Assembly: GCA_944321875.1 (NCBI GenBank)
Contig: CALUMX010000009.1
Span: forward strand, 1 to 64,000
Direction: 5' to 3'
DNA: 64,000 nucleotides
Source of the DNA: an uncultured Muribaculaceae bacterium
Lineage (GTDB): Bacteria; Bacteroidota; Bacteroidia; Bacteroidales; Muribaculaceae
The notes below the pieces were generated by a model. That model saw only the letters and a list, made by a program, of their open reading frames with translations, was not told the origin of the DNA and searched no databases. Positions 1 through 64,000 of this stretch are shown one piece after another. Made by a program: the position numbers and the translations under genes. How positions within the stretch are numbered: the stretch's first letter is position 1; the number at the start of each line of letters is the position of its first letter.

Positions 1-656
1 CAGCGCAGCAGGTTGGCACGCAGGGAGAGATGATAATCAGTTGGTGTTTTGGTTTCCGACGGCATGTCGGCAAGTGTGTTTTGTTGAGCGGCTTTCTCAG
101 CTTCTGCCTTTTCAGCGGCAAGTCGGGCTTCTTCCGCCTTGCGCTGCTCTTCGGCAAGCCGTTCCTGTTCGGCACGCTTCTCGGCTTCCAGTCGTTCGGC
201 TTCCGCCTTGCGTCGTGCTTCCGCTTCCGCATCCGTCGCGGCTGTTTCCTTTACCGGTACCGTCATGCGCACAGTGACAAAGTCTCCCTCTGTCGCATGG
301 TTGCGGGTGATAAAGTTTTCTTCCTTGATTTCCGCACGGATAATCAGTTCGGATTTCACACGGTTGGCACGGATGCGGGCTGTGGCCAGATTGTCGGCTT
401 CACTACCCAGCGAGTTGCAGTAACCGTCAACCTGTAACGGCAGCTTGCCGTCAAGAATTGTGGCTTTGTTTTTTTCGATACACTCCAGCAGGCGGACAAG
501 CTCTGTGTCATTCCCATTCCAAGGCACATAGAACATATCTTCCCTTGGCACGAAGCGGAAGGTGTAGGTCGTGTCTGCTTTCTGCTGCGCAAGAGCCGGG
601 AAAGTCATTGCCGTCAGCCACAAAAGCAGAGTAAAAATAGTGATTTTTCTGCTCAT
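1..656 (-). CDS. DUF3575-type protein with OmpA-like N-terminus (partial, C-terminus off window)
   Basis: The reading frame runs from an ATG at 656 down to the window edge with no stop. It begins with a signal peptide (about residues 1-23, ending ALAQ), followed by an OmpA-like segment that starts near FRFVPREDMFYVPW and contains GYCNSLGSEADN and ATARIRANRVKSELI. A long charged Ala/Glu/Arg coiled-coil linker follows (about residues 140-190), and the visible end, YHLSLRANLLR, matches the typical beginning of a DUF3575 beta-barrel domain. Proteins of this kind lie in the outer membrane or periplasm of Bacteroidales, often near fimbrial or surface-adhesin clusters; that role is inferred here because the downstream neighbours are not visible. 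The domain assignment is by motif recognition only. Confidence 0.75.
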   Translation of the reverse strand, partial: MSRKITIFTLLLWLTAMTFPALAQQKADTTYTFRFVPREDMFYVPWNGNDTELVRLLECIEKNKATILDGKLPLQVDGYCNSLGSEADNLATARIRANRVKSELIIRAEIKEENFITRNHATEGDFVTVRMTVPVKETAATDAEAEARRKAEAERLEAEKRAEQERLAEEQRKAEEARLAAEKAEAEKAAQQNTLADMPSETKTPTDYHLSLRANLLR

Positions 657-865
657 ATAAATTTTTAATTAGATGATGTTGCTATCAGAATCAGTTAAAT
701 CCAAATCGGTTATTAGAACTCCCTATATTCAAATTTGGTTAGAAATACGGACGTTTAGCCGTCTTAACACTATCATTGGTGTCTTATTGGGGTTAAACTT
801 CATGGCATAAAGTAAATAAAAAATTATTAAAATCATGTGCGTCAAATGTCTAAAAAATAGAAAAA

Positions 866-945
866 TTGTTGTTTAGGCACATTTTTGTTGTTTAGGCACA
901 TTTCAAAATTGTTGTTTGAGCACATTTTGTTGTTTAGGCACATTT
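866..945. repeat. Four tandem 19-bp repeats (TTGTTGTTTAGGCACATTT)
   Basis: Four direct copies lie at 866-884, 885-903, 909-927 and 928-945. The third differs at two bases (TTTGAG for TTTAGG), follows a 5-bp spacer, and the fourth lacks the first T. The array sits about 210 bp upstream of the DUF3575 gene in the 657-1040 gap, which otherwise shows no gene. The core TTTAGGCACA recurs as one arm of a palindrome at 36211-36239. An array of protein-binding sites is one possibility; expression control of the DUF3575 gene is inference. Confidence 0.85.
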
Positions 946-1029
946 AGGAGAGCTATGCGTGGGTAGGAACGTGCCGGCCTGTGACCATTGTCCGGACAGC
1001 AATATGATGAAATAAGGTTCTTGCTGCTT

Positions 1030-1066
1030 GGAAAAAGAAACCGCCCCGTGAATGCTCACGGGGCGG
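1030..1066 (-). terminator. Rho-independent terminator of the zinc-ribbon gene
   Basis: An 11-bp GC-rich stem (CCGCCCCGTGA / TCACGGGGCGG, loop ATGC) at 1041-1066 is followed on the minus strand by TTTCTTTTT. It ends the 1094-2956 minus-strand pair. Confidence 0.85.
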
Positions 1067-1093
1067 TTGTGCGTTCTGTCTGTGCGGGGCGGT

Positions 1094-1861
1094 TTAGATG
1101 TCCTCGCTTACGCCGGCGAGTGCCGGGTCGATGAGTATACGTCCGCAGTATTCGCAAACGATGATTTTCTTGTGCATCTTGATTTCTACCTGACGCTGTG
1201 CCGGGATGCGGTTGAAACATCCACCGCAGGCGTTACGCTGTACGTAAACAATGCCCAGACCGTTGCGGGCGTTGCTACGGATGCGCTTAAAAGCCTTGAG
1301 CAGACGCGGCTCGATTTTCTCCTCGAGAGCCTTAGCCGTTTCGAGCAGCTTCTCCTCGTCCTGCTTTGTCTCGGAGATGATTTCGTTCAACTCGCTTTTC
1401 TTCTCGGCGAGGATGTGGGTGTTGTCCTCGAGCAAGTTCTTGGCGCTTTCCATTTCAGCGAGCTTGCGGTTAGCCTGCTCTGTATATTCACGGATACGCT
1501 TTTCGCAAAGCTCAATCTCGAGTTGCTTGAAGCCGATTTCCTTAGCGAGGAAGTCAAACTCCTTGTTGTTGCGTACGCTGTTCTGCTGTTCCGTGTATTT
1601 AGCGATAGCGTCCTGAGCCTGTTGGATTTCCACCTTCTTTGCGCTCGCGCTCTTTCTCAATTCCTCTGCCTCAGCCTGGAATTTCTTGATGCGTTCCTGC
1701 AGGCCGGCGATTTCATCGTCGAGGTCGCTCACTTCCAGCGGGAGTTCGCCGCGGAGAGTCTTGATACGGTCGATTTCGGAAAGAATAGTTTGCAACTGAT
1801 AGAGGGTTGTCAGACGTTCTTCTACAGAAAGACCTTTTTCCTTGTTTTGCTCTGTTGTCAT
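1094..1861 (-). CDS. C4 zinc-ribbon coiled-coil protein (zf-RING_7 / CT398-like)
   Basis: The 255-residue protein is predicted to be a long antiparallel coiled coil (about residues 10-190, rich in Glu, Lys, Leu) ending in a C4 zinc ribbon: CGGCFNRIP and, about 20 residues on, CEYCGRIL give two CxxC pairs. This architecture matches the zf-RING_7 (PF02591) family, annotated as putative nucleic-acid-binding proteins of unknown role. It starts 3 bp after the stop of the NIF3-like gene and is very probably co-transcribed with it, an arrangement common in Bacteroidota. A strong terminator follows. Function beyond zinc binding is not established by the sequence. Confidence 0.85.
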   Translation of the reverse strand: MTTEQNKEKGLSVEERLTTLYQLQTILSEIDRIKTLRGELPLEVSDLDDEIAGLQERIKKFQAEAEELRKSASAKKVEIQQAQDAIAKYTEQQNSVRNNKEFDFLAKEIGFKQLEIELCEKRIREYTEQANRKLAEMESAKNLLEDNTHILAEKKSELNEIISETKQDEEKLLETAKALEEKIEPRLLKAFKRIRSNARNGLGIVYVQRNACGGCFNRIPAQRQVEIKMHKKIIVCEYCGRILIDPALAGVSEDI

Positions 1862-1864
1862 AAT

Positions 1865-2956
1865 CTATATAAGTTTTATTGTATTTGTTTCTTTCGCCAA
1901 TTCGATGCGGAGCGACGGGAATTCTGCCGACAGGATGTCGTGGAAAATCTCCTTCGTGCAGCTCTCGCTCTCAAAGTGTCCGATGTCGGCCAGCATTATC
2001 TTGCCCGCGTTTTCCGTGAAGTCGTGATACTTCAGGTCGCCCGTAACGTAGATGTCGGCTCCGGCAGCCAGAGCGTCGCCGATGAGAAAGGCACCGCTGC
2101 CTCCGCAGAGGGCCACGCGGCTGATGCGCCGGTTGAGCTCGCCGCAGTAGCGTACGGCCGGACATCCGAATACGGATTTCAGATTTTCCAGGAATTCTCC
2201 GGCGGTTGTCTCGCCGATGTTGCCGACGGCTCCGCTTCCCGCATAGCGGTCGGCGTTTTCAAGCGGAATGATGTCGTAGGCCGGTTCCTCGTAGGGGTGC
2301 GCCTTGAGCATGGCGGCTGTCACCTTCCCGAGCAGGGAGCGGTGGAGTATGGCCTCGATGCGCGTTTCCGGCTCGTGGTGGATGCTGCCTTCCTGTCCGA
2401 CAAACGGGCGGGCACCGCTGAGCGCCCGGAACGAGCCGGTGCCTTCCATCGTGTAGGTGCAGGAGTCGTAATCGCCGATTCTGCCGGCTCCGGCTTCCGT
2501 CATGGCCTGCTTCACGGCCTCGCTGTGGGTCGACGGAGCGAAGACAACGAGCTTGAGAAGCGTGGACCGTTGAGGCTGCAGCACTTCCACGTCGGTCATG
2601 CCGAGCTTGGCGGCCATGCGTGCCGATACGCCCCGCCTTGCGTTGTCGAGGTTGGTGTGGGCGGAGTAGATGGCGATGTCGTTTTTGACGGCAGATATGA
2701 GAATCCTGCCCGTTGAGGAGGCGGGAGTCAGCGTCTTGATACCTTTAAAAAGAAGGGGATGATGGGAAATGATAAGGTTACACCCAAGGCTTGCTGCCTC
2801 TTCGACCGTCTGTTCCGACACATCGAGCGTGAGGAGCACTCCCTTACAGTCCTTTGTCACATCGCCTGCCTGCAATCCTGAGTTGTCGTAGCTTTCCTGG
2901 AGGGCGCGAGGGGCAAAGGCTTCAATCGCGTTAATAACACAGCGAATATCCATCAA
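1865..2956 (-). CDS. NIF3-like dinuclear metal center protein (YqfO/YbgI family)
   Basis: The 363-residue protein matches the long bacterial NIF3 form: an N-terminal half with the metal-binding motif SHHPLLFKG and SAHTNLDN, a central inserted domain of roughly 100 residues resembling the PII/CutA-like insert of YqfO, and a C-terminal half with GGSGAFLI, YVTGDLKYHDF and GHFESE that supplies the remaining metal ligands. Family members form toroidal hexamers with a two-metal site; proposed activities such as GTP cyclohydrolase-like hydrolysis are unsettled. A -7 box lies directly upstream on the minus strand. The zinc-ribbon gene follows 3 bp downstream. Confidence 0.92.
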   Translation of the reverse strand: MMDIRCVINAIEAFAPRALQESYDNSGLQAGDVTKDCKGVLLTLDVSEQTVEEAASLGCNLIISHHPLLFKGIKTLTPASSTGRILISAVKNDIAIYSAHTNLDNARRGVSARMAAKLGMTDVEVLQPQRSTLLKLVVFAPSTHSEAVKQAMTEAGAGRIGDYDSCTYTMEGTGSFRALSGARPFVGQEGSIHHEPETRIEAILHRSLLGKVTAAMLKAHPYEEPAYDIIPLENADRYAGSGAVGNIGETTAGEFLENLKSVFGCPAVRYCGELNRRISRVALCGGSGAFLIGDALAAGADIYVTGDLKYHDFTENAGKIMLADIGHFESESCTKEIFHDILSAEFPSLRIELAKETNTIKLI

Positions 2957-2971
2957 TAACTATTACGGGTG

Positions 2972-2979
2972 CAAAGTTA
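2972..2979 (-). promoter_or_regulatory. -7 box (TAACTTTG) for the NIF3/zinc-ribbon operon
   Basis: TAACTTTG on the minus strand matches the Bacteroidota TAnnTTTG -7 element and lies 15 bp before the NIF3 start codon. A matching -33 element was not clear. Confidence 0.6.
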
Positions 2980-3070
2980 GTGATATTTCTTGAAAAATGG
3001 AGCAGTAGCCGTTGTGATTTTTTTGCAACTCGTCCGCTTTCTGCCTTACGGCTTGTGTTTTGCCCGGAAA

Positions 3071-3106
3071 AAGGAAAGCCCTTCGCCGATGGCGGAGGGC
3101 TTTTCC
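3071..3106 (-). terminator. Terminator of the alpha-amylase gene
   Basis: An inverted repeat with arms AAAGCCCTTCGCC and GGCGGAGGGCTTT and a GAT loop (one mismatch) is followed on the minus strand by a T-rich tract. It lies about 20 bp past the amylase stop. Confidence 0.75.
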
Positions 3107-3127
3107 TTGTATGAAGTCGGTGACCGG

Positions 3128-5251
3128 TTACTTCTTCAGAATCTTGCCTTGAGCGGCGGTGTTGTCGGTGAAGACAACGCGGTAGATGTAGAAACCGTTG
3201 TCGAGTGACTCAAGGTTGATTTCGCTTGTGCCGTATGCCTGTGCGTTCAGCGCGCCGCTGGCGTTGTATACGTAGATGGCCTTGACGTCCTTGCTTGCGC
3301 TGACGCAGAGACGGTCAGTCACAGGGTTCGGGTAGACGCTGACGCTGGTGTTGCCGGCCTCGATGCCTTCCACTCCGGCGAAGTCATCGGTTACGTCGGT
3401 TACCGTGATGCTCTTGCCTGAATCGGAGTCGAGCGTGAAGTAGTAGGCTCCCAGCTCCAGGTCCTTGATGTCGACAGTCTGGTCGGTACCGTTGTTGAAA
3501 ATGACGTTGACATACTTGACGGATTGGTCAAACTTGTGGTGGTACCATTCCTTTCCGCCCACGGTGACGGTCTCGGTCATCTTGTCGCCCGGCCACGGAG
3601 AGGTGATTTGAGTTTCCACCCATGCGTAGAGGTTGATGGTGCTCCATGATTCCGGTTTCTGAACGTAGACCTCAATCGGGTCTGCTGTAGTGCGGTAGAT
3701 GGCGCTCTTGATGCCGGAGGCAATCTTGTCGCCGTCGAAAGCTACGGCCTGAAGACGGCAGCTTTCGCTGATGGCAACGCTTTCGCCTGATTTGATTTTC
3801 GTACCGTTGCTGAGCGACGGAGTCGTGCCGTCGGTCGTGTAGACGATTGACGGATTCTCGAACTTCTCGGCGTTGTCAATGCTGATTTTCACCGTTACGC
3901 CACCGATGTAGGTGCCGCCGTCGGGAGAGAAGGAGAGTTGGGCGCGGTTTTCTTCCAAATCCTTGACAGCCACTTTCGTCCAGATGGTGTAGAGGCCGTT
4001 GCCGGCTTTCTTGTCATCGGCGGTGTAGCCTGCAGGAATGTAAGAGTTGTCGCGGCCCACTTTGATGTAGACGTCGCCGTTGTCGCCTGTCACTTTCGCT
4101 ACGATGTAGGTCTGAGTGTTGACGAGCACTTCCATGACGCTCTGGTTGCTGATGCCTGCTGACTTACGGATGGCAATCAGGTTCTTGAGCGCGTCCTTGT
4201 GCTCCAGCCAGTGTGCGAGGAATACGCAAGGCGTACCCGGAGAGCAGAGCATGAAGGCGTTGGCTGCCTCCACATCGCCCGTAAACTTGCCGCCTTCGCG
4301 GTAGGTGTCGTGGTTGTCGACAAACGTTACGGCGTAACGCTGATAAGTGTCCATGTGAACAAGTCCGGCCGGCTGGTCGATGCTGCCGTTGCGCTTCCAG
4401 AGCAGCTTGGAGAAATCGTAGTATTTGAACGCGTCGTTCAGCGCATACTTGAACGGGAAGTCGAACGCTGCCGATGTGCGGCCCGTGCGGTCAATCCAGC
4501 TGGTGATGTTGTCGTAGTTGTCCCAGTATTCGCCAACGGAGAATTGAGCCTTTGCCGACTCGTTGTAGATTTTGGTGTATTCCGGCGCATAGCCTTTCAC
4601 CATGTCATAGCGCCATCCCACATAGCCGAAATCGTTTTTCAGGCAGTCAAGGTAGGCGCAGATGTTCTCCTGTACCACAGGATTGGTGTGGTCGAGGTCG
4701 CGGCAGCCGTCGAAGTTGTCGCCTGTGTCAGGCTTTCCGGTCGGTTTCGGCTGTCCGGCGGCGTTGGCCATCTCGTCGTTGCTGCAGATGGCATCCAGAC
4801 CGAGCTGATAGGTCTTTCCGTTGTATTCCTCGGCAGGGAAGTCATACCAGTTGGTCGCGCCGTTGCGGTGGTTGACCACGACGTCCTCGATGAGGCCTGT
4901 TCCGAATTGCTTGTAGGTTGAAATCATCGTGCGGAGCTGGTCTTCGGTTCCGAATGATGAATTGTGGTTGGTAAACCAGTAGACAGGATTGTAGCCCATG
5001 CTTGGGTTGGAGCCTGACTGTCCGCTGTTGGGCACCCAAATCAGGTCAAAGTAAGCAGAAAGTTCAGCGGCTTGTGCCGTCAGCGATTCCCAGCTGGCAT
5101 CGTCGTATGCATCCCAGTAAAAACCCTGCAACATTACCCCTTTGTAGCTTGCGGGCCATGCATATTCTCCTTCGGCCTTTGCTTTCGGAGCTACCAACAA
5201 CAACACTGTTACGATGGAAAGGAAAAATTTCCAACTAATAAATTTACTCAT
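3128..5251 (-). CDS. Secreted GH13 alpha-amylase with starch-binding module and T9SS sorting tail
   Basis: The 707-residue product carries a signal peptide (residues 1 to about 27, ending APKAKAEG). The GH13 barrel shows EDVVVNHRN, the nucleophile Asp216 in RYDMVKGY, the acid/base Glu241 in SVGEYWD and Asp315 in FVDNHDTYR, so the triad is intact. A CHB_HEX-type Ig-like segment follows (SPDGGTYIGGV), then a CBM26-like starch-binding module (INLYAWVE, SPWPGDKM), then a type IX secretion C-terminal domain (VYPNPVTDRL ending GKILKK). I chose the ATG at 5251 rather than the in-frame ATG at 5290 because the latter overlaps the -7 box and would bury the signal peptide. The enzyme should hydrolyse alpha-1,4-glucans outside the cell. 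It is monocistronic, with no SusCD pair beside it. Confidence 0.93.
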   Translation of the reverse strand: MSKFISWKFFLSIVTVLLLVAPKAKAEGEYAWPASYKGVMLQGFYWDAYDDASWESLTAQAAELSAYFDLIWVPNSGQSGSNPSMGYNPVYWFTNHNSSFGTEDQLRTMISTYKQFGTGLIEDVVVNHRNGATNWYDFPAEEYNGKTYQLGLDAICSNDEMANAAGQPKPTGKPDTGDNFDGCRDLDHTNPVVQENICAYLDCLKNDFGYVGWRYDMVKGYAPEYTKIYNESAKAQFSVGEYWDNYDNITSWIDRTGRTSAAFDFPFKYALNDAFKYYDFSKLLWKRNGSIDQPAGLVHMDTYQRYAVTFVDNHDTYREGGKFTGDVEAANAFMLCSPGTPCVFLAHWLEHKDALKNLIAIRKSAGISNQSVMEVLVNTQTYIVAKVTGDNGDVYIKVGRDNSYIPAGYTADDKKAGNGLYTIWTKVAVKDLEENRAQLSFSPDGGTYIGGVTVKISIDNAEKFENPSIVYTTDGTTPSLSNGTKIKSGESVAISESCRLQAVAFDGDKIASGIKSAIYRTTADPIEVYVQKPESWSTINLYAWVETQITSPWPGDKMTETVTVGGKEWYHHKFDQSVKYVNVIFNNGTDQTVDIKDLELGAYYFTLDSDSGKSITVTDVTDDFAGVEGIEAGNTSVSVYPNPVTDRLCVSASKDVKAIYVYNASGALNAQAYGTSEINLESLDNGFYIYRVVFTDNTAAQGKILKK

Positions 5252-5287
5252 AAGAAAATAGGTATTAAATTGTTTATTAAAGCAAGG

Positions 5288-5295
5288 CAAAGGTA
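5288..5295 (-). promoter_or_regulatory. -7 box (TACCTTTG) of the amylase gene
   Basis: TACCTTTG on the minus strand lies 36 bp upstream of the chosen start, with a weaker -33-like TTGG about 19 bp further upstream. It fixes the amylase start at 5251. Confidence 0.65.
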
Positions 5296-5403
5296 ATGTA
5301 TTTTAGAGGACTATCCAATGGCTTGGATTATAAAAAATATAGTCAATTGGTTAAAAAAGAATGGATTCTTGGTCGGATTCCGACACTCCCGGCGGTGCCG
5401 CTT

Positions 5404-5434
5404 TTTGTAGTTTGGCAATTAATCTCTAAATTTG
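5404..5434 (+). promoter_or_regulatory. Consensus Bacteroidota promoter (TTTG-N19-TAAATTTG)
   Basis: TTTG at 5404-5407 and TAAATTTG at 5427-5434 are separated by 19 bp, the canonical spacing. The element stands 25 bp before the PCMD gene start. Confidence 0.8.
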
Positions 5435-5459
5435 AAGCCGGATTTTTGATTTTTTTGAC

Positions 5460-6419
5460 ATGAAAAGAATGTTGTTTTCAATCTGTCTGGCTGTGGCTGC
5501 GCTGTCAGGCCTGGCAGAAACAAAAGAGAAGGTCGCTTATGGCGATTTCGAACAGTGGATTACCCGCTATATCCATGAGTCGTCAGTGATTGGAGGCAAG
5601 ACCCGAACTCTTTATGAAATTGGACCGACTACCACAATCGACGGAAATAAGGCTTATTCCAATATGGGAGGTTCACCGTGGGCCACTTCCAACGTCTATG
5701 CGAAGGTAGCCGGAGTGGTAAAGGGCAGCAACGCTGTTTTCCCCGACAAGCGTACCGCCTCCAACAAGTGCGTGAAGCTCAGCACGATTATGGAGAAAGT
5801 GAAGGCGCTCGGCATTATCAATATGGACGTGCTCGTTTCCGGAAGTATCTATCTGGGCAAGATGGTCGAGCCGGTGAGCAGCACGAAAAATCCTTACAGC
5901 AAGCTCGATATGAGCACGCCGTTCACCAAACGTCCGAAATATCTCGAATACGACTATAAGGTGCTGATTCCGAAGAATACACCGATGATTTATTCCAGCG
6001 GTTTCGGCAAGAAAAAGACGCTGACAGGCCGCCAGAATGCCTGCGAGGTTTTCGTCCTGCTGCAACGCCGTTGGGAAGACGCGGAGGGTAACATCTACGC
6101 CAAGCGCGTGGGTACGGGCCGCGAGCGTTTCACGCAGAGCTCTTCGGGTTGGGTCAACGGACACCGCCTGCGCATCTATTACGGCAACATCGTGGGACAG
6201 CCTTACTACAAGGACTATATGAACCTCGTTTCGTCCAGCCGTCCTTACTATGCACGCAACAGCAAAGGCAAGCTCGTTCCGGTGCAGGAAGTGGGATGGG
6301 ACAGCCCGGTTGCCAAGCCTACGCACATCATCATGATGTTCTCTGCCGGTTGCGGTACAGCCTATGAGGGTACCATCGGCCAGACATTGTGGGTCGACAA
6401 CGTTTCATTCGTCTATTAA
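5460..6419 (+). CDS. PCMD-domain secreted protein
   Basis: The 319-residue protein has a short signal peptide (about residues 1-19, ending SGLAE) and a body that fits the PCMD family (PF13201, putative carbohydrate metabolism domain): YGDFEQW near the start, a central TPFTKRPKYLEYDYKV strand pattern, and the family-typical end GTIGQTLWVDNVSFVY. PCMD proteins are surface or periplasmic beta-sandwich proteins of Bacteroidota thought to bind glycans; no catalytic residues are known. It has its own consensus promoter and a strong terminator, so it is a single-gene unit divergent from the amylase. A shared role in glucan use is inference from adjacency. Confidence 0.72.
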   Translation: MKRMLFSICLAVAALSGLAETKEKVAYGDFEQWITRYIHESSVIGGKTRTLYEIGPTTTIDGNKAYSNMGGSPWATSNVYAKVAGVVKGSNAVFPDKRTASNKCVKLSTIMEKVKALGIINMDVLVSGSIYLGKMVEPVSSTKNPYSKLDMSTPFTKRPKYLEYDYKVLIPKNTPMIYSSGFGKKKTLTGRQNACEVFVLLQRRWEDAEGNIYAKRVGTGRERFTQSSSGWVNGHRLRIYYGNIVGQPYYKDYMNLVSSSRPYYARNSKGKLVPVQEVGWDSPVAKPTHIIMMFSAGCGTAYEGTIGQTLWVDNVSFVY

Positions 6420-6456
6420 GGTAGCAGAAAATAAAGAAATGGTTAGCTAATGAATT

Positions 6457-6487
6457 TCCCCGGAGGCATGCTTCCGGGGATTTTTTT
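6457..6487 (+). terminator. Terminator of the PCMD gene
   Basis: A CCCCGGA / TCCGGGG stem with an 8-base loop is followed by seven T residues, about 40 bp after the stop. Confidence 0.9.
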
Positions 6488-6598
6488 GTGAATGCAACCG
6501 GTGGCTGATATTGTTACCGACTCCGCAACCTAACGATAAGTTATTAACTACGTGCCGGATAGCTATTTTTTAAAGATTGCCGTCCGGTAAACGTAGGT

Positions 6599-7163
6599 AT
6601 TGTGGAAAAACATCTCTATGGGATTCATAAAATTCAGGTCGATTTGTCACCGGCTTGTAGGGGCGTACCCCAGGTGCGCCCGCCCTGGCAGGGTTGCGGA
6701 AAATAGCGGCATTTTCGGGGGTGTTGTTTCGGGATTATTGGGGTGCGTGTTTTGTTTCGGATTTTCGGGGATTCGGACGCACCGGGGGTACAGTACTGTC
6801 CCAAGGAAAATTTAACATACGATTTTTCCTCATTTTCTGATGTGACAAAGTAGCAGAATGTCAGAGTTCAAAAATTACAAGATGTCCTTCATTAATATTT
6901 GATTTTTCAATATCTCAATTATAATGAGGCTAATATGTCAAGATTGTTATCGGTAAGGTTAACACAACAAATTGATGAGACAGATGATTTGAGCTATTTA
7001 TGTTTCATTTTGCTAATCATGTAAAAACGCAATCTCTGACTTCGTTTCAAAATGTACCGCAACCTATTTACGCACATAAGCAATTGCAATACAATATATT
7101 ATATTCAAATGTTAACAAATCCTTGGGACAGCACTGCACCGGGGGTATGTCCCTACGAGTGGG
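6599..7163. repeat. REP-like inverted-arm element, copy 1 (split by a MITE)
   Basis: The left part (6599-6682) shares long stretches with copy 2 at 13405, including ATTCAGGTCGATTTGTCACC and the arm TGTAGGGGCGTACCCCAGG. The right arm (GGACGCACCGGGGGTA..GTCCCTACGAG) is the approximate reverse complement of the left arm. It is interrupted between 6790 and 7148 by the 346-bp insertion and its duplicated target. The 6488-7298 gap contains this element and no supported gene. Confidence 0.8.
6791..7136. mobile_element. 346-bp MITE-like insertion with terminal inverted repeats and 11-bp target duplication
   Basis: The left end CAGTACTGTCCCAAGGA and the reverse complement of the right end, CAGTGCTGTCCCAAGGA, match at 16 of 17 bases and similarity continues towards TTAAC. 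The element is flanked by an exact 11-bp direct repeat, CACCGGGGGTA, at 6780-6790 and 7137-7147, which lies inside the right arm of a REP-like element whose uninterrupted form exists at 39317. The interior is AT-rich with no coding frame. The target size is compatible with IS4-superfamily transposition; the family is inference, and no transposase is present in the window. Confidence 0.85.
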
Positions 7164-7298
7164 TGTAACGTGCCGTTTGTGGTGGATTTTGGGTGGATTT
7201 TGGGTGGGGTCGGGGTGGAAATGGTGGGCTGGGGACTTCTTTTAGCGTTTTTAGCAAAGCCGTGGAGGAAAATGCGTAATTTTTCCGTGAAATTTCCG

Positions 7299-7306
7299 TA
7301 AATTTG
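7299..7306 (+). promoter_or_regulatory. -7 box (TAAATTTG) abutting the mtaB start
   Basis: TAAATTTG ends 5 bp before the mtaB ATG at 7312, so transcription from it would start at or within a few bases of the codon. Confidence 0.6.
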
Positions 7307-7311
7307 CGGAT

Positions 7312-8631
7312 ATGATTGATAACGCTACATTTGGGAATAAGAAGGTTGCATACCATACGCTCGGTTGCAAGCTCAACTTTTCGGAAACATCGACCATCGG
7401 CAAGATGCTTGCCGAACGTGGCGCGCAGCCCGTACAGCCGGGCGATGTGCCCGATATCTGTGTGGTCAACACTTGTACGGTGACGGAGCTGGCCAACAAG
7501 AAGTGCCGGCAGGAAATCAGGAAGCTGTCCAAACGCTATCCCGACGCTGTCATCGTGGTGACCGGCTGCTATGCACAGTTGAAGAGCGAGGAGGTGGCTG
7601 CCATTGAGGGTGTGGACATCGTTGTGGGTAACGACCAGAAGGAGAAAATCGCTGAATTTCTCGACAGTTGGTTTGCGAAGCATGAGCAGGTGGTGGAAGT
7701 GACACCGCTGAAGGACATGCGCCGCTTCATCCCGTCGTGCTCGCGCGGCGACCGTACGCGTTATTTCCTGAAAGTGCAGGACGGTTGCGACTACTATTGC
7801 AGCTACTGCACCATTCCTCGTGCCCGCGGACGCAGCCGCAGCGGTTCGATAGCCTCGCTGGTCGAGCAGGCCCGGCAGGTGGCAGCCGAAGGCGGTAAGG
7901 AAATCGTGATTACGGGCGTGAATATCGGCGATTTCGGCAAGGGTACGGACGAGACCTTCTTCGACCTGGTGCGCGCACTCGACGAGGTGGAAGGCATCGA
8001 GCGTTACCGTATCTCATCGATTGAGCCGGACTTGCTGACCGATGAAATCATAGAGTTTGTGGCTTCGTCCAAGCGGTTCATGCCTCATTTCCACATTCCT
8101 TTGCAGTCGGGAAGCGACGCCATGCTGAAGCTGATGCGCCGCCACTACGATACTGCGCTGTTTGCCGACAAGGTGCGGAAAATCAAGGCGATGATACCCG
8201 ACGCCTTTATCGGCGTTGACCTGATTACGGGTATGCGCGGCGAGACACCGGAGATTTTTGAGGAATCCTACAACTTCATAGCAGGCCTTGACATCACACG
8301 CCTGCACGTGTTCACCTATTCGGAACGCCCCGACACGCTGGCGCTGAACATTCCCTATGTGGTTGACCAGCATACGAAGCACGTGCGTACGCGTCGCATG
8401 ATGGCTCTCAGCGAGAAGAAGCTCACGGAGTTTACGCGCCGCTATTTCGGCCAGGTGCGTCCCGTGCTGTTTGAGCATGCCGTCGACGACCGCGGCATGA
8501 TGAAGGGATTTACCGACAACTACTTGCGCGTGGAGATACCGGCCGATTTGTCGTTGGCCAACCGTTGTGTCGACGTGCGCATCGTGGGGCTTGCCGATGA
8601 GGAAGAGGTAGTGAGAGGAGAACTTGCATGA
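7312..8631 (+). CDS. mtaB: tRNA (N6-threonylcarbamoyladenosine 37-C2) methylthiotransferase MtaB
   Basis: The 439-residue protein has the three-part methylthiotransferase architecture: an N-terminal UPF0004 domain with its cluster cysteines (TLGCKLN, VNTCTVT, VTGCYAQ), a radical-SAM domain with Cys159, Cys163 and Cys166 in CDYYCSYC, and a C-terminal TRAM-like segment. The LGCKLN form and overall pattern fit MtaB rather than MiaB or RimO. It adds a methylthio group to t6A37 in tRNAs reading ANN codons. A -7 box is 5 bp upstream of the ATG, suggesting a leaderless or nearly leaderless message. It overlaps the next gene by 4 bp (ATGA). Confidence 0.93.
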   Translation: MIDNATFGNKKVAYHTLGCKLNFSETSTIGKMLAERGAQPVQPGDVPDICVVNTCTVTELANKKCRQEIRKLSKRYPDAVIVVTGCYAQLKSEEVAAIEGVDIVVGNDQKEKIAEFLDSWFAKHEQVVEVTPLKDMRRFIPSCSRGDRTRYFLKVQDGCDYYCSYCTIPRARGRSRSGSIASLVEQARQVAAEGGKEIVITGVNIGDFGKGTDETFFDLVRALDEVEGIERYRISSIEPDLLTDEIIEFVASSKRFMPHFHIPLQSGSDAMLKLMRRHYDTALFADKVRKIKAMIPDAFIGVDLITGMRGETPEIFEESYNFIAGLDITRLHVFTYSERPDTLALNIPYVVDQHTKHVRTRRMMALSEKKLTEFTRRYFGQVRPVLFEHAVDDRGMMKGFTDNYLRVEIPADLSLANRCVDVRIVGLADEEEVVRGELA

Positions 8632-9524
8632 ATGCCCGTCTGAGAAATATGGCCTATGCCCCTCTGGAGGGGTTGCTCCACCTGGCGGCGCTGCTGCCGC
8701 TGCGCGTGCTGTATCTGTTTTCCGACTTTCTGGCCTTTCTGGCCGGCGATGTCATCCGATACCGGCGGACGGTGGTGGAAGCCAATATTGCCGCTTCGTT
8801 CCCTGAGAAGACTGCCGGTGAGCGTCGGAAAATCGTGCGCCGATTCTACCGCAATTTCACGGATGTGTTCGTCGAGACCATCAAGCTGCTTCATGTCAGC
8901 GATGCAGAGATGCGCCGGCGCATGCAGTTTGAGAATGTGGAGCTGCTCGAACGCCTGGTGGGCGAGGGTCGCAGCATCGGGCTTTACTGTTCCCATTTCT
9001 GCAACTGGGAGTGGATTACGTCGGTGACGCAGTGGTTTGCAAATCCCGACCGCATCGCCTTCTCTCAGGTTTACCGCCCGTTGCGCAACCAGTGGTTCGA
9101 CCGTTTCTATTTCGGTCTGCGTTCCCGCTTCCATTCGGAGTCGATACCCAAGAACGGCGTGCTGCGCGCCCTGCTTGCCGCCCGCAAGTCGGGGAAGGTG
9201 TTTGTCACCGGATTTATCTCTGACCAGAAACCGAGCCACAACGATGGCTTGTATCATATCAATTTCCTGAACCAGGATACCCGCTTCATCTCAGGTACGG
9301 AAATGCTGTTGCGCAAGATGAAGGCCGCCGCTGTCTATGCCGACGTGGAGAGGGTAGGCCGGGGCTACTACCGTATGCGCTTCTTGCCGATTGCCGACGA
9401 CGTGTCGCAGGAGGCGGAGAATGCCGTTACCGGCCGTTACGCCCGTCTGTTGGAGCAGACCATCCGCCGTCAGCCGTCTAACTGGCTCTGGTCGCACAAC
9501 CGTTGGCAGCGTCCGAAACATTAA
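8628..9524 (+). CDS. Lipid A biosynthesis-type acyltransferase (LpxL/HtrB family)
   Basis: The 298-residue protein has the LpxL/LpxM fold: a hydrophobic N-terminal segment (about residues 13-42), the catalytic HX4(D/E) motif as HFCNWEW, and a C-terminal QPSNWLWSHNRW, typical of the family (QYLWxHRRW-like). Such enzymes transfer a secondary acyl chain to lipid A at the inner membrane. The start overlaps the mtaB stop by 4 bp, so the genes are translationally coupled. A glycosyltransferase follows 20 bp downstream. Whether the substrate is lipid A or another glycolipid cannot be told from sequence. Confidence 0.88.
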   Translation: MNARLRNMAYAPLEGLLHLAALLPLRVLYLFSDFLAFLAGDVIRYRRTVVEANIAASFPEKTAGERRKIVRRFYRNFTDVFVETIKLLHVSDAEMRRRMQFENVELLERLVGEGRSIGLYCSHFCNWEWITSVTQWFANPDRIAFSQVYRPLRNQWFDRFYFGLRSRFHSESIPKNGVLRALLAARKSGKVFVTGFISDQKPSHNDGLYHINFLNQDTRFISGTEMLLRKMKAAAVYADVERVGRGYYRMRFLPIADDVSQEAENAVTGRYARLLEQTIRRQPSNWLWSHNRWQRPKH

Positions 9525-9543
9525 AAATAAATTTTTCTACTGA

Positions 9544-10551
9544 ATGAAACCGATAGGTGTAATAATTTTGAACTGGAACGGAGCCGCTCTGCTCCGCCGC
9601 TACCTGCCGTCTGTGATAGAGGGCACGAACGCCGACATTGCCGATGTGGTGGTTGTCGACAACGGTAGTACCGACGAGTCGCGCCAGGTGCTGGAAACGG
9701 AATTCCCGGAGGTGAGAACCCTCTATTTCGATACAAACTACGGCTATGCCGAAGGCTACAACCGTGCCATCGCACAGTTGGGCTATGAGTACTCGCTGCT
9801 GCTCAACAGCGACGTGGCTGTGCCTGCCGGATGGCTGGAGCCGCTCTACGATTTCATGCTCCGTAATCCCGACGTAGCTGCCTGTCAGCCGAAAATTCTC
9901 TCCGAAACCCGCAAGTCCGATTTCGAGTATGCCGGAGCGTCGGGCGGTTTTGTCGACAAGCACGGTTATCCCTATTGCCGCGGCCGCATTTTCGGCACGG
10001 TGGAGACCGACAATGGCCAGTATGACGACGTTATCGACATTTTCTGGGCTACGGGAGCGGCGCTGTTCGTGCGTACGGACGTTTATCTGACGGCGGGCGG
10101 CCTCGACAAGGATTTTTTTGCCCACATGGAGGAAATCGACCTCTGCTGGCGCATCCATCAGGCAGGTGCGCGCATCTGTGTGGTTCCCTCGTCGAAGGTC
10201 TATCACCTCGGTGGCGGAAGTCTTCCGGCCTCCAATCCGCGCAAGACCTATCTCAACTTCCGCAACAACCTGTTCCTGCTCTATAAGAACCTGCCGCCGC
10301 GTGAGGGCCGCCGCATGCTTCTCATCCGCCGCCTTTACGACACGCTGGCCTTCTTTATGTTCCTGGCGAAATTCGATTTTGCCAATGCCCGTGCCGTGGT
10401 CCGCGCCCACAACGACTACCGCCGTCAGCACGCACGCTACGACGGTTGCCGTCCGCAGCGTTCCATCATGGGCGATTATCCCTGCTTCCGCCGGAACATC
10501 ATCCTCGACTACCATCTGCGTGGCCGCCGCCGGTTCAGCCAGTTGAAATAG
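9544..10551 (+). CDS. Glycosyltransferase family 2
   Basis: The 335-residue protein is a GT-A glycosyltransferase: VIILNWNG at residues 4-11, VVDNGSTDES, the nucleotide-binding DXD-like LLNSDV, and the acceptor-site segment FFAHMEEIDLCWR. It most resembles the rhamnosyltransferase-like GT2 branch that builds surface polysaccharides. It closes the mtaB-acyltransferase-GT2 run. Its gene ends 9 bp from the end of the convergent flavoprotein gene, with no clear terminator between them. Donor and acceptor sugars are unknown. Confidence 0.9.
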   Translation: MKPIGVIILNWNGAALLRRYLPSVIEGTNADIADVVVVDNGSTDESRQVLETEFPEVRTLYFDTNYGYAEGYNRAIAQLGYEYSLLLNSDVAVPAGWLEPLYDFMLRNPDVAACQPKILSETRKSDFEYAGASGGFVDKHGYPYCRGRIFGTVETDNGQYDDVIDIFWATGAALFVRTDVYLTAGGLDKDFFAHMEEIDLCWRIHQAGARICVVPSSKVYHLGGGSLPASNPRKTYLNFRNNLFLLYKNLPPREGRRMLLIRRLYDTLAFFMFLAKFDFANARAVVRAHNDYRRQHARYDGCRPQRSIMGDYPCFRRNIILDYHLRGRRRFSQLK

Positions 10552-10559
10552 CCGGGGGA

Positions 10560-11045
10560 TTATCTCACCACTTTTGCCTTTCCGCTGAACTCGCTGATGT
10601 CGAGCCGTATAATCTCTGTGCGGAAAAAGGATTTCTCCGCATATTTCCGTCCGATGACCTGGTCGTCGGGGGAATATTTGGCGATGAACAGCTCGAGCGC
10701 ATGCATCCGTTCCTCTGCCGGCAGTCGGTGGGAGGCGCGGCATTTCAGCACGATGCTCTCGTAGCCGGTGGTAAACTTGTCGGAGACGACATGGGTCTGT
10801 CCCACGACGCAGAACGACACGTCCGCACAGTGGTCGATGCAGCAGAGCTTGCGTCCCTCGGGAGCGCAGTGCAGATAGACGCTTCCTTCGCCGTCCCATA
10901 CGAAATTGATGGGTATGCCGTAGGCCTCACCCTCCGGCGCCACCATCGACAGGACGCCGAATTCACCCTCACGCAGCAGTTGCCGCGCTCTTTCCTCACT
11001 CAGCAGCCGGTCCTGGCGGCGCACTTTCTCATTCTTGAACTCCAT
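10560..11045 (-). CDS. Pyridoxamine 5'-phosphate oxidase-like flavoprotein (NimA/NimB family)
   Basis: The 161-residue protein fits the split-barrel FMN-binding family related to nitroimidazole resistance proteins: an N-terminal VRRQDRLLSEERARQLL, a first strand pair GVLSMVAPEGEAYGIPINFVW, then YLHCAPEGRKLCCI and the family-typical VVGQTHVVSDKFTTGYESI. NimA-type enzymes reduce nitroimidazoles to amines, but many relatives are housekeeping flavoproteins of unknown substrate, so resistance should not be assumed. It is convergent with the GT2 gene. Confidence 0.85.
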   Translation of the reverse strand: MEFKNEKVRRQDRLLSEERARQLLREGEFGVLSMVAPEGEAYGIPINFVWDGEGSVYLHCAPEGRKLCCIDHCADVSFCVVGQTHVVSDKFTTGYESIVLKCRASHRLPAEERMHALELFIAKYSPDDQVIGRKYAEKSFFRTEIIRLDISEFSGKAKVVR

Positions 11046-11175
11046 AAGCCTGAAAAATATTTGTACCGCGGCAAATGTAGTGACTTTCAGCGAAGAAACG
11101 GGATGGAAACCGCCGTCTTTGGAAAAATTATAATTTATTTTTATCCATCCCGAACCGCTTTTCGCTATTATTTTG

Positions 11176-11183
11176 TACCTTTG
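11176..11183 (+). promoter_or_regulatory. -7 box (TACCTTTG) for the 11206 gene
   Basis: TACCTTTG is 22 bp upstream of the start codon. The -33 region is not clearly consensus. Confidence 0.5.
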
Positions 11184-11205
11184 GAGTGCGAAAGATGATT
11201 AGAGT

Positions 11206-11850
11206 ATGGCAGCATTGGACCCAAAAATCACGGTTGATTATTTTCTTGTAGAATATCCGTCGCTACGGCATTGCTTTGAACTTCCTGACGGCAGGAAGTT
11301 TGACGGCTCGCTGTCGATTGAGGAATACTGTTTCGAGTATGGGGTGAATCCTGTATCCCTTTTGGGAACGCTTGAATCGGAAATCGAGAAAATAGAGAGT
11401 CAGCCGGCAGCGCCTGCCGAGGAGCGCCGGACTGAGCCGGATACCGATATGCCTATCTCGCGTGCCAACCACGGCAAGCATCATCCGTTCATACTGGTGC
11501 TGCTGATTCTGGCCGTTGTCTTTTTCGGATTGAGCGCGCTTGCCAACTATCTGGTCGACTGGGGCTGGCTCCGTACGATGCTCGGCATCCACACCTCGCT
11601 CCATCTTCCGCACGTTTCCCTGATACTCTGCCTGCTCGACCTTGCGGCTATGGTGGGCGGTATCCTTCTGCTTTTGTGGCGCAGGATGGGAATGATTGTG
11701 CTGTTTACGGCCGCCATGCTCAACGACATTCTCGTTGTGGCCTTGACCGACAGTTTCGCTCTTGGCGTTCCCTTCGCCATCACCATCTTCGTAAGTTTCG
11801 TATTGATGACTCCGGGCGGAGTCCCTTACTATAAGCGCTATCTTCCTTAA
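11206..11850 (+). CDS. Hypothetical membrane protein with cytosolic N-terminal domain
   Basis: I do not recognise a family. The 214-residue protein starts with about 60 hydrophilic residues (DPKITVDYFLVEYPSLRHCF, then a short acidic helix ESEIEKIES), a Pro/Glu-rich linker, and four predicted transmembrane segments after about residue 85 (starting FILVLLILAVVFF, and ending FVSFVLMTPGGVPYYKRYLP). It sits alone between the convergent flavoprotein and a MATE pump gene 150 bp downstream. A possible weak terminator follows. Confidence 0.75.
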   Translation: MAALDPKITVDYFLVEYPSLRHCFELPDGRKFDGSLSIEEYCFEYGVNPVSLLGTLESEIEKIESQPAAPAEERRTEPDTDMPISRANHGKHHPFILVLLILAVVFFGLSALANYLVDWGWLRTMLGIHTSLHLPHVSLILCLLDLAAMVGGILLLLWRRMGMIVLFTAAMLNDILVVALTDSFALGVPFAITIFVSFVLMTPGGVPYYKRYLP

Positions 11851-11868
11851 CGCCGCTCAGCCGGTGTG

Positions 11869-11897
11869 CGGTCCGGGCGGACCGGGGGATGGCTTTT
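11869..11897 (+). terminator. Possible weak terminator
   Basis: CGGTCC / GGACCG with a GGGC loop is followed, after about 9 bases, by TTTTTT. The short stem and offset T-run make it only a candidate. Confidence 0.4.
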
Positions 11898-11999
11898 TTC
11901 TTGTGCATTGTTGCGCGCGAGGCGCTGGGTTGTGCCTCCCCGCTTTGTGAATTGATTGAGAATATAAAAGATTGCTAACTGACAACAACTAATAGCGTT

Positions 12000-13358
12000 A
12001 TGAACAACAGTCCGCATATTCTGGGCGAAGCGCCCATCGGAAAACTTTTGGTGCAGTACTCGCTTCCTTCCATCATTGCGATGACCGTCACCTCTCTCTA
12101 CAATATCATTGACAGTGTGTTTATCGGCCACGGTGTAGGCGCGATGGCCATTTCCGGCCTTGCCATCACCTTCCCGCTGATGAACCTCCTGATAGCTTTC
12201 TGTACGCTGGTCGGCGTGGGCGGAGCGACGATTGCCTCCATCCGTCTGGGACAGAAAGACAAGGACGGAGCCGAGGACATTGCCGGCAACGTGTTCGTGC
12301 TGTGCATTATCAACGCCGTGTTCTACGGAGGCCTCGCGTTGCTTTTCCTTGACGACATCCTGCGCTTCTTTGGCGCCAGCGATGCTACGTTGCCCTACGC
12401 CCGCGACTTCATGCAGATTATCCTGCTCGGCGCGCCTATCTCTTACCTGATGGTGGGTCTTAACAATGTTATGCGTTCCACGGGCTACCCGAAGAAGGCG
12501 ATGCTTTCCTCGCTTGTTTCCGTGGCGTGCAACGTTGTTATCGCGCCGGTGTTCATTTTCGTTTTCGGATGGGGCATCCGGGGTGCGGCGACGGCAACCA
12601 TCGTTTCGCAGGCCATCACGCTCATCTGGATTATGTCGCACTTCCTCAATAAGAACACCTATGTGCGTCTCAAGCGCAAGAGCATGAAGCTGAAGAAACG
12701 CATCATCAAGAATATCTTCAGCATCGGCATGTCGCCCTTCGCGATGAACGTGTGCGCCTGCTGCATCGTCATTTTCATCAACCATCAGCTGCAGGCCTAC
12801 GGCGACGATTACTCCATCGGAGCCTTCGGTATCGTCAACCGCATTCAGATGGTGTTTGTCATGATTATCATGGGTATCGCGCAGGGTATGCAGCCGATTG
12901 CCAGCTACAACTATGGCGCAGGGCAGATAACCCGTGTGTTCCGCGCCTTGCGGATGGGAGTCATTGCCGGCTGTATCATTTCGTCCACCGGCTTTATCTT
13001 CGGCGTATTCTTTCCTGAGATGTTTGTCGGAGCCTTTACGACTGATGCCATCCTCACGGAGCGTTCCGTTCATGCCCTGCAAATCAGCGTGCTTGCTTTC
13101 CCGATTGTGGGTGCGCAGATTATCATCTGTCAGTTCTTCCAGTCGATAGGCAAGGCAGGAATCGCCATCTTCCTGTCGCTTTCCCGTCAGCTGCTCTTCC
13201 TGTTGCCGGGACTGATGCTGCTGCCGCTCTTCCTCGACCTGTGGGGAGTGTGGTGGAGCATGCCGGTTTCCGACGTATTGTCGGCTGCCGTTTCCATTTG
13301 CATGGCGTTCTATCAGATGCGTAAGATGCACGCCCGTCTGCAACCGGCGGGACATTGA
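12000..13358 (+). CDS. MATE family efflux transporter (NorM-like branch)
   Basis: The 452-residue protein has about twelve hydrophobic segments and MATE signatures: an N-terminal GKLLVQYSLPSIIAMTV, SLYNIIDSVFIGHGVG in TM1-2, and GMQPIASYNYGAG at the start of the second half. MATE pumps export cationic drugs or metabolites using Na+ or H+ gradients. It differs clearly from the second MATE gene at 36298-37614, so the two are not a recent duplication. It appears monocistronic and is followed by a REP-like element. Confidence 0.92.
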   Translation: MNNSPHILGEAPIGKLLVQYSLPSIIAMTVTSLYNIIDSVFIGHGVGAMAISGLAITFPLMNLLIAFCTLVGVGGATIASIRLGQKDKDGAEDIAGNVFVLCIINAVFYGGLALLFLDDILRFFGASDATLPYARDFMQIILLGAPISYLMVGLNNVMRSTGYPKKAMLSSLVSVACNVVIAPVFIFVFGWGIRGAATATIVSQAITLIWIMSHFLNKNTYVRLKRKSMKLKKRIIKNIFSIGMSPFAMNVCACCIVIFINHQLQAYGDDYSIGAFGIVNRIQMVFVMIIMGIAQGMQPIASYNYGAGQITRVFRALRMGVIAGCIISSTGFIFGVFFPEMFVGAFTTDAILTERSVHALQISVLAFPIVGAQIIICQFFQSIGKAGIAIFLSLSRQLLFLLPGLMLLPLFLDLWGVWWSMPVSDVLSAAVSICMAFYQMRKMHARLQPAGH

Positions 13359-13404
13359 TACCGGCTTTGACCGGACCACACAGAGCGGTGCGGCAAACTT
13401 AGGC

Positions 13405-13578
13405 ATTGTGGAAAAGGATTCCTAAAATTCAGGTCGATTTGTCACCGGCTTGTAGGGGCGTACCCCAGGTGCGCCCGATGTTAGAATCAATGGAATGATT
13501 TAATGTGCTTATTTACAATCGTTTGGCTTAGGTTTTATCGGAGGCGGACGCACCTGGGGTACGTCCCTACGAGCGGGG
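13405..13578. repeat. REP-like inverted-arm element, copy 2 (uninterrupted)
   Basis: The left arm (13451-13477, TGTAGGGGCGTACCCCAGG..) and right arm (13545-13573, GGACGCACCTGGGGTACGTC..) are reverse complements with about two mismatches in 24, separated by about 67 AT-rich bases. The leader ATTCAGGTCGATTTGTCACC is shared with copy 1. Confidence 0.85.
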
Positions 13579-13710
13579 AATCGCCCATGGAAACTATTGC
13601 ATAGGCAATCGTCAGACGAATCGCCAATCGATAAGCCCTGGAAATGCCTGATGGCGGATTGAAATCAACTGATTGTTGTGGTTCTTGGATATTTTAGCGG
13701 ACAGCAATAT

Positions 13711-13980
13711 ATTTTTATAGATTTATCTGTTGCTTTTTAAAAAAAATTTATTAATTTTACGGAAATCAAAAGTCAACTCTTAATATTTAGTAATTATGAA
13801 GTGAAGTGTTGCCGTGTTGTCATTTATTGACAGTCACAATACATGAAAGACTATACCAAACGCAGGGCTTATCTTTACAACATAACGCCCAACCGATAGA
13901 CGAACTGCTCGCAAGGAGTTTATCCTTACTTTTCCTACACAATGAAATCAACTTTTTATTTACCTAAAAACAGAAATCTT
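13711..13980 (+). promoter_or_regulatory. Conserved leader, copy 1, of a paralogous lipoprotein gene
   Basis: This leader matches the one at 38409-38637: ATTTTTATAGAT, a TTG/TAATTTTA promoter-like pair (13730-13732 and 13752-13759, 19 bp apart), and a block with AAGGAGTTTATCCTTA and TTTACCTAAAAAC just before the gene. The spacing and TAATTTTA resemble the Bacteroidota promoter with A in place of the final G. The inner AAGGA/TCCTT could form a short hairpin. No other gene is visible in 13579-13980. Confidence 0.65.
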
Positions 13981-14436
13981 ATGAAAACAACGTTTTTGCG
14001 GCTGATATTGCCTATACTGCTGCTTGCTTGCTTTACCGGTTGCGACGAAGAGGAAGAAATGATACCAGACGGTATTTACATAGCCTTAACATGGGAGAAA
14101 TGCGAAGGTCTGCAATTGGGAGAATACAACACAACGGTCGACATTCCGGCAGAAGGTATCTCATACTCGCTGGTTTGTACGAACGCTTGGGAAGATACCA
14201 TTTGGCTCCAATCGGTGAAAATAGATGGCCAATCCCTTACAATTGAGAATGATGAAGATAAGCAATTACCCCTCTCGGTCGAGGGAGAATGGGGAAAAGT
14301 CGTGTGCGAAGGCAAGAATCTGCACATTACGATAGCTCCCAGCAACTACATTACGGAGCGTGTCATTGAAATTACGCCGACACAAATTGGTCATATTTAT
14401 ACTTTTACATTCAACCAACCACCTGTCAAAAAGTAG
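13981..14436 (+). CDS. Small lipoprotein, paralogue of 38638 (BACON-like beta domain)
   Basis: The 151-residue protein has a lipoprotein signal with lipobox LACFTGC. The mature part is all-beta, with DIPAEGISYSLVC, VEGEWGKVVCEGKNLHITI and a closing ERVIEITPTQIGHIYTFTFNQ that resembles BACON/Ig-like modules (an arginine-containing strand then a final strand ending in Q). The gene at 38638 has the same pattern (VDVPAEGASYSLVC, EGEWGKIVCEGKNVTVTI). I chose the ATG at 13981 over the in-frame ATG at 13942 because the paralogue's equivalent upstream ATG runs into a stop. The family and role are unknown; surface anchoring is likely. Confidence 0.75.
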   Translation: MKTTFLRLILPILLLACFTGCDEEEEMIPDGIYIALTWEKCEGLQLGEYNTTVDIPAEGISYSLVCTNAWEDTIWLQSVKIDGQSLTIENDEDKQLPLSVEGEWGKVVCEGKNLHITIAPSNYITERVIEITPTQIGHIYTFTFNQPPVKK

Positions 14437-14499
14437 ACCCGGGCAAAATCGCCTGCCGCCGCGAACAGCAGGGGAGCAGAACGATTTGGTTTTAAGCTA

Positions 14500-14544
14500 A
14501 AGGAGCCGACCCCCAAAAGAAATTTTTGGAGGCCGGCTCCTTTT
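14500..14544 (+). terminator. Long hairpin terminator
   Basis: AAAGGAGCCG..CCCCCAAAA pairs with TTTTTGGAGG..CGGCTCCTTTT around a 4-base loop and ends in TTTTAT, about 65 bp past the lipoprotein stop. Confidence 0.8.
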
Positions 14545-14641
14545 ATGGGGTTGCCGTAGGGTTTGTTGCTGGTTGTCAGCAATTTGAAAAACACTGCTCA
14601 TAAACATATCGCAAGGAAGCCGCAAATCAGATAAGATTTGT

Positions 14642-14649
14642 TACCTTTG
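14642..14649 (+). promoter_or_regulatory. -7 box (TACCTTTG) of the hut operon
   Basis: TACCTTTG lies 72 bp before ftcD; the leader between shows no recognised riboswitch or operator. No regulator gene lies next to the operon. Confidence 0.55.
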
Positions 14650-14720
14650 TATTTGGTGTGGCATACGCCAGCCTTTATTTAAGACTCGAATCAATATAAA
14701 CACTTACCAAATCGATAGCT

Positions 14721-16421
14721 ATGAACAAACGTTTAGTGGAATGCGTGCCTAACTTCAGTGAAGGACGCGATATGGCAGTTATTAATCAAATTACAGACGT
14801 AATCAAAGCCTCGGAAGGGGTGACATTGCTGGATGTGGACCCCGGGTTTGCCACCAACCGCACGGTTGTGACTTTTATCGGCTCCCCCGAAGCTGTCGTT
14901 GACGCAGCCTACGCGGCTATCAAGAAAGCGCAGGAACTGATTGACATGCGTCATCATCACGGCGAGCATCCCCGTATGGGTGCGACCGACGTTTGCCCGT
15001 TGGTGCCGGTGGCAGGAATCACGATGGAGGAGACCGTACAGTATGCCCGTCAGCTGGCTGAGCGTGTGGGCAACGAGCTGGCCATCCCGGTTTACTGCTA
15101 TGAGGAAGCTGCATTTACCCCTAAACGCAAGAACCTGGCAGTGGTCAGAGCCGGTGAGTACGAGGCATTGCCGCAGAAGCTCGCCGACCCGGAAATGAAG
15201 CCGGATTTCGGCCCTGCTGAATATACGGAATCAGTGGCAAAGAGCGGTGGTACAGTCATCGGAGCGCGCGACTTCCTCCTTGCCGTGAATTTCAACCTGA
15301 ACACGACTTCTACCCGCCGTGCCAACGCCATCGCCTTCGACGTGCGTGAGAAAGGCCGCGTGAAGCGTGAGGGCAACCCGATTACAGGTAAGAAAGTGCT
15401 CGACGAGAACGGTCACGAAGTGATGATTCCGGGAACGCTGAAGGGCACGAAGGCCATCGGCTGGTTTATCAAGGAATACGGCATCGCACAGGTGTCGATG
15501 AACATCACCGACATGAACACGACTCCGCTTCATGTCGCATTTGAGGAAGTGTGCCGCAAGGCTGAGGCACGCGGTGTGAGAGTGACCGGTACGGAAATCG
15601 TAGGTCTTGTGCCGAAATCCGTGCTCATCAATGCCGGCAAGTACTTCCTGGCCAAGCAGAACCGCTCGGCAGGTATCGCAGAGAGCGAAATCGTCAAGAT
15701 TGCCGTTCGCTCCATGGGTCTCGACAACCTCGGCCCGTTCAACGCTAAGGAAAAAGTTATCGAATATCTGATTGAAGACCATACAGCCAACCGCTTGGTT
15801 GACATGACTTGCTTCGACTTCGCAGAGGAGACTGCCAGCGAGTCACCGGCTCCCGGCGGCGGTTCCATTTCCGCCTACATGGGTGCGCTCGGCGCCGCTC
15901 TCGGCACGATGGTGGCCAACCTGTCTTCCCACAAGCCGGGTTGGGACGAACGCTGGGAATTCTTCGCCAACTACGCAGAGGAAGGCCATCAGCTGATGGA
16001 AGAGCTGCTCCACCTCGTCGACGAGGATACGGCTGCATTCAACCGCATTATGGACGTGTTCGGCATGCCGAAGTCATCACCTGAGGAAAAGGCGAAGCGT
16101 GCGGAAGCGCTCGAGAAGGCTACGCTCTACGCTACGGAAGTGCCTTTGCGCACGATGAAGGCCGCAGTCCGCGCGTTCCCGTTGCTCAAGGCCATGGCGA
16201 GCGAGGGTAACCCGAACTCCGTTTCGGATGCCGGCGTAGGCGCACTGGCTGCCCGTTCTGCCGTGCTCGGCGCTCACCTGAATGTGAAAATCAACGCTGC
16301 CGGTCTGAAGGACCGCGAGGCGGCACAGCGCATTCTCGACGAGGCTGAAGGCATCGCGAAGGAAGCAGTCGCTTTGGAACAAGAAATACTGGAAATCACC
16401 GAAAAGGTAATCAACAAATAA
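14721..16421 (+). CDS. ftcD: Bifunctional glutamate formimidoyltransferase / formimidoyl-THF cyclodeaminase
   Basis: The 566-residue protein joins the formiminotransferase N-terminal domain (starting LVECVPNFSEGRD, with MRHHHGEHPRMGATDVCP around residues 77-95), its C-terminal subdomain (to about residue 325) and a cyclodeaminase domain (about residues 345-566, with SPAPGGGSISAYMGALGAAL). This full fusion matches the vertebrate and Bacteroidota form. It moves the formimino group from N-formimino-glutamate to tetrahydrofolate, then releases ammonia to give 5,10-methenyl-THF. It is first in a four-gene operon, 12 bp before hutU, so histidine breakdown here yields glutamate and a one-carbon unit. 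Confidence 0.96.
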   Translation: MNKRLVECVPNFSEGRDMAVINQITDVIKASEGVTLLDVDPGFATNRTVVTFIGSPEAVVDAAYAAIKKAQELIDMRHHHGEHPRMGATDVCPLVPVAGITMEETVQYARQLAERVGNELAIPVYCYEEAAFTPKRKNLAVVRAGEYEALPQKLADPEMKPDFGPAEYTESVAKSGGTVIGARDFLLAVNFNLNTTSTRRANAIAFDVREKGRVKREGNPITGKKVLDENGHEVMIPGTLKGTKAIGWFIKEYGIAQVSMNITDMNTTPLHVAFEEVCRKAEARGVRVTGTEIVGLVPKSVLINAGKYFLAKQNRSAGIAESEIVKIAVRSMGLDNLGPFNAKEKVIEYLIEDHTANRLVDMTCFDFAEETASESPAPGGGSISAYMGALGAALGTMVANLSSHKPGWDERWEFFANYAEEGHQLMEELLHLVDEDTAAFNRIMDVFGMPKSSPEEKAKRAEALEKATLYATEVPLRTMKAAVRAFPLLKAMASEGNPNSVSDAGVGALAARSAVLGAHLNVKINAAGLKDREAAQRILDEAEGIAKEAVALEQEILEITEKVINK

Positions 16422-16433
16422 AACCGAACAACT

Positions 16434-18437
16434 ATGACTACTGAATTTCAGAAAGAAATACTGGCAGGCATTCCTGACGTGCTGCCTCCATTGAAACCCT
16501 ATGATACGGAAGTGAACCACGCACCGAAGCGTAAGGACATCCTCACTCCCGAACAAAAGAAACTCGCGCTGCGCAACGCATTGCGCTATTTCCCGAAGAA
16601 GCATCATGAAATGCTGATTCCGGAATTCCTCGACGAGCTGAAGCGCTACGGCCGTATCTACATGTACCGTCTGCGCCCTGACTACAAGATTTATGCCCGT
16701 CCTATCAGCGACTATCCGTGTAAGTCGAAAAAGGCGGCTGCCATCATGCTGATGATTAACAACAACCTCGACCACGCTGTCGCTCAGCACCCGCACGAGT
16801 TGATTACCTACGGCGGAAACGGTGCCGTGTTCCAGAACTGGGCACAATACCGTCTGACGATGCAGTACCTGGCTACGATGACCGACAACCAGACATTGGT
16901 GATGTACTCCGGCCATCCGCTCGGCCTTTTCCCGTCGTCACCGCAAGCTCCGCGCGTTATCGTGACGAACGGTATGGTAATTCCCAACTACTCCAAGCCT
17001 GACGACTGGGAGCGCATGAATGCTCTCGGCGTATCTCAATACGGCCAGATGACAGCCGGTTCCTATATGTATATCGGTCCGCAAGGCATCGTTCACGGTA
17101 CGACTATCACCGTGCTCAACGCTGCCCGTATGCACTCCGCAGGCGGTACGGCAGGCAAGCTCTTCGTATCGGCCGGTCTGGGCGGTATGTCGGGCGCACA
17201 GCCGAAGGCAGCCGTGATTGCCGGTGTGGTTGGCGTGATTGCCGAAATTAACCCGAAGGCCGTTCAGAAGCGTTACGAGCAGGGTTGGGTGGACGAAGTG
17301 TTCACTTCGCTTGACGAGCTGATGCCGCGCATCCGCAAGGCCGTTGAGGCAAAGGAGGCTGTCTCCATCGCTTACCAGGGCAACGTGGTTGACCTGTGGG
17401 AACGCCTCGTGAAGGAAGACATCAAGGTAGACCTCGGTTCCGACCAGACATCCCTCCACAACCCGTGGGCAGGTGGCTACTATCCTGCAGGCATGACGCT
17501 GGAAGAGGCCAACGAACTGATGGTCAACGACCCGGATAAGTTCAAGGCGGAGGTTCAGGAATCATTGCGCCGTCAGGTGGCAGCCATCAACCAACTGACT
17601 GCGAGAGGCATGTACTTCTTCGACTACGGCAATGCCTTCCTGCTTGAATCGTCACGCGCCGGTGCCGACATCATGAAGGCCGACGGTACGTTCCGCTATC
17701 CGTCCTACGTTCAGGACATCATGGGCCCGCTCTTCTTCGACTACGGCTTCGGCCCGTTCCGTTGGGTATGTACGTCGGGCAATCCGCAGGACCTCGCCGT
17801 TACTGACCGTCTGGCAGCCAACGTGCTGGAGGAAATGGCCAAGACAGCTCCTGCCGACATCCTCGGTCAGCTCAACGACAACCTTCACTGGATTCGCGAG
17901 GCCGGCAACAACCACCTTGTCGTAGGTTCTCAGGCCCGCATCCTCTATGCCGACTGCGAGGGCCGTACACGCATTGCCAAGGCGTTCAACAAAGCGATTG
18001 CCGACGGACTCATCTCCGCTCCGGTTGTCCTCGGACGTGACCACCACGACGTATCCGGTACCGACTCTCCTTACCGTGAGACTTCCAATATCTACGACGG
18101 CTCGGCCTTCACTGCCGACATGGCCGTTCACAACGTTATCGGCGACTCTTTCCGCGGTGCTACATGGGTATCGCTCCACAACGGCGGCGGCTGCGGTTGG
18201 GGTGAGGTTATCAACGGCGGTTTCGGTATGGTCATCGACGGTACGCCGGAAGCTGAGCACAACATCGAATCCATGCTTCACTGGGATGTCAACAACGGTA
18301 TCGCACGCCGTAGCTGGGCACGCAACAAGGGAGCGATGGACGCTATCCGCCGCGAGATGGACCGCACGCCCGACTTGCGCGTGACAATGCCTAACCTCGT
18401 GGACGACAGCCTGCTTGAAAACCTGAATGTAGAATAG
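16434..18437 (+). CDS. hutU: Urocanate hydratase (urocanase)
   Basis: The 667-residue protein shows urocanase landmarks: YGGNGAVFQNWAQYRL, MTDNQTLVMYSGHPLG, the nucleotide-binding VSAGLGGMSGAQPKAAVIAG, and HNGGGCGWGEVINGGFG near the C-terminus. It converts urocanate to 4-imidazolone-5-propionate with tightly bound NAD+. It is about 110 residues longer than the proteobacterial enzymes (about 550-560) and closer to the long form of eukaryotes. It sits between ftcD and hutH with spacings of 12 and 19 bp. Confidence 0.96.
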   Translation: MTTEFQKEILAGIPDVLPPLKPYDTEVNHAPKRKDILTPEQKKLALRNALRYFPKKHHEMLIPEFLDELKRYGRIYMYRLRPDYKIYARPISDYPCKSKKAAAIMLMINNNLDHAVAQHPHELITYGGNGAVFQNWAQYRLTMQYLATMTDNQTLVMYSGHPLGLFPSSPQAPRVIVTNGMVIPNYSKPDDWERMNALGVSQYGQMTAGSYMYIGPQGIVHGTTITVLNAARMHSAGGTAGKLFVSAGLGGMSGAQPKAAVIAGVVGVIAEINPKAVQKRYEQGWVDEVFTSLDELMPRIRKAVEAKEAVSIAYQGNVVDLWERLVKEDIKVDLGSDQTSLHNPWAGGYYPAGMTLEEANELMVNDPDKFKAEVQESLRRQVAAINQLTARGMYFFDYGNAFLLESSRAGADIMKADGTFRYPSYVQDIMGPLFFDYGFGPFRWVCTSGNPQDLAVTDRLAANVLEEMAKTAPADILGQLNDNLHWIREAGNNHLVVGSQARILYADCEGRTRIAKAFNKAIADGLISAPVVLGRDHHDVSGTDSPYRETSNIYDGSAFTADMAVHNVIGDSFRGATWVSLHNGGGCGWGEVINGGFGMVIDGTPEAEHNIESMLHWDVNNGIARRSWARNKGAMDAIRREMDRTPDLRVTMPNLVDDSLLENLNVE

Positions 18438-18456
18438 CCTTTTATATAAAAACAGA

Positions 18457-19944
18457 ATGAATACACACTTTATATCACCGGAACCGATTACGGCCCTGCA
18501 ATTGGTCGAATTGGTTGAGAACGGGGGCAAAATCGCCCTGAGTGAAGAGGCTAAGAAGCGCATTATCGACTGCCGCAACTTCCTCGACCATAAAATTGAA
18601 ACTTCCAAAGAACCGATTTACGGCATCACTACCGGCTTCGGCTCCCTCTGCAACGTCTCCATCGACAAGGAATCACTCTGCGACCTGCAGCGTAACCTCG
18701 TGATGTCGCACGCCTGCGGTATGGGCGCGGAAGTGCCTGCCGACATCGTGAAACTGATGATTGTGCTGAAGGTACAGTCCCTTTCCTATGGTTATTCAGG
18801 CGCATGCCTGCCGACCGTAGAGCGTCTGGTGGACTTCTTCAACAACGATATTATTCCGGTCGTTTACGACCAGGGCTCGCTCGGCGCATCGGGCGACCTC
18901 GCTCCGCTGGCCAACATGTGCCTGCCGCTCATCGGCCTGGGTGAGGTGACTTACAAGGGTGAGCGCATGTCGGGCGAGGAATTGAACCGCCGCATGGGCT
19001 GGGAGCCTATCAAGCTCGCATCCAAGGAGGGTCTGGCACTGCTCAACGGTACGCAGTTCATGTCGGCCCACTCCGTATGGTCCATCGTAAGAGCACGCCG
19101 CCTGGCTGCCTGGGCCGACCTCATCGCTGCGATGAGCCTCGACGCTTACGACGGTCTTATCAGCCCGTTCCTTGCTCCGGCCCATACCATCCGTCCGCAC
19201 AAGGGACAGATGGACGTGGCTCGCAACATTTACGAGCTGCTCCAAGGCTCTGAACTGATTGCCCGCCACAAGGACCACGTACAGGACCCGTATTCTTTCC
19301 GCTGCGTTCCGCAGGTTCACGGTGCCGTACGCGATGCGATTGACCACTGCGAGCGTGTCATCACGACTGAAATCAACAGTGCGACCGACAACCCTGTCGT
19401 TTGCGCCGAAGACGACCTCGTCATCTCTGCCGGCAACTTCCACGGCGAGCCTTTGGCTTTGGCCAACGACTTCCTGGCTATCGCCCTCTCTGAGATTGCC
19501 AGCATCTCCAACGAGCGTATCTATCAGCTCATTTCCGGCAAGCGTGGCCTGCCTACGTTCCTCGTTGCGAAGCCGGGTCTGAACAGCGGTTTCATGATTC
19601 CGCAGTATGCCGTCGCTTCCATCGTCAGCCAGAACAAGCAGTTGGCTACTCCGGCTTCGGTCGACACTATCGAGTCGTCGCTCGGACAGGAAGACCACGT
19701 CAGCATGGGTGCGAATGCCGCTACGAAGTGCTGCCGCGTTGTCGAGAACGTTTACAAGGTGCTCGGCGTCGAGTTGATGAACGCTACACAGGCTCTTGAG
19801 TTCCGCCGTCCGGCCAAGTCGTCACCTGCCATCGAGAAACTCTTCGAGGAATACCGCAAGGTGGTTCCGTTTGTCGATGTGGACCGCGTGATGTACACAG
19901 AGCTGGCCAAGTCAGTCGAATTCTTAAAAACGCACAGCGCATAG
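18457..19944 (+). CDS. hutH: Histidine ammonia-lyase
   Basis: The 495-residue protein contains the self-cyclising Ala144-Ser145-Gly146 in GSLGASGDLAPLANM that forms the MIO electrophile, plus the upstream YGITTGFG and the downstream QDPYSFRCVPQVHG active-site stretch. It removes ammonia from L-histidine to give urocanate, the first step of the pathway encoded here. It is third in the operon and ends 3 bp before hutI. Confidence 0.96.
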   Translation: MNTHFISPEPITALQLVELVENGGKIALSEEAKKRIIDCRNFLDHKIETSKEPIYGITTGFGSLCNVSIDKESLCDLQRNLVMSHACGMGAEVPADIVKLMIVLKVQSLSYGYSGACLPTVERLVDFFNNDIIPVVYDQGSLGASGDLAPLANMCLPLIGLGEVTYKGERMSGEELNRRMGWEPIKLASKEGLALLNGTQFMSAHSVWSIVRARRLAAWADLIAAMSLDAYDGLISPFLAPAHTIRPHKGQMDVARNIYELLQGSELIARHKDHVQDPYSFRCVPQVHGAVRDAIDHCERVITTEINSATDNPVVCAEDDLVISAGNFHGEPLALANDFLAIALSEIASISNERIYQLISGKRGLPTFLVAKPGLNSGFMIPQYAVASIVSQNKQLATPASVDTIESSLGQEDHVSMGANAATKCCRVVENVYKVLGVELMNATQALEFRRPAKSSPAIEKLFEEYRKVVPFVDVDRVMYTELAKSVEFLKTHSA

Positions 19945-19947
19945 GCA

Positions 19948-21177
19948 ATGAAAGTCCTGAAAAATATCAAGTCGTTAATGGGGGTATACAAATCCCCCAT
20001 TAAATATTTATCGGGTAAGGCAATGGACATCATCTCGACGATTGATGACGCCTATCTGATTATTGACGACGAGGGACGTGTGGCCGATTTCGGCCCGATG
20101 GACAGCGCGCCTGAGTTTCCGGCCGGTGCCGATGTAGAGGACTTGTCGGGTTCATTCGTGTTTCCGGCTTTTGCCGACCCGCACACCCACATCGTCTATG
20201 CCGGCAGCCGCGAGCAGGAGTTTGTCGACAAGATTCACGGCCTTTCCTACGTTGAGATTGCCAAGCGGGGCGGAGGCATTTTGAACTCGGCCGACCGTCT
20301 GCACCAGACTTCGGAGGACGAGCTTTACGAGACAGCGATGGAACGCCTTCTCCGCGCCGTTGAGGGTGGTACGGCTGCCATTGAAATCAAGAGCGGCTAC
20401 GGACTCTCGACCGAGGACGAGCTGAAGATGCTCCGCGTCATCCGCCGCCTGAAGGAAAATGCGCCGATTGCCGTGCGTGCCAATTTCCTGGCTGCCCATG
20501 CGTTTCCGCGCAACTATGCCAATGACCACGACGGCTATGTTGACCTGATTGTCAACGAAATGCTGCCGGAGGTGGCTGCGCAGGGACTGGCTGATTTCGT
20601 CGACGTGTTCTGTGATACGGGTTTCTTTACCGTAGAGCAGACAGCCCGCATCCTGGAAGCCGGACTGAAATACGGATTGAAGCCGAAAATCCATGCCAAC
20701 GAGCTGGAATGCTCCGGCGGTATTCAGGTTGGAGTGGAGTACGGCGCACTTTCCGTTGACCACCTTGAGCATACCGGCGAGGAGGAATGCGAGGCTCTGA
20801 TGGGTTCCCATACGATGCCGACATTGCTGCCCGGAGCGGCTTTCTTCCTTGGCATGCCTTACGCGCCCGCACGTCGCATGATTGACTTCGGACTGCCTGT
20901 TGCGCTCGCTTCCGACTGCAACCCCGGCTCATCACCGTCCATCAGCATGAAGTTCATCCTCTCACTGGCATCCATCAAGATGCGCATGACTCCGATTGAG
21001 GCGCTCAACGCCGCTACGGTCAACGCCGCTACGGCGCTCGGTCTTGCCGGCGAATACGGACAGATATGCAAGGGCATGAAAGCCAACATCGTAATTACGA
21101 AGCCGATGCCGTCGTTTGCTTATTTCGCTTATTCCTATACGGAAAACCTCATAAGCCGCGTCATCGTCAACAAATAA
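19948..21177 (+). CDS. hutI: Imidazolonepropionase
   Basis: The 409-residue amidohydrolase has the metal-binding His79 and His81 in FADPHTHIVYAG, then IEIKSGYGLS, KIHANELECSG, SVDHLEH and the C-terminal catalytic ALASDCNPGS. It opens the imidazolone ring to give N-formimino-L-glutamate, the substrate of FtcD. It closes the operon and is followed by a strong terminator. No formimidoylglutamase (hutG) or HutC/HutP-type regulator is visible. Confidence 0.96.
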   Translation: MKVLKNIKSLMGVYKSPIKYLSGKAMDIISTIDDAYLIIDDEGRVADFGPMDSAPEFPAGADVEDLSGSFVFPAFADPHTHIVYAGSREQEFVDKIHGLSYVEIAKRGGGILNSADRLHQTSEDELYETAMERLLRAVEGGTAAIEIKSGYGLSTEDELKMLRVIRRLKENAPIAVRANFLAAHAFPRNYANDHDGYVDLIVNEMLPEVAAQGLADFVDVFCDTGFFTVEQTARILEAGLKYGLKPKIHANELECSGGIQVGVEYGALSVDHLEHTGEEECEALMGSHTMPTLLPGAAFFLGMPYAPARRMIDFGLPVALASDCNPGSSPSISMKFILSLASIKMRMTPIEALNAATVNAATALGLAGEYGQICKGMKANIVITKPMPSFAYFAYSYTENLISRVIVNK

Positions 21178-21200
21178 ACCGTATTACCTACGGAAACAGA

Positions 21201-21240
21201 GCAGGGAGAGAACCGCAACGGTCCTCTCCCTGCTTCGTTT
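21201..21240 (+). terminator. Terminator of the hut operon
   Basis: GCAGGGAGAG-A-ACCG and CGGT-C-CTCTCCCTGC pair around CAA and are followed by TTCGTTTGT, about 25 bp after hutI. Confidence 0.85.
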
Positions 21241-21296
21241 GTATAAGAAAACTCGTATGCTCCTGCCGTTTATGTGGTAATGCCTGCTTTTCAGCG

Positions 21297-22937
<1,641 letters not shown>

Positions 22938-22966
22938 ATAAAGTAGGGATATTGTAAATTCTTTTG

Positions 22967-23029
22967 CAAAGATAGTGCAGCGGTTTGGTAACGCCAAATC
23001 TGAAAACTTCGTTTTCGGTTTGCCTCTGC
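22967..23029 (-). repeat. Hairpin-promoter module, variant copy E (upstream of the ABC-F gene)
   Basis: Read on the minus strand it has GAAAAC..GTTTTC hairpin arms, a CCGCTGCAC stretch and TATCTTTG (22967-22974), the same order as the copies at 24224, 31839, 39359 and 60715. It is the most diverged copy. The -7 box is 30 bp from the ABC-F start. Confidence 0.6.
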
Positions 23030-23102
23030 CGGGAGGGACGTTTTAATGAATTTCTAATTTACCTCTAATTGATTTCTAACGGCGTTTGCCATGGGGCTTC
23101 CT

Positions 23103-23110
23103 TACTTTTG
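23103..23110 (+). promoter_or_regulatory. -7 box (TACTTTTG) of the porin gene
   Basis: TACTTTTG lies 48 bp before the start. The nearest upstream TTTG (23085) gives only 14 bp spacing, so the -33 element is unclear. Confidence 0.45.
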
Positions 23111-23157
23111 CGGCGGAAAAAAGATTGCCGAACAAACCTTAAAGAAAGGAGGAAACG

Positions 23158-24204
23158 ATGAGAAAGATGATGAGAATGGCCGGATGGGCAGGAGCGATGC
23201 TGTCGACGATGGGATGTCCGGCATCGGCTGCTGATTTCGACCTGACCTATACGACTGAAATGCAGCTGTCGCTGACAAGTGGAGAGGCCAATTGGGTCAA
23301 CCTGCTGCGCTTGGATTTCTCGCAGGAACTGAGCCACGGATTCCGTTTCGGGCTGGCGACCGTAAGCATTGCCAAAACCAGAGGGGAGCGGCTGATGGAT
23401 GATTTGCAGACGTTTTCCAACATCGAGGAGGACAATTTGCCGCTGGCATTGTCGGTAATGGGAATGGAATGGCACAAGGGACAGTCCGACTGGTTTTTCG
23501 GGATACGCAACCTGAACGAGGATTATTTCACCTCGCCCGTTACCTCGCTGTTCACCAACAGCTCCTGCGGTATTTTTCCCACGCTGTCAGCCAACTTCCC
23601 GCTTGCCAACTATCCGGTGGCGTCGGTGGGCATCCATTACCGGCTGACGACGGAGCATTGGGGCGTGCAGGCGTCGCTCTACAACGGCACGGGCTACAGC
23701 GGCTTTGCCGGACGGGAAAATGTGTTTCGGGTGTGTCCGGCATCGGACGGCCTTTTAGGTATCACTTCAGTAAATTATCGGAAAAATGACAATGGCTATT
23801 ATTTGGGCTACGCTCTACATAGCGGGGTGCGTGGGAGTGATGAGAATGGAGTTGAGGAGAACGTCGTGGCGGAAGCGGAGAAAGTAAGGACTGTGGTGTG
23901 GGCCTATGCCGAGCAGCAAGTGGGACGCGGGCTGTCGGTTCTGGTGCAGGGCTCGCTCGTGCCGGGTGCGTCGTCGGGTTGCCGCAGCTATGCCGGTCTG
24001 GGGCTTGTGATGAAATGCGGGGCAACGGAGGGAGGGTTGTTTGCCGACTATGCCGATTTCAGCGGAATGCACGAATGGGCTGGCGAGCTGACGTGGAAGA
24101 TTCTCTGCCGTGAGTCGCTGATGGTGCAGCCCGCCTTGCATTTCGTGAGTAATTCGACCGGTTGCGATGCCGTGGCTCTGCTTCGCCTGAGCTATACTTT
24201 CTGA
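23158..24204 (+). CDS. Carbohydrate porin, OprB-like outer-membrane beta-barrel
   Basis: The 348-residue protein has a signal peptide (about residues 1-24, ending PASAAD) and an alternating hydrophobic/aromatic pattern with a terminal aromatic strand LLRLSYTF, typical of outer-membrane barrels. Residues around YFTSPVTSLFTNSSCGIFP, ANFPLANYPVASVGIHY and WGVQASLYNGTGYSGF match the carbohydrate-selective porin (OprB, PF04966) pattern found in Bacteroidota. It is a single gene. Substrate is unknown; sugar uptake is the family expectation. Confidence 0.75.
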   Translation: MRKMMRMAGWAGAMLSTMGCPASAADFDLTYTTEMQLSLTSGEANWVNLLRLDFSQELSHGFRFGLATVSIAKTRGERLMDDLQTFSNIEEDNLPLALSVMGMEWHKGQSDWFFGIRNLNEDYFTSPVTSLFTNSSCGIFPTLSANFPLANYPVASVGIHYRLTTEHWGVQASLYNGTGYSGFAGRENVFRVCPASDGLLGITSVNYRKNDNGYYLGYALHSGVRGSDENGVEENVVAEAEKVRTVVWAYAEQQVGRGLSVLVQGSLVPGASSGCRSYAGLGLVMKCGATEGGLFADYADFSGMHEWAGELTWKILCRESLMVQPALHFVSNSTGCDAVALLRLSYTF

Positions 24205-24223
24205 TTGGCTGCAAAAATAGATA

Positions 24224-24289
24224 GCGGCTCGGCATAAAAAATCAAGCGAGCTTGTTTTTTCTGCGCTCGCCTTTCACTATCTTTGCAAC
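24224..24289 (+). repeat. Hairpin-promoter module, copy A (upstream of the WG-repeat gene)
   Basis: The module runs GGCTCGGCAT, AAAAAATCAAGCGAGCTTG plus a T-run (an AT-rich hairpin), CTGCGCTCGCC and TTTCACTATCTTTGCAAC. The -7 box TATCTTTG lies at 24278-24285, 24 bp before the ATG at 24310. Confidence 0.85.
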
Positions 24290-24309
24290 AAAGACTAACT
24301 ATACGGAAA

Positions 24310-25500
24310 ATGAAAACACTGAAATTAATTTGCTTGTTAGCGTGCGTTCTTGTGTCCGGCTTTGTGTTTGGAAGCTGTTCCGACAACTCGACTGATTACC
24401 GCTATGTCTGCGTACAGCAGAAAGATGAGGACCGATGGAGTATTCTCGACTTGGAAACGGGTGAGATTCTTTGTCCGGATGAGTTTGAAAATGAGACGTC
24501 GGTCGGCTATGAGGATGGTATCCTTGTGGCACAGAACAAAAAAGGAAAATGGGAGTATTTCAACGTATCTGACCCTTCGAAGTTCCTCGGGGAGGATTCC
24601 TACTCACAGGCTGCTATTTTTGAGCCGGGTTGCGACGCAACGTTTGTGGTACGGCCGGATAAGCCGATTGCTCTGATTAACCGCGACTTTGAGGAAATCA
24701 CGACATTGTCCGACGATATTACGGACGTGAGGGCGTTTGCCGAGGGTCGCGCTCCTTTCTGCAAGGACGGAAAATGGGGCTACCTGGATGAGTCGGGCAA
24801 AGAGGTGATTGAGGCTCGCTATGATTTCGTGTCGGCTTTCCGTAAGGGTTATGCGTTGGCTTTCACGGAGACAAAGATAAATCTTATCGATAAGGACGGA
24901 AAGAGCCAGGCGGCGTTCAACCGCAACCGCTATACCGCCATGGGCATTGAGGTGATGGGTGACGAGTGGCTGCCGTTGCAGAAGGGTGATGAAATCGTGT
25001 TTGTCGACATGAACGGAGAGGAGAAGTTTACTTCCCCGAAGATGCGTCCTTCCGATTTGGGTTGCTATCAGATGTTTAACGGCAAGACGGCATTCTACGA
25101 CGGTGAACAGTACGGCATTATTGACAAGGAAGGTACGGTGCTGGTTAAACCGAAATACGATATGCTGCTTTCGTTGGAATATGACGATTTGTATATCGCC
25201 GAGGATGAGGACGGCTACGGTATTATCAACGGCAACGGTGATGTGATTGTTCCGTTGAAATATGACGAGTTGTATGCGTTGCGCAAGAACCGTTTCATCG
25301 TGAGCGACGGCGAATACTATATGCTGATTAACGAGAAAGGCGACCGTCTTTCCGACAAGTTGGATGACTGCTCACGTTCGAAGTTCCAGGAACTGTATAA
25401 CGAGGACGTGGAGGAAGTCGTAGAGGAGGCTGCTCCTTATGTTGACGATAGTTACTACGATGCAGACTCGGTAGCTGTGGCAGAAGAATATGGCTATTAA
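24310..25500 (+). CDS. WG-repeat lipoprotein
   Basis: The 396-residue protein begins with a lipoprotein signal (lipobox VFGSC) and then carries degenerate WG repeats: KKGKWEYFN, KDGKWGYLDESGKEVI, YGIIDKEGTVLVKPKYDM and YGIINGNGDVIVPLKYDEL, each a tryptophan or tyrosine-glycine followed by a D.(E/N)G turn and a KY strand. WG-repeat proteins fold as repeated beta hairpins and usually lie in the envelope; function is not known. The C-terminus is very acidic (NEDVEEVVEEA). I chose the ATG at 24310 for the signal sequence; it follows promoter module copy A. Confidence 0.85.
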   Translation: MKTLKLICLLACVLVSGFVFGSCSDNSTDYRYVCVQQKDEDRWSILDLETGEILCPDEFENETSVGYEDGILVAQNKKGKWEYFNVSDPSKFLGEDSYSQAAIFEPGCDATFVVRPDKPIALINRDFEEITTLSDDITDVRAFAEGRAPFCKDGKWGYLDESGKEVIEARYDFVSAFRKGYALAFTETKINLIDKDGKSQAAFNRNRYTAMGIEVMGDEWLPLQKGDEIVFVDMNGEEKFTSPKMRPSDLGCYQMFNGKTAFYDGEQYGIIDKEGTVLVKPKYDMLLSLEYDDLYIAEDEDGYGIINGNGDVIVPLKYDELYALRKNRFIVSDGEYYMLINEKGDRLSDKLDDCSRSKFQELYNEDVEEVVEEAAPYVDDSYYDADSVAVAEEYGY

Positions 25501-25519
25501 AATAATTGCTAAGAATAAA

Positions 25520-25567
25520 CAATCAGAGAGCGGACGGCTTTGGCTTTCGCTCTCTGATTGTGTTTGT
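25520..25567 (+). terminator. Hairpin between the WG-repeat and esterase genes
   Basis: CAATCAGAGAGCG and CGCTCTCTGATTG form a perfect 13-bp stem around a 15-base loop, followed by TGTTTGTT, 14 bp before the esterase start. It could end the WG-repeat message or attenuate the next gene. Confidence 0.7.
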
Positions 25568-25580
25568 TAAAAAAGAAAAT

Positions 25581-27179
25581 ATGAAAAAATTAGTATTTAC
25601 CATCCTATTGTTTGCCTGCTTCTTTCAAGTCCGGGCAGAAATCAAACTGACTGCTCTGGAGAATCTTCCGCAGACGGGATACGTGTATACCGACACGGTG
25701 AAGAACATACATGGCCGTTTTTCTCCGTATTCTCCCTATTTTGTGGTTTATCCCGACAAGCCGTGCTCGCTTCAGGAAGCTGACAGCCTGGTGAGGGCGT
25801 TGGGGCTTGATTCTTATCTCGGACGTTATTCCGGTTCGGTGTGTGTGGTCAATCCGGTGGGCAAGACTTACGACAATCAGTCGGATTTATCGGCATTCGA
25901 GACTCTGGTCAATAAATTATCCGTTATTTCCAATCTTAAAGTCATCGGCATCGGGCGTGGCGCCACGTTTGTCAACGAATCTGTAGCGACCCATGCGGAC
26001 GCGGTGGCCGGCATTGTCACGCTTGGAGGCAAGCCGTTGCGCAAGTTGAAGGACGGTGCGGCAGGTGTGCCGGTCTACGTGGGCGGCAAAAACAGTCAGC
26101 GCGTGGCGGCGGCTTATGTCAAGCAGAACGATGCGGCGCTCGTATCGTCTGAAAAGCCGTTGACCGTCTATGCCAACAGCGAGGAGCCTTTGCTCCGTGT
26201 CGCTGTGAACACCGATGAGAAGATGACGCTCCGGGCTTCCATGGATGAGGCGTGGCAGACGATGCTGAGCCGTAACTATCGTTTTAATAACTACAAGCAC
26301 ACCTGGTATACGGGATGCCGTTTCGGAGAGTATGGCCCTTATGAGTTGGAGCCTTATATCATGCCGGAACAGTTGGGCGTTGAGCGCCGGGTCGTAGAGC
26401 AGGAGCTTGAGGGATGCGGCTTGTGCCTGTGGTATGAGTATCATCCGGCAGCGACGCTGAAGGCTGCTCCCGGGACTGTCCCGTTGGTGATTCTGCTTCA
26501 CGGTAACAATAACGACCCTCGTACGCAGTCGGAAACCAGCGGTTTTATCGAATTATGCGCCGAGGAAAACTTTATTGTCGTAGAGTTGGAGTGGCAAGGC
26601 AACGGTTATGCGTTTATGGGAGCGGACGGCATTGAGCATGCCGTTTACACCCTGTTGAGGAAATATCCGCAAATTGACGCCTCCCGCATTTATGCCGAGG
26701 GATTGTCGGCCGGTGGATTTATGGCCACTTCCCTGGGTATCTCCAAATCGCATTTGTTTGCGGCCGTAGGCGGGCATTCGGGAGCGTTGGTGACCGACGG
26801 ATACCGCTTTACCTGCGGTGCGGAGGCTCTGTGGGCACAGTGTGAGCAGAAACGGGGATGCGTGGAGATGCCTTATTTCTCGGTTTGCGGAACGTGTGAT
26901 GAGGTCGTTCCGTTCGTCAGCAGGGACAACTGGCAGGACAACGTCTTTTTCCGTGCTTGGCAGGCTTATCAGACCATGAACGGGCTGGAGGTGACGGAGT
27001 GTCCGGATTTTGAAGTGGACGCTACTTTCGGAGTGAAATTGGCCGATAGGGAGACCATCCGAACGGAGAAGGGCATTACGATGGAAGCCGGCGTTTTGTA
27101 TAAGGGCAATATACCCCTTATCAAACTGGTTGCCGTGAACGATTACGGACATTGGAACTTTAAGCCGGCGCGCGTCTGA
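25581..27179 (+). CDS. Secreted alpha/beta-hydrolase, PHB depolymerase/feruloyl esterase-like
   Basis: The 532-residue protein has a signal peptide (about residues 1-19, ending FFQVRAE), an N-terminal region of about 270 residues with no recognised domain, and a C-terminal alpha/beta-hydrolase. The latter has an oxyanion-type LVILLHGNNNDPRT, the nucleophile elbow GLSAGGFMAT, and VCGTCDEVVPF as the likely acid strand, a pattern of the LpqC/PHB depolymerase esterase branch. The final histidine would be in NDYGHWNF. The substrate may be a plant or glycan ester, but this is inference. A terminator-like hairpin lies just before the start. Confidence 0.8.
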   Translation: MKKLVFTILLFACFFQVRAEIKLTALENLPQTGYVYTDTVKNIHGRFSPYSPYFVVYPDKPCSLQEADSLVRALGLDSYLGRYSGSVCVVNPVGKTYDNQSDLSAFETLVNKLSVISNLKVIGIGRGATFVNESVATHADAVAGIVTLGGKPLRKLKDGAAGVPVYVGGKNSQRVAAAYVKQNDAALVSSEKPLTVYANSEEPLLRVAVNTDEKMTLRASMDEAWQTMLSRNYRFNNYKHTWYTGCRFGEYGPYELEPYIMPEQLGVERRVVEQELEGCGLCLWYEYHPAATLKAAPGTVPLVILLHGNNNDPRTQSETSGFIELCAEENFIVVELEWQGNGYAFMGADGIEHAVYTLLRKYPQIDASRIYAEGLSAGGFMATSLGISKSHLFAAVGGHSGALVTDGYRFTCGAEALWAQCEQKRGCVEMPYFSVCGTCDEVVPFVSRDNWQDNVFFRAWQAYQTMNGLEVTECPDFEVDATFGVKLADRETIRTEKGITMEAGVLYKGNIPLIKLVAVNDYGHWNFKPARV

Positions 27180-27322
27180 TGTGGGATTATTTCCGCCATT
27201 TTTCACGCGAGCAAGGTACAGGCCGGTTGATTTATAACGACTGAGCCGGAAATTCGGATTGGCAAAGCGCAGCGGCCGTGTTTTGGTAGATACCCATAGC
27301 TTCGGCTGACATTTTATTTCTA

Positions 27323-27363
27323 ACAGCAGAGAGCGGCCACACGGGTCGCTCTCTGCTGTTTCT
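27323..27363 (+). terminator. Hairpin terminator downstream of the esterase
   Basis: AACAGCAGAGAGCG and CGCTCTCTGCTGTT form a 14-bp stem with an 11-base loop and end in TTTCT. It lies about 145 bp past the esterase stop; the DNA between shows nothing else. Confidence 0.8.
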
Positions 27364-27420
27364 ATGCAAAACCATGTTATATGTATAAAATCTGTATAAG
27401 TGAATTTTTTTTCATAAATC

Positions 27421-27451
27421 TTTGGACGTTAGAATAATTCCTGTATATTTG
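27421..27451 (+). promoter_or_regulatory. Consensus promoter (TTTG-N19-TATATTTG)
   Basis: TTTG at 27421-27424 and TATATTTG at 27444-27451 have canonical 19-bp spacing; the start codon of the barrel protein is 88 bp downstream. Confidence 0.8.
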
Positions 27452-27538
27452 CACCCTACATCTGGAAAGTTTTTTAAATATTATTCATCTGAAATATAAT
27501 CAACCAAAAGACAACTAAACGAAAAAATTAATCTTGTC

Positions 27539-28153
27539 ATGAAAAAAGTATTTACTATTGTAATTCTGTGTGTGTTAGGATTGTCGGTCAAGTTATCGGC
27601 AGAGAACAGATGGCATGTCTACGGCGGTGTAAACCTGTCGCACATGACGGAAAAACCGCTCCTCGTCAATGATTCCTACGGCTGGGGAGCCGGCGGTTAT
27701 GTGGGTGGAGGTTACGAAATCAGATTCTCGGACTATGTGAGCCTCTCGCCACAACTTGAGATTTCCTATCTGAACAATGGGGCTTCGCTCAACGTAGGCA
27801 ATTTCGATTTCTATCTGAACCACTCTGAATGGCGTGGAATGTGGAACGTGACTATTCCAATTGCCTTCAATGTGCGCATTCCGTTCAGCGAGAAAGTGGG
27901 CATGCTTCTCGGAGCGGGACCTTATCTGCAGGAAACGTTTGTGCTGCGCGAGTATGGTTTCGGAACGTCAGAGAAGGTGACCAACAACGACGAGACTTTT
28001 GCGAAGCGGTTCAATTTCGGTATGTTTGGCGAGGCGGCCATCGAGACCGGCAGCCATCTGGGCTATGTGTTCCGCGTGCAGTATCCGTTCCTGCAAGAGA
28101 CTTGGAGCCGCAAGACGCTTACGCTCTCCCTCGGTGTGCGCTATTACTTTTAA
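27539..28153 (+). CDS. Outer-membrane beta-barrel protein (OMP_b-brl-like)
   Basis: The 204-residue protein has a signal peptide (about residues 1-21, ending KLSAEN) and the strand pattern of a small eight-stranded barrel: WHVYGGVNLSHM, GAGGYVGGGYEIRF, YVSLSPQLEISYL, VPIAFNVRIP-like strands and a terminal SLGVRYYF with a C-terminal phenylalanine. It fits the generic Bacteroidota PF13568/PF13505-type barrels, whose roles are mostly unknown. It has its own consensus promoter and shares a convergent terminator with the downstream gene. Confidence 0.82.
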   Translation: MKKVFTIVILCVLGLSVKLSAENRWHVYGGVNLSHMTEKPLLVNDSYGWGAGGYVGGGYEIRFSDYVSLSPQLEISYLNNGASLNVGNFDFYLNHSEWRGMWNVTIPIAFNVRIPFSEKVGMLLGAGPYLQETFVLREYGFGTSEKVTNNDETFAKRFNFGMFGEAAIETGSHLGYVFRVQYPFLQETWSRKTLTLSLGVRYYF

Positions 28154-28194
28154 TGAATATCAGACGGCGGTCCGCGAGACCGTATGAAAAACAG

Positions 28195-28230
28195 AGAGCG
28201 GGCAACCCATTTGGGCTACCCGCTCTTGTT
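28195..28230. terminator. Bidirectional terminator between convergent genes
   Basis: AGAGCGGG and CCCGCTCT with inner ACCC/GGG pairing form a hairpin between the barrel gene and the convergent dehydrogenase gene; the T-tract on the plus side is short (TTGTT). Confidence 0.65.
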
Positions 28231-28254
28231 GCGTTTATGCTGAAAGACGACGGA

Positions 28255-29451
28255 TTAGAGCTCCAGGTCGCCGTTGAACACTTCGTGCCAAGGAAGGCCG
28301 TGCTTGTTGAGCTCAGCCATGAATGGATCCGGGTCGAACTCTTCGACGTTCCATACGCCCGGACGCTTCCAGATGCCCTTGAGGAACATCATGGCGCCAA
28401 TCATGGCAGGTACGCCCGTTGTGTAGCTTACGGCCTGCATGCCTGTTTCGAGATAAGCGGCATGGTGAGAGCAGTTGTTGTAGACGTAGTAGGTCATCGG
28501 CTTGCCTTCCTTGTCCTTACCGCTGATGCGGCAGCCGATGGAAGTTTCGCCCGTATAGTTCTCGCCCAGTTCTTTCGGGTTAGGAAGAACGGCCTTCAGG
28601 AACTGGATAGGAACGATTTCCTGTCCGTTGTAGTTGATAGGCTCGATGCTTGCCATGCCGATGTTTTGGATAACGCGGAGGTGAGTCAGGTATTCCTGTC
28701 CGAAAGTCATCCAGAAGCGGGCACGCTTGATGCTCGGATAGTTCTTTACGAGGCTTTCCAGCTCTTCGTGGTACATCAGGTAAGACTCACGCGGACCGAT
28801 GTTGGGGTAGGTGAGCGGCTGGTGAACAGACAGCGGGTCAGTCTCGTGCCATTCGCCGTTCTGCCAGTACTTACCGCGCTGCGTAATTTCGCGGATGTTG
28901 ATTTCCGGGTTGAAGTTAGTGGCGAATGCCTTGCCGTGGTTACCGGCGTTGCAGTCGACGATGTCGAGCGTCTCCATTTCGGAGAAATAGTGCTTCGCAG
29001 CGTAGGCAGTGAAGATGCCCGATACACCCGGGTCGAATCCGCAGCCGAGGATGGCAGTCAGGCCGGCTTTCTCGAAACGGTCCTTGTAGGCCCATTGCCA
29101 GCTGTATTGATATTTTGCCTCGTCGAGCGGCTCGTAGTTGGCCGTATCGAGGTAGTTGACGCCGCATTCAAGGCAGGCATCCATAATTGTGAGGTCCTGA
29201 TAAGGCAGTGCCAGGTTGATAACGAGCTCCGGTTTGTGGCGGTTGAAGAGTTCCACGAGTTGAGGCACGTTGTCGGCATCGACTACGTCGGTAGTGATGT
29301 TGCTTTTGCCGATGGCCGCAGCCAGAGCGTCACACTTGCTTTTCGTGCGGGAAGCAATTACAATTTCAGTAAATACATCAGGGAGTTGCGCACATTTGTG
29401 AGCCGCAACGGTGGCTACGCCACCCGCCCCAATAATTAAGACTTTTGCCAT
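28255..29451 (-). CDS. Carboxynorspermidine synthase-like / saccharopine dehydrogenase family protein
   Basis: The 398-residue protein starts with a Rossmann fold (KVLIIGAGGVATVAAH), then ASRTKSKCDAL, LVINLALPYQDLTIMDACL and the family landmarks LGCGFDPGVSGIF and VDCNAGNHGKAF. This matches the LYS9/LYS1-like group that in gut Bacteroidota acts as carboxynorspermidine or carboxyspermidine dehydrogenase in spermidine synthesis. The partner decarboxylase (nspC) is not in the window, so the link is by family only. It is a single gene on the minus strand, upstream of mgtE-rsmA. Confidence 0.87.
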   Translation of the reverse strand: MAKVLIIGAGGVATVAAHKCAQLPDVFTEIVIASRTKSKCDALAAAIGKSNITTDVVDADNVPQLVELFNRHKPELVINLALPYQDLTIMDACLECGVNYLDTANYEPLDEAKYQYSWQWAYKDRFEKAGLTAILGCGFDPGVSGIFTAYAAKHYFSEMETLDIVDCNAGNHGKAFATNFNPEINIREITQRGKYWQNGEWHETDPLSVHQPLTYPNIGPRESYLMYHEELESLVKNYPSIKRARFWMTFGQEYLTHLRVIQNIGMASIEPINYNGQEIVPIQFLKAVLPNPKELGENYTGETSIGCRISGKDKEGKPMTYYVYNNCSHHAAYLETGMQAVSYTTGVPAMIGAMMFLKGIWKRPGVWNVEEFDPDPFMAELNKHGLPWHEVFNGDLEL

Positions 29452-29496
29452 TGTTTGTTAATTAATTATAGTTGGTTGATAAAATAAATTCATTGT

Positions 29497-30849
29497 TCAG
29501 ATAAGCATCATGCAGACCGTCATGTAAATCATCATGCCAATGATGTCGTTGGTGATGGTGATAAACGGGCCGGTGGCGATGGCTGGGTCGATTTTCAGTT
29601 TCTCCAGCGTCAGCGGAACGAGCGTGCCGAAGACGGCGGCAAACAGCACGACCGAGAAGAGCGACACGGAAACCGCCGTAGTGACCGAGAAATCGGGACG
29701 GAAGCAGAAAACGTTGTAGGCAAACACGAGCATCGAGATGATGCTGGCGTTGATGAGGGCGAGTCCGAGCTCGCGGAAAATCTGCGACAGGGAGTTGCGC
29801 AGCTCGAGCGAGCCGTTGGCCAGACCCTGCACGACGATAGCCGACGACTGGATGCCGACGTTACCGCCCGTACCGCCGATGAGCGGAATGAAGAGGGCGA
29901 TGGCCGGGTTGGACAGGAAATTGCCCTGGAAGTTGCCGAGAATCCAGGAGTTGGACAGACCGCCAATCATGCCGATGAGCAGCCAGGGCAGGCGTGCCTT
30001 GGTCTGGTCGAGGAGTTTGTCGGAGGTCTCGATGTCGGCCGAGAGACCGGAAGCCAACTGGTAGTCGCGTTCCGTCTGCTCGCGGGCCTCATCCATCACG
30101 TCGTCGAAGGTGATGCGCCCCACAAGCCGTCCGATGGAGTCGACGACGGGCATAACCGGCAGGTTGTATTTCTCAAATGTGATAACGACATCGTCGAGCG
30201 GCTCGTCGGCCTTGACCGAATAGGGGTCAGGCTCCATGACGTGCTTGATTTTGGATGCCGATGGATTGGTAATCAGTGTTTTCAGCGGAAGGATGCCTTT
30301 CAGCCGGCGGTCGTCGTCGATGACGTAGACGTAGAAAATCTCGTCCATGTCCTCCGCCTGCTCACGCATGCGCTTCACGCATTCGGGCATGCTCCAGTTT
30401 TCCTTGACGACAATCATTTCCGTACCCATCAGAGAGCCGGCCGTTCCTTCCGGATACTTCATCAGGTCGATGATGGAGCCGGCCTGCTCCACGTCGTCGA
30501 CGTGGGAGAGGACTTCTTCCTGGTCCTCCTTGTCGAGTTCCTGCAGAAGGTCGACGGCATCGTCCGTGTCGAGGTGTTCGACAAACTGCTTGGCGATATC
30601 CTTGTTCGGGATGTCTTCCAGCAACCGGTGGCGGTCGTCCTCGTCAAGCTCCATCAGCACGTCGGCAGCGAGGTCGCTGTCGAGGCTGGCAATGATGAAT
30701 TCCGCCTCGTCGAGGTCGAGCTCCTTGATGACGAGTGCGATGTCGGCGGCGTGCATGTCGTCGAAAGAGGCGCGGATGGCCTCTTTATCGCCTGCTTTGA
30801 TGAGTTCCTCAAGGTTTTGGAAGAACTCTTCGTCCAATTCTTTCATCAC
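29497..30849 (-). CDS. mgtE: Magnesium transporter MgtE
   Basis: The 450-residue protein has the MgtE layout: an acidic N-terminal helical domain with repeats (DADLVMELDEDDRHRLL-like segments, residues to about 130), two CBS domains (about 130-255, with YVYVIDDDRRLKGILPL and LPVMPVVDSIGRLVGRITFDDV), a plug helix and five transmembrane helices with NVGIQSSAIVVQGLA in the pore region. It is a homodimeric Mg2+-gated channel of the inner membrane. Its start is 3 bp after the rsmA stop, so the pair is probably one operon. Confidence 0.95.
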   Translation of the reverse strand: MMKELDEEFFQNLEELIKAGDKEAIRASFDDMHAADIALVIKELDLDEAEFIIASLDSDLAADVLMELDEDDRHRLLEDIPNKDIAKQFVEHLDTDDAVDLLQELDKEDQEEVLSHVDDVEQAGSIIDLMKYPEGTAGSLMGTEMIVVKENWSMPECVKRMREQAEDMDEIFYVYVIDDDRRLKGILPLKTLITNPSASKIKHVMEPDPYSVKADEPLDDVVITFEKYNLPVMPVVDSIGRLVGRITFDDVMDEAREQTERDYQLASGLSADIETSDKLLDQTKARLPWLLIGMIGGLSNSWILGNFQGNFLSNPAIALFIPLIGGTGGNVGIQSSAIVVQGLANGSLELRNSLSQIFRELGLALINASIISMLVFAYNVFCFRPDFSVTTAVSVSLFSVVLFAAVFGTLVPLTLEKLKIDPAIATGPFITITNDIIGMMIYMTVCMMLI

Positions 30850-30852
30850 TCG

Positions 30853-31620
30853 TTAGGATTTAAGCATGTTGGTCAATCTAATGAATTCTGCGACGGAAAG
30901 CTGTTCCGGCCGCTTGTTGAAAATCTCGTCCGTCAGGATTTCGGGGTTGGCGGCAAGAGAGCGCAGCGAGTTGCGGAGCGTCTTGCGTCGCTGTCCGAAA
31001 GAGGTTTTGACGACGGTCTTGAAGAGCGCTTCATCGCATCCGAGGTCGGTCACGTTGTTGCGCACGAGCCGGATGACGCCCGATTTCACCTTGGGCGGCG
31101 GATTGAAGACGTGCTCGCTGACGGTGAAGAGATATTCAATGTCGTACCATGCCTGGAGCAGTACGGAAAGTATGCCGTAGGTTTTCGAGCCGGGACCGGC
31201 AGCGATGCGTTCTGCCACTTCCTTTTGCAGCATTCCGCTGCAGCAGGTGATGCGGTCGCGGTGGTCGAGCACCTTGAAGAAAATCTGTGATGAGATGTTG
31301 TATGGATAGTTGCCGATGACGCAGAAATTGCCGTCATACAGCTTGTTGAGGTCGAGTTTGAGGAAGTCTTCGCCGAGGATGCGTCCGTTGAGCGCAGGAA
31401 AGTTGCGTTCGAGATAGTCGACAGACTCCGTGTCGAGCTCCACGACCGTCAAATCGTGGCCTCTTTCGAGCAGAAACTGTGTGAGAACACCCATGCCCGG
31501 TCCTACTTCGAGCACCGGCAGCGATTTGTAGTTGTCAAGGGTTGCGGCAATCCGGTCGGCCACACTTAAATCGGTCAAGAAATGCTGTCCGAGAAATTTC
31601 TTTGGTTTTACCTTCTGCAT
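30853..31620 (-). CDS. rsmA: 16S rRNA dimethyladenosine transferase
   Basis: The 255-residue protein shows KsgA/RsmA motifs: KKFLGQHFLTD, the SAM-binding VLEVGPGMGVLTQFLL, and the catalytic IGNYPYNISSQIFFKVLD. It dimethylates two adjacent adenines near the 3' end of 16S rRNA (A1518 and A1519 in E. coli numbering). It is the first gene of a pair with mgtE. The upstream region contains a TATTTTTG-like box, not a full promoter match. Confidence 0.96.
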   Translation of the reverse strand: MQKVKPKKFLGQHFLTDLSVADRIAATLDNYKSLPVLEVGPGMGVLTQFLLERGHDLTVVELDTESVDYLERNFPALNGRILGEDFLKLDLNKLYDGNFCVIGNYPYNISSQIFFKVLDHRDRITCCSGMLQKEVAERIAAGPGSKTYGILSVLLQAWYDIEYLFTVSEHVFNPPPKVKSGVIRLVRNNVTDLGCDEALFKTVVKTSFGQRRKTLRNSLRSLAANPEILTDEIFNKRPEQLSVAEFIRLTNMLKS

Positions 31621-31838
31621 ACCAGATTTTTAGAATTGTTATGGGTTACAATCTAATTTATAAACTCGTAGAAACAACGCCCTTTGGGTTGTCTCAGAAT
31701 GCAGACGAGCAGACAGCACGACCGCTGCTCCTCCATTTTAATGCAAAAATACAAAGAAGTCGTGAATTTTAAGGTATAATATTCAGAGAAATCAACAAAT
31801 TTGGTGCTTGTTGGCCGCTATTTTCTGGAAGTTGGGTT

Positions 31839-31900
31839 GCGCCTCGACATAAAAAATCAAGCAAGCTTGTTTTTTCTGCGCTCGGCTTTCACTCTCTTTG
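31839..31900 (+). repeat. Hairpin-promoter module, copy B1
   Basis: This copy has GCCTCGACAT, the CAAGCAAGCTTG hairpin with A- and T-runs, CTGCGCTCGG and ends CTCTCTTTG, which lacks the TA of the -7 box. It is followed directly by copy B2. Confidence 0.85.
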
Positions 31901-31913
31901 GATAAGATAGGAT

Positions 31914-31978
31914 GCGCCTCGGCATAAAAAATCAAGCAAGCTTGTTTTTTCTGCGCTCGGCTTTCACTATCTTTGCAA
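31914..31978 (+). repeat. Hairpin-promoter module, copy B2 (upstream of the UPF0104 gene)
   Basis: This is near-identical to B1 over the hairpin and adjoining GC-rich stretch, but with an intact TATCTTTG -7 box at 31968-31975. The 31621-32000 gap contains the B1/B2 pair and no gene. Confidence 0.88.
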
Positions 31979-32000
31979 CGGAAATTATAAATATTGAGCT

Positions 32001-33041
32001 TTGGAAAAAACTGTCGTGAAACGCTATCTGGGTCTTGTGGCCAAAATCGTAATTCCTTTGGCGTTGGGAGTGGGACTGTTTTATTGGATTTATAAGAATG
32101 TCGACGTGGAGGAGGTGAAGAATGCTCTCCGTCAGGATGTCAATTATTTCCCGATAATTGTAATGCTTGTAATCAGTACGTTCAGCCACGTGTTCCGCGC
32201 GTGCCGGTGGCGGTTGCAGCTGAAGGCGCTCGACATTCACGCTCCGCTGATGCCGCTCGTGGTGTCGATATTCGGAACCTATGCGGTCAACCTGATTTTC
32301 CCGCGTCTGGGAGAGGTGTGGCGTTGCGGCTACATTGCCAAGCGGGAGAACGCTCCGTTCACGAAGGTGGTAGGCTCGATGGTGGCCGACCGTCTGTCTG
32401 ACTCGGTTACGGTGCTGACGCTGACGCTCATTACGATGCTGATTGCTTTCCCGGCGTTTGAGAAGTTCTTCTCGACGTTCCCGCAGGTACAGGCCGGACT
32501 GGAAGGTATGCTCACCTCGCCGACTGTATGGCTGACGCTGGTGGTTGTGGTGCTCGCGCTCGTTGCATTGTTCAAGTTTGGCAAAAACAACCGTTTTGTG
32601 GCCAAGGTGCGCAACATGGCGCTGGGTCTGTGGCAGGGATTCTACAGCATCACGAAGATGAAGGATAAATGGAAATTCCTGTGGTACACGCTGCTCATCT
32701 GGGGATGCTATTTCACACAGCTCTATGTATGTTTCTTCGCGTTTGACTTTACGAAGGATTTGGGCATCGTCTGCGCGCTGGTTTGCTTCGTGCTGAGCAG
32801 TATCAGTATGGGCATACCGACCAACGGTGGTCTTGGAGCATGGCATATCGCCATCGTTTTCGGTCTGTCGCTCTACGGAGTGGGCACATTCTCCCTGCAG
32901 CAGCTCGACCCCCGTGCCACGGCTTTCGCGATGCTCGTTTGGGGAACACAGACGCTGCTCCTCATCGTATTGGGAATTTATTCCTATTTCTATATCATGC
33001 TGAGCAAGCCGGACCGCCAAAAGCCGGTTCAGGCTCAGTAA
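32001..33041 (+). CDS. Lysylphosphatidylglycerol synthase-TM/UPF0104 flippase-like membrane protein
   Basis: The 346-residue protein has about eight hydrophobic segments and family signatures: AVNLIFPRLGEVWRCGYIAKR in the first half and SISMGIPTNGGLGAWHIAI in the second (the PxNGGLG pattern). This is the lysyltransferase-domain-like membrane family, thought to flip lipids or lipid-linked substrates. The start is a TTG at 32001; the in-frame stop TGA at 31995 lies just upstream and no nearby ATG exists, although a GTG at 32016 is possible. The gene begins about 26 bp after the -7 box of module B2. Confidence 0.85.
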   Translation: MEKTVVKRYLGLVAKIVIPLALGVGLFYWIYKNVDVEEVKNALRQDVNYFPIIVMLVISTFSHVFRACRWRLQLKALDIHAPLMPLVVSIFGTYAVNLIFPRLGEVWRCGYIAKRENAPFTKVVGSMVADRLSDSVTVLTLTLITMLIAFPAFEKFFSTFPQVQAGLEGMLTSPTVWLTLVVVVLALVALFKFGKNNRFVAKVRNMALGLWQGFYSITKMKDKWKFLWYTLLIWGCYFTQLYVCFFAFDFTKDLGIVCALVCFVLSSISMGIPTNGGLGAWHIAIVFGLSLYGVGTFSLQQLDPRATAFAMLVWGTQTLLLIVLGIYSYFYIMLSKPDRQKPVQAQ

Positions 33042-33060
33042 CCTAAAAGAACAGAAGACA

Positions 33061-33669
33061 ATGGGTTTTAAATTAGATGATTATTTTGAGGGCTACGAGC
33101 CGGAGGAGAGCCGCAAGCCGGAAGCCAAGCCGGAGGAGGAAGAGCCCCGGAAACCGAAGCCGGAGGAAGAGGAGTATGCCGACGTGTTCATTGAGTCGCG
33201 TGGCCAACGCCGCCGCCGGTTCCGCAAGTGGTTGCTGCTGATTTTATTTGTATTGGCCTTTGCCGTAGGTCTGTATTTTTGGCTGTTGTCGGCGAGTGCC
33301 TCCGACGGCCATCTGCGCGGCTACGTCGTTAAGATAGAGCAGCGTAAGGGCATTCTGTTTGATTCCTATGAGGGCATACTGGTGGCCGACTATCCCGACC
33401 GTACCGATACGATAACCCAGATTATCTATCCGTTCTCGACGCGCAACGAAGCGTTGGGCCAACGGCTGACGGCAACGATGGCCACTGACAGTGCCGTCGT
33501 GATTACCTACGACCGCTACCGCACGGCACTGCCCTGGCGTGGCGGAACGACAACGATTGTGAGAGATGTGAAAACCGTGAGACGCACTCCGATGTCGCGT
33601 TCTCCGAAGCAGGTGGCGGCCGACACGTTGGCCAAACCGCGTACGCCTGCCAAAAGAAGCAGTAAGTGA
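33061..33669 (+). CDS. Hypothetical single-pass membrane protein
   Basis: No family recognised. The 202-residue protein has an acidic Pro/Glu/Lys-rich N-terminal tail (about residues 10-42), a basic patch GQRRRRFRKW, one transmembrane segment (about residues 58-80), and an extracytoplasmic domain of about 85 residues starting LRGYVVKIEQRKGIL. The C-terminal tail is basic (PAKRSSK). It follows the UPF0104 gene by 19 bp and its stop overlaps the next start (TGATG). Co-expression with the neighbouring membrane proteins is likely. Confidence 0.75.
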   Translation: MGFKLDDYFEGYEPEESRKPEAKPEEEEPRKPKPEEEEYADVFIESRGQRRRRFRKWLLLILFVLAFAVGLYFWLLSASASDGHLRGYVVKIEQRKGILFDSYEGILVADYPDRTDTITQIIYPFSTRNEALGQRLTATMATDSAVVITYDRYRTALPWRGGTTTIVRDVKTVRRTPMSRSPKQVAADTLAKPRTPAKRSSK

Positions 33670-34079
33670 TGAGCGGCGGGCGATTTGGCAAGCTGCTCGA
33701 CAGCCGGCTGTTCCGGTTTTGTGTCATCGGCTTCAGCAACTTCCTGATTATTACGGTCACGGTTTTCGTGATGATGTCGGGATTTTCGATTGACAGCCGC
33801 GTGACCAACATCTGCGCCTATACGCTGGCCAACATCAGCAGTTTCTATTGGAACAAACGGTGGGTGTTCAAGTCGAAAGGCGGCAACGTGTGGCAGGAGA
33901 TTTTCTGGTTTCTCGTAGCTTATCTCTGTGCCGTCGGATTGCAGTTCGCCTTCTTTACGATGCTGATTTCCTGGCTGGATGTCAACGAATACCTTGCGCA
34001 GTTCCTCGGAATGTTTGTGTTTGGGACAGTGAACTTCCTGATGAATAAGTTTGTTACTTTCAAAACAACTTTGGAATAG
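33669..34079 (+). CDS. GtrA family membrane protein
   Basis: The 136-residue protein has four transmembrane segments and the GtrA pattern: an opening LFRFCVIGFSNFLIIT and a central SSFYWNKRWVFKSKG, ending with FGTVNFLMNKFVTFK. GtrA-type proteins are thought to move lipid-linked sugars across the inner membrane. I chose ATG at 33669, overlapping the previous TGA by one base, over a GTG one codon upstream. Confidence 0.9.
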   Translation: MSGGRFGKLLDSRLFRFCVIGFSNFLIITVTVFVMMSGFSIDSRVTNICAYTLANISSFYWNKRWVFKSKGGNVWQEIFWFLVAYLCAVGLQFAFFTMLISWLDVNEYLAQFLGMFVFGTVNFLMNKFVTFKTTLE

Positions 34080-34083
34080 AAGC

Positions 34084-34572
34084 ATGGCATTGGATATTTT
34101 TTTGATTGTAGTGGGAATCCTCGCGATTCTCATCGGATTTGTGGGCTGCATCGTGCCGATGTTGCCCGGACCTCCTATCGCTTATGTGGGAATGTTGCTG
34201 GTGCATTTCACCGACCGCATCCAATTCTCATGGGTGGAGCTTGTCGTGGCTTTGGTGGTGATGCTCGCCACGCTTGTGCTTGACTTCATCGCTCCGGCCA
34301 TCGGAACAAAGAAGTTCGGCGGCTCCAACTATGGCAAGTGGGGCTGTGTCATCGGAACGTTTATCGGGCTTTTCTTCGGATTTCTCGGCATTATCCTCGG
34401 CCCTTTCATCGGCGCCGTGGTGGGCGAGCTGATTGGCGGCCGCTCGATGGGTGCCGCGCTCCGTTCGGGATGGGGCTCGTTTCTCGGCTTCCTTGCCGGT
34501 ACGCTGGCGAAGATTATCTCGTGCGGTATTATCCTTTTCTTTGTGCTGAAAGCCCTTATCGGCCTTATCTGA
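34084..34572 (+). CDS. DUF456 family membrane protein
   Basis: The 162-residue protein is very hydrophobic with Gly-rich helices: LIVVGILAILIGFVGCIVPMLPGPP at the start and GCVIGTFIGLFFGFLGIILGPF in the middle, typical of the DUF456 family. I chose the ATG at 34084 because the longer frame begins inside the previous gene. It lies 4 bp after the GtrA stop and 7 bp before the next gene. Confidence 0.88.
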   Translation: MALDIFLIVVGILAILIGFVGCIVPMLPGPPIAYVGMLLVHFTDRIQFSWVELVVALVVMLATLVLDFIAPAIGTKKFGGSNYGKWGCVIGTFIGLFFGFLGIILGPFIGAVVGELIGGRSMGAALRSGWGSFLGFLAGTLAKIISCGIILFFVLKALIGLI

Positions 34573-34579
34573 CGTGTAG

Positions 34580-36091
34580 ATGAAGGCCGCGACCTGGAGA
34601 AAGCATCACAAATGGTTCGGACTGCTCCTGACGCTGTTCGTGCTGATGTTCTGCGTTTCCGGCATTGTGCTCAACCATCGTGAGGCCGTTTCGTCGGTCA
34701 ACGTGAGCCGTGCAATGCTCCCCGACAGCTACCGCTTCCGCAACTGGAACAACGGACTGTTCCGTTCTACGCTCGTGAGGAGCGGAACGGCGGAGGCTGA
34801 CAGCATCCTGATTTTCGGCAACAGCGGCATTTTCGCCACCAACGCTGCCGGTTCTCCCATTAAGGATTTTAATAAAGGACTTCCCTCCGGTGCCGATTTC
34901 CGGCAGATAAAGGGAATGACAACTACACCCGACGGCAGTCTGTTTGCCGCCGGGCAGTTCGGTCTTTACCGTCATGAAGGCGGCCGCTGGCATGAGTGTC
35001 CTTTGTCAGCGGGAGGGCATGAGCGGCTTTCCGACGTGGTGTCGCGGGGCGATACGCTCGTCGTGGTGGGACGCTCTTTCCTGTATGTATCCCTGCCTCC
35101 CTATGACGCTTTTCAACGGTATGAGGTGCCGCCGCCTCCCGGTTACGACGGGAAAGTGTCGCTCTTCCGCACCGTCTGGCTCCTTCACAGCGGCGAGTTG
35201 TTCGGTACGGTGGGCAAGCTGCTGGCCGATGCCGTGGCGCTTGTGCTGATTTTCCTGTGTCTGACGGGACTGGCTTGCTGGTGGATGCCCAAACGCTTGC
35301 GGCGGTTGAAAGAATTGGGACGTAAGGGGCTTGGCGCGCTGCGGTTCAGTCGGTTCTCTTTCCGCTGGCACGACCGTGTGGGGCGTTACGCTTTTGTGCT
35401 GCTGGTGTTTGTGGCTGTCACGGGATGGAGTTTGCGGCCGCCTCTGCTGATTCCTCTCGCTCTTACCGACGTGCCGGCACTGCCCGGTACGAAACTGGCC
35501 GGCAGCAATGCGTGGGACGACAAATTGCGCATGCTCCGTTTTGACGAGGCGGCGGGCGACTGGCTGCTGTCGACGTCCGACGGCATGTACGCGCTTCCGT
35601 CGCTAACGGCAGTGCCGCAGAAAGTAAGGAATGCGCCCCCGGTGAGCGTGATGGGAGTGAACGTGTTCCGTCAGGAGGCGGATGGCCGCTGGCTGGTCGG
35701 TTCGTTCAGCGGGCTTTATCGCTGGAACAGGCAAGACGGAGTGTCGACCGACTATTTTACGGGAGAACGGGCTGTCGAAGAGAGTGGTCCGCCCTTCGGG
35801 AAGAGAGCGGTCAGTGGATATAGCGGTGATTTCGGCCGTCCGATAGTTGTGGAATATACGACGGGAACCGACGGATTGCCGCAGCCGGAGTGGCTGTCGG
35901 AGTTGCCGATGTCGCTTTGGAATGTGGCACAGGAAGTACACACGGGGCGTATCTATACGTTCCTGGGAAGCATCGGCACGCTGTTGTTTATCTTCTTTGC
36001 CGGCGGAGCTGTTCTGTGGTGCATCATCACCGGCTACCGCATCCGGAGCCGGAAAAAGCGACAGAACCCTGTTGAAAACAAAAAACCGTAG
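34580..36091 (+). CDS. PepSY-associated transmembrane protein with propeller-like periplasmic repeats
   Basis: The 503-residue protein begins KHHKWFGLLLTLFVLMFCVSG followed by LNHRE, the PepSY_TM signature. It has four hydrophobic segments in total (about residues 15-35, 210-230, 265-285, 465-490). Periplasmic segments repeat a GMY/GLY motif: GSLFAAGQFGLYRHEGG, WLLSTSDGMYALPS and WLVGSFSGLYRWNRQDG, resembling short beta-propeller blades. PepSY_TM proteins are linked to redox or iron-siderophore reduction, but the target here is unknown. It ends the 32.0-36.1 kb run of membrane genes; the stop lies inside the terminator stem. Confidence 0.8.
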   Translation: MKAATWRKHHKWFGLLLTLFVLMFCVSGIVLNHREAVSSVNVSRAMLPDSYRFRNWNNGLFRSTLVRSGTAEADSILIFGNSGIFATNAAGSPIKDFNKGLPSGADFRQIKGMTTTPDGSLFAAGQFGLYRHEGGRWHECPLSAGGHERLSDVVSRGDTLVVVGRSFLYVSLPPYDAFQRYEVPPPPGYDGKVSLFRTVWLLHSGELFGTVGKLLADAVALVLIFLCLTGLACWWMPKRLRRLKELGRKGLGALRFSRFSFRWHDRVGRYAFVLLVFVAVTGWSLRPPLLIPLALTDVPALPGTKLAGSNAWDDKLRMLRFDEAAGDWLLSTSDGMYALPSLTAVPQKVRNAPPVSVMGVNVFRQEADGRWLVGSFSGLYRWNRQDGVSTDYFTGERAVEESGPPFGKRAVSGYSGDFGRPIVVEYTTGTDGLPQPEWLSELPMSLWNVAQEVHTGRIYTFLGSIGTLLFIFFAGGAVLWCIITGYRIRSRKKRQNPVENKKP

Positions 36092-36111
36092 CACGCGTGC
36101 TACGGTTTTTT
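36081..36111 (+). terminator. Terminator of the 32-36 kb operon
   Basis: A perfect 15-bp palindromic arm pair (AAAAACCGTAGCACG / CGTGCTACGGTTTTT) spans the stop codon and ends in a T-run. Confidence 0.9.
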
Positions 36112-36210
36112 GTCTTACTCCTAATATTTCCCAACAGAAGAGTAATCTATAAAATATAATAGTGAATGGTTATTTTCTGCTAAATTATACTTTATTCTGA
36201 TATTAGCCAA

Positions 36211-36239
36211 ATATTTGTGCCTGTTTTAGGCACAAATAT
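36211..36239. promoter_or_regulatory. Perfect palindrome with the AGGCACA motif
   Basis: ATATTTGTGCCT and AGGCACAAATAT pair perfectly (12 bp) around a GTTTT loop. It lies in the 36112-36297 gap between the PepSY and MATE genes, both of which end there. Its right arm carries the core of the tandem repeats at 866-945. With no T-tract it looks more like an operator or binding site than a terminator. Confidence 0.6.
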
Positions 36240-36297
36240 AAACGATATAAGTGCAATAAGCTGATAATTAGTAATGTAATTTTGCCAAATATAAGTA

Positions 36298-37614
36298 CTA
36301 ATCAAAGCGCTTCCACGCTTCTTTTCGCAGCATCCGGCGGTATATGAGGAGCTGAATGATGCCTCTGATGGCCAGATAGGTGATGAATGCGAGCCACAGT
36401 CGGTTGTTGGGGTCGGGAATGATTTGATGGACACCGAAGTAGAGGACAAAGAAAGAGGCGGAGGCAAGAAACACGGTGGTGAGCATCTGGCGGGAGGCTG
36501 TCATGCCGATGAAGATGCCGTCCCAGATGAAGGCGGCCATGCCTGCGACGGGTACGGCTGCCGACCACAGCCGGTAATGGGAGGCATGGTGCAATACGTC
36601 GGCATCGTCGGTAATAAGACCCATCACCTGGTTTCCGGCAAGTCCGTAGAGCAGGGTGAAAGCAAGCATCACGCCGCTACCCGACAGGAAAAGCGCCTTG
36701 ACGGTGTCGATCAGCCCCTTGCGGTTGCCCGCTCCGACGTGTTTCCCGGCGATGGCTTCTCCCGCATAGGCGAAACCGTCCATGAAGTAGGAGTAGAGCG
36801 TAAACATCTGCATGATGACGGCGTTGACGGCGAGCGTAGTCTTGCCGCTTCTTGCTCCCGCGGCCGTGAAGAAGAGCATGACGAGCATCATGCAGAGACT
36901 GCGCAGGAAGATGTCGGAATTGACGCTGAAAAACTTGCGCATATCGCGCAGGATGCCGTCCAGGTGAAAGGGAAGCGGAATGGAATACCGCCGCATGATG
37001 CGCAGGCAGAACGCGATATTAAGCAGAAATCCGGTCCATTGTGCGATGAGTGTGCCTGTGGGGATGCCGAGAAAGCGCATGTCGAGCAGAAACACGCAGG
37101 CAAGGCTGGCAACGATGTTGACAATGTTGACCGTGATGGACACAATCATGGGGTAGGTGGAGTTCTGCATGCCGATACACCAGCCCGAGAGGCTCATCGT
37201 GCCCAGCATGGCGGGCGCGCCCCAGACGCAGATGAAGAAATAGCTGCGAGCCAGTTCCGTCACTTCGGCATCGGGCGCGATGGCCGTGAGCAACACCCAT
37301 TGCAAGGGTTGCTGCAGCAGGATGATGGCGGTGCCGATGGCAAGGGCGAGTGCTGAGGCCCGGTAGAGCAGCCGTGCCGCTTCCTCGCGGTTGCCGGCGC
37401 CGAAGGCTTGTGCGGTCATGCCGCTGGTGCCCATGCGCAGGAATCCGAGATTCCAGTAGGTGAGATTGAACATCATGGCTCCCACTGCCACGGCTCCGAT
37501 GAAGGCAGTAGCACCGAGGTGACCTGCAATGGCAAGGTCCAGGAGGCCGAGCAGCGGCACGGCGATGTTGGAAATGATGGCGGGAACGGCTATTTTCAGG
37601 ATGTCCTTATACAT
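36298..37614 (-). CDS. MATE family efflux transporter (DinF-like branch)
   Basis: The 438-residue protein has about twelve transmembrane segments and DinF-branch features: an N-terminal KIAVPAIISNIAVPLLGLLD, TYWNLGFLRMGTSGMTAQAFGAGN in TM2-3, and DGFAYAGEAIAGKHVGAGN in the second half. The lineage differs from the NorM-like pump at 12000. The gene ends at 36298 next to the palindrome and starts just downstream, in its reading direction, of the tRNA-Glu/rpsT terminator. Confidence 0.92.
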   Translation of the reverse strand: MYKDILKIAVPAIISNIAVPLLGLLDLAIAGHLGATAFIGAVAVGAMMFNLTYWNLGFLRMGTSGMTAQAFGAGNREEAARLLYRASALALAIGTAIILLQQPLQWVLLTAIAPDAEVTELARSYFFICVWGAPAMLGTMSLSGWCIGMQNSTYPMIVSITVNIVNIVASLACVFLLDMRFLGIPTGTLIAQWTGFLLNIAFCLRIMRRYSIPLPFHLDGILRDMRKFFSVNSDIFLRSLCMMLVMLFFTAAGARSGKTTLAVNAVIMQMFTLYSYFMDGFAYAGEAIAGKHVGAGNRKGLIDTVKALFLSGSGVMLAFTLLYGLAGNQVMGLITDDADVLHHASHYRLWSAAVPVAGMAAFIWDGIFIGMTASRQMLTTVFLASASFFVLYFGVHQIIPDPNNRLWLAFITYLAIRGIIQLLIYRRMLRKEAWKRFD

Positions 37615-37639
37615 GGAAATGCTATTTAAGGAGGGATAA

Positions 37640-37676
37640 AACGAAAAAAGCTGATGTAATTTGCATTACATCAGCT
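37640..37676 (-). terminator. Terminator of the tRNA-Glu/rpsT unit
   Basis: AGCTGATGTAAT and ATTACATCAGCT form a perfect 12-bp stem with a TTGC loop, followed on the minus strand by TTTTTTCGTTTT. It is 4 bp past the downstream tRNA-Glu. Confidence 0.92.
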
Positions 37677-37680
37677 TTAG

Positions 37681-37752
37681 TAGCCCATAGGAGAATCGAA
37701 CTCCTCTTTCAAGAATGAAAATCTTGCGTCCTAACCGATAGACGAATGGGCC
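37681..37752 (-). tRNA. tRNA-Glu (TTC), copy 2
   Basis: On the minus strand the 72 bases fold as a cloverleaf: acceptor GGCCCAT/ATGGGCT, an anticodon stem CAAGA/TCTTG with loop TTTTCAT (anticodon TTC) and a T arm with GTTCGATTC. CCA is not encoded. It is identical in sequence to the copy at 38058 and lies 22 bp after rpsT. Confidence 0.97.
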
Positions 37753-37757
37753 ATTGA

Positions 37758-37776
37758 AATCGAGTCAGACTCGATT
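37758..37776 (-). other. Small hairpin between rpsT and tRNA-Glu
   Basis: AATCGAG and CTCGATT form a 7-bp stem with a TCTGA loop overlapping the end of the rpsT stop codon. It may protect the mRNA 3' end after tRNA processing; it lacks a T-tract. Confidence 0.55.
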
Positions 37777-38035
37777 ATGCTGCTTGAATTTTATTCAAGT
37801 GTTTAGCAAGCTTGCTCTTCAAGTTAGCAGCCTTGTTCTTAGAGATGACACTCTTACCAGCAAGACGGTCCAACATAGAGCTAACCTTGTTGTAAGCTTC
37901 AGTAGCTTCAGCCTTGTCAGTCATAGCACGGAGACGACGAACAGCGTTACGTGCAGTCTTTGCATAATAACGGTTGCGAAGACGACGGCTTTCCGTTTGA
38001 CGGATGCGTTTGATAGATGATTTATGATTTGCCAT
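37775..38035 (-). CDS. rpsT: 30S ribosomal protein S20
   Basis: The 86-residue protein is a clear S20: [20 protein letters not shown] at the start, then [16 protein letters not shown] and a basic C-terminal helix [20 protein letters not shown]. It binds 16S rRNA in the body of the small subunit. Uncommonly, it lies between two identical tRNA-Glu genes on the same strand (22 bp from each), apparently under one promoter and one terminator. Confidence 0.98.
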
Positions 38036-38057
38036 TATAAATAAATCTTTAAATTAG

Positions 38058-38129
38058 TAGCCCATAGGAGAATCGAACTCCTCTTTCAAGAATGAAAATC
38101 TTGCGTCCTAACCGATAGACGAATGGGCC
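38058..38129 (-). tRNA. tRNA-Glu (TTC), copy 1
   Basis: It has the same 72-base sequence as the copy at 37681 with anticodon TTC. It is the first gene of the tRNA-Glu/rpsT/tRNA-Glu unit; a -7 box lies just upstream. Confidence 0.97.
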
Positions 38130-38162
38130 AGCGTTTAGTTACTTCGTTTATCAAAGCGAGTG

Positions 38163-38170
38163 CAAAGTTA
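38163..38170 (-). promoter_or_regulatory. -7 box (TAACTTTG) of the tRNA-Glu/rpsT unit
   Basis: TAACTTTG on the minus strand stands 33 bp before the tRNA; a CTTG at 38191-38194, 20 bp upstream of it, may serve as a weak -33. The rest of the 38130-38408 gap shows no gene. Confidence 0.65.
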
Positions 38171-38408
38171 TGTGATAAATTTGAACCCTGCAAGTGTTTC
38201 TGAAAATAATTGCCTAATTTAAATGTTATTAACATTTTTCGTTTCTTTGTTTCCGGCTCTATCATAGTGCTTTACAGGAGGATTGGCAGACGATTGGAGG
38301 CTGTCTCTGTTTTTGGGGTATCCGTGTGGCTTTCGGTTGCTTTCGGTGCTTGTGGCTGGCTGTTTTCCCTTCAGGAGGCAGTAACGGCATCGGTTTGCTG
38401 ATTTCTCT

Positions 38409-38637
38409 ATTTTTATAGATAAATCTATTGTTTTTTAGTAGAATATTTCTTAATTTTACAAACGTCTAATATCATATATTCGAATTGAATATGCGATTAA
38501 ATGTATTAGAGGGAACGGTTGGGTGCATTTTCCCAAAGAATGCCTGACTAACAGTTGAACTGCTCTCAAGGAGTTTATCCTTATTTTTCCTATTATTATG
38601 AAGTACACTTTTTGATTTACCTAAAAACGAACAACGT
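38409..38637 (+). promoter_or_regulatory. Conserved leader, copy 2, of the paralogous lipoprotein gene
   Basis: This is the counterpart of 13711-13980: ATTTTTATAGAT, TTG at 38428-38430 and TAATTTTA at 38451-38458 (20 bp apart), the block AAGGAGTTTATCCTTA, and TTTACCTAAAAAC just before the gene. An ATG at 38599 opens a six-codon frame closed by TGA, unlike copy 1 where the frame stays open. Confidence 0.65.
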
Positions 38638-39063
38638 ATGAAAAAAACATTTTTGTGGCTGATATTGCCGGTTATGTTGTTCGTTTGCTTTCCCAGCTGC
38701 GACAATGGGCCGGAAGATGGTGCTGTCCCTTTGAAATGGGAGGCGGCTACTGGCATTCAATTTGGTGTGTGGGATGCAAAGGTTGATGTTCCTGCAGAAG
38801 GAGCTTCGTACTCGCTGGTTTGTTCCAATGCGTCGGAAACAGGCATTGGCCTCAGCGAGGTGCGGGTAGACGAACAACTTGTTGATATTGTTGATTACAC
38901 ATTGGCAGAGGGTGAATGGGGTAAAATCGTATGTGAGGGTAAGAATGTGACTGTCACGATAGCCCCTAACACGACCGATAAGGAGCGCGTTATCAGCGCG
39001 ATACCCTCACAGGTTGGTTACTTCTATTATTTGATTTTTACACAGCAGCCTGCCGCAAAGTAG
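38638..39063 (+). CDS. Small lipoprotein, paralogue of 13981
   Basis: The 141-residue protein has a lipoprotein signal (MKKTFLWLILP.., lipobox CFPSC) and an all-beta mature part closely matching the 13981 product: VDVPAEGASYSLVCSNASE, EGEWGKIVCEGKNVTVTIAP, then an R-containing penultimate strand and a last strand ending IFTQQP. The pair diverges mainly in a loop of about ten residues. The fold looks BACON/Ig-like. It lies about 500 bp from tRNA-Glu copy 1. Function unknown. Confidence 0.78.
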   Translation: MKKTFLWLILPVMLFVCFPSCDNGPEDGAVPLKWEAATGIQFGVWDAKVDVPAEGASYSLVCSNASETGIGLSEVRVDEQLVDIVDYTLAEGEWGKIVCEGKNVTVTIAPNTTDKERVISAIPSQVGYFYYLIFTQQPAAK

Positions 39064-39109
39064 ATTCAAATAAACAAACTGCCCATATTGACTTTGCGGC
39101 AGTATAGGG

Positions 39110-39158
39110 AACTGCACTCCTGAAAGTTGATGAAAACTTTGGGAGTGCAGTTTGCTTT
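39110..39158 (+). terminator. Terminator of the lipoprotein gene
   Basis: AACTGCACTCC and GGAGTGCAGTT form the outer stem and AAAGTT/AACTTT an inner stem, followed by TGCTTTT. Confidence 0.85.
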
Positions 39159-39192
39159 TGGGGTTGGGTGAGTTGGTCGTATGGTTTGGGCA

Positions 39193-39350
39193 ATTGTGTG
39201 GAATAATGACGGCGCGCTGTATCGTTTTGTAGGGATGTGTTTCAGAGTGCTCGGTGTGAATAAAGTGTTGGGAAATAGGTTGTTATACGCGAATTTGCTT
39301 CGGTCTTTCGGGGAGGCGGACGCACCGGGGGTACGTCCCTACGCTCGGGG
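39193..39350. repeat. REP-like inverted-arm element, copy 3 (degenerate left arm)
   Basis: The right arm at 39317-39350 (GGACGCACCGGGGGTACGTC then CCTACGCTCGGGG) is intact and gives the uninterrupted form of the site split by the MITE in copy 1. The left side (ATTGTGTGGAATAA, TTTTGTAGGGATGTG) is only partly recognisable. Confidence 0.65.
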
Positions 39351-39358
39351 AAGACACT

Positions 39359-39427
39359 GCGGCTCGGCAAAGCCAAACTTGAAAACTTCGTTTTCGTTTG
39401 TCTCTGCGCTCGCCTTGCACTACTTTG
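39359..39427 (+). repeat. Hairpin-promoter module, copy C1 (GAAAAC variant)
   Basis: This copy has GGCTCGGCAAAGCC, GAAAAC-TTC-GTTTTC hairpin arms, CTCTGCGCTCGCCTTGCAC and ends CTACTTTG, an imperfect -7. The hairpin resembles copy E at 22967, while the GC-rich part matches copies A-C2. It is joined head to tail with C2 through GGATAAGATAGG, the same joint as B1/B2. Confidence 0.75.
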
Positions 39428-39438
39428 GATAAGATAGG

Positions 39439-39502
39439 CTGCGGCTCGGCATAAAAAATCAAGCAAGCTTGTTTTTTCTGCGCTCGCCTTGCACTATCTT
39501 TG
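39439..39502 (+). repeat. Hairpin-promoter module, copy C2 (upstream of recO)
   Basis: GGCTCGGCAT, the CAAGCAAGCTTG hairpin with A/T runs, CTGCGCTCGCCTTGCAC and TATCTTTG at 39495-39502. The recO ATG is 5 bases after the last G. Confidence 0.88.
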
Positions 39503-39506
39503 TAAT

Positions 39507-40232
39507 ATGTATGAAAGGGTGAAAGGTGTGGTGCTCCACACGATAAAGTATAACGATAAGAATGCGGTCGTGAAGGTGTATACCGACACGCATGGCATCA
39601 TTCCGTTTCTGCTGCCGCAGGGTAGCGGCAAGGTGGCCCGTATGCGCAGGGCGCTGTTTCAGCCGCTGTCGATTGTGGAGATAGAGACGGATATTGTGCC
39701 GCACCGCGACATTTACCGTATCCTTCAGGTGCATTGCCTGCAGCCTCTCGCCAATCTCCACACTGACCCTGTGAAGAATGCGGTGGCGCTGTTCGTGACG
39801 GAGCTGCTCTCCCACGTTATTGTGGAGCAGGAGGAGAATGCGCCGCTGTTCTCCTATGTGTCGAGTTCGGTGGCTCTTCTCGACCGGATAGAGCGGGGTG
39901 TGGCTAATTTCCATCTTTGTTTCCTCTATAATCTCGGGTTGTTTATCGGCATTGAGCCGGATGTGGCAACCTATGAGGAGGGGCGTATTTTCGACATGAT
40001 GAACGGTGTCTTTATCGACGGATTGCCCTTGCACGGTCACTTCCTGAGCCGGGAGGAGTCGGCGGTGCTCTACCGCTTGTCGCGTATCAACTATGAAAAT
40101 ATGCACCTTTACCGCTTCAACCGCCAGCAGCGCATGCGTCTGCTTGAACTGATGCTCGACTATTACAGACTGCACAGTTCTGCCATCGGAGAGCTGCGTT
40201 CGCCGGCCATCCTCAGCGCATTGTTTGAATAA
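39507..40232 (+). CDS. recO: DNA repair protein RecO
   Basis: The 241-residue protein has an OB-fold N-terminus (VKGVVLHTIKYNDKNAVVKV, FLLPQGSGKVARMRRALFQP) and an all-helical C-terminal half (NAVALFVTELLSHVI, LCFLYNLGLFIGIEPD), matching Bacteroidota RecO; a zinc-cysteine cluster is absent, as in many RecO proteins. It loads RecA on SSB-coated DNA with RecR in RecFOR repair. I chose the ATG at 39507 because it aligns with family N-termini; only four bases separate it from the -7 box, so the message is probably leaderless. It is convergent with pfkA. Confidence 0.9.
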   Translation: MYERVKGVVLHTIKYNDKNAVVKVYTDTHGIIPFLLPQGSGKVARMRRALFQPLSIVEIETDIVPHRDIYRILQVHCLQPLANLHTDPVKNAVALFVTELLSHVIVEQEENAPLFSYVSSSVALLDRIERGVANFHLCFLYNLGLFIGIEPDVATYEEGRIFDMMNGVFIDGLPLHGHFLSREESAVLYRLSRINYENMHLYRFNRQQRMRLLELMLDYYRLHSSAIGELRSPAILSALFE

Positions 40233-40253
40233 ACTGATTGAGAATAAAAAACG

Positions 40254-40292
40254 GAAGGACCGTGAATGCCACGCCGGGCATCACGGTCCTTC
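40254..40292. terminator. Bidirectional terminator between recO and pfkA
   Basis: GAAGGACCGTGAATGCC and GGCATCACGGTCCTTC form a long hairpin with one bulge, between converging genes. Confidence 0.8.
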
Positions 40293-40315
40293 TGTCGTTT
40301 ATCGTGGGTCGGCTC

Positions 40316-41293
40316 TTAGATGGAGAGTCGGCGAAGTGTCTCAAGCAAGTCGCGGTTGATAGGCTTGTCCTTCTTGATAGCCTTGGTGAACGGTACATAG
40401 ACGATTTCGTCGTTGGCCACACCAATCATGACGTTGCGCTGGTCTTCGAGCAGGGCGTCGATGGCAGCCGCACCCATGCGTGAAGCGAGGATACGGTCGT
40501 GGGCTGTCGGTGAGCCGCCTCGCTGCAAGTGACCGAGGATGGAAACGCGCACCTCATATTGCGGATATTCCTTCTTTACGCGTTCTGCAAGTGCCATTGC
40601 ACCACCGGTAATCGGGCTTTCTGCCACGAGGACGATGGATGAGTTCTTGCTCTTGCGGAAACCGTTGTTGATAAGTTCTTCCAACTGGTCGACCTCTGTG
40701 GAGATTTCCGGGATGATGGCAGCCTCCGCACCGGCGGCGATGGCGCCGTTGAGGGCGAGGAATCCGGCGTCGCGTCCCATTACCTCGATGAAGAACAGAC
40801 GCTCGTGGGAAGTGGCTGTGTCACGGATTTTATCGACGCATTCCATGATGGTGTTCAGCGCCGTGTCGTAACCGATAGTCGTATCGGTGCCGTAAAGGTC
40901 GTTGTCGATGGTGCCGGGGAGGCCAACGATAGGAATGTTGAACTCACTGGCGAAGATGCGGGCACCTGTCAGAGAGCCGTCGCCGCCGATTACGACGAGG
41001 GCGTCGATGCCTTCCTTCTGCATATTTTCATAGGCCGTCTTTCGTCCTTCCGGAGTCTTGAATTCGGCACAGCGGGCAGTCTTGAGGATGGTACCGCCCA
41101 TTTGAACGATGTTGGATACGTTCTGCGTGCGGAATTCCACAATTTCGCCGGTTACCAGACCACGGTATCCTCTGTAGATACCTTTTACTTTGATGCCGTT
41201 GAAGATGGCCGAACGAGTGACGGCGCGGATGGCAGCATTCATGCCCGGAGCATCACCGCCGGAAGTCAGAATACCAATGCATTTAATTGACAT
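40316..41293 (-). CDS. pfkA: ATP-dependent 6-phosphofructokinase
   Basis: The 325-residue protein is a bacterial PfkA of usual length: [20 protein letters not shown], the ATP-site [12 protein letters not shown], the catalytic [14 protein letters not shown], and the substrate-binding [12 protein letters not shown] and [16 protein letters not shown]. It phosphorylates fructose 6-phosphate in glycolysis. It is a single gene with an AT-rich 210-bp upstream region shared with the divergent ABC exporter. Confidence 0.97.
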
Positions 41294-41448
41294 ATCTCAA
41301 TGTTATTAAGTTGGCTTATATAACGTATTATTGGAAGCTGTTTAAATATTAAACCTGTTACGAATATAATTTAAACGGCTTCTTATAAACATAAGTACAC
41401 GCAAAAATACAAATTTTTTTCAAAGTGCCAATTGTCTTGAATTTATTA

Positions 41449-41480
41449 TTTGGGTGGAATTTGCAATATTAATATCTTTG
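41449..41480 (+). promoter_or_regulatory. Consensus promoter (TTTG-N20-TATCTTTG) of the ABC exporter
   Basis: TTTG at 41449-41452 and TATCTTTG at 41473-41480 are 20 bp apart; the first gene starts 24 bp downstream. Confidence 0.8.
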
Positions 41481-41504
41481 TAGTATAAACAATGAATAAA
41501 CAGT

Positions 41505-42431
41505 ATGTCGAACAATTGTCTTGAAGTACGAAGCATCGTCAAGCGTTTTGCCGGTCATGTGGCGATTGACGGAGTGAGTTTTACTGTTCAACCCGGCCGG
41601 ATTTTCGGGTTGCTCGGACCTAACGGAGCCGGAAAAACGACGACTATCCGCATTGTCAACCGCATCCTGATGCCGGATGAGGGCGAGGTGCTTTTGGGTG
41701 ACCGTCCGATGACGGATGCCGACCTGGCACGGGTGGGCTATCTGCCGGAGGAGCGAGGCCTCTACAAGAAGATGAAGGTGGGCGAGCAGGCTGTCTATCT
41801 GGCACGGCTGAAGGGCTTGAGCCGTGACGAGGCGGAGAAGCGGTTGCGCCGGTGGTTCGACAAGTTTGAGATTGGCGGCTGGTGGAACCGCAAGGTGGAG
41901 GAGCTGTCGAAGGGTATGCAGCAGAAGGTGCAGTTTATCGCTACCGTACTCCATGAGCCGGAGTTGGTTATCCTCGACGAGCCGTTCTCCGGGTTTGACC
42001 CCGTCAATGCCGAGTTGCTGAAGAAAGAGGTGCTCGAGCTGAAGGAAAAAGGCTGTACGATTATGTTCTCTTCCCATAACATGAATTCCGTTGAGGAGAT
42101 TTGCGACGACATCGCGTTAATCAACAAGTCGAAGGTGGTGCTTTCGGGCGAGGTTGACGAGGTGCGCGCCCGCTACCGTACGGGATATTATCAGCTGGTG
42201 GCTGCCGCCGACCGGCTGTTGCCGGAGATGCCTGAGCTGTTCCGCATCCGTAAAATGGAGGCGAAAAGGAGCGAGATGTGCTATCTGCTGGAGGCGGAAA
42301 ACCCTGCGATGTCCAACTCCGACCTGCTCCGGCACATTGTCGACAAGGTGGAGGTGCGGTCGTTTGCCGAGCAGTTGCCGTCGATGCACGACATCTTTTT
42401 GAAAGAAGTAGGAGGAATAACTGAGGAATAA
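41505..42431 (+). CDS. ABC transporter ATP-binding protein (NatA-like)
   Basis: The 308-residue protein has one ABC domain: Walker A GLLGPNGAGKTTTIR, signature LSKGMQQKVQFIATVLHEP, Walker B LVILDEPFSGFDPVN, and the switch histidine in FSSHNMNSVEEICDD, followed by a C-terminal DUF4162-like extension of about 80 residues. This layout is typical of the NatAB and drug/lantibiotic export group. It pairs with the permease 24 bp downstream. Confidence 0.93.
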   Translation: MSNNCLEVRSIVKRFAGHVAIDGVSFTVQPGRIFGLLGPNGAGKTTTIRIVNRILMPDEGEVLLGDRPMTDADLARVGYLPEERGLYKKMKVGEQAVYLARLKGLSRDEAEKRLRRWFDKFEIGGWWNRKVEELSKGMQQKVQFIATVLHEPELVILDEPFSGFDPVNAELLKKEVLELKEKGCTIMFSSHNMNSVEEICDDIALINKSKVVLSGEVDEVRARYRTGYYQLVAAADRLLPEMPELFRIRKMEAKRSEMCYLLEAENPAMSNSDLLRHIVDKVEVRSFAEQLPSMHDIFLKEVGGITEE

Positions 42432-42455
42432 TACGATAAAAAAGTCTGTTAATCA

Positions 42456-43751
42456 ATGAAAAACAAGATATTATTAGTGGCGAGCCGGGAATTCTCGGTC
42501 AACGTCAAGAAACGCTCCTTCATCGTTACGACGATTGTCATGCCGGTGCTGATGCTGGTTGTCATGTTGTTGCCGGTGATGTTGATGATTTTTGAGGATA
42601 CCGACCGTAAGACGGTGGCCGTGGTCGACGTGACGGGCGAGTATGTCTCCGCCTTTGAGAGCAACGACAGCTATCTCTATGTGCCTACCGAGAAAATGAC
42701 CAATGCCATGCGGAGCGACTCGACGGATACGGATGCGGTGGTGTATATCTCTGAGAATCTGGTCGAGAATCCTTCGGCGGTTACGGTTTTCTCCCGTAAT
42801 GAGGTGCCGCTAACGCTGTTGGCTGAGGTGGAGGAAGTGCTGTCCGACAAAGTAAGGGAGCAGAAAATGAAGCAGTACGACATTCCGAAGCTGGAGGCGG
42901 TGATGGCCGATTTGCAGCAGGATGTGGAAGTGGGAGCTGTGCGCTGGACCGATGAGGGCGAGCAGCAGTCGATACCGCAGGTGCTGACGATTGTGGGCGG
43001 CATCGGAATGTTTCTGATTTATATATTTGTCATGGGCTATGGAGCGATGGTGATGCAGAGCGTTTCGGAAGAGAAAACTAACCGCATTGTCGAGCTGATT
43101 GTGTCGAGCGTCAAGCCTGTGCAGCTGTTGCTGGGCAAGATTATCGGCATCGGCTGTGTGGGTCTGTTGCAGATGGCCATCTGGGCTGTGTTGCTCCTGG
43201 TGGTGATGCTCGTTGTCGGCATGGTCACGGGTATCGCCCTGATTGGCCAGCCTCCGGTCGACGCGCCTTCGATGGCAGCGGCGGGCGGTATCGACCCCGA
43301 CATCCTGTCGGCTGTGACTTCCGTGGCGACCGTGCCGTTCCTCAAGATATTCATTGTCTTCGTGTTGTGCTTCCTTGGCGGCTATCTCTTCTATGCCTCA
43401 TTCCTTGCCGCTATCGGAGCTGCTGTCAACGAGCCGCAGGACTCCCAGCAGTTGATGATGCCGGTTATCATCGTGCTGATGCTTGCTTTCTATATGGGTT
43501 ATTACGCGATGCTCAACCCTGACAGCACGGCCGTGGCCTGGAGTTCCTACATTCCGATTACGTCGCCGATTGTGCTGATGGTGCGCGTGCCGCTGGGTAT
43601 GCCTCTCTACGAGGTGATAATCGCTCTGGGCGTGCTGTTCCTCTCGGCGTTCGTCATGCTGAAGCTGTCGTCAAAAATCTATCGCACCGGAATCCTGATG
43701 TACGGTAAGAAACCGTCTTTCAAGGAGATTTTCAAGTGGTTGCACTATTGA
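42456..43751 (+). CDS. ABC-2 type permease (NatB-like)
   Basis: The 431-residue protein has an N-terminal transmembrane helix (KRSFIVTTIVMPVLMLVVMLL), a large extracytoplasmic loop of about 150 residues, and five to six helices in the second half, including VMQSVSEEKTNRIVELIVSSVKP, a hallmark of the NatB/YhaP permeases. It partners with the upstream ATPase as an exporter; the substrate is unknown. A 237-bp gap with no gene separates it from the RND operon. Confidence 0.92.
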   Translation: MKNKILLVASREFSVNVKKRSFIVTTIVMPVLMLVVMLLPVMLMIFEDTDRKTVAVVDVTGEYVSAFESNDSYLYVPTEKMTNAMRSDSTDTDAVVYISENLVENPSAVTVFSRNEVPLTLLAEVEEVLSDKVREQKMKQYDIPKLEAVMADLQQDVEVGAVRWTDEGEQQSIPQVLTIVGGIGMFLIYIFVMGYGAMVMQSVSEEKTNRIVELIVSSVKPVQLLLGKIIGIGCVGLLQMAIWAVLLLVVMLVVGMVTGIALIGQPPVDAPSMAAAGGIDPDILSAVTSVATVPFLKIFIVFVLCFLGGYLFYASFLAAIGAAVNEPQDSQQLMMPVIIVLMLAFYMGYYAMLNPDSTAVAWSSYIPITSPIVLMVRVPLGMPLYEVIIALGVLFLSAFVMLKLSSKIYRTGILMYGKKPSFKEIFKWLHY

Positions 43752-43906
43752 TTTCCCGGAAAAAGCATCCCCAAAAGCACCAATTCTATATTGAAAATAA
43801 GCATACAAGGACAAAATAATGTTAATGAAGTGTGTTCTTTAACATATTTTTGTCTGGGTATGTCTTATTTATGATATATGTCATAAATATTGCCGCTGAT
43901 TCTCTG

Positions 43907-43914
43907 TAATTTTG
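43907..43914 (+). promoter_or_regulatory. -7 box (TAATTTTG) of the RND operon
   Basis: TAATTTTG is 75 bp before the adaptor start; a correctly spaced -33 is not evident. No regulator gene is adjacent. Confidence 0.55.
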
Positions 43915-43988
43915 CCCTGAAAAATTGGTTGTGTCCAAGATATTTAGAAGGAAAATACAATAGAATAATTAATATAGAGACTTATCAG

Positions 43989-45158
43989 ATGGACAAAAAA
44001 GCTTTTTTGAAATCGGTAGGGCGTGTTGCCTTGTCGGTTGCAGTATTGGGATTTACGATGGCTTCTTGCGGTAATAAGCAAGAGCAAACGCAGCAGAATG
44101 CGGTTCCGTCGGTGGGTGTGATAACAGTAACTCCACAGACGGTTGAACTGGAAACGGTTTATCCGGCAACAATCAAAGGACAGCGAGATGTAGAGATTCG
44201 TCCACAGGTAACAGGTTTCATTACGCAGGTATGCGTCGATGAAGGCCAGCAGGTAGCCAAGGGTCAGACCTTGTTTGTTATCGACCAAGTGCAGTATCAG
44301 GCCGCTGTCAATCAGGCCCGCGCTACAGTCAACGTGGCGAAGGAGGCTCTCAACAGTGCGGAAATCACAGCCCGCAACAAGCAGAAACTTTATGAGAAGA
44401 ACGTAATCAGCGAATATGAGAACCAGCTTGCGCAGAACGACCTGGCTTCAGCGCGTGCGACTCTGGCTCAGGCACAGGCGACTCTCGTCAATGCCGAGAA
44501 GAATTTGTCGTACACGGTAGTGAAGGCTCCGTCGGCAGGTTATGTCGGAACAATTCCTAACCGGGAAGGTTCGCTGGCAAGCCCGTCGTCGGCTTCTCCT
44601 CTGACAACGGTGAGCGACATTTCCAACGTATATGCCTACATTTCGTTCAACGAGCGTCAGGTACTCGAAATGACGCAGAGCGGCAAGGTGAGCCTGCAGC
44701 AGGCTCTGGACTCTCTCCCTGCGGTGAAACTCCGTCTGTCGGACGGTACGGACTATGCCGTAACGGGTAAGATGTCTACTATCTCAGGTATGCTCAGCGA
44801 CAATACGGGTTCGGCAACGGTCCGCGTGCTGTTCACCAACCAGAACGGTATGCTCCGCAGCGGTTCTACGGGTTCCATCGTGATTCCGGTACATGCGGAG
44901 AACGTGTATCTCGTGCCTCAGAACGCAACCTCTGAAATTCAGGATGCGCGCTTTGCCTATGTCGTAGGAAAGGACAACAAGGTAGAGGCTCGTCAGATAA
45001 AAGTGCTCGCACAGAACGACGGCAAGAACTTCGTAGTTACGTCCGGTCTGAACAAGGGAGACCGCGTAGTGGTGGAAGGTGTCGGCGTGAGCGTACGCGA
45101 AGGCATGACTATCAATCCGGTAGCGCCGAAAGCGGCTGCCGCACAAGAACAGAAGTAA
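43989..45158 (+). CDS. RND efflux periplasmic adaptor (AcrA/MexA family lipoprotein)
   Basis: The 389-residue protein has a lipoprotein signal (lipobox FTMASC) and membrane-fusion protein features: the barrel-sandwich entry IRPQVTGFITQVCVDEGQQV, a helical hairpin of about residues 95-165 (AQAQATLVNAEKNL), the return AGYVGTIPNREGSL, and a beta-barrel/membrane-proximal C-terminus. It links the inner-membrane pump to the outer-membrane factor. It is first in a three-gene operon, 23 bp before the pump gene. I chose the start at 43989 for the signal peptide. Confidence 0.95.
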   Translation: MDKKAFLKSVGRVALSVAVLGFTMASCGNKQEQTQQNAVPSVGVITVTPQTVELETVYPATIKGQRDVEIRPQVTGFITQVCVDEGQQVAKGQTLFVIDQVQYQAAVNQARATVNVAKEALNSAEITARNKQKLYEKNVISEYENQLAQNDLASARATLAQAQATLVNAEKNLSYTVVKAPSAGYVGTIPNREGSLASPSSASPLTTVSDISNVYAYISFNERQVLEMTQSGKVSLQQALDSLPAVKLRLSDGTDYAVTGKMSTISGMLSDNTGSATVRVLFTNQNGMLRSGSTGSIVIPVHAENVYLVPQNATSEIQDARFAYVVGKDNKVEARQIKVLAQNDGKNFVVTSGLNKGDRVVVEGVGVSVREGMTINPVAPKAAAAQEQK

Positions 45159-45181
45159 ACTCATAAAACGAAACGAATATT

Positions 45182-48100
45182 ATGAACTTAGATAATTTTA
45201 TCAAACGGCCTGTACTATCGACCGTGATTTCCATCTTTATCGTGATTCTCGGTATCGTTGGAATGTTGTGGTTGCCGATTACGCAATATCCGGATATTGC
45301 GCCGCCTACGATTTCCGTACAGACCACCTATCAGGGAGCGAATGCCCAGACCGTGCTGAATTCGGTCATCGCTCCTCTGGAAGAGCAGATTAACGGTGCG
45401 GAAGGCATGATGTACATGACATCAACAGCCACCAACACCGGTGCTGCCAACATTTCGATTACCTTTGAGCAGGGTTTCGACCCGGATATGGCTGCCGTCG
45501 ACGTGCAGAACCGTGTGGCAAAGGCTCAGAGCCAGTTGCCTGCCGAGGTAACGAAGGTGGGTGTCATCACGCAGAAGCGTCAGACATCCATGCTTATGGT
45601 ATTCTCTCTCTATTCTCCGACCGACGAATACAGCTCGGAGTTTATTGAGAACTACATGTCAATCAACGTGATTCCGCAGATTAAGCGTGTGTCGGGTGTG
45701 GGTGACGCGATGGTGCTGGGTGCCGACTACTCCATGCGTATCTGGCTGAATCCGGACGTGATGGCTCAGTACAACATGATGCCGGACGACGTGGTTGCCG
45801 CTCTTGCTGAGCAGAACATCGAGGCGGCTCCGGGTCAGTTTGGTGAACGCGGTGAGCAGACCTTCCAGTACATTATGCGCTACAAGGGACGTCTGATTAC
45901 GCCGGAGGAATTCGGTAACATCATTATCCGTGCCGACAAGAACGGTGAGGTGCTTTACCTGAAGGATGTGGCAGAACTGGAGCTGGGTCGTGCTGACTAC
46001 GGTTATACCAACAAGACTAACGGCCACCATTCAGTATCGGCCATCATCTTCCAGACGGCAGGTTCCAACGCGACAGCCGTCATCAACGGTATCCTTGAAG
46101 AAATCCACAAGGCGGAACTCGACCTTCCGAAGGGATTGGAATTCAACGTGATGATGAACACCAACGACTTCTTGTTCGCCTCTATCGAAGAGGTAATCAA
46201 GACTCTTATCGAGGCGTTTATCCTCGTGTTCATCGTGGTTTACATCTTCCTGCAGGACCTCCGCTCTACGATTATCCCGGCTATTGCCATTCCGGTGGCG
46301 CTGATTGGTACGTTCTTCGGTCTGTACCTGATTGGCTTCTCCATCAACTTGCTTACACTCTCCGCTTTGGTGCTTGCGATTGCGATTGTGGTCGACGATG
46401 CCATAGTGGTGGTCGAGGCCGTCCACGCCAAGCTCGACGAGGGCTATACCTCCTCGCGTCTTGCGGCCATCGATGCGATGCGTGAAATCGGCGGTGCCAT
46501 CATTTCGATTACGCTGGTCATGATGCTTGTGTTTGTGCCGGTATCCTTCATGCCGGGTACGTCGGGTATCTTCTACCGTCAGTTCGGTCTGACAATGGCC
46601 ATCGCCATCGGTCTGTCGGCTCTTAACGCCTTGACGCTTTCTCCGGCGTTGTGTGCCTTGTTCCTGAAACCGCACAAAGAGGAGGATGGTAAGAAGAAGA
46701 CTATTGTGGCTCGTTTCCACGAAGGCTTCAACCGCATGTATGAAAAGGTGCTTCACCATTATAACGGTTATACGCGCTTCTTCATCAATCATAAGATTAC
46801 GTCGTTCGGCATCGTCGGTGCCAGCATCGTCGGCCTTGTGCTTTTGATGATGTCCACTTCTACTGCCCTCGTGCCGAATGAGGATACGGGTACGCTGTTC
46901 TGTATGGTGACCATGCCGCCTGCAACATCTTTGGAAGAGACAGAGAAGACGCTTGACGAGATTGACGATATCATCGCCTCCATTCCGGCCATCAAGGACC
47001 GTACGGAGATTGTCGGTTATAGCTTCCTTGCCGGTCAGGGTAGTACATACGGTACGTTCATCATCAAGCTGAAGGATTGGAGTGAGCGTGGAGAGAACGA
47101 GAGCGCGGAAGCCGTGCTCGGACAACTCTATGCGATGGCCGGACAGCGCATCAAGTCGGGTACAGCCCTGTTCTTCCAGCCTCCTATGATTTCCGGTTAC
47201 TCTGTGACCAGCGGTTTCGAAATGAAGCTGCAGGATAAGACGGGTGGCGACATCAACAAGTTCTCGCAGATTGCCCAGACCTTTATCGGCAAGCTGCAGC
47301 AGCGTCCGGAAGTGGCTCAGGCCTATACGACCTTCAACCCGAACTTCCCGCAGTATCTTGTAAACGTCGACGTTGCGAAGACCAAGCAGGCCGGCATCAG
47401 CCCGAACACCGTACTCTCTACGCTGCAGGGTTACTTCGGCGGTATGTATGTCTCCAACTTCAACCGTTTCGGTAAGCTCTACCGTGTGATGATGCAGGCT
47501 GACCCGTCAGCCCGAATCTCTCCGGAGTCGCTCAACAATGTGAAGGTACGCGTCGGAGGCGAGATGGCGCCGATTACCAACTTCATGACGCTGGAGCGTG
47601 TCTACGGTCCTGATATCATCAGCCGTTTCAACATGTACACGGCGATTACAGTCAACGGTCTGCCGGCAGCCGGCTACAGCTCTGGTGACGTAATCAAGGC
47701 CATCCAGGAAGTCGCTGCTGAAACGCTTCCGCAGGGCTACGGTTACGAGTTCTCCGGTATGACCCGTGAGGAACAGGATACGTCGGCCAGCTCAACGGCT
47801 ATCGTCTTCGGTCTGTGTCTGCTCTTCGTCTACCTGTTGCTGTCGGCACAGTACGAGAGCTACATCCTGCCGTTGGCGGTTATCCTCTCCATTCCGTTCG
47901 GTCTGTTCGGTTCGTTTGTCTTTGCCAAGATATTCGGTATCGACAACAACATCTACCTGCAGATTGGTTTGATTATGCTTATCGGTCTGTTGGCTAAGAA
48001 TGCCATCCTTATCGTTGAGTTCGCGCTCGACCGCCGCAAGACCGGTATGAGCATCATCGGAGCGGCCGTTGCCGGAGCCTCAGCCCGTCTGCGCCCGATT

Positions 48101-48361
48101 TTGATGACCTCGTTTGCGATGATTATCGGTCTGTTGCCGCTGATGTTTGCCCACGGCGTAGGTGCCAACGGTAACAGCTCACTCGGTACGGGAGCCGTCG
48201 GCGGTATGTTGATTGGTATGATTCTCCAGGTGCTCATCGTTCCGGCTCTGTTCGTTGCGTTTGAGATTATCCAGGAAAAGATTTCTCCGCTCAAGTGGAA
48301 AGATACCGACAATGCAGAAATTGAGTCTCAGATTGAGCAATATTCACGCAATAATAAGTAA
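45182..48361 (+). CDS. RND multidrug efflux permease (AcrB/MexB, HAE1 family)
   Basis: The 1059-residue protein has the twelve-helix RND plan with two large periplasmic loops. Landmarks include FIKRPVLSTVISIFIVILG at TM1, the proton-relay aspartates in AIVVDDAIVVVEAV of TM4, and LIMLIGLLAKNAILIVEFA in TM10 with the conserved lysine. It should form a trimer that exports hydrophobic compounds or bile-acid-like molecules, driven by protons. Its operon partners are the AcrA-like and TolC-like genes on each side. Confidence 0.96.
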   Translation: MNLDNFIKRPVLSTVISIFIVILGIVGMLWLPITQYPDIAPPTISVQTTYQGANAQTVLNSVIAPLEEQINGAEGMMYMTSTATNTGAANISITFEQGFDPDMAAVDVQNRVAKAQSQLPAEVTKVGVITQKRQTSMLMVFSLYSPTDEYSSEFIENYMSINVIPQIKRVSGVGDAMVLGADYSMRIWLNPDVMAQYNMMPDDVVAALAEQNIEAAPGQFGERGEQTFQYIMRYKGRLITPEEFGNIIIRADKNGEVLYLKDVAELELGRADYGYTNKTNGHHSVSAIIFQTAGSNATAVINGILEEIHKAELDLPKGLEFNVMMNTNDFLFASIEEVIKTLIEAFILVFIVVYIFLQDLRSTIIPAIAIPVALIGTFFGLYLIGFSINLLTLSALVLAIAIVVDDAIVVVEAVHAKLDEGYTSSRLAAIDAMREIGGAIISITLVMMLVFVPVSFMPGTSGIFYRQFGLTMAIAIGLSALNALTLSPALCALFLKPHKEEDGKKKTIVARFHEGFNRMYEKVLHHYNGYTRFFINHKITSFGIVGASIVGLVLLMMSTSTALVPNEDTGTLFCMVTMPPATSLEETEKTLDEIDDIIASIPAIKDRTEIVGYSFLAGQGSTYGTFIIKLKDWSERGENESAEAVLGQLYAMAGQRIKSGTALFFQPPMISGYSVTSGFEMKLQDKTGGDINKFSQIAQTFIGKLQQRPEVAQAYTTFNPNFPQYLVNVDVAKTKQAGISPNTVLSTLQGYFGGMYVSNFNRFGKLYRVMMQADPSARISPESLNNVKVRVGGEMAPITNFMTLERVYGPDIISRFNMYTAITVNGLPAAGYSSGDVIKAIQEVAAETLPQGYGYEFSGMTREEQDTSASSTAIVFGLCLLFVYLLLSAQYESYILPLAVILSIPFGLFGSFVFAKIFGIDNNIYLQIGLIMLIGLLAKNAILIVEFALDRRKTGMSIIGAAVAGASARLRPILMTSFAMIIGLLPLMFAHGVGANGNSSLGTGAVGGMLIGMILQVLIVPALFVAFEIIQEKISPLKWKDTDNAEIESQIEQYSRNNK

Positions 48362-48372
48362 CTTTACAGGAA

Positions 48373-49767
48373 ATGAAGATAACCAAATATATCATAGCAG
48401 CAGTCGTCGTGGCACTCGCCACGACGATGAGCAGCTGCCACATCTACAAAAAGTTTGATTTGCCGCAGGAAGGACTGTCGGCAGAGGTGGCAGAGGCTCA
48501 GAAGGAAGCTGTCGATTCGACGGCGGTGGGCAATGTCGACTGGCAGGAGATGTTCACAGACCCCCAGTTGCAGGCGCTCATCATGATTGCTCTCGACAAT
48601 AATGTCGACCTTGAGAATGCCCGTCTCAACGTGGAGATGGCCAACGCTCAGCTCCTCGGAGCGAAGTTGAGCTATCTGCCGTCGGTGACGTTGTCGCCGA
48701 ATGCCGGCGCGATGTCTATCGCCGGTTCCAAGATAACCCGCGACACCTGGTCTTACCAGATTCCGGCTCAGGCCAGCTGGGAAATCGACCTGTTCGGCCG
48801 TCTGCTCAACACAAAGCGTCAGGCTAAGGCCTCTCTGCTGCAGAGCGAGGCTTACCAGCAGGCAGTACGCTCGCAGCTAATCAGCGGCGTGGCCAACTGC
48901 TACTACACTATCGTGATGCTGGAGGAACAGCTTCAGCTGATGCACGCCACAGCCGACCTCTGGGAGAAGAGCGTAAAGACGATGCAGGACTTGAAGGAAG
49001 CCGGCCGCTACAATGAGGTGGCAGTCGTACAAAGCAAGGCCAACTACAACAGCTTGCTGGCTTCGATTCCACAAACGGAGGAGAGCCTGCATTCAGCCTA
49101 TAACTCTCTGTCGCTGTTGCTGAACCGCATGCCGGGCACGGTGGAATGGGAAGTGGATACGGCTTATGAGCCGACTTTCCCGGAATATATGGAAGAGGGT
49201 ATTCCTTTGAAATATCTGGCTGCGCGTCCCGACGTGCAGGCTGCCGAGCAGTCGCTGGCCATCGCCTACTATTCGACGAACCTTGCCCGTTCGGCATTCT
49301 ATCCTAACCTGGTGCTCTCCGTGAGCGGCGGCTATACGAACCTCATCGGCTCCATCATCAAGAATCCGGGCGAATGGTTCTACCAGCTTGCCGCACAGCT
49401 GACGGCTCCACTCTTCAACCGCGGTACGAACATCGCCAACCTGAAGGCTGCGAAGGCTGCACAGCAACAGTCGCTCAACACGTTTGAATATACGGTCATG
49501 AGCGCCGGTGCGGAGGTTTCGGACGCATTGGTGTCCTACACGAAGAACAAGGAGCGTGTGGGCTATATCAAGGAGCAGGTGGACAACTTGTCGAAAGCGG
49601 TGGAATACAACAACGACTTGCTGCTTTACGGCACGGCTACTTATCTGGAAGTGCTGACGGCTCAACAGTCGCTGCTCAACGCCCAGATGAGCATGCTGCA
49701 GTGCGAGCTGGCATTGCGTCAGTCGGCCATCAGCGTCTACCAGTCGCTTGGCGGCGGCCGCTTGTAG
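48373..49767 (+). CDS. Outer-membrane efflux lipoprotein (OprM/NodT, TolC family)
   Basis: The 464-residue protein has a lipobox TTMSSC after a short signal, two OEP repeats with LENARLNVEMANAQLLGAKL and the family motif SWEIDLFGRL, and paired NTKRQAKASLLQSEAYQQAV helices. It is a trimeric outer-membrane exit duct. It follows the permease by 11 bp and completes the tripartite pump. Confidence 0.95.
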   Translation: MKITKYIIAAVVVALATTMSSCHIYKKFDLPQEGLSAEVAEAQKEAVDSTAVGNVDWQEMFTDPQLQALIMIALDNNVDLENARLNVEMANAQLLGAKLSYLPSVTLSPNAGAMSIAGSKITRDTWSYQIPAQASWEIDLFGRLLNTKRQAKASLLQSEAYQQAVRSQLISGVANCYYTIVMLEEQLQLMHATADLWEKSVKTMQDLKEAGRYNEVAVVQSKANYNSLLASIPQTEESLHSAYNSLSLLLNRMPGTVEWEVDTAYEPTFPEYMEEGIPLKYLAARPDVQAAEQSLAIAYYSTNLARSAFYPNLVLSVSGGYTNLIGSIIKNPGEWFYQLAAQLTAPLFNRGTNIANLKAAKAAQQQSLNTFEYTVMSAGAEVSDALVSYTKNKERVGYIKEQVDNLSKAVEYNNDLLLYGTATYLEVLTAQQSLLNAQMSMLQCELALRQSAISVYQSLGGGRL

Positions 49768-49815
49768 GCTAATATGAGAATGATTAACTTAACAAAACCT
49801 TAAATACAAAACACG

Positions 49816-50610
49816 ATGATAAGTCCATTAGCATTTGTCGACCCGGCAGCGAAAGTCGGCGGCAACGTAACGGTTTATCCGTTTGCCTTCATCGACAAGA
49901 ATGTCGAGATTGGCGACGGGTGCGTGATTATGCCTCACGCATGTATCATGTCGGGCGCGCGTCTCGGCAAGAATGTGAAAGTGTATAACGGCGCCATTGT
50001 CAGCGCGGAGCCGCAGGATTTCCGTTGGAAAGGCGAGAATTCGCTGACGGAGATTGGCGACAACACCGTCATCCGCGAGATGGCCATCATCAACCGCAGT
50101 ATCCATGAGGGGGGAGCGACCCGTATCGGAGCCGATACCTTTATCATGGGCGAGGTCCATATCGGACATGATACGGTTGTGGCCAACAAGTGTGTAATCG
50201 GTAACAATGTGCTGATTTCAGGCGATGTGCATATCGACAGCTTCACCATCCTGTCGACAGGCTGCAAGCTGTTTGAGGGCAGCCATGTGGGCAGCTGGGT
50301 GTTCATCAAGGGCGGTTGCCGCATTTCGGGTAACGTGCCGCCGTTTGTGGTTATTGCCCACAATCCGGCACAGTACTACGGTGTCAATGCAACGATTATG
50401 CGTCACAAGAACATGTTCACGGAGGCTGGTATCGACGTAGTGGCTAAGGCTTATCGCCATATTTATCAGTGCAACGTGTCGCTCTTCAACGCTTTGCGAC
50501 GGGTACGCAAGGACGTGGAGCCTTGCAAGGAGCGCGATATGATTCTTGATTTCATCGAGAAGAATGACAACAAGATTATAGCGTTGCCGAAATTTGACGT
50601 ATATCAATAG
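49816..50610 (+). CDS. lpxA: Acyl-ACP--UDP-N-acetylglucosamine O-acyltransferase (LpxA family)
   Basis: The 264-residue protein is a left-handed beta-helix with about eight hexapeptide coils (VGGNVTVYPFAFIDKNVEIG, VIGNNVLISGDVHI) and a C-terminal helical domain. LpxA features are HEGGATRIG and VHIGHDT, which contains the expected catalytic histidine, with PPFVVIAHNPA near the acyl site. It adds 3-hydroxyacyl chains to UDP-GlcNAc in lipid A synthesis. It sits alone 48 bp after the efflux operon rather than beside lpxD/lpxC-fabZ, where Bacteroidota normally keep lpxA, so it may be a second copy. Confidence 0.85.
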   Translation: MISPLAFVDPAAKVGGNVTVYPFAFIDKNVEIGDGCVIMPHACIMSGARLGKNVKVYNGAIVSAEPQDFRWKGENSLTEIGDNTVIREMAIINRSIHEGGATRIGADTFIMGEVHIGHDTVVANKCVIGNNVLISGDVHIDSFTILSTGCKLFEGSHVGSWVFIKGGCRISGNVPPFVVIAHNPAQYYGVNATIMRHKNMFTEAGIDVVAKAYRHIYQCNVSLFNALRRVRKDVEPCKERDMILDFIEKNDNKIIALPKFDVYQ

Positions 50611-50635
50611 CCAATCAATACAAACTATAGGACGG

Positions 50636-50680
50636 TGCGGGTGTGTGTCCCTGAGGGGATGCACACCCGTTCCATTTTTT
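50636..50680 (+). terminator. Terminator after lpxA
   Basis: CGGGTGTG and the near-complementary CACACCCG with an imperfect inner stem are followed by TTCCATTTTTTC. Confidence 0.65.
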
Positions 50681-50691
50681 CAGGGTCGCGC

Positions 50692-50738
50692 ACAAAAAAA
50701 CGTCTCCCCGCAAGTCATCCAAGACTTGCGGGGAGGCG
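50692..50738 (-). terminator. Terminator of meaB
   Basis: CTCCCCGCAAGTC and GACTTGCGGGGAG form a perfect 13-bp stem; on the minus strand a run of seven T follows. Confidence 0.93.
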
Positions 50739-50762
50739 GTATTGTAAAGTAGCGGTTGCGGC

Positions 50763-51896
50763 CTATTTGAGACCGAGTTTCGCAAAGTAGAAGTCGAGTA
50801 CCTCGCGGGCAGCGACAAATGAGCTTTGGCGGGCTGCCAGCACGTTTTCCTGCTTCTTCTTCAGCATCGCAGCGATTTCCTCGTCGCGGTAGAAGTTGGA
50901 CTTCAGATGCTCGTCGATGGTCTCATACATCCAGTATTTCTCCTGCTCCATGCGTCGGTGCTCGAAGAAACCGTTGCCCTTGACGTATTCGAAGTAGCGG
51001 TCAATCATGTCCCACACTTCCTTGATGCCCAGTTCGTAGTAGCCTGAGTAGGTAAGCACTTCCGGCATCCATCCCGACGTTGTGGGCGGGAAGAGGTGGA
51101 GCGCGCTCTGGAACTGTGCCTTGGCGAGGTTGGCACGGTCGATGTTGTCGCCGTCGGCCTTGTTGATGACGATGCCGTCAGCCATTTCCATGATGCCTCG
51201 CTTGATGCCCTGCAACTCGTCGCCCGTTCCTGCCAACTGGATGAGGAGGAAGAAGTCGACCATGGAGTGAACGGCCGTTTCGCTCTGGCCTACGCCGACG
51301 GTCTCGACGAAGATGTTGTTGTAGCCTGCGGCCTCACAGAGCACGATGGTCTCGCGCGTCTTGCGGGCTACGCCGCCGAGGGAGCCTGCCGATGGGCTGG
51401 GACGGATGAACGCGTTCGGATGGATGGACAGTTTCTCCATGCGCGTCTTGTCGCCGAGGATACTACCCTTGGTGCGCTCGCTCGAAGGGTCGATGGCCAG
51501 CACGGCCAGTTTGCCGCCGTCCTTCAGCACGTGAAGGCCGAAGACGTCGATTGACGTACTCTTGCCCGCTCCCGGAACGCCGGTGATACCGATGCGGCGG
51601 GAATTGCCGGCATGAGGCAGACATTTTTCAATCACCTCCTGCGCGAGTGCCTGATGGTCGGCAGCCTGGCTCTCCACCAGCGTCACCGCACGGCTGAGCA
51701 CCGTTACGTCGCCCTTGAGGATGCCCTCTACATATTCGCCTGCCGTCATGAGGCGCTTGCGCTTGACGGGACGCATGTAAGGGTTGACTTTCGGAGGCTC
51801 GGGCACTCCGTTGTTGACCGTCAGTCCCATGAACTGGTCGCTGTTCTCGGGATGTTCGGTCGTGTTGTGGCTTACATCATGATTGAGATATTCCAT
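50763..51896 (-). CDS. meaB: Methylmalonyl-CoA mutase-associated GTPase MeaB
   Basis: The 377-residue G3E-type GTPase has Walker A GITGVPGAGKST, switch-region DPSSERTKGSILGDKTRM, NAFIRPSPSAGSLGGVARKT, VETVGVGQSE (Walker B region) and NKADGDN for guanine recognition. It loads and protects B12 in methylmalonyl-CoA mutase, used for propionate/succinate metabolism. No mutase gene is in the window. It is last of three minus-strand genes after two DUF1573 genes, with a 17-bp gap. Confidence 0.94.
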   Translation of the reverse strand: MEYLNHDVSHNTTEHPENSDQFMGLTVNNGVPEPPKVNPYMRPVKRKRLMTAGEYVEGILKGDVTVLSRAVTLVESQAADHQALAQEVIEKCLPHAGNSRRIGITGVPGAGKSTSIDVFGLHVLKDGGKLAVLAIDPSSERTKGSILGDKTRMEKLSIHPNAFIRPSPSAGSLGGVARKTRETIVLCEAAGYNNIFVETVGVGQSETAVHSMVDFFLLIQLAGTGDELQGIKRGIMEMADGIVINKADGDNIDRANLAKAQFQSALHLFPPTTSGWMPEVLTYSGYYELGIKEVWDMIDRYFEYVKGNGFFEHRRMEQEKYWMYETIDEHLKSNFYRDEEIAAMLKKKQENVLAARQSSFVAAREVLDFYFAKLGLK

Positions 51897-51913
51897 ATCG
51901 TTGTCTTTTTTGT

Positions 51914-52957
51914 TTAGTTATTATCAATAGAGCCCACTGTCCGTATCTGGGGAGTGGGGTTGAGGGGGTCGTTGCAGAAGATGACGAGTGAGGAGTTGAG
52001 CACCTCGGTGGTCAGCTTGGAGGCATCGAGCCGCAGCACGATGTCGGCCTTCTCGCCCGGTTGCAGCGTGGAAGGAACGCTGACGACCGTAACGGCATCC
52101 TCCATGCTCGTCACGCGCTGTAGCCGTAGCGGCTGGCTGCCGGCGTTGGCAACGGTGAGGCGGCGTTCGACGATGCCTTTCATCGGTGAGAAGTCCACCT
52201 TGCCGGCCACTTCTATCACCGGTCGCTTCTCGCTCTGCCGCATCGGGTGGTCGGGGATGACCTGCGCCGTCACTTCCAGCGGGAAACGCGCGCCACGGTC
52301 GTCGCAGAGGACGACTTGGTGTGACAGGAGTCCGAAATCCTCGTCCTTGGGTGAAAGTGTGACTCCGACGGTTGCCAGTTCATAGGGCGGAAGCGCCTGA
52401 ATCCAGATGGCTTCTTTCATGCAGTCCGGCAGGTTCTCGAGATGCAGCCTGAGCGTGTCGGCGGTCGGATTGTAGACCGTCACGTTGGCCGTACGGCGGC
52501 TGTGCTGCTTGATTTTACCGAAGGAAATCTGCGGATAGTCCAGCCTCAGGTTTCCTGCCTGTATCGGATAAAAACTGTTGAGCGTAGAGTCGGAGGCAAT
52601 CACTTTGCCTTTTATCTTCAGCATATGCGGCTCGTCGGAGATGGTGACGGCAATCAGCTTGTCAAACGTACCGGGGCGGAACTTCGGGTCAAACGCCACT
52701 TCGAGGCGCAGGCTGTCGCCGGCGGCAACGGTGCGGTGGTCGTAGGTGACCAGCGTACAGCCGCACGAGGAACGGATGCGTTGCACAGTGATGCTGTCGC
52801 TGCCGCAGTTGTGGAGCGTGAACGAGGTGTGTACCTTGCCTGCGTCCTCGCGTATCGTGCCGAAGGAATGCTCCGTTTTGTCCCATTCCACGCGGATTTC
52901 GGCGTGGGCAAGGGCGGCAGTCGCGATGAGTAACAGCAGGAACAGTCGTCGCATCAT
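51914..52957 (-). CDS. DUF1573 domain protein, long form
   Basis: The 347-residue protein has a signal peptide (about residues 1-19) and at least two DUF1573-type Ig-like units: EWDKTEHSFGTIREDAGKVH with RSSCGCTLVTYDHRTVAAGD (residues 25-110), and a second pair near INLRLDYPQISFGKIKQHS / ANVTVYNP. The cysteine-containing SCGCT motif is the family hallmark. Role unknown; DUF1573 proteins are envelope proteins common in Bacteroidota. It starts 6 bp after the shorter DUF1573 gene. Confidence 0.9.
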   Translation of the reverse strand: MMRRLFLLLLIATAALAHAEIRVEWDKTEHSFGTIREDAGKVHTSFTLHNCGSDSITVQRIRSSCGCTLVTYDHRTVAAGDSLRLEVAFDPKFRPGTFDKLIAVTISDEPHMLKIKGKVIASDSTLNSFYPIQAGNLRLDYPQISFGKIKQHSRRTANVTVYNPTADTLRLHLENLPDCMKEAIWIQALPPYELATVGVTLSPKDEDFGLLSHQVVLCDDRGARFPLEVTAQVIPDHPMRQSEKRPVIEVAGKVDFSPMKGIVERRLTVANAGSQPLRLQRVTSMEDAVTVVSVPSTLQPGEKADIVLRLDASKLTTEVLNSSLVIFCNDPLNPTPQIRTVGSIDNN

Positions 52958-52963
52958 GGCCGG

Positions 52964-53341
52964 TTATTTTTTAGGAATTACGTTGCCCTTGATGCGCAGG
53001 TAAACGGAGCCGCTGCTCGCATTGACCGTAACGACCTTGTCGAACGGACCTTTCTGGCTCTTGGGGTTGTAGACGAGCTTAATCTTACCCTTCTCGTTGG
53101 TCTTGATAGGGTTGCGGGGATAGTCGGTCGCCGTACAGCCGCACGAGGAGCGCACGTTATAGATGATAACCGGACGCTTGCCGGTGTTCTTAAACTCAAA
53201 ATTGTAGCTTACTGGCCCGTTGGCTTCTTTCACATACCCGAAATTGTGGGTTGTTTCCGAAAACTGGATGCTGTTTTTCTCCTCTGACCGGGCAGGGAAA
53301 AATGCGCACAGGGCGATTATGAATAGAATAATTTGTTTCAT
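52964..53341 (-). CDS. DUF1573 domain protein, short form
   Basis: The 125-residue protein has a signal peptide (about residues 1-19, ending FPARSEE) and one complete DUF1573 unit: IQFSETTHNFGYVKEANGPV, VRSSCGCTATDYPRNPIK and a closing VYLRIKGNVI. It resembles the first unit of the adjacent long form, consistent with local duplication. A TAAGTTTG -7 box lies upstream. Confidence 0.92.
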   Translation of the reverse strand: MKQIILFIIALCAFFPARSEEKNSIQFSETTHNFGYVKEANGPVSYNFEFKNTGKRPVIIYNVRSSCGCTATDYPRNPIKTNEKGKIKLVYNPKSQKGPFDKVVTVNASSGSVYLRIKGNVIPKK

Positions 53342-53373
53342 AGCAAATGAACGGTTCTATAATAGGAATAATG

Positions 53374-53381
53374 CAAACTTA
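53374..53381 (-). promoter_or_regulatory. -7 box (TAAGTTTG) of the DUF1573-meaB operon
   Basis: TAAGTTTG on the minus strand lies 32 bp before the short DUF1573 start. Confidence 0.6.
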
Positions 53382-53515
53382 CGGAAAATTGTTTGGATAA
53401 ACTAACAAAATCGGCAGATTGAGATGGTGAAAATTTGATAAAAGCCGTTGTCTGCAGCATGACAATTTGGATAAGTCTAAAATCCTCAACTTATAAGTAA
53501 ATCATTTGTAAATAT

Positions 53516-53544
53516 TTTGTTTTTAATACTTTTTTGTAATTTTG
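53516..53544 (+). promoter_or_regulatory. Promoter (TTTG-N17-TAATTTTG) for the AT-rich block
   Basis: TTTG at 53516-53519 and TAATTTTG at 53537-53544 are 17 bp apart, slightly short. The next start is about 87 bp downstream. Confidence 0.55.
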
Positions 53545-53631
53545 TGGAAAAGGGGAATCCCCAATGGAATATTATTGAGGATTTTAAGTAATGTGGAACA
53601 TATTTATTGTATAATTACCAAAACCATGATT

Positions 53632-54198
53632 ATGAAACGAATCTTTATTGTTTTAATTGTCCTTTTTTCGGTTATTAGTGTGATGGCTCAGGAACACCTT
53701 TCATTTAAAGGCATTCCTATCGAAGGGAGTATAAGCGACTTTAGTCGGAAGCTAAAGTCTAAAGGAATGACTTTGACTAGAAAGGAAGGAAATTATTGGT
53801 TTTTTTCAGGAGATTTTATTGGACGGAAAGCAACAGTGTTGGTCGCTACAGCCGATGGAAAAAATGTTTTTAAGGTAGGTACTTTTTTTGATCCGAGTGG
53901 GGAATGGAATACGCTTGTTGATACCTACAACTATTGTAAAGATTTGTATACTCGTAAATACGGACAGCCTATAGCTTCTAGAGAAATGAATCCAGCTCTT
54001 TCTGATTCCAATACGGCTTTGATGCAGGAAGTGTATCAAGGTACAGTGGTCTATTTCAGTGCGTGGGAGGTTACAGGTGGTGCGATTGAACTTTCGATTG
54101 GAAAGTCTTCCGGTTTATATGAGGGTATGGTGGCGATTATTTATCGTGACGCTCAAAATGCGGAAGTCAAAATGCAAGAAGATTTGAATGACATTTAG
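53632..54198 (+). CDS. Hypothetical secreted protein in the AT-rich block
   Basis: No family recognised with certainty. The 188-residue protein has a signal peptide (about residues 1-19, ending ISVMAQ), followed by HLSFKGIPIEGSISDFSRKL, a common start of small Bacteroidota exported proteins, and a mixed alpha/beta body. I chose ATG at 53632 for the signal sequence over the ATG two codons before. The gene is AT-rich, unlike those before 53.3 kb. It precedes a lipoprotein gene by about 115 bp. Confidence 0.75.
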   Translation: MKRIFIVLIVLFSVISVMAQEHLSFKGIPIEGSISDFSRKLKSKGMTLTRKEGNYWFFSGDFIGRKATVLVATADGKNVFKVGTFFDPSGEWNTLVDTYNYCKDLYTRKYGQPIASREMNPALSDSNTALMQEVYQGTVVYFSAWEVTGGAIELSIGKSSGLYEGMVAIIYRDAQNAEVKMQEDLNDI

Positions 54199-54314
54199 AA
54201 TGCAGCAGTATGTTTATTGATTAAATACTACAAATTCAAAATTGTTGTCGGTATTTTATTGATTTTAAAAGAAGTAGGCCAATTCTTGTGTTTTATATTA
54301 AATTTTCATATGCT

Positions 54315-54737
54315 ATGAAGAGTGTTATGTTACCGCTGTTATTTTGCATCTTACTGTCGGTTGGAGGTTGTGCTGAAAAGGAATCAAAGTTGGAAGTATC
54401 GGAAAAAATATCTGAGCAGTTAGTGCAGGTATCTGATATGGAGCGATATAAACTTTTTCCAACACAGAATTTGTGGACCTTTATTAAGCTAGATACACAA
54501 ACAGGTCAAATGTGGCAACTGCAGTATAGTGTAAATGATAAAAGTGAGCGTTTGGAATATGACCTTAATCCTTATCCTCTGATTACTGATAAACAGGAGA
54601 AAGTCAATGGACGTTTTGAACTTTACCCGACTCAGAATATCTATAACTTTATTTTGCTTGATCAAATAGATGGTAAAACATGGCAGGTCCAGTGGGCGAT
54701 TGAAGAGGAAAATCGTGTGGTTTTACCTATCAGATAA
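54315..54737 (+). CDS. Lipoprotein with duplicated YPTQN-W.Q motif
   Basis: The 140-residue protein has a lipobox SVGGC and two related segments of about 35 residues: RYKLFPTQNLWTFIKLDTQT followed by GQMWQLQYSV, and RFELYPTQNIYNFILLDQID followed by GKTWQVQWAI. Each ends in a W-Q-x-Q strand, suggesting a pair of beta-hairpin repeats. Function is unknown. It lies 82 bp upstream of the helicase gene. Confidence 0.78.
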   Translation: MKSVMLPLLFCILLSVGGCAEKESKLEVSEKISEQLVQVSDMERYKLFPTQNLWTFIKLDTQTGQMWQLQYSVNDKSERLEYDLNPYPLITDKQEKVNGRFELYPTQNIYNFILLDQIDGKTWQVQWAIEEENRVVLPIR

Positions 54738-54819
54738 ATAGATAAATATATTTGAAGAATTGGTTTTACTCTCTTTTGTGTATCTTGATGGTTTGTTATA
54801 AAGAAAATTATATTGGAAT

Positions 54820-57420
54820 ATGCAGTTAATAATTATTGTTGTTATTTGTCTTGGCGTCATTGTGGCGGTTGGAATTGCTGTAGTACGGATGCGACTTAAA
54901 AAACAGGCTAAGGAATTATCAGATCGGCTGAGTCACATTGCTGCGTATCGCGACAAATCCAATACGGAGCAGGTTGAGTCGAAGGACGTTGTGTCAACTG
55001 ATATTCCGGCGGCTCTAAGTAGCTGTTTTGAGGGGAGGATAATATCAGCTGCTCAGGAAAAGGAATTTACTGATTATTATTCTCTGTATTTTCAGGAAGT
55101 CTATCCTCTTCTTCGAAAACTTGATATGTATAAGATTGCTCTGTCTGATACACTTTCTGGTCTGGTGTCTGATTTTGAACATATTAGTGAATTTGTTAGA
55201 CAACATAACAACGGAGTAATTAATAGGTTGCTCGATATACACAAAGATTTTTTTGACCATTGTCTGAAATATCCGTTGGATAGTCAGCAGAGACGTTCTA
55301 TTGTGTCAGAAGAAGATAATTGTTTAGTAGTTAGTAGTGCTGGTAGCGGCAAGACATCTTCAATTGTGGGAAAAGTCAAGTATCTTATCGAAATTAAGGC
55401 TGTTGATCCTAGGAAAATATTGCTGATAAGCTATACAAATAAAGCGGCTGCTGAGCTTACTGACAGAATGGCGACTGATGGATTAAGAGGTTATACGTTT
55501 CATAAGTTGGCTTTGGATATCATAGGGAAAGCAACAGGTGTCAAACCGTCGGTCTGTGACAATACAGATGCCTTGTTTATAGATATATATCATAATCTAT
55601 TGACAGAACCTGGTTTTAAGAAGAATGTCTTGGAATATTTCGTGGATTATCCGGTTAATGAGGCTGACTGGGAACAGCATAAGAACGAAAGACGAGAACA
55701 GTTGTCAGAACTAAAATCTGTGCAATTGAAAGCTATGTTTCCTGATATGGATGGTAAAACAATTTATGTTAGGAGCGAGCAGGAGCAGAAACTCTGTTTT
55801 ATCTTGTCGTCACTTGGGGTGAGATTTAGGTATGAAGAACCGTATGAGCATCAGTTAGCAGATGAAATGCATTCCCAATATTGTCCGGATTTCTCAATAT
55901 ACTTTGAGCAAAAGGGTGTAACTCGGCGTATTTATTTGGAACATTTTGGAGTGGATGAACACAGTCTTGTTCCAGCTTGGTTCGCAAAGGATAAGAATAT
56001 AACATATGAAGAAGCTAACCAGAAATACAATGATGGTATAACATGGAAGAAAGCAGCTCACGAAAAGTTCGGAACACAATTATTAGTAACATCAAGTGCT
56101 GATTTCTATCAGTCAGATATAAAAGCTAAGCTTCGGAAATTATTAAAAGATGCAGGTGTGCCGATTCAGGAAAAGACAGCAGAGGAATTGTATGATTTGG
56201 TTTTGCCCAAGGGTAGTAAGCAGGAAAAAGCTTTTGTGAGGCTTGTTGTGACTTTTGTGACATTGGTAAAATCAAGTTGCAAGCCGATTGCTGATATTTT
56301 GGAACAAGCAGACAATGCGGGAGACAAGAGAAGCGGGTTTATTATCCGAAATATATTTCTTCCTGTATATGAGCGTTATGTTGAGGCGTTAAGAAACCGG
56401 GGACAGATTGATTTTACAGATGCAATATTGCAGGCGACTGAGATTTGTAGGACATCGCATCCGGTTGCATATAACTATATAATCGTGGATGAATTCCAGG
56501 ATATATCGGTTGACCGCTACAATTTCTTGAAAGTGTTGAGAGAGGGGAACCCTCCTGCAAAGTTGTATTGTGTTGGAGATGATTGGCAGTCCATATACCG
56601 CTTTTCAGGAAGTGATATGTCACTGTTCAATCAATTTCCTGACTATTTCGGACCAACCGAAATAAACAAAATTGAGACAACATACAGATTTGGAGAGCCT
56701 TTGGTATCGTTGTCTTCTCAGTTTATCCAGCGTAATGGCGCCCAGATAAGAAAGAACATACATCCGTTCAATCCAGACGTGAGAACAGAATTGGAATTTT
56801 GTTCGTATGATAGGCGGGATTACTGTAAGACAATCGGCCAGCTTATTTCTTCTCTTCCTCCAGATAAATCGGTCTTTTTATTGGGTCGCTATTCATTTGA
56901 TGATTATTATTTATCTTTTATGTACCAATGCATAAAGGAGGGAGACAAATTCTACTATGTGATAAGCGGGCGTAAAATCGAGTTCTTAACTGTGCATAAG
57001 TCAAAGGGACTTGAGGCTGATTATGTAGTACTTCTGCAGTGCAATAAAGACACTTATGGTTTCCCATCGCTTATTAGTGACGATCCCGTATTGAATTATG
57101 TGTTGACAAGAGGAGACCAATTTCCGTGCGGAGAAGAACGCCGATTGTTTTATGTGGCGATAACAAGAGCCAAAATCAAAACGTTTGTGCTTTATGATAG
57201 GCGTTTCCCTTCTGTCTTTGTGAATGAGTTCTTACATCCAGAGAAAGTATCGGTGGAAAGTTATGTGAAGCATCCTAATGCCAATAAAAGATGGACGGAT
57301 AAGGCTGATCAGTTCTTGTTGAAGTTGGATAGTGAAGGTAAAAGTGTGAAGTACATAGCGGCAAAGATGGGAAGAAGTCAGACTTCTATAGTGATGCGAT
57401 TGAATAAACTCAAGCAGTAA
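54820..57420 (+). CDS. Membrane-anchored UvrD-like helicase with predicted embedded nuclease and C-terminal HTH
   Basis: The 866-residue protein has an N-terminal transmembrane helix (about residues 3-23), then a UvrD/HelD-like SF1 helicase: Walker A AGSGKT at 174-179, motif Ia ISYTNKAAAEL, Walker B VDEFQD at 556-561, motif III GDDWQSIYRFSG and motif VI RRLFYVAITRA (774-784). Between domains 1A and 1B there is an insert around residues 300-420 with the likely PD-(D/E)XK core: Glu320/Glu322, PDF at 356-358 and Glu374 in YLEHFG. The C-terminal 40 residues (WTDKADQFLLKL, AAKMGRSQTSIVMRLNKL) form an HTH-like domain. The AT-rich composition suggests acquisition. Nuclease activity is inference; other SF1 helicases with inserts are possible. 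Confidence 0.82.
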   Translation: MQLIIIVVICLGVIVAVGIAVVRMRLKKQAKELSDRLSHIAAYRDKSNTEQVESKDVVSTDIPAALSSCFEGRIISAAQEKEFTDYYSLYFQEVYPLLRKLDMYKIALSDTLSGLVSDFEHISEFVRQHNNGVINRLLDIHKDFFDHCLKYPLDSQQRRSIVSEEDNCLVVSSAGSGKTSSIVGKVKYLIEIKAVDPRKILLISYTNKAAAELTDRMATDGLRGYTFHKLALDIIGKATGVKPSVCDNTDALFIDIYHNLLTEPGFKKNVLEYFVDYPVNEADWEQHKNERREQLSELKSVQLKAMFPDMDGKTIYVRSEQEQKLCFILSSLGVRFRYEEPYEHQLADEMHSQYCPDFSIYFEQKGVTRRIYLEHFGVDEHSLVPAWFAKDKNITYEEANQKYNDGITWKKAAHEKFGTQLLVTSSADFYQSDIKAKLRKLLKDAGVPIQEKTAEELYDLVLPKGSKQEKAFVRLVVTFVTLVKSSCKPIADILEQADNAGDKRSGFIIRNIFLPVYERYVEALRNRGQIDFTDAILQATEICRTSHPVAYNYIIVDEFQDISVDRYNFLKVLREGNPPAKLYCVGDDWQSIYRFSGSDMSLFNQFPDYFGPTEINKIETTYRFGEPLVSLSSQFIQRNGAQIRKNIHPFNPDVRTELEFCSYDRRDYCKTIGQLISSLPPDKSVFLLGRYSFDDYYLSFMYQCIKEGDKFYYVISGRKIEFLTVHKSKGLEADYVVLLQCNKDTYGFPSLISDDPVLNYVLTRGDQFPCGEERRLFYVAITRAKIKTFVLYDRRFPSVFVNEFLHPEKVSVESYVKHPNANKRWTDKADQFLLKLDSEGKSVKYIAAKMGRSQTSIVMRLNKLKQ

Positions 57421-57556
57421 CGGTACCGGTTTGCCCAGATTTACTCTCTAAAACAAACACGCTATTGGATGTCTGTTGTGGAATAGTGACCTTCAGAGCG
57501 AATAATTTGTTGACAAGAGAATTTTAATTGGTTTCGTTGTTGTGGAAAGTTTTCTG

Positions 57557-57598
57557 TACAAAACTACTACAGTTGTCAGGAATTGTGGTAGTTTTGTA
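57557..57598. promoter_or_regulatory. Inverted repeat overlapping a -7 box
   Basis: TACAAAACTAC (57557-57567) and GTAGTTTTGTA (57588-57598) are perfect complements. The right arm contains TAGTTTTG (57589-57596), matching the -7 consensus, 29 bp before the protease start. This would suit an operator, but no regulator is identified. The rest of 57421-57624 shows no gene. Confidence 0.55.
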
Positions 57599-57624
57599 CT
57601 ATGTACTTATTTTGATGGATTATT

Positions 57625-58827
57625 ATGAAAAACATGGTTTTAGCGTTGGTTTGCGTGCTGGTGGCGTTGGTGACGCAGGCTCAGACTAAGGATGTGCCGA
57701 CCGGGGCGATTCCGTTTATTTTTGACAGTCATTTGTATCTGCAGGTGACGTTGAATGACTCTGTTCCGGTCACTGTCATCTATGACACGGGTGCGGACTT
57801 TCTGTATATGGATGAGGATTATCTGGCGTTGAACCGTCTTCAGGATGCGTTCGGAAAAAAAGGCAAGGCCAAGATGGGTGGTGCCGGGAACAGCGACCCG
57901 AAGTCCGTTGATATATTCATTGAGCCGGTGAAGATTAGGTGTGGTGAAATGACTTATCAAAACAGGCCGACTCCTGTCATCCGGTTGCGCGATATTCTCG
58001 GACGGTACGTTGACGGGTTGTTGGGAAATACGCACTTGCTGAGTGCGCCGCTGGAGATTAATTTCAGTAAAGGCTACCTGCGACAGCTGGATGAGCCGGT
58101 TTCAGCAGATATGCTTGACGGTTACAGAAAGCTTGACGTGCGGTTTGAGGATAACCGCATCGATGTCAAGGCGCGTCTGCAAATCGATTCCCTGAATGTG
58201 GTGGAAGGCTGGTTCAGAATGGATTTGGGCTGCGGTTCTGCCATCGTACTCACCAATGAGACGGCATCCTCGCTTGTGCTTAACGATGTGCCTAAGGCTT
58301 ATTTCTCGACGCAGGCCGGCGGTGTGGGTGGCGGCTCGGACGATGTCTCGGTAAGGGCGGCTCGGTTTGAAATGGCAGGTACGCTCCAAAATCTTGTCAT
58401 AGACTATTCGCTGAACGAGAAAGGGGCTTTGTCATCGGGCAGACCTTATGTCGGTCTCATCGGCAATGAGATATGGTCGCTGTACGATATCGTTTTAGAC
58501 CCGGAGAATTCCGCGGTATGGGTGAAGCGTAACGGTAATGTCGGGTCTTATTCAAAGTCCTCGACTACCCACATGGCAGTTTTCGACCGTACCGACATTT
58601 GTGACGGGTGGATTGTGAACGGTCTTTACAAAGATGGTATTGCCGAGCAGGCGGGCATCGAGATAGGTGACGTAATTATTGCCATTAACGGCCGGCCGGT
58701 CAAGGAAATAACATGGGAAGAACAGCGACGTGGATTAGGACTGACTGGCGAGACAAAATATACGGTAAGGAAGGCTGATGGAAGAATTGCCGTCTATACG
58801 CTCTTTATCCGTGACCAGATTATTTGA
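57625..58827 (+). CDS. Retropepsin-like aspartic protease with PDZ domain
   Basis: The 400-residue protein has a signal peptide (about residues 1-19) and two aspartyl protease-like halves: the N-terminal one with VTVIYDTGADFLYMDE (canonical DTG), the second with FRMDLGCGSAIVLTNE (DLG, where a DTG or DSG is expected). A PDZ-like domain follows (about residues 320-400), with GWIVNGLYKDGIAEQAGIEIGD and IIAINGRPV. This matches the Bacteroidota aspartyl protease-PDZ proteins (PF13650-type). It probably acts in the periplasm; substrates are unknown. Confidence 0.88.
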   Translation: MKNMVLALVCVLVALVTQAQTKDVPTGAIPFIFDSHLYLQVTLNDSVPVTVIYDTGADFLYMDEDYLALNRLQDAFGKKGKAKMGGAGNSDPKSVDIFIEPVKIRCGEMTYQNRPTPVIRLRDILGRYVDGLLGNTHLLSAPLEINFSKGYLRQLDEPVSADMLDGYRKLDVRFEDNRIDVKARLQIDSLNVVEGWFRMDLGCGSAIVLTNETASSLVLNDVPKAYFSTQAGGVGGGSDDVSVRAARFEMAGTLQNLVIDYSLNEKGALSSGRPYVGLIGNEIWSLYDIVLDPENSAVWVKRNGNVGSYSKSSTTHMAVFDRTDICDGWIVNGLYKDGIAEQAGIEIGDVIIAINGRPVKEITWEEQRRGLGLTGETKYTVRKADGRIAVYTLFIRDQII

Positions 58828-58857
58828 TTGAAAGGCCACTTCTTTATTTACAGGAAT

Positions 58858-59277
58858 ATGGAACAGAAAGCTAAAGTATATAAATCGAAGGTTGACGGAT
58901 GGCTGGTGGCCGTGATTTATGGGTTTCTTGCCGTAGTTTTCGTGCCTATGACGGTCCTTGATTTTCAGTGGATAGTGGGTGTAATCGGGGTGGGGACAGT
59001 TGCGTTTGTATCGTTGGTGATGTTTGGCTTTCGTTACCGGATTGCGGACGGAATGCTGACGATTAAGTGTTGCTGCTTCACGGCAGGGAAATGCGATGTG
59101 CAGAAGATGGTCTCCATCCGGCCGACGCGCACTTGCCTGTCGGCTCCGGCCGCTTCCCTCGACCGGTTGGAGATACGGTTAGGGAAACGCGGCACGGTAA
59201 TCGTGTCGCCCCGCGACAAGCAGGCTTTCATCGCCCACCTTCAATTCCTCAATCCAGCCATCCGCGTCGAATCCTGA
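58858..59277 (+). CDS. Small membrane protein with PH-like domain
   Basis: The 139-residue protein has two transmembrane helices (about residues 15-32 and 40-60) and a C-terminal beta-rich part, RYRIADGMLTIKCCCF and LDRLEIRLGKRGTVIVSPRD, resembling the bacterial PH-like domain family that includes SunI. I chose the ATG at 58858; a TTG at 58828 would overlap the protease stop region. It is 30 bp after the protease gene. Function is not known. Confidence 0.72.
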   Translation: MEQKAKVYKSKVDGWLVAVIYGFLAVVFVPMTVLDFQWIVGVIGVGTVAFVSLVMFGFRYRIADGMLTIKCCCFTAGKCDVQKMVSIRPTRTCLSAPAASLDRLEIRLGKRGTVIVSPRDKQAFIAHLQFLNPAIRVES

Positions 59278-59279
59278 TG

Positions 59280-60116
59280 TTAGTCTGAAAGAATATTCCA
59301 TGTAATGCAGTTGAGTGCACCGCCTTCGTTGGCTATTCCGGTGATGGAAATGGAAAAAATACGGTCTGCGTAGTCCGGGAAAAGTTGGGTGATTTGTTGG
59401 TGTGCCTGGGCATCTTCTTCGGCGTTGAAGGCCGGAATGACAATCAATTGGCTTGTTTGCAGATAGTTGATGTAAGCCCAGCTGTGCCGGTGTGGGCGTG
59501 ACGTGTTGTAGGAAAGGGTGTGAACATTGAACTTCTTGGAAAGTTGATTGGCTATTTTGTCGGCAGAAGCAGGGTCGAAGTCATAATAGTTGGTCATGAG
59601 AACTTCTTTGTCTCTGATAAAACGTACAACTCCGTCTGCATGTCCGTATTTCTCCATTTTATCCCAGTAAATGAGCAAAACTTCACACTGGAAAAGAGAT
59701 TCAAGTTGAGCTATAAGTTCTACCTTGGAATAGTTCCGTCTGTTTTCTTCCACCACCTTTTCTGTCATAATAACGCAATCGTCACATTTAATGACGTTGC
59801 CGCCGTCAATTATGATGTCCGTTTTTATGGTTTCGATACCGAGGTCCTGCAATGTTTGCGTAGGATCTGTAATGTAGGGAATGTCGATAGAGTTATTTCT
59901 TAGATAATCAGGGAAATAGTAATATTGAATAAAGCGGTTTCGGCTTGTCTGTATGGGCATATAGTCACGGCACCAACTGTCATTGGTGTGTAGTAATAAT
60001 TTGCAGGGAACGTTATGCGACTTCAGCAGTCGGATGATGCGCTGGGTGATACGGGGATGCTGCTGGAAAGTTTGTTTGGAAATGAATACTGTATCTGTCT
60101 GTGCGTCGGTTATCAT
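59280..60116 (-). CDS. Agmatine/peptidyl-arginine deiminase family protein, short form
   Basis: The 278-residue protein shows the guanidino-modifying fold: NDSWCRDYMPI with the binding Asp, IIIDGGNVIKCDDCVIMTEKV, the catalytic-His motif KYGHADGVVRF and the catalytic Cys in GGALNCITWN (Asn replaces the His of the usual HC). Family agmatine deiminases run about 340-370 residues; this lacks the N-terminal WEPHEAVWL block. It may deiminate agmatine or another guanidino substrate. It begins 4 bp inside the preceding gene (ATGA), a coupled pair. Confidence 0.8.
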   Translation of the reverse strand: MITDAQTDTVFISKQTFQQHPRITQRIIRLLKSHNVPCKLLLHTNDSWCRDYMPIQTSRNRFIQYYYFPDYLRNNSIDIPYITDPTQTLQDLGIETIKTDIIIDGGNVIKCDDCVIMTEKVVEENRRNYSKVELIAQLESLFQCEVLLIYWDKMEKYGHADGVVRFIRDKEVLMTNYYDFDPASADKIANQLSKKFNVHTLSYNTSRPHRHSWAYINYLQTSQLIVIPAFNAEEDAQAHQQITQLFPDYADRIFSISITGIANEGGALNCITWNILSD

Positions 60117-60709
60117 ATTAAGTCGGATTTGTCTATACCGAAACGCCATTCACGCGGTTTGTCTTCTCCGTCAACGATAGGTATATTGTGACGGGGGCCT
60201 TGTGTAAGACGTTTATTCGAATAGTTGTCAACGGGTGCATCTATCCACGTTATGGATAGGCCGTCGCCTCCAATAAATGAGGCATTTCCAAACAAATCTT
60301 CTCTTAGATAGGTTGGGTTGTAGTTCTTACTTTTGTTGTTCGTATAGGTTTCTTTATTGTCAACATACTTATAACCGCGGATAAGAAACGAGGCTCTAAA
60401 CTTTTTCAGCTCATTTTCGAATGTTACGTCAACACCGGAGTTATGAGGATGGAATGAACCGATAGGGAAATATGGGACATCACCCTGGTGATACATTTTT
60501 GGTTCATGTATGCCATCGGCTGTCTCGGAGTGGAAATAGAATTCAACATCGAGAATGTAAATTTTATAGGAGTTGTTGATAAGAAAATATCCACCGTAAA
60601 TGGCCGCTTGGGCTATTTTCTTAAATTCAACGGTTAATTGGTCGATATCGGCCTTGTCAGGATTGAATGAGAGTAAAAGTTCAGGTAATGTTTGCATAGC
60701 TAAATCCAT
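60113..60709 (-). CDS. Hypothetical protein, possibly with an AAG-like fold
   Basis: The 198-residue protein has no secure match. Its order of motifs loosely resembles the methylpurine-DNA glycosylase (AAG) fold: KIYILDVEFYFHSE, then MYHQGDVPYFPIGSFHPHNS, VDVTFE, RASFLIRGYKYV, and LTQGPRHNIP. The link is weak. I chose ATG at 60709, close behind the -7 box; ATG 60697 is possible. It runs directly into the deiminase gene with a 4-bp overlap, a two-gene cassette. Confidence 0.6.
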   Translation of the reverse strand: MDLAMQTLPELLLSFNPDKADIDQLTVEFKKIAQAAIYGGYFLINNSYKIYILDVEFYFHSETADGIHEPKMYHQGDVPYFPIGSFHPHNSGVDVTFENELKKFRASFLIRGYKYVDNKETYTNNKSKNYNPTYLREDLFGNASFIGGDGLSITWIDAPVDNYSNKRLTQGPRHNIPIVDGEDKPREWRFGIDKSDLI

Positions 60710-60714
60710 TTTTT

Positions 60715-60777
60715 CAAAGATAGTGAAAGGCGGGAGTAAAGAAAACAAGTTCACTTGATTTTTTATGCCGAGCCGCA
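60715..60777 (-). repeat. Hairpin-promoter module, copy D (minus strand)
   Basis: Read on the minus strand it has GCGGCTCGGCATAAAAAATC, a CAAG..CTTG hairpin, a diverged GC-poor spacer and CGCCTTTCACTATCTTTG, with the -7 box at 60715-60722. It points into the 60709 start. Confidence 0.8.
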
Positions 60778-60949
60778 TCTGATATTATCTAATATAGGAA
60801 AAACGAGAGTAAGATATTTAGTATCCTAAATAGAGAATAATTCGGTCAGTAAGGTGGTGTTCCGGTGATTTTGTCAATGCTTTTTCTGAGTGTCATCAGT
60901 TTGATGAAAATCAAAAAACATTATGGCCTAATTTATAGAACTTGCCTTA

Positions 60950-60983
60950 TTTGTGGGAAATTCTAAAAAAAATAGTAACTTCG
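60950..60983 (+). promoter_or_regulatory. Probable promoter of the DUF3467/cysS genes
   Basis: TTTG at 60950-60953 and TAACTTCG at 60976-60983 are 22 bp apart; the -7 differs from consensus at one base. Confidence 0.5.
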
Positions 60984-61024
60984 CAACATCAAACTTATTT
61001 AATAACCTATAAAACTTAATTATT

Positions 61025-61324
61025 ATGAGCGATAATAACGAAAAAAGAGAAATAAAGATTGAATTGACTCCGGAAATGGCTTCTGGCAAGTATGCTAACC
61101 TGGCAATTATCAGCCACTCAGTGAACGAGTTCTTCATGGACTTCGTAAGCGTAGTGCCTAACGCTCCTCAGGCTCGCGTACAAAGCCGCATCATCATGAC
61201 TCCGGAAAACGCAAAGACGCTGTTGATGGCTTTGCAGGACAATCTGAGCAAGTACGAGCAGAATTTCGGCGTTATCAAGCCTAAAGGCAACGTCGGAGGC
61301 AACTCGCCTGTAGGTCAAGCATAA
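61025..61324 (+). CDS. DUF3467 family protein
   Basis: The 99-residue protein matches the Bacteroidota DUF3467 family: KIELTPEMASGKYANLAIIS, HSVNEFFMDFVSVVPNAP, and SRIIMTPENAKTLLMALQDN. The family is conserved and of unknown role, with a possible nucleic-acid or protein-binding fold. It is 21 bp before cysS and likely shares its promoter. Confidence 0.93.
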   Translation: MSDNNEKREIKIELTPEMASGKYANLAIISHSVNEFFMDFVSVVPNAPQARVQSRIIMTPENAKTLLMALQDNLSKYEQNFGVIKPKGNVGGNSPVGQA

Positions 61325-61345
61325 TAGAAATAAACAACTTAAAAT

Positions 61346-62830
61346 ATGGAACATCCTTTATATATCTATAATACGTTAACTCGCAAGAAGGAGCAGTTTG
61401 TTCCGGTCAACGAGCCAAATGTGGGAATGTATGTGTGCGGACCGACGGTCTACGGCGACGGCCATTTGGGTCACGCCCGTCCGGCGATTACGTTTGACGT
61501 GCTTTTCCGCTATCTGCGCTATCTTGGCTACAAGGTGCGCTATGTGCGCAACATCACTGACGTGGGCCATCTTGAGCATGACGCCGACGAGGGTGAGGAC
61601 AAGATTGCGAAGAAGGCACGCCTGGAGCAGCTGGAGCCGATGGAAGTGGTGCAATACTATCTGAACCGCTACCACAAGGCAATGGATGCGCTCAACGTGC
61701 TTCCGCCGAGCATTGAGCCTCATGCGTCGGGTCACATCATCGAGCAGATTGAGTATATCAAGAAGATTCTCGATGCCGGCTATGCTTATGAGAGCGACGG
61801 TTCGGTCTATTTCGATGTCGTAAAGTATAGCAAGGATTTCCATTACGGAAAGTTGTCGGGACGCAATGTCGACGAGCTGCTCAACACGACCCGTGAACTC
61901 GACGGACAGTCGGAGAAACACGCTTCCTGCGACTTCGCGCTGTGGAAGAAGGCATCGCCTGAGCACATCATGCGCTGGCCTTCACCGTGGAGCGACGGTT
62001 TCCCGGGCTGGCACCTGGAATGCTCAACGATGGGCGAGAAGTATCTCGGCGAGGAGTTTGACATCCACGGCGGCGGTATGGACCTCATGTTCCCGCACCA
62101 CGAATGCGAGATTGCACAGTCGGTGGCGCACAACGGACACGAGACCGTACACTACTGGATGCACAACAACATGATTACCATCAACGGTCAGAAGATGGGC
62201 AAGTCGCTGGGCAATTTCATTACCCTCGATGAGTTCTTTACCGGTAATCATCCTTCGCTCGACCAGGCTTATTCACCGATGACTATCCGCTTCTTCATTC
62301 TTCAGGCTCACTACCGTGGTACTGTCGACTTCTCGAACGACGCTCTGAAGGCGGCTGAGAAGGCTTATGACCGCATGATTGACGGCTGGCGCCGTCTGCA
62401 GGACCTGAAGGCAGGGGAGACTTCTACGCTTGAGGTGGGCGACTTCCGCAAGCGTTGCAACGAGGCGATGAACGACGACCTGAACACTCCTATCGTAATC
62501 GCTACGCTTTTCGATGCCTGCCGCGTCATCAATCAGGTGAACGACGGAAAGGCTACGCTGACCCAAGCTGATATCGATGAGCTGAAAGACTTGTTTAAGA
62601 CTTTCCTTATCGACGTGCTCGGTATCCGTACGGAAATCGTGGCTGCGGAGGACGGCGGCGCATCGCTGGAACCATTTGAAAAGGCCGTAGACCTTCTTCT
62701 CCAGATTCGTAAGGAGTCGAAAGAGAAGAAAGACTGGGCTACTTCCGACCTGATTCGAAACCGACTTGCAGAAATCGGTTTTGACGTGAAGGATACGAAA
62801 GATGGTTTTGAATGGTCTCTCAAACGATAA
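61346..62830 (+). CDS. cysS: Cysteinyl-tRNA synthetase
   Basis: The 494-residue protein has class I features: the zinc-binding Cys in [20 protein letters not shown] with the HIGH-like GHLGHAR, the [10 protein letters not shown] stretch, zinc-binding HLECSTM and HHECEIAQS, and the KMSKS-type KMGKSLGNF. It charges tRNA-Cys. It follows DUF3467 by 21 bp; a distant hairpin at 63071 may terminate the pair. Confidence 0.97.
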
Positions 62831-63070
62831 AAAAATTCGATTTTAGCAATAAATTTTTGTGGAAAATTTTGCTGAATGAGAAATATCGGTTAATTTTGTG
62901 ATGAAGAAAGTGGATTTCTCCCTTTCTGTATCGACTAGGTTAAAATATTAAAACGATATATTACACTTCAACCTTAATCATTTAGTCTAAATTTCCCTAC
63001 GTCGTTGACTGAAAAGAAGTATGTGAATATCGAATGGACGTAAAACGACAAAACAGCAACGAGTTTGCTG

Positions 63071-63107
63071 AAGCAGCACGGCTTTTTAGTCGTGCTGCTT
63101 GCATTTT
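63071..63107 (+). terminator. Terminator downstream of cysS
   Basis: AAGCAGCACG and CGTGCTGCTT pair around GCTTTTTAGT and end in GCATTTT. It lies about 240 bp past the stop; the stretch 62831-63070 shows no other feature. Confidence 0.75.
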
Positions 63108-63363
63108 ATAGGTTTCGTTTTTTACGCTTCCGGGTTTCGTATTGTTCCGATTGGGTTTCCCGGCGTTCAAATTTCGGCGGTTGAATGAAGAAGTGTCGCT
63201 CGGTGGTTGTCATACAACCGGTTATCTTCCGTATGGGAACCGAGGGAAGTTGGAGTGTTGGGAGGAGGATGACGATGAAGGAAGTCAGGCATCTGCAAAA
63301 GGCTGATTGTTAATTGCATGCTGTTTGCTGTGTTGCCGGAAAGCCAAAAAAAGAGGTGAAAAT

Positions 63364-63394
63364 TTTGGTATTGTCGGATTTTGTCGTACCTTTG
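63364..63394 (+). promoter_or_regulatory. Consensus promoter (TTTG-N19-TACCTTTG) of tRNA-Leu
   Basis: TTTG at 63364-63367 and TACCTTTG at 63387-63394 have 19-bp spacing and stand 10 bp before the tRNA. Confidence 0.85.
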
Positions 63395-63404
63395 CAACAG
63401 TTTT

Positions 63405-63486
63405 GCGCATGTGGCGTAATTGGTAGCCGCGCTAGACTTAGGATCTAGTGACGTAAGTCGTGGGGGTTCGAGTCCCTTCATGCGCA
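63405..63486 (+). tRNA. tRNA-Leu (TAG)
   Basis: Acceptor GCGCATG/CATGCGC, anticodon stem CTAGA/TCTAG with loop CTTAGGA (anticodon TAG), a variable arm of class II form (TGACGTAAGTCGT), and T arm GTTCGAGTC. CCA is not encoded. Confidence 0.96.
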
Positions 63487-63489
63487 CAG

Positions 63490-63525
63490 AGAGGGTGGTA
63501 TTGTTAATATCATCCTCTTTTTTTC
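63490..63525 (+). terminator. Terminator of tRNA-Leu
   Basis: AGAGGGTGGTATT and AATATCATCCTCT pair over 13 positions with two G-T wobbles, a GTT loop and a T-run. Confidence 0.88.
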
Positions 63526-63544
63526 TTTCGTAAAGAAAACGACT

Positions 63545-64000
63545 ATGCAAAAGGACGAAATAATAGTGAGATGGAATGAGCCTCCAGTGACGGCAAGTGC
63601 GGAAAATCCCTACAAGGTGGGTCCGGCGCTTGACCGCAGAGGTCGCATTCAGGGAAAGGCTCCTGTTGTCGATACCGACGACGAGTCGCAAAAACGCACT
63701 GTGCTTGATTACAATGACCTGCGGCGGATGGTTCCTTTCTTCGACGGTAAGGAGAAACTTGTCGACGTCTTGTCGAAGTGGCTGAAACTCGATGCCGTCA
63801 ACTATGTGCATCACCGTAATCTGAACACGCCGGGACCGGCATTCGTGCGCGGTCTGCTCGACGATTTCCGCATTACGATGCGTGTGGACGGGGCTTCCGT
63901 GCTCAATAATTTGCCGGAGGGCAGTTTCATCACCGTTTCCAATCACCCGTTCGGCGCGCTCGACGGCATCATGCTTATCGACTTGTTTGCCTCACGGCGC
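63545..64000 (+). CDS. Lysophospholipid acyltransferase-like protein (partial, C-terminus off window)
   Basis: The visible 152 residues show a PlsC-type acyltransferase: an N-terminal region that includes NYVHHRNLNTPGPAF, then the active-site SNHPFGALDGIMLID, an H-x5-D variant seen in hemolysin/OlsA-like family members. The product is likely a glycerolipid or ornithine-lipid acyltransferase at the inner membrane. The window ends inside the gene. I chose ATG 63545. Confidence 0.8.
   Translation, partial: MQKDEIIVRWNEPPVTASAENPYKVGPALDRRGRIQGKAPVVDTDDESQKRTVLDYNDLRRMVPFFDGKEKLVDVLSKWLKLDAVNYVHHRNLNTPGPAFVRGLLDDFRITMRVDGASVLNNLPEGSFITVSNHPFGALDGIMLIDLFASRR

Follow-up and report, generated by a model that had tools for sequence, protein, structure and literature searches.

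The union of a nuclease and a helicase in a single defence protein has been described for Hna, a single-gene system in which an SF2 helicase carries a C-terminal PD-(D/E)XK domain (PMC13381803), and for Nhi, a single-gene nuclease-helicase (PMC12904381). An SF1 helicase of the UvrD-like type also serves defence in Gabija, where GajB itself has no nuclease and needs GajA. The E. coli DNA helicase IV (HelD, NF008276) is the best profile match to the protein considered here, which is encoded in a 64,000-nucleotide stretch of DNA (contig CALUMX010000009.1, hereafter the window) from an uncultured Muribaculaceae bacterium. The two share the SF1A core, whereas HelD lacks a nuclease insert, has a Helicase_IV_N domain in place of the membrane helix and is shorter (684 positions).

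Like Hna and Nhi, the window protein joins a nuclease domain to a helicase in one chain, but its helicase family differs from that of Hna and its architecture from both; the Nhi profile was not among the best 25 of the 53 PADLOC families that matched it. It shares with GajB the use of a UvrD-like SF1 helicase, whereas GajA is absent at the window locus, no GajA-like gene being found beside the reading frame. The GajB and RTasHel profiles of PADLOC also matched the protein, but this was put down to general UvrD homology, because the UvrD of a random control stretch matched both far better. A RecB/AddA type was also rejected, the nuclease domain being internal and no such C-terminal domain being found in Pfam. 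No PADLOC model covers the window protein as a system, and no helicase IV with an embedded nuclease was found described in the profile library or in the literature searched, most subscription journals being outside that search. Its principle is best read as that of a single-gene nuclease-helicase defence, without assignment to any named system; Hna, Nhi and Gabija share the principle with a differing architecture or helicase family.

Architecture of the helicase and its inserted domain

The initial annotation, made from sequence alone, had proposed a single 866-residue protein with a helicase, a nuclease-like core, a membrane anchor and an HTH tail. The reading frame, which begins with ATG, and the numbering of D357 and E374 were confirmed, and the following features were assigned.

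54820..57420, + strand: membrane-anchored SF1A helicase (helicase IV-like) with an embedded PD-(D/E)XK nuclease domain as predicted from Pfam, family profiles, alignment and AlphaFold, 866 aa
54826..54891, + strand: predicted N-terminal transmembrane helix, approximately residues 3-24, followed by RMRLKK (sequence; model)
55339..55356, + strand: Walker A, AGSGKT, residues 174-179 (invariant or nearly so in the alignment of 28)
55756..56157, + strand: inserted PD-(D/E)XK (Vsr/EDxHD-like) nuclease domain as modelled, residues ~313-446, in helicase domain 1B (AlphaFold, VIA-align)
55783..55785, + strand: E322, acidic residue of helix A, putative metal site (28/28)
55885..55890, + strand: P356-D357, PD motif (28/28)
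55939..55944, + strand: E374-H375, third core strand, replacing (D/E)XK (E 28/28, H 27/28)
56047..56049, + strand: K410, on the following helix, candidate displaced catalytic lysine (28/28)
56476..57228, + strand: helicase motifs II to VI (DEFQD, GDDWQSIYRFSG, HKSKGLE, EERRLFYVAITRA) (Pfam, family profile, alignment)
57277..57417, + strand: possible C-terminal HTH/SANT-like tail, approximately residues 820-866, weak (Pfam HTH_36 E 0.11; low pLDDT; GRSxTSI motif)

The helicase portion matched UvrD-helicase (PF00580, E 2e-38) and UvrD_C (PF13361, E 9.5e-17) in Pfam, and the top named family was DNA helicase IV at 319.7 bits, below that family's own cut-off of 543 bits, with Rep at 139 and PcrA at 137. 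The complete set of SF1A motifs proposed earlier was borne out, the motifs being invariant across an alignment of 28 full-length relatives with identities down to 24%. In the full-length AlphaFold2 model (mean pLDDT 83), the proposed anchor corresponds to a helix spanning residues 2-37 whose first half is hydrophobic and is followed by RMRLKK, and by the positive-inside rule the part C-terminal to these basic residues would be cytosolic. Such a hydrophobic helix with basic residues is common to many relatives, while in two of them (L058 and L045) it is replaced by Helicase_IV_N (PF12462), a domain that Pfam did not detect in the window protein. The SANT/HTH module fared less well: its GRSxTSI motif is kept among near Bacteroidales relatives, but the Pfam matches reached only E 0.11-0.22 and pLDDT was approximately 45-69. 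Across the family, the HTH-like tail belongs to the Bacteroidales branch, several relatives end in topoisomerase-type zinc ribbons, and the C-terminus of one (L154) has a Myb/SANT-like WTEEEE start.

The insert of approximately 130 residues within domain 1B had been flagged for its E..PDF..E(H) pattern, and structure prediction returned a PD-(D/E)XK fold rather than an unrelated domain without a plausible metal site. Modelled alone, it reached a pLDDT of 86 (approximately 95 in the core), with helix A at 320-331, strands at 335-338, 358-364 and 367-376, a helix at 396-417, a strand at 421-425 and a helix at 434-444; this helix-strand-strand-strand-helix-strand succession is the PD-(D/E)XK order. 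With VIA-align, the closest structure was the EDxHD homing endonuclease I-Bth0305I (Z 10.3 over 96 residues, 2.4 A), followed by Vsr (9.4 and 8.8), TnsA (8.2), Bax1 (8.1), Can2 (6.4) and Hjc (6.0) in a match list composed mostly of PD-(D/E)XK enzymes. A plain Foldseek search with the insert alone gave nothing at E <= 0.001 (best E 0.04, with restriction enzymes at the top), so that the clear matches come from the VIA-align second look and families outside that list remain candidates.

Vsr, I-Bth0305I, TnsA, Bax1 and Hjc (Z 6.0-10.3) also place their acidic residues on helix A and the core strands; unlike Vsr-type nucleases, the window domain sits inside a helicase, has E-H-F/Y in place of ExK and is too divergent in sequence for convincing detection by Pfam. 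E322, Y338, E339, Y354, P356, D357, F358, E374, Y403 and K410 are invariant in the 28 relatives and H375 is present in 27, so that the key residues of the insert vary no more than Walker A, DEFQD, GDDWQ and the arginine motifs. The classical (D/E)XK lysine is missing. In some PD-(D/E)XK members the catalytic lysine is displaced, and here K410, invariant and carried by the next helix, may stand in for it. Overall, the modelled insert is confidently assigned to the PD-(D/E)XK fold with invariant acidic residues, and the window protein very probably cuts DNA as well as unwinding it.

Window locus, distribution and mobile carriage

The helicase gene lies in an AT-rich block, as had been noted, with a GC content of 0.39 against 0.516 for the window. 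Directly upstream are the small exported proteins already remarked upon (GC 0.38 and 0.36).

53542..54198, + strand: small exported protein of family c2, likely start near 53626 (upstream of the helicase in 14 of 36 loci; also occurs without the helicase)
54288..54737, + strand: small lipoprotein of family c1, likely start 54315, lipobox VGGC (upstream of the helicase in 17 of 36 loci; also occurs without the helicase)

The c1 protein contains a repeated TQNxxxFIxLDxxxGxxWQVQ motif. Since c2 and c1 form an adjacent pair without the helicase in two other genomes (G026 and G008), they are not dedicated partners, and a dedicated role for them was dropped; they are also missing beside many relatives, which agrees with the stand-alone function suggested initially. 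Directly downstream of the helicase, a secreted aspartyl-protease-like protein with a PDZ domain is encoded at 57625-58827 and was not found in the three congeners. Further on are a peptidyl-arginine deiminase/agmatine deiminase-like gene at 59280-60149 (PF04371, E 2e-25) and an adjoining reading frame at 60113-60778 with no Pfam match.

In the window, the helicase and the two exported proteins form a block that stands alone in the chromosome. No integrase or relaxase gene accompanies it, sequence similarity does not extend beyond the coding sequences, no element end was found and the direct repeats surrounding the block appear chance-like. All three congeners have the syntenic DUF1573-MeaB site without the block; the copy in genome G002 lies elsewhere, near a valyl-tRNA synthetase-like gene.

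The helicase gene is accessory and sporadic: its strong form was found in 3 of the 61 genomes searched (its own included), it is present in one of three congeners and absent from most of the family, and the insert domain was detected in 23 of 392 Bacteroidota genomes, in 12-13 of them strongly. Proteins 75-80% identical were found in records labelled Bacteroides, Alistipes, Coprobacter, Paraprevotella, Barnesiella and Phocaeicola, and relatives also occur on plasmids. In many Bacteroidales relatives, the helicase gene comes last in an integrative mobilizable element of approximately 10.8 kb that we take to be NBU-like and that also encodes a tyrosine integrase, a small HTH-like gene, a DUF5906/VapE-like gene, a Toprim/CHC2 primase and a Mob_Pre relaxase. 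Approximately 195 bp past the helicase stop codon, the conserved sequence stops sharply at ...TTTTCCAGAATTAC and gives way to unrelated host DNA. One such element of 10.76 kb is 99.9% identical between an Alistipes-labelled record (L015) and a Bacteroides mediterraneensis-labelled one (L016). No flanking exact direct repeats of at least 13 nt and no tRNA targets were found for the elements in L017, L032, L020 and L023. Matches labelled as phage in human gut scaffolds lie on short unverified contigs and were not counted as proof of phage carriage. Combined with the defence-gene neighbours described below, these results set the homologues apart from universal core genes, which was the alternative raised when the protein was first annotated.

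Defence-gene association and the shared nuclease module

An even sample of the phylum yielded 11 relatives with usable 20 kb surroundings, four of these loci coming from one genus. Restriction-modification, BREX (BrxL, PglZ, PglX), ThiF/multiubiquitin or AbiEii genes, a choice that partly reflects our reading of tool names, were present in 7 of the 11 loci but in none of 8 stretches drawn at random from the same genomes (Fisher p 0.0065); with AbiEii left out, the count was 6 of the 11 loci vs. 0 of 8 (p 0.017). This enrichment beside defence genes is indicative, given the small sample. A PADLOC scan of all 121 neighbours detected BrxL, PglX, PglZ and type IIG, II and III enzymes, whereas, for the 121 proteins of the random stretches, the 25 families listed were those of a UvrD-type helicase and general regulators only.

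One relative lies inside a BREX locus, with BrxL and PglZ on one side and PglX on the other (L172, 4144-18521); BREX systems are described as seemingly lacking a nuclease (PMC9122589). At other sampled loci, the helicase lies beside a cytosine methylase, accompanied by an HATPase protein in one case and by Vsr in another; further neighbours are a type III methylase with a PLD protein, multiubiquitin with ThiF, type I HsdM/HsdR, and an AbiEii gene. Plasmid relatives adjoin a DUF262 pair, GIY-YIG, multiubiquitin/ThiF, Lit and restriction genes, and in Bacteroides gallinarum (L014) the helicase directly follows an Nhi/AbiO gene (E 4e-170). Many Bacteroidales copies are not among defence genes, and the window copy itself lies outside any defence island. 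On the Acinetobacter seifertii plasmid pAS49-2, a second UvrD protein of 1129 aa with a metallopeptidase-like (HEIGH) N-terminus (L045, 4359-7751, minus strand) shares an island with multiubiquitin/ThiF genes.

Profile comparison additionally matched the insert to the PADLOC defence candidates PDC-S68, PDC-S69 and HEAT_CxxC_PDDEXK, whose nuclease domain is homologous. PDC-S68 is likewise coupled to an SF1 helicase, but in these candidates the domain is either fused C-terminally to a RecD-like helicase or found in small proteins, and none has the helicase IV insert. The weaker insert matches in other genomes of the phylum were PDC-S68 proteins and one DpdF-like helicase: three proteins of approximately 1,220 aa are PDC-S68 (E 1e-234 to 1e-275), with a RecD-like helicase and the nuclease at the C-terminus, and the DpdF-like helicase has the same domain as its tail. 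The domain, with the pattern VRSxxEvxIAN..YEYE..PDF..EH, thus recurs as a C-terminal fusion to these PDC-S68 and DpdF-like helicases (whole reading frames of L157, L158 and L160; L155, 1465-3381, minus strand). The presence of the domain in helicase IV-like, PDC-S68 and DpdF-like proteins indicates one module joined to at least three helicase types.

Proposed function and a possible origin of helicase IV

In phylogenetic trees, the window family and HelD formed one clade against UvrD/Rep/PcrA-type helicases (support 100/100). Both a quick tree and a careful one, from which insert, N-terminal and C-terminal columns were removed, placed the E. coli-type helicase IV within the insert-bearing family, beside L075 (99/97), and a forced single clade of insert-bearing rows was rejected (p-AU 0.0056). 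With HelD represented by two or three sequences on a long branch, this nesting is a lead; if right, helicase IV would have lost the nuclease. It can be suggested tentatively, as a possibility somewhat against the odds, that a widespread mobile defence family of nuclease-helicases, the membrane-anchored window protein among them, gave rise to E. coli DNA helicase IV through domestication and loss of the nuclease. If true, this would give a concrete, testable origin to a long-known enzyme.

As its relatives reside on mobile DNA and among virus-defence genes, one-protein defence is the most likely function, and we infer, with a probability of roughly 0.6, that the window protein acts on its own as a membrane-tethered nuclease-helicase and defends its carrier, be it the cell or the mobile element, against entering or replicating foreign DNA, phage DNA for example. 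The computed basis comprises the architecture, the fold, the invariant putative active site, the sporadic distribution, the mobile carriage and the association with defence genes; the defence role that was originally considered plausible thus gains from the insert fold, the sporadic mobile carriage and the neighbouring genes. The N-terminal helix would tether the protein at the inner face of the inner membrane, and the SF1A motor, judging from its family, would load on single-stranded DNA, a 3' overhang or a fork and translocate 3' to 5'. In SF1A helicases, domain 1B meets the incoming duplex. A nuclease carried on this domain would, by analogy with the family, sit at the fork and cut DNA during unwinding.

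Carriage as mobile-element cargo is compatible with any function that is selectable or selfish, and other roles were weighed. An accessory role in DNA repair or fork processing, in which this relative of helicase IV would resolve damaged or stalled replication intermediates and be mobile through a stress benefit, is in keeping with DNA helicase IV as the best named match, the nesting of the E. coli enzyme in the family and the retention of Helicase_IV_N by some relatives; it is nevertheless unlikely in view of the gene's sporadic, mobile distribution, its enrichment beside defence genes and the recurrence of the same nuclease domain in defence candidates. The terminal position in an integrative mobilizable element, seen in at least a dozen loci, would also suit a helicase of the element's own that processes transfer or replication intermediates. 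That element, however, already has a primase, a VapE-like DUF5906 ATPase and a relaxase, a place before the right end is typical of cargo, and the window copy and most distant relatives are without such element genes, so that a mobility helper appears distinctly improbable. Finally, conservation of the c2-c1-helicase block in many loci, the window included, would be expected of a multi-gene system with the exported proteins, such as envelope entry exclusion coupled to DNA degradation; this is highly improbable, since the pair exists without the helicase, the small proteins c8 and c13 substitute for c2 and c1, and distant relatives have none.

Under the preferred reading of stand-alone defence, the repertoire of bacterial immunity would gain a one-gene family of nuclease-helicases that occurs across phyla and passes between gut Bacteroidales families. 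It would also explain several uncharacterised proteins in defence islands that are annotated as UvrD-helicase domain-containing proteins. Additionally, the coupling of the nuclease to at least three different helicases suggests a general effector module.
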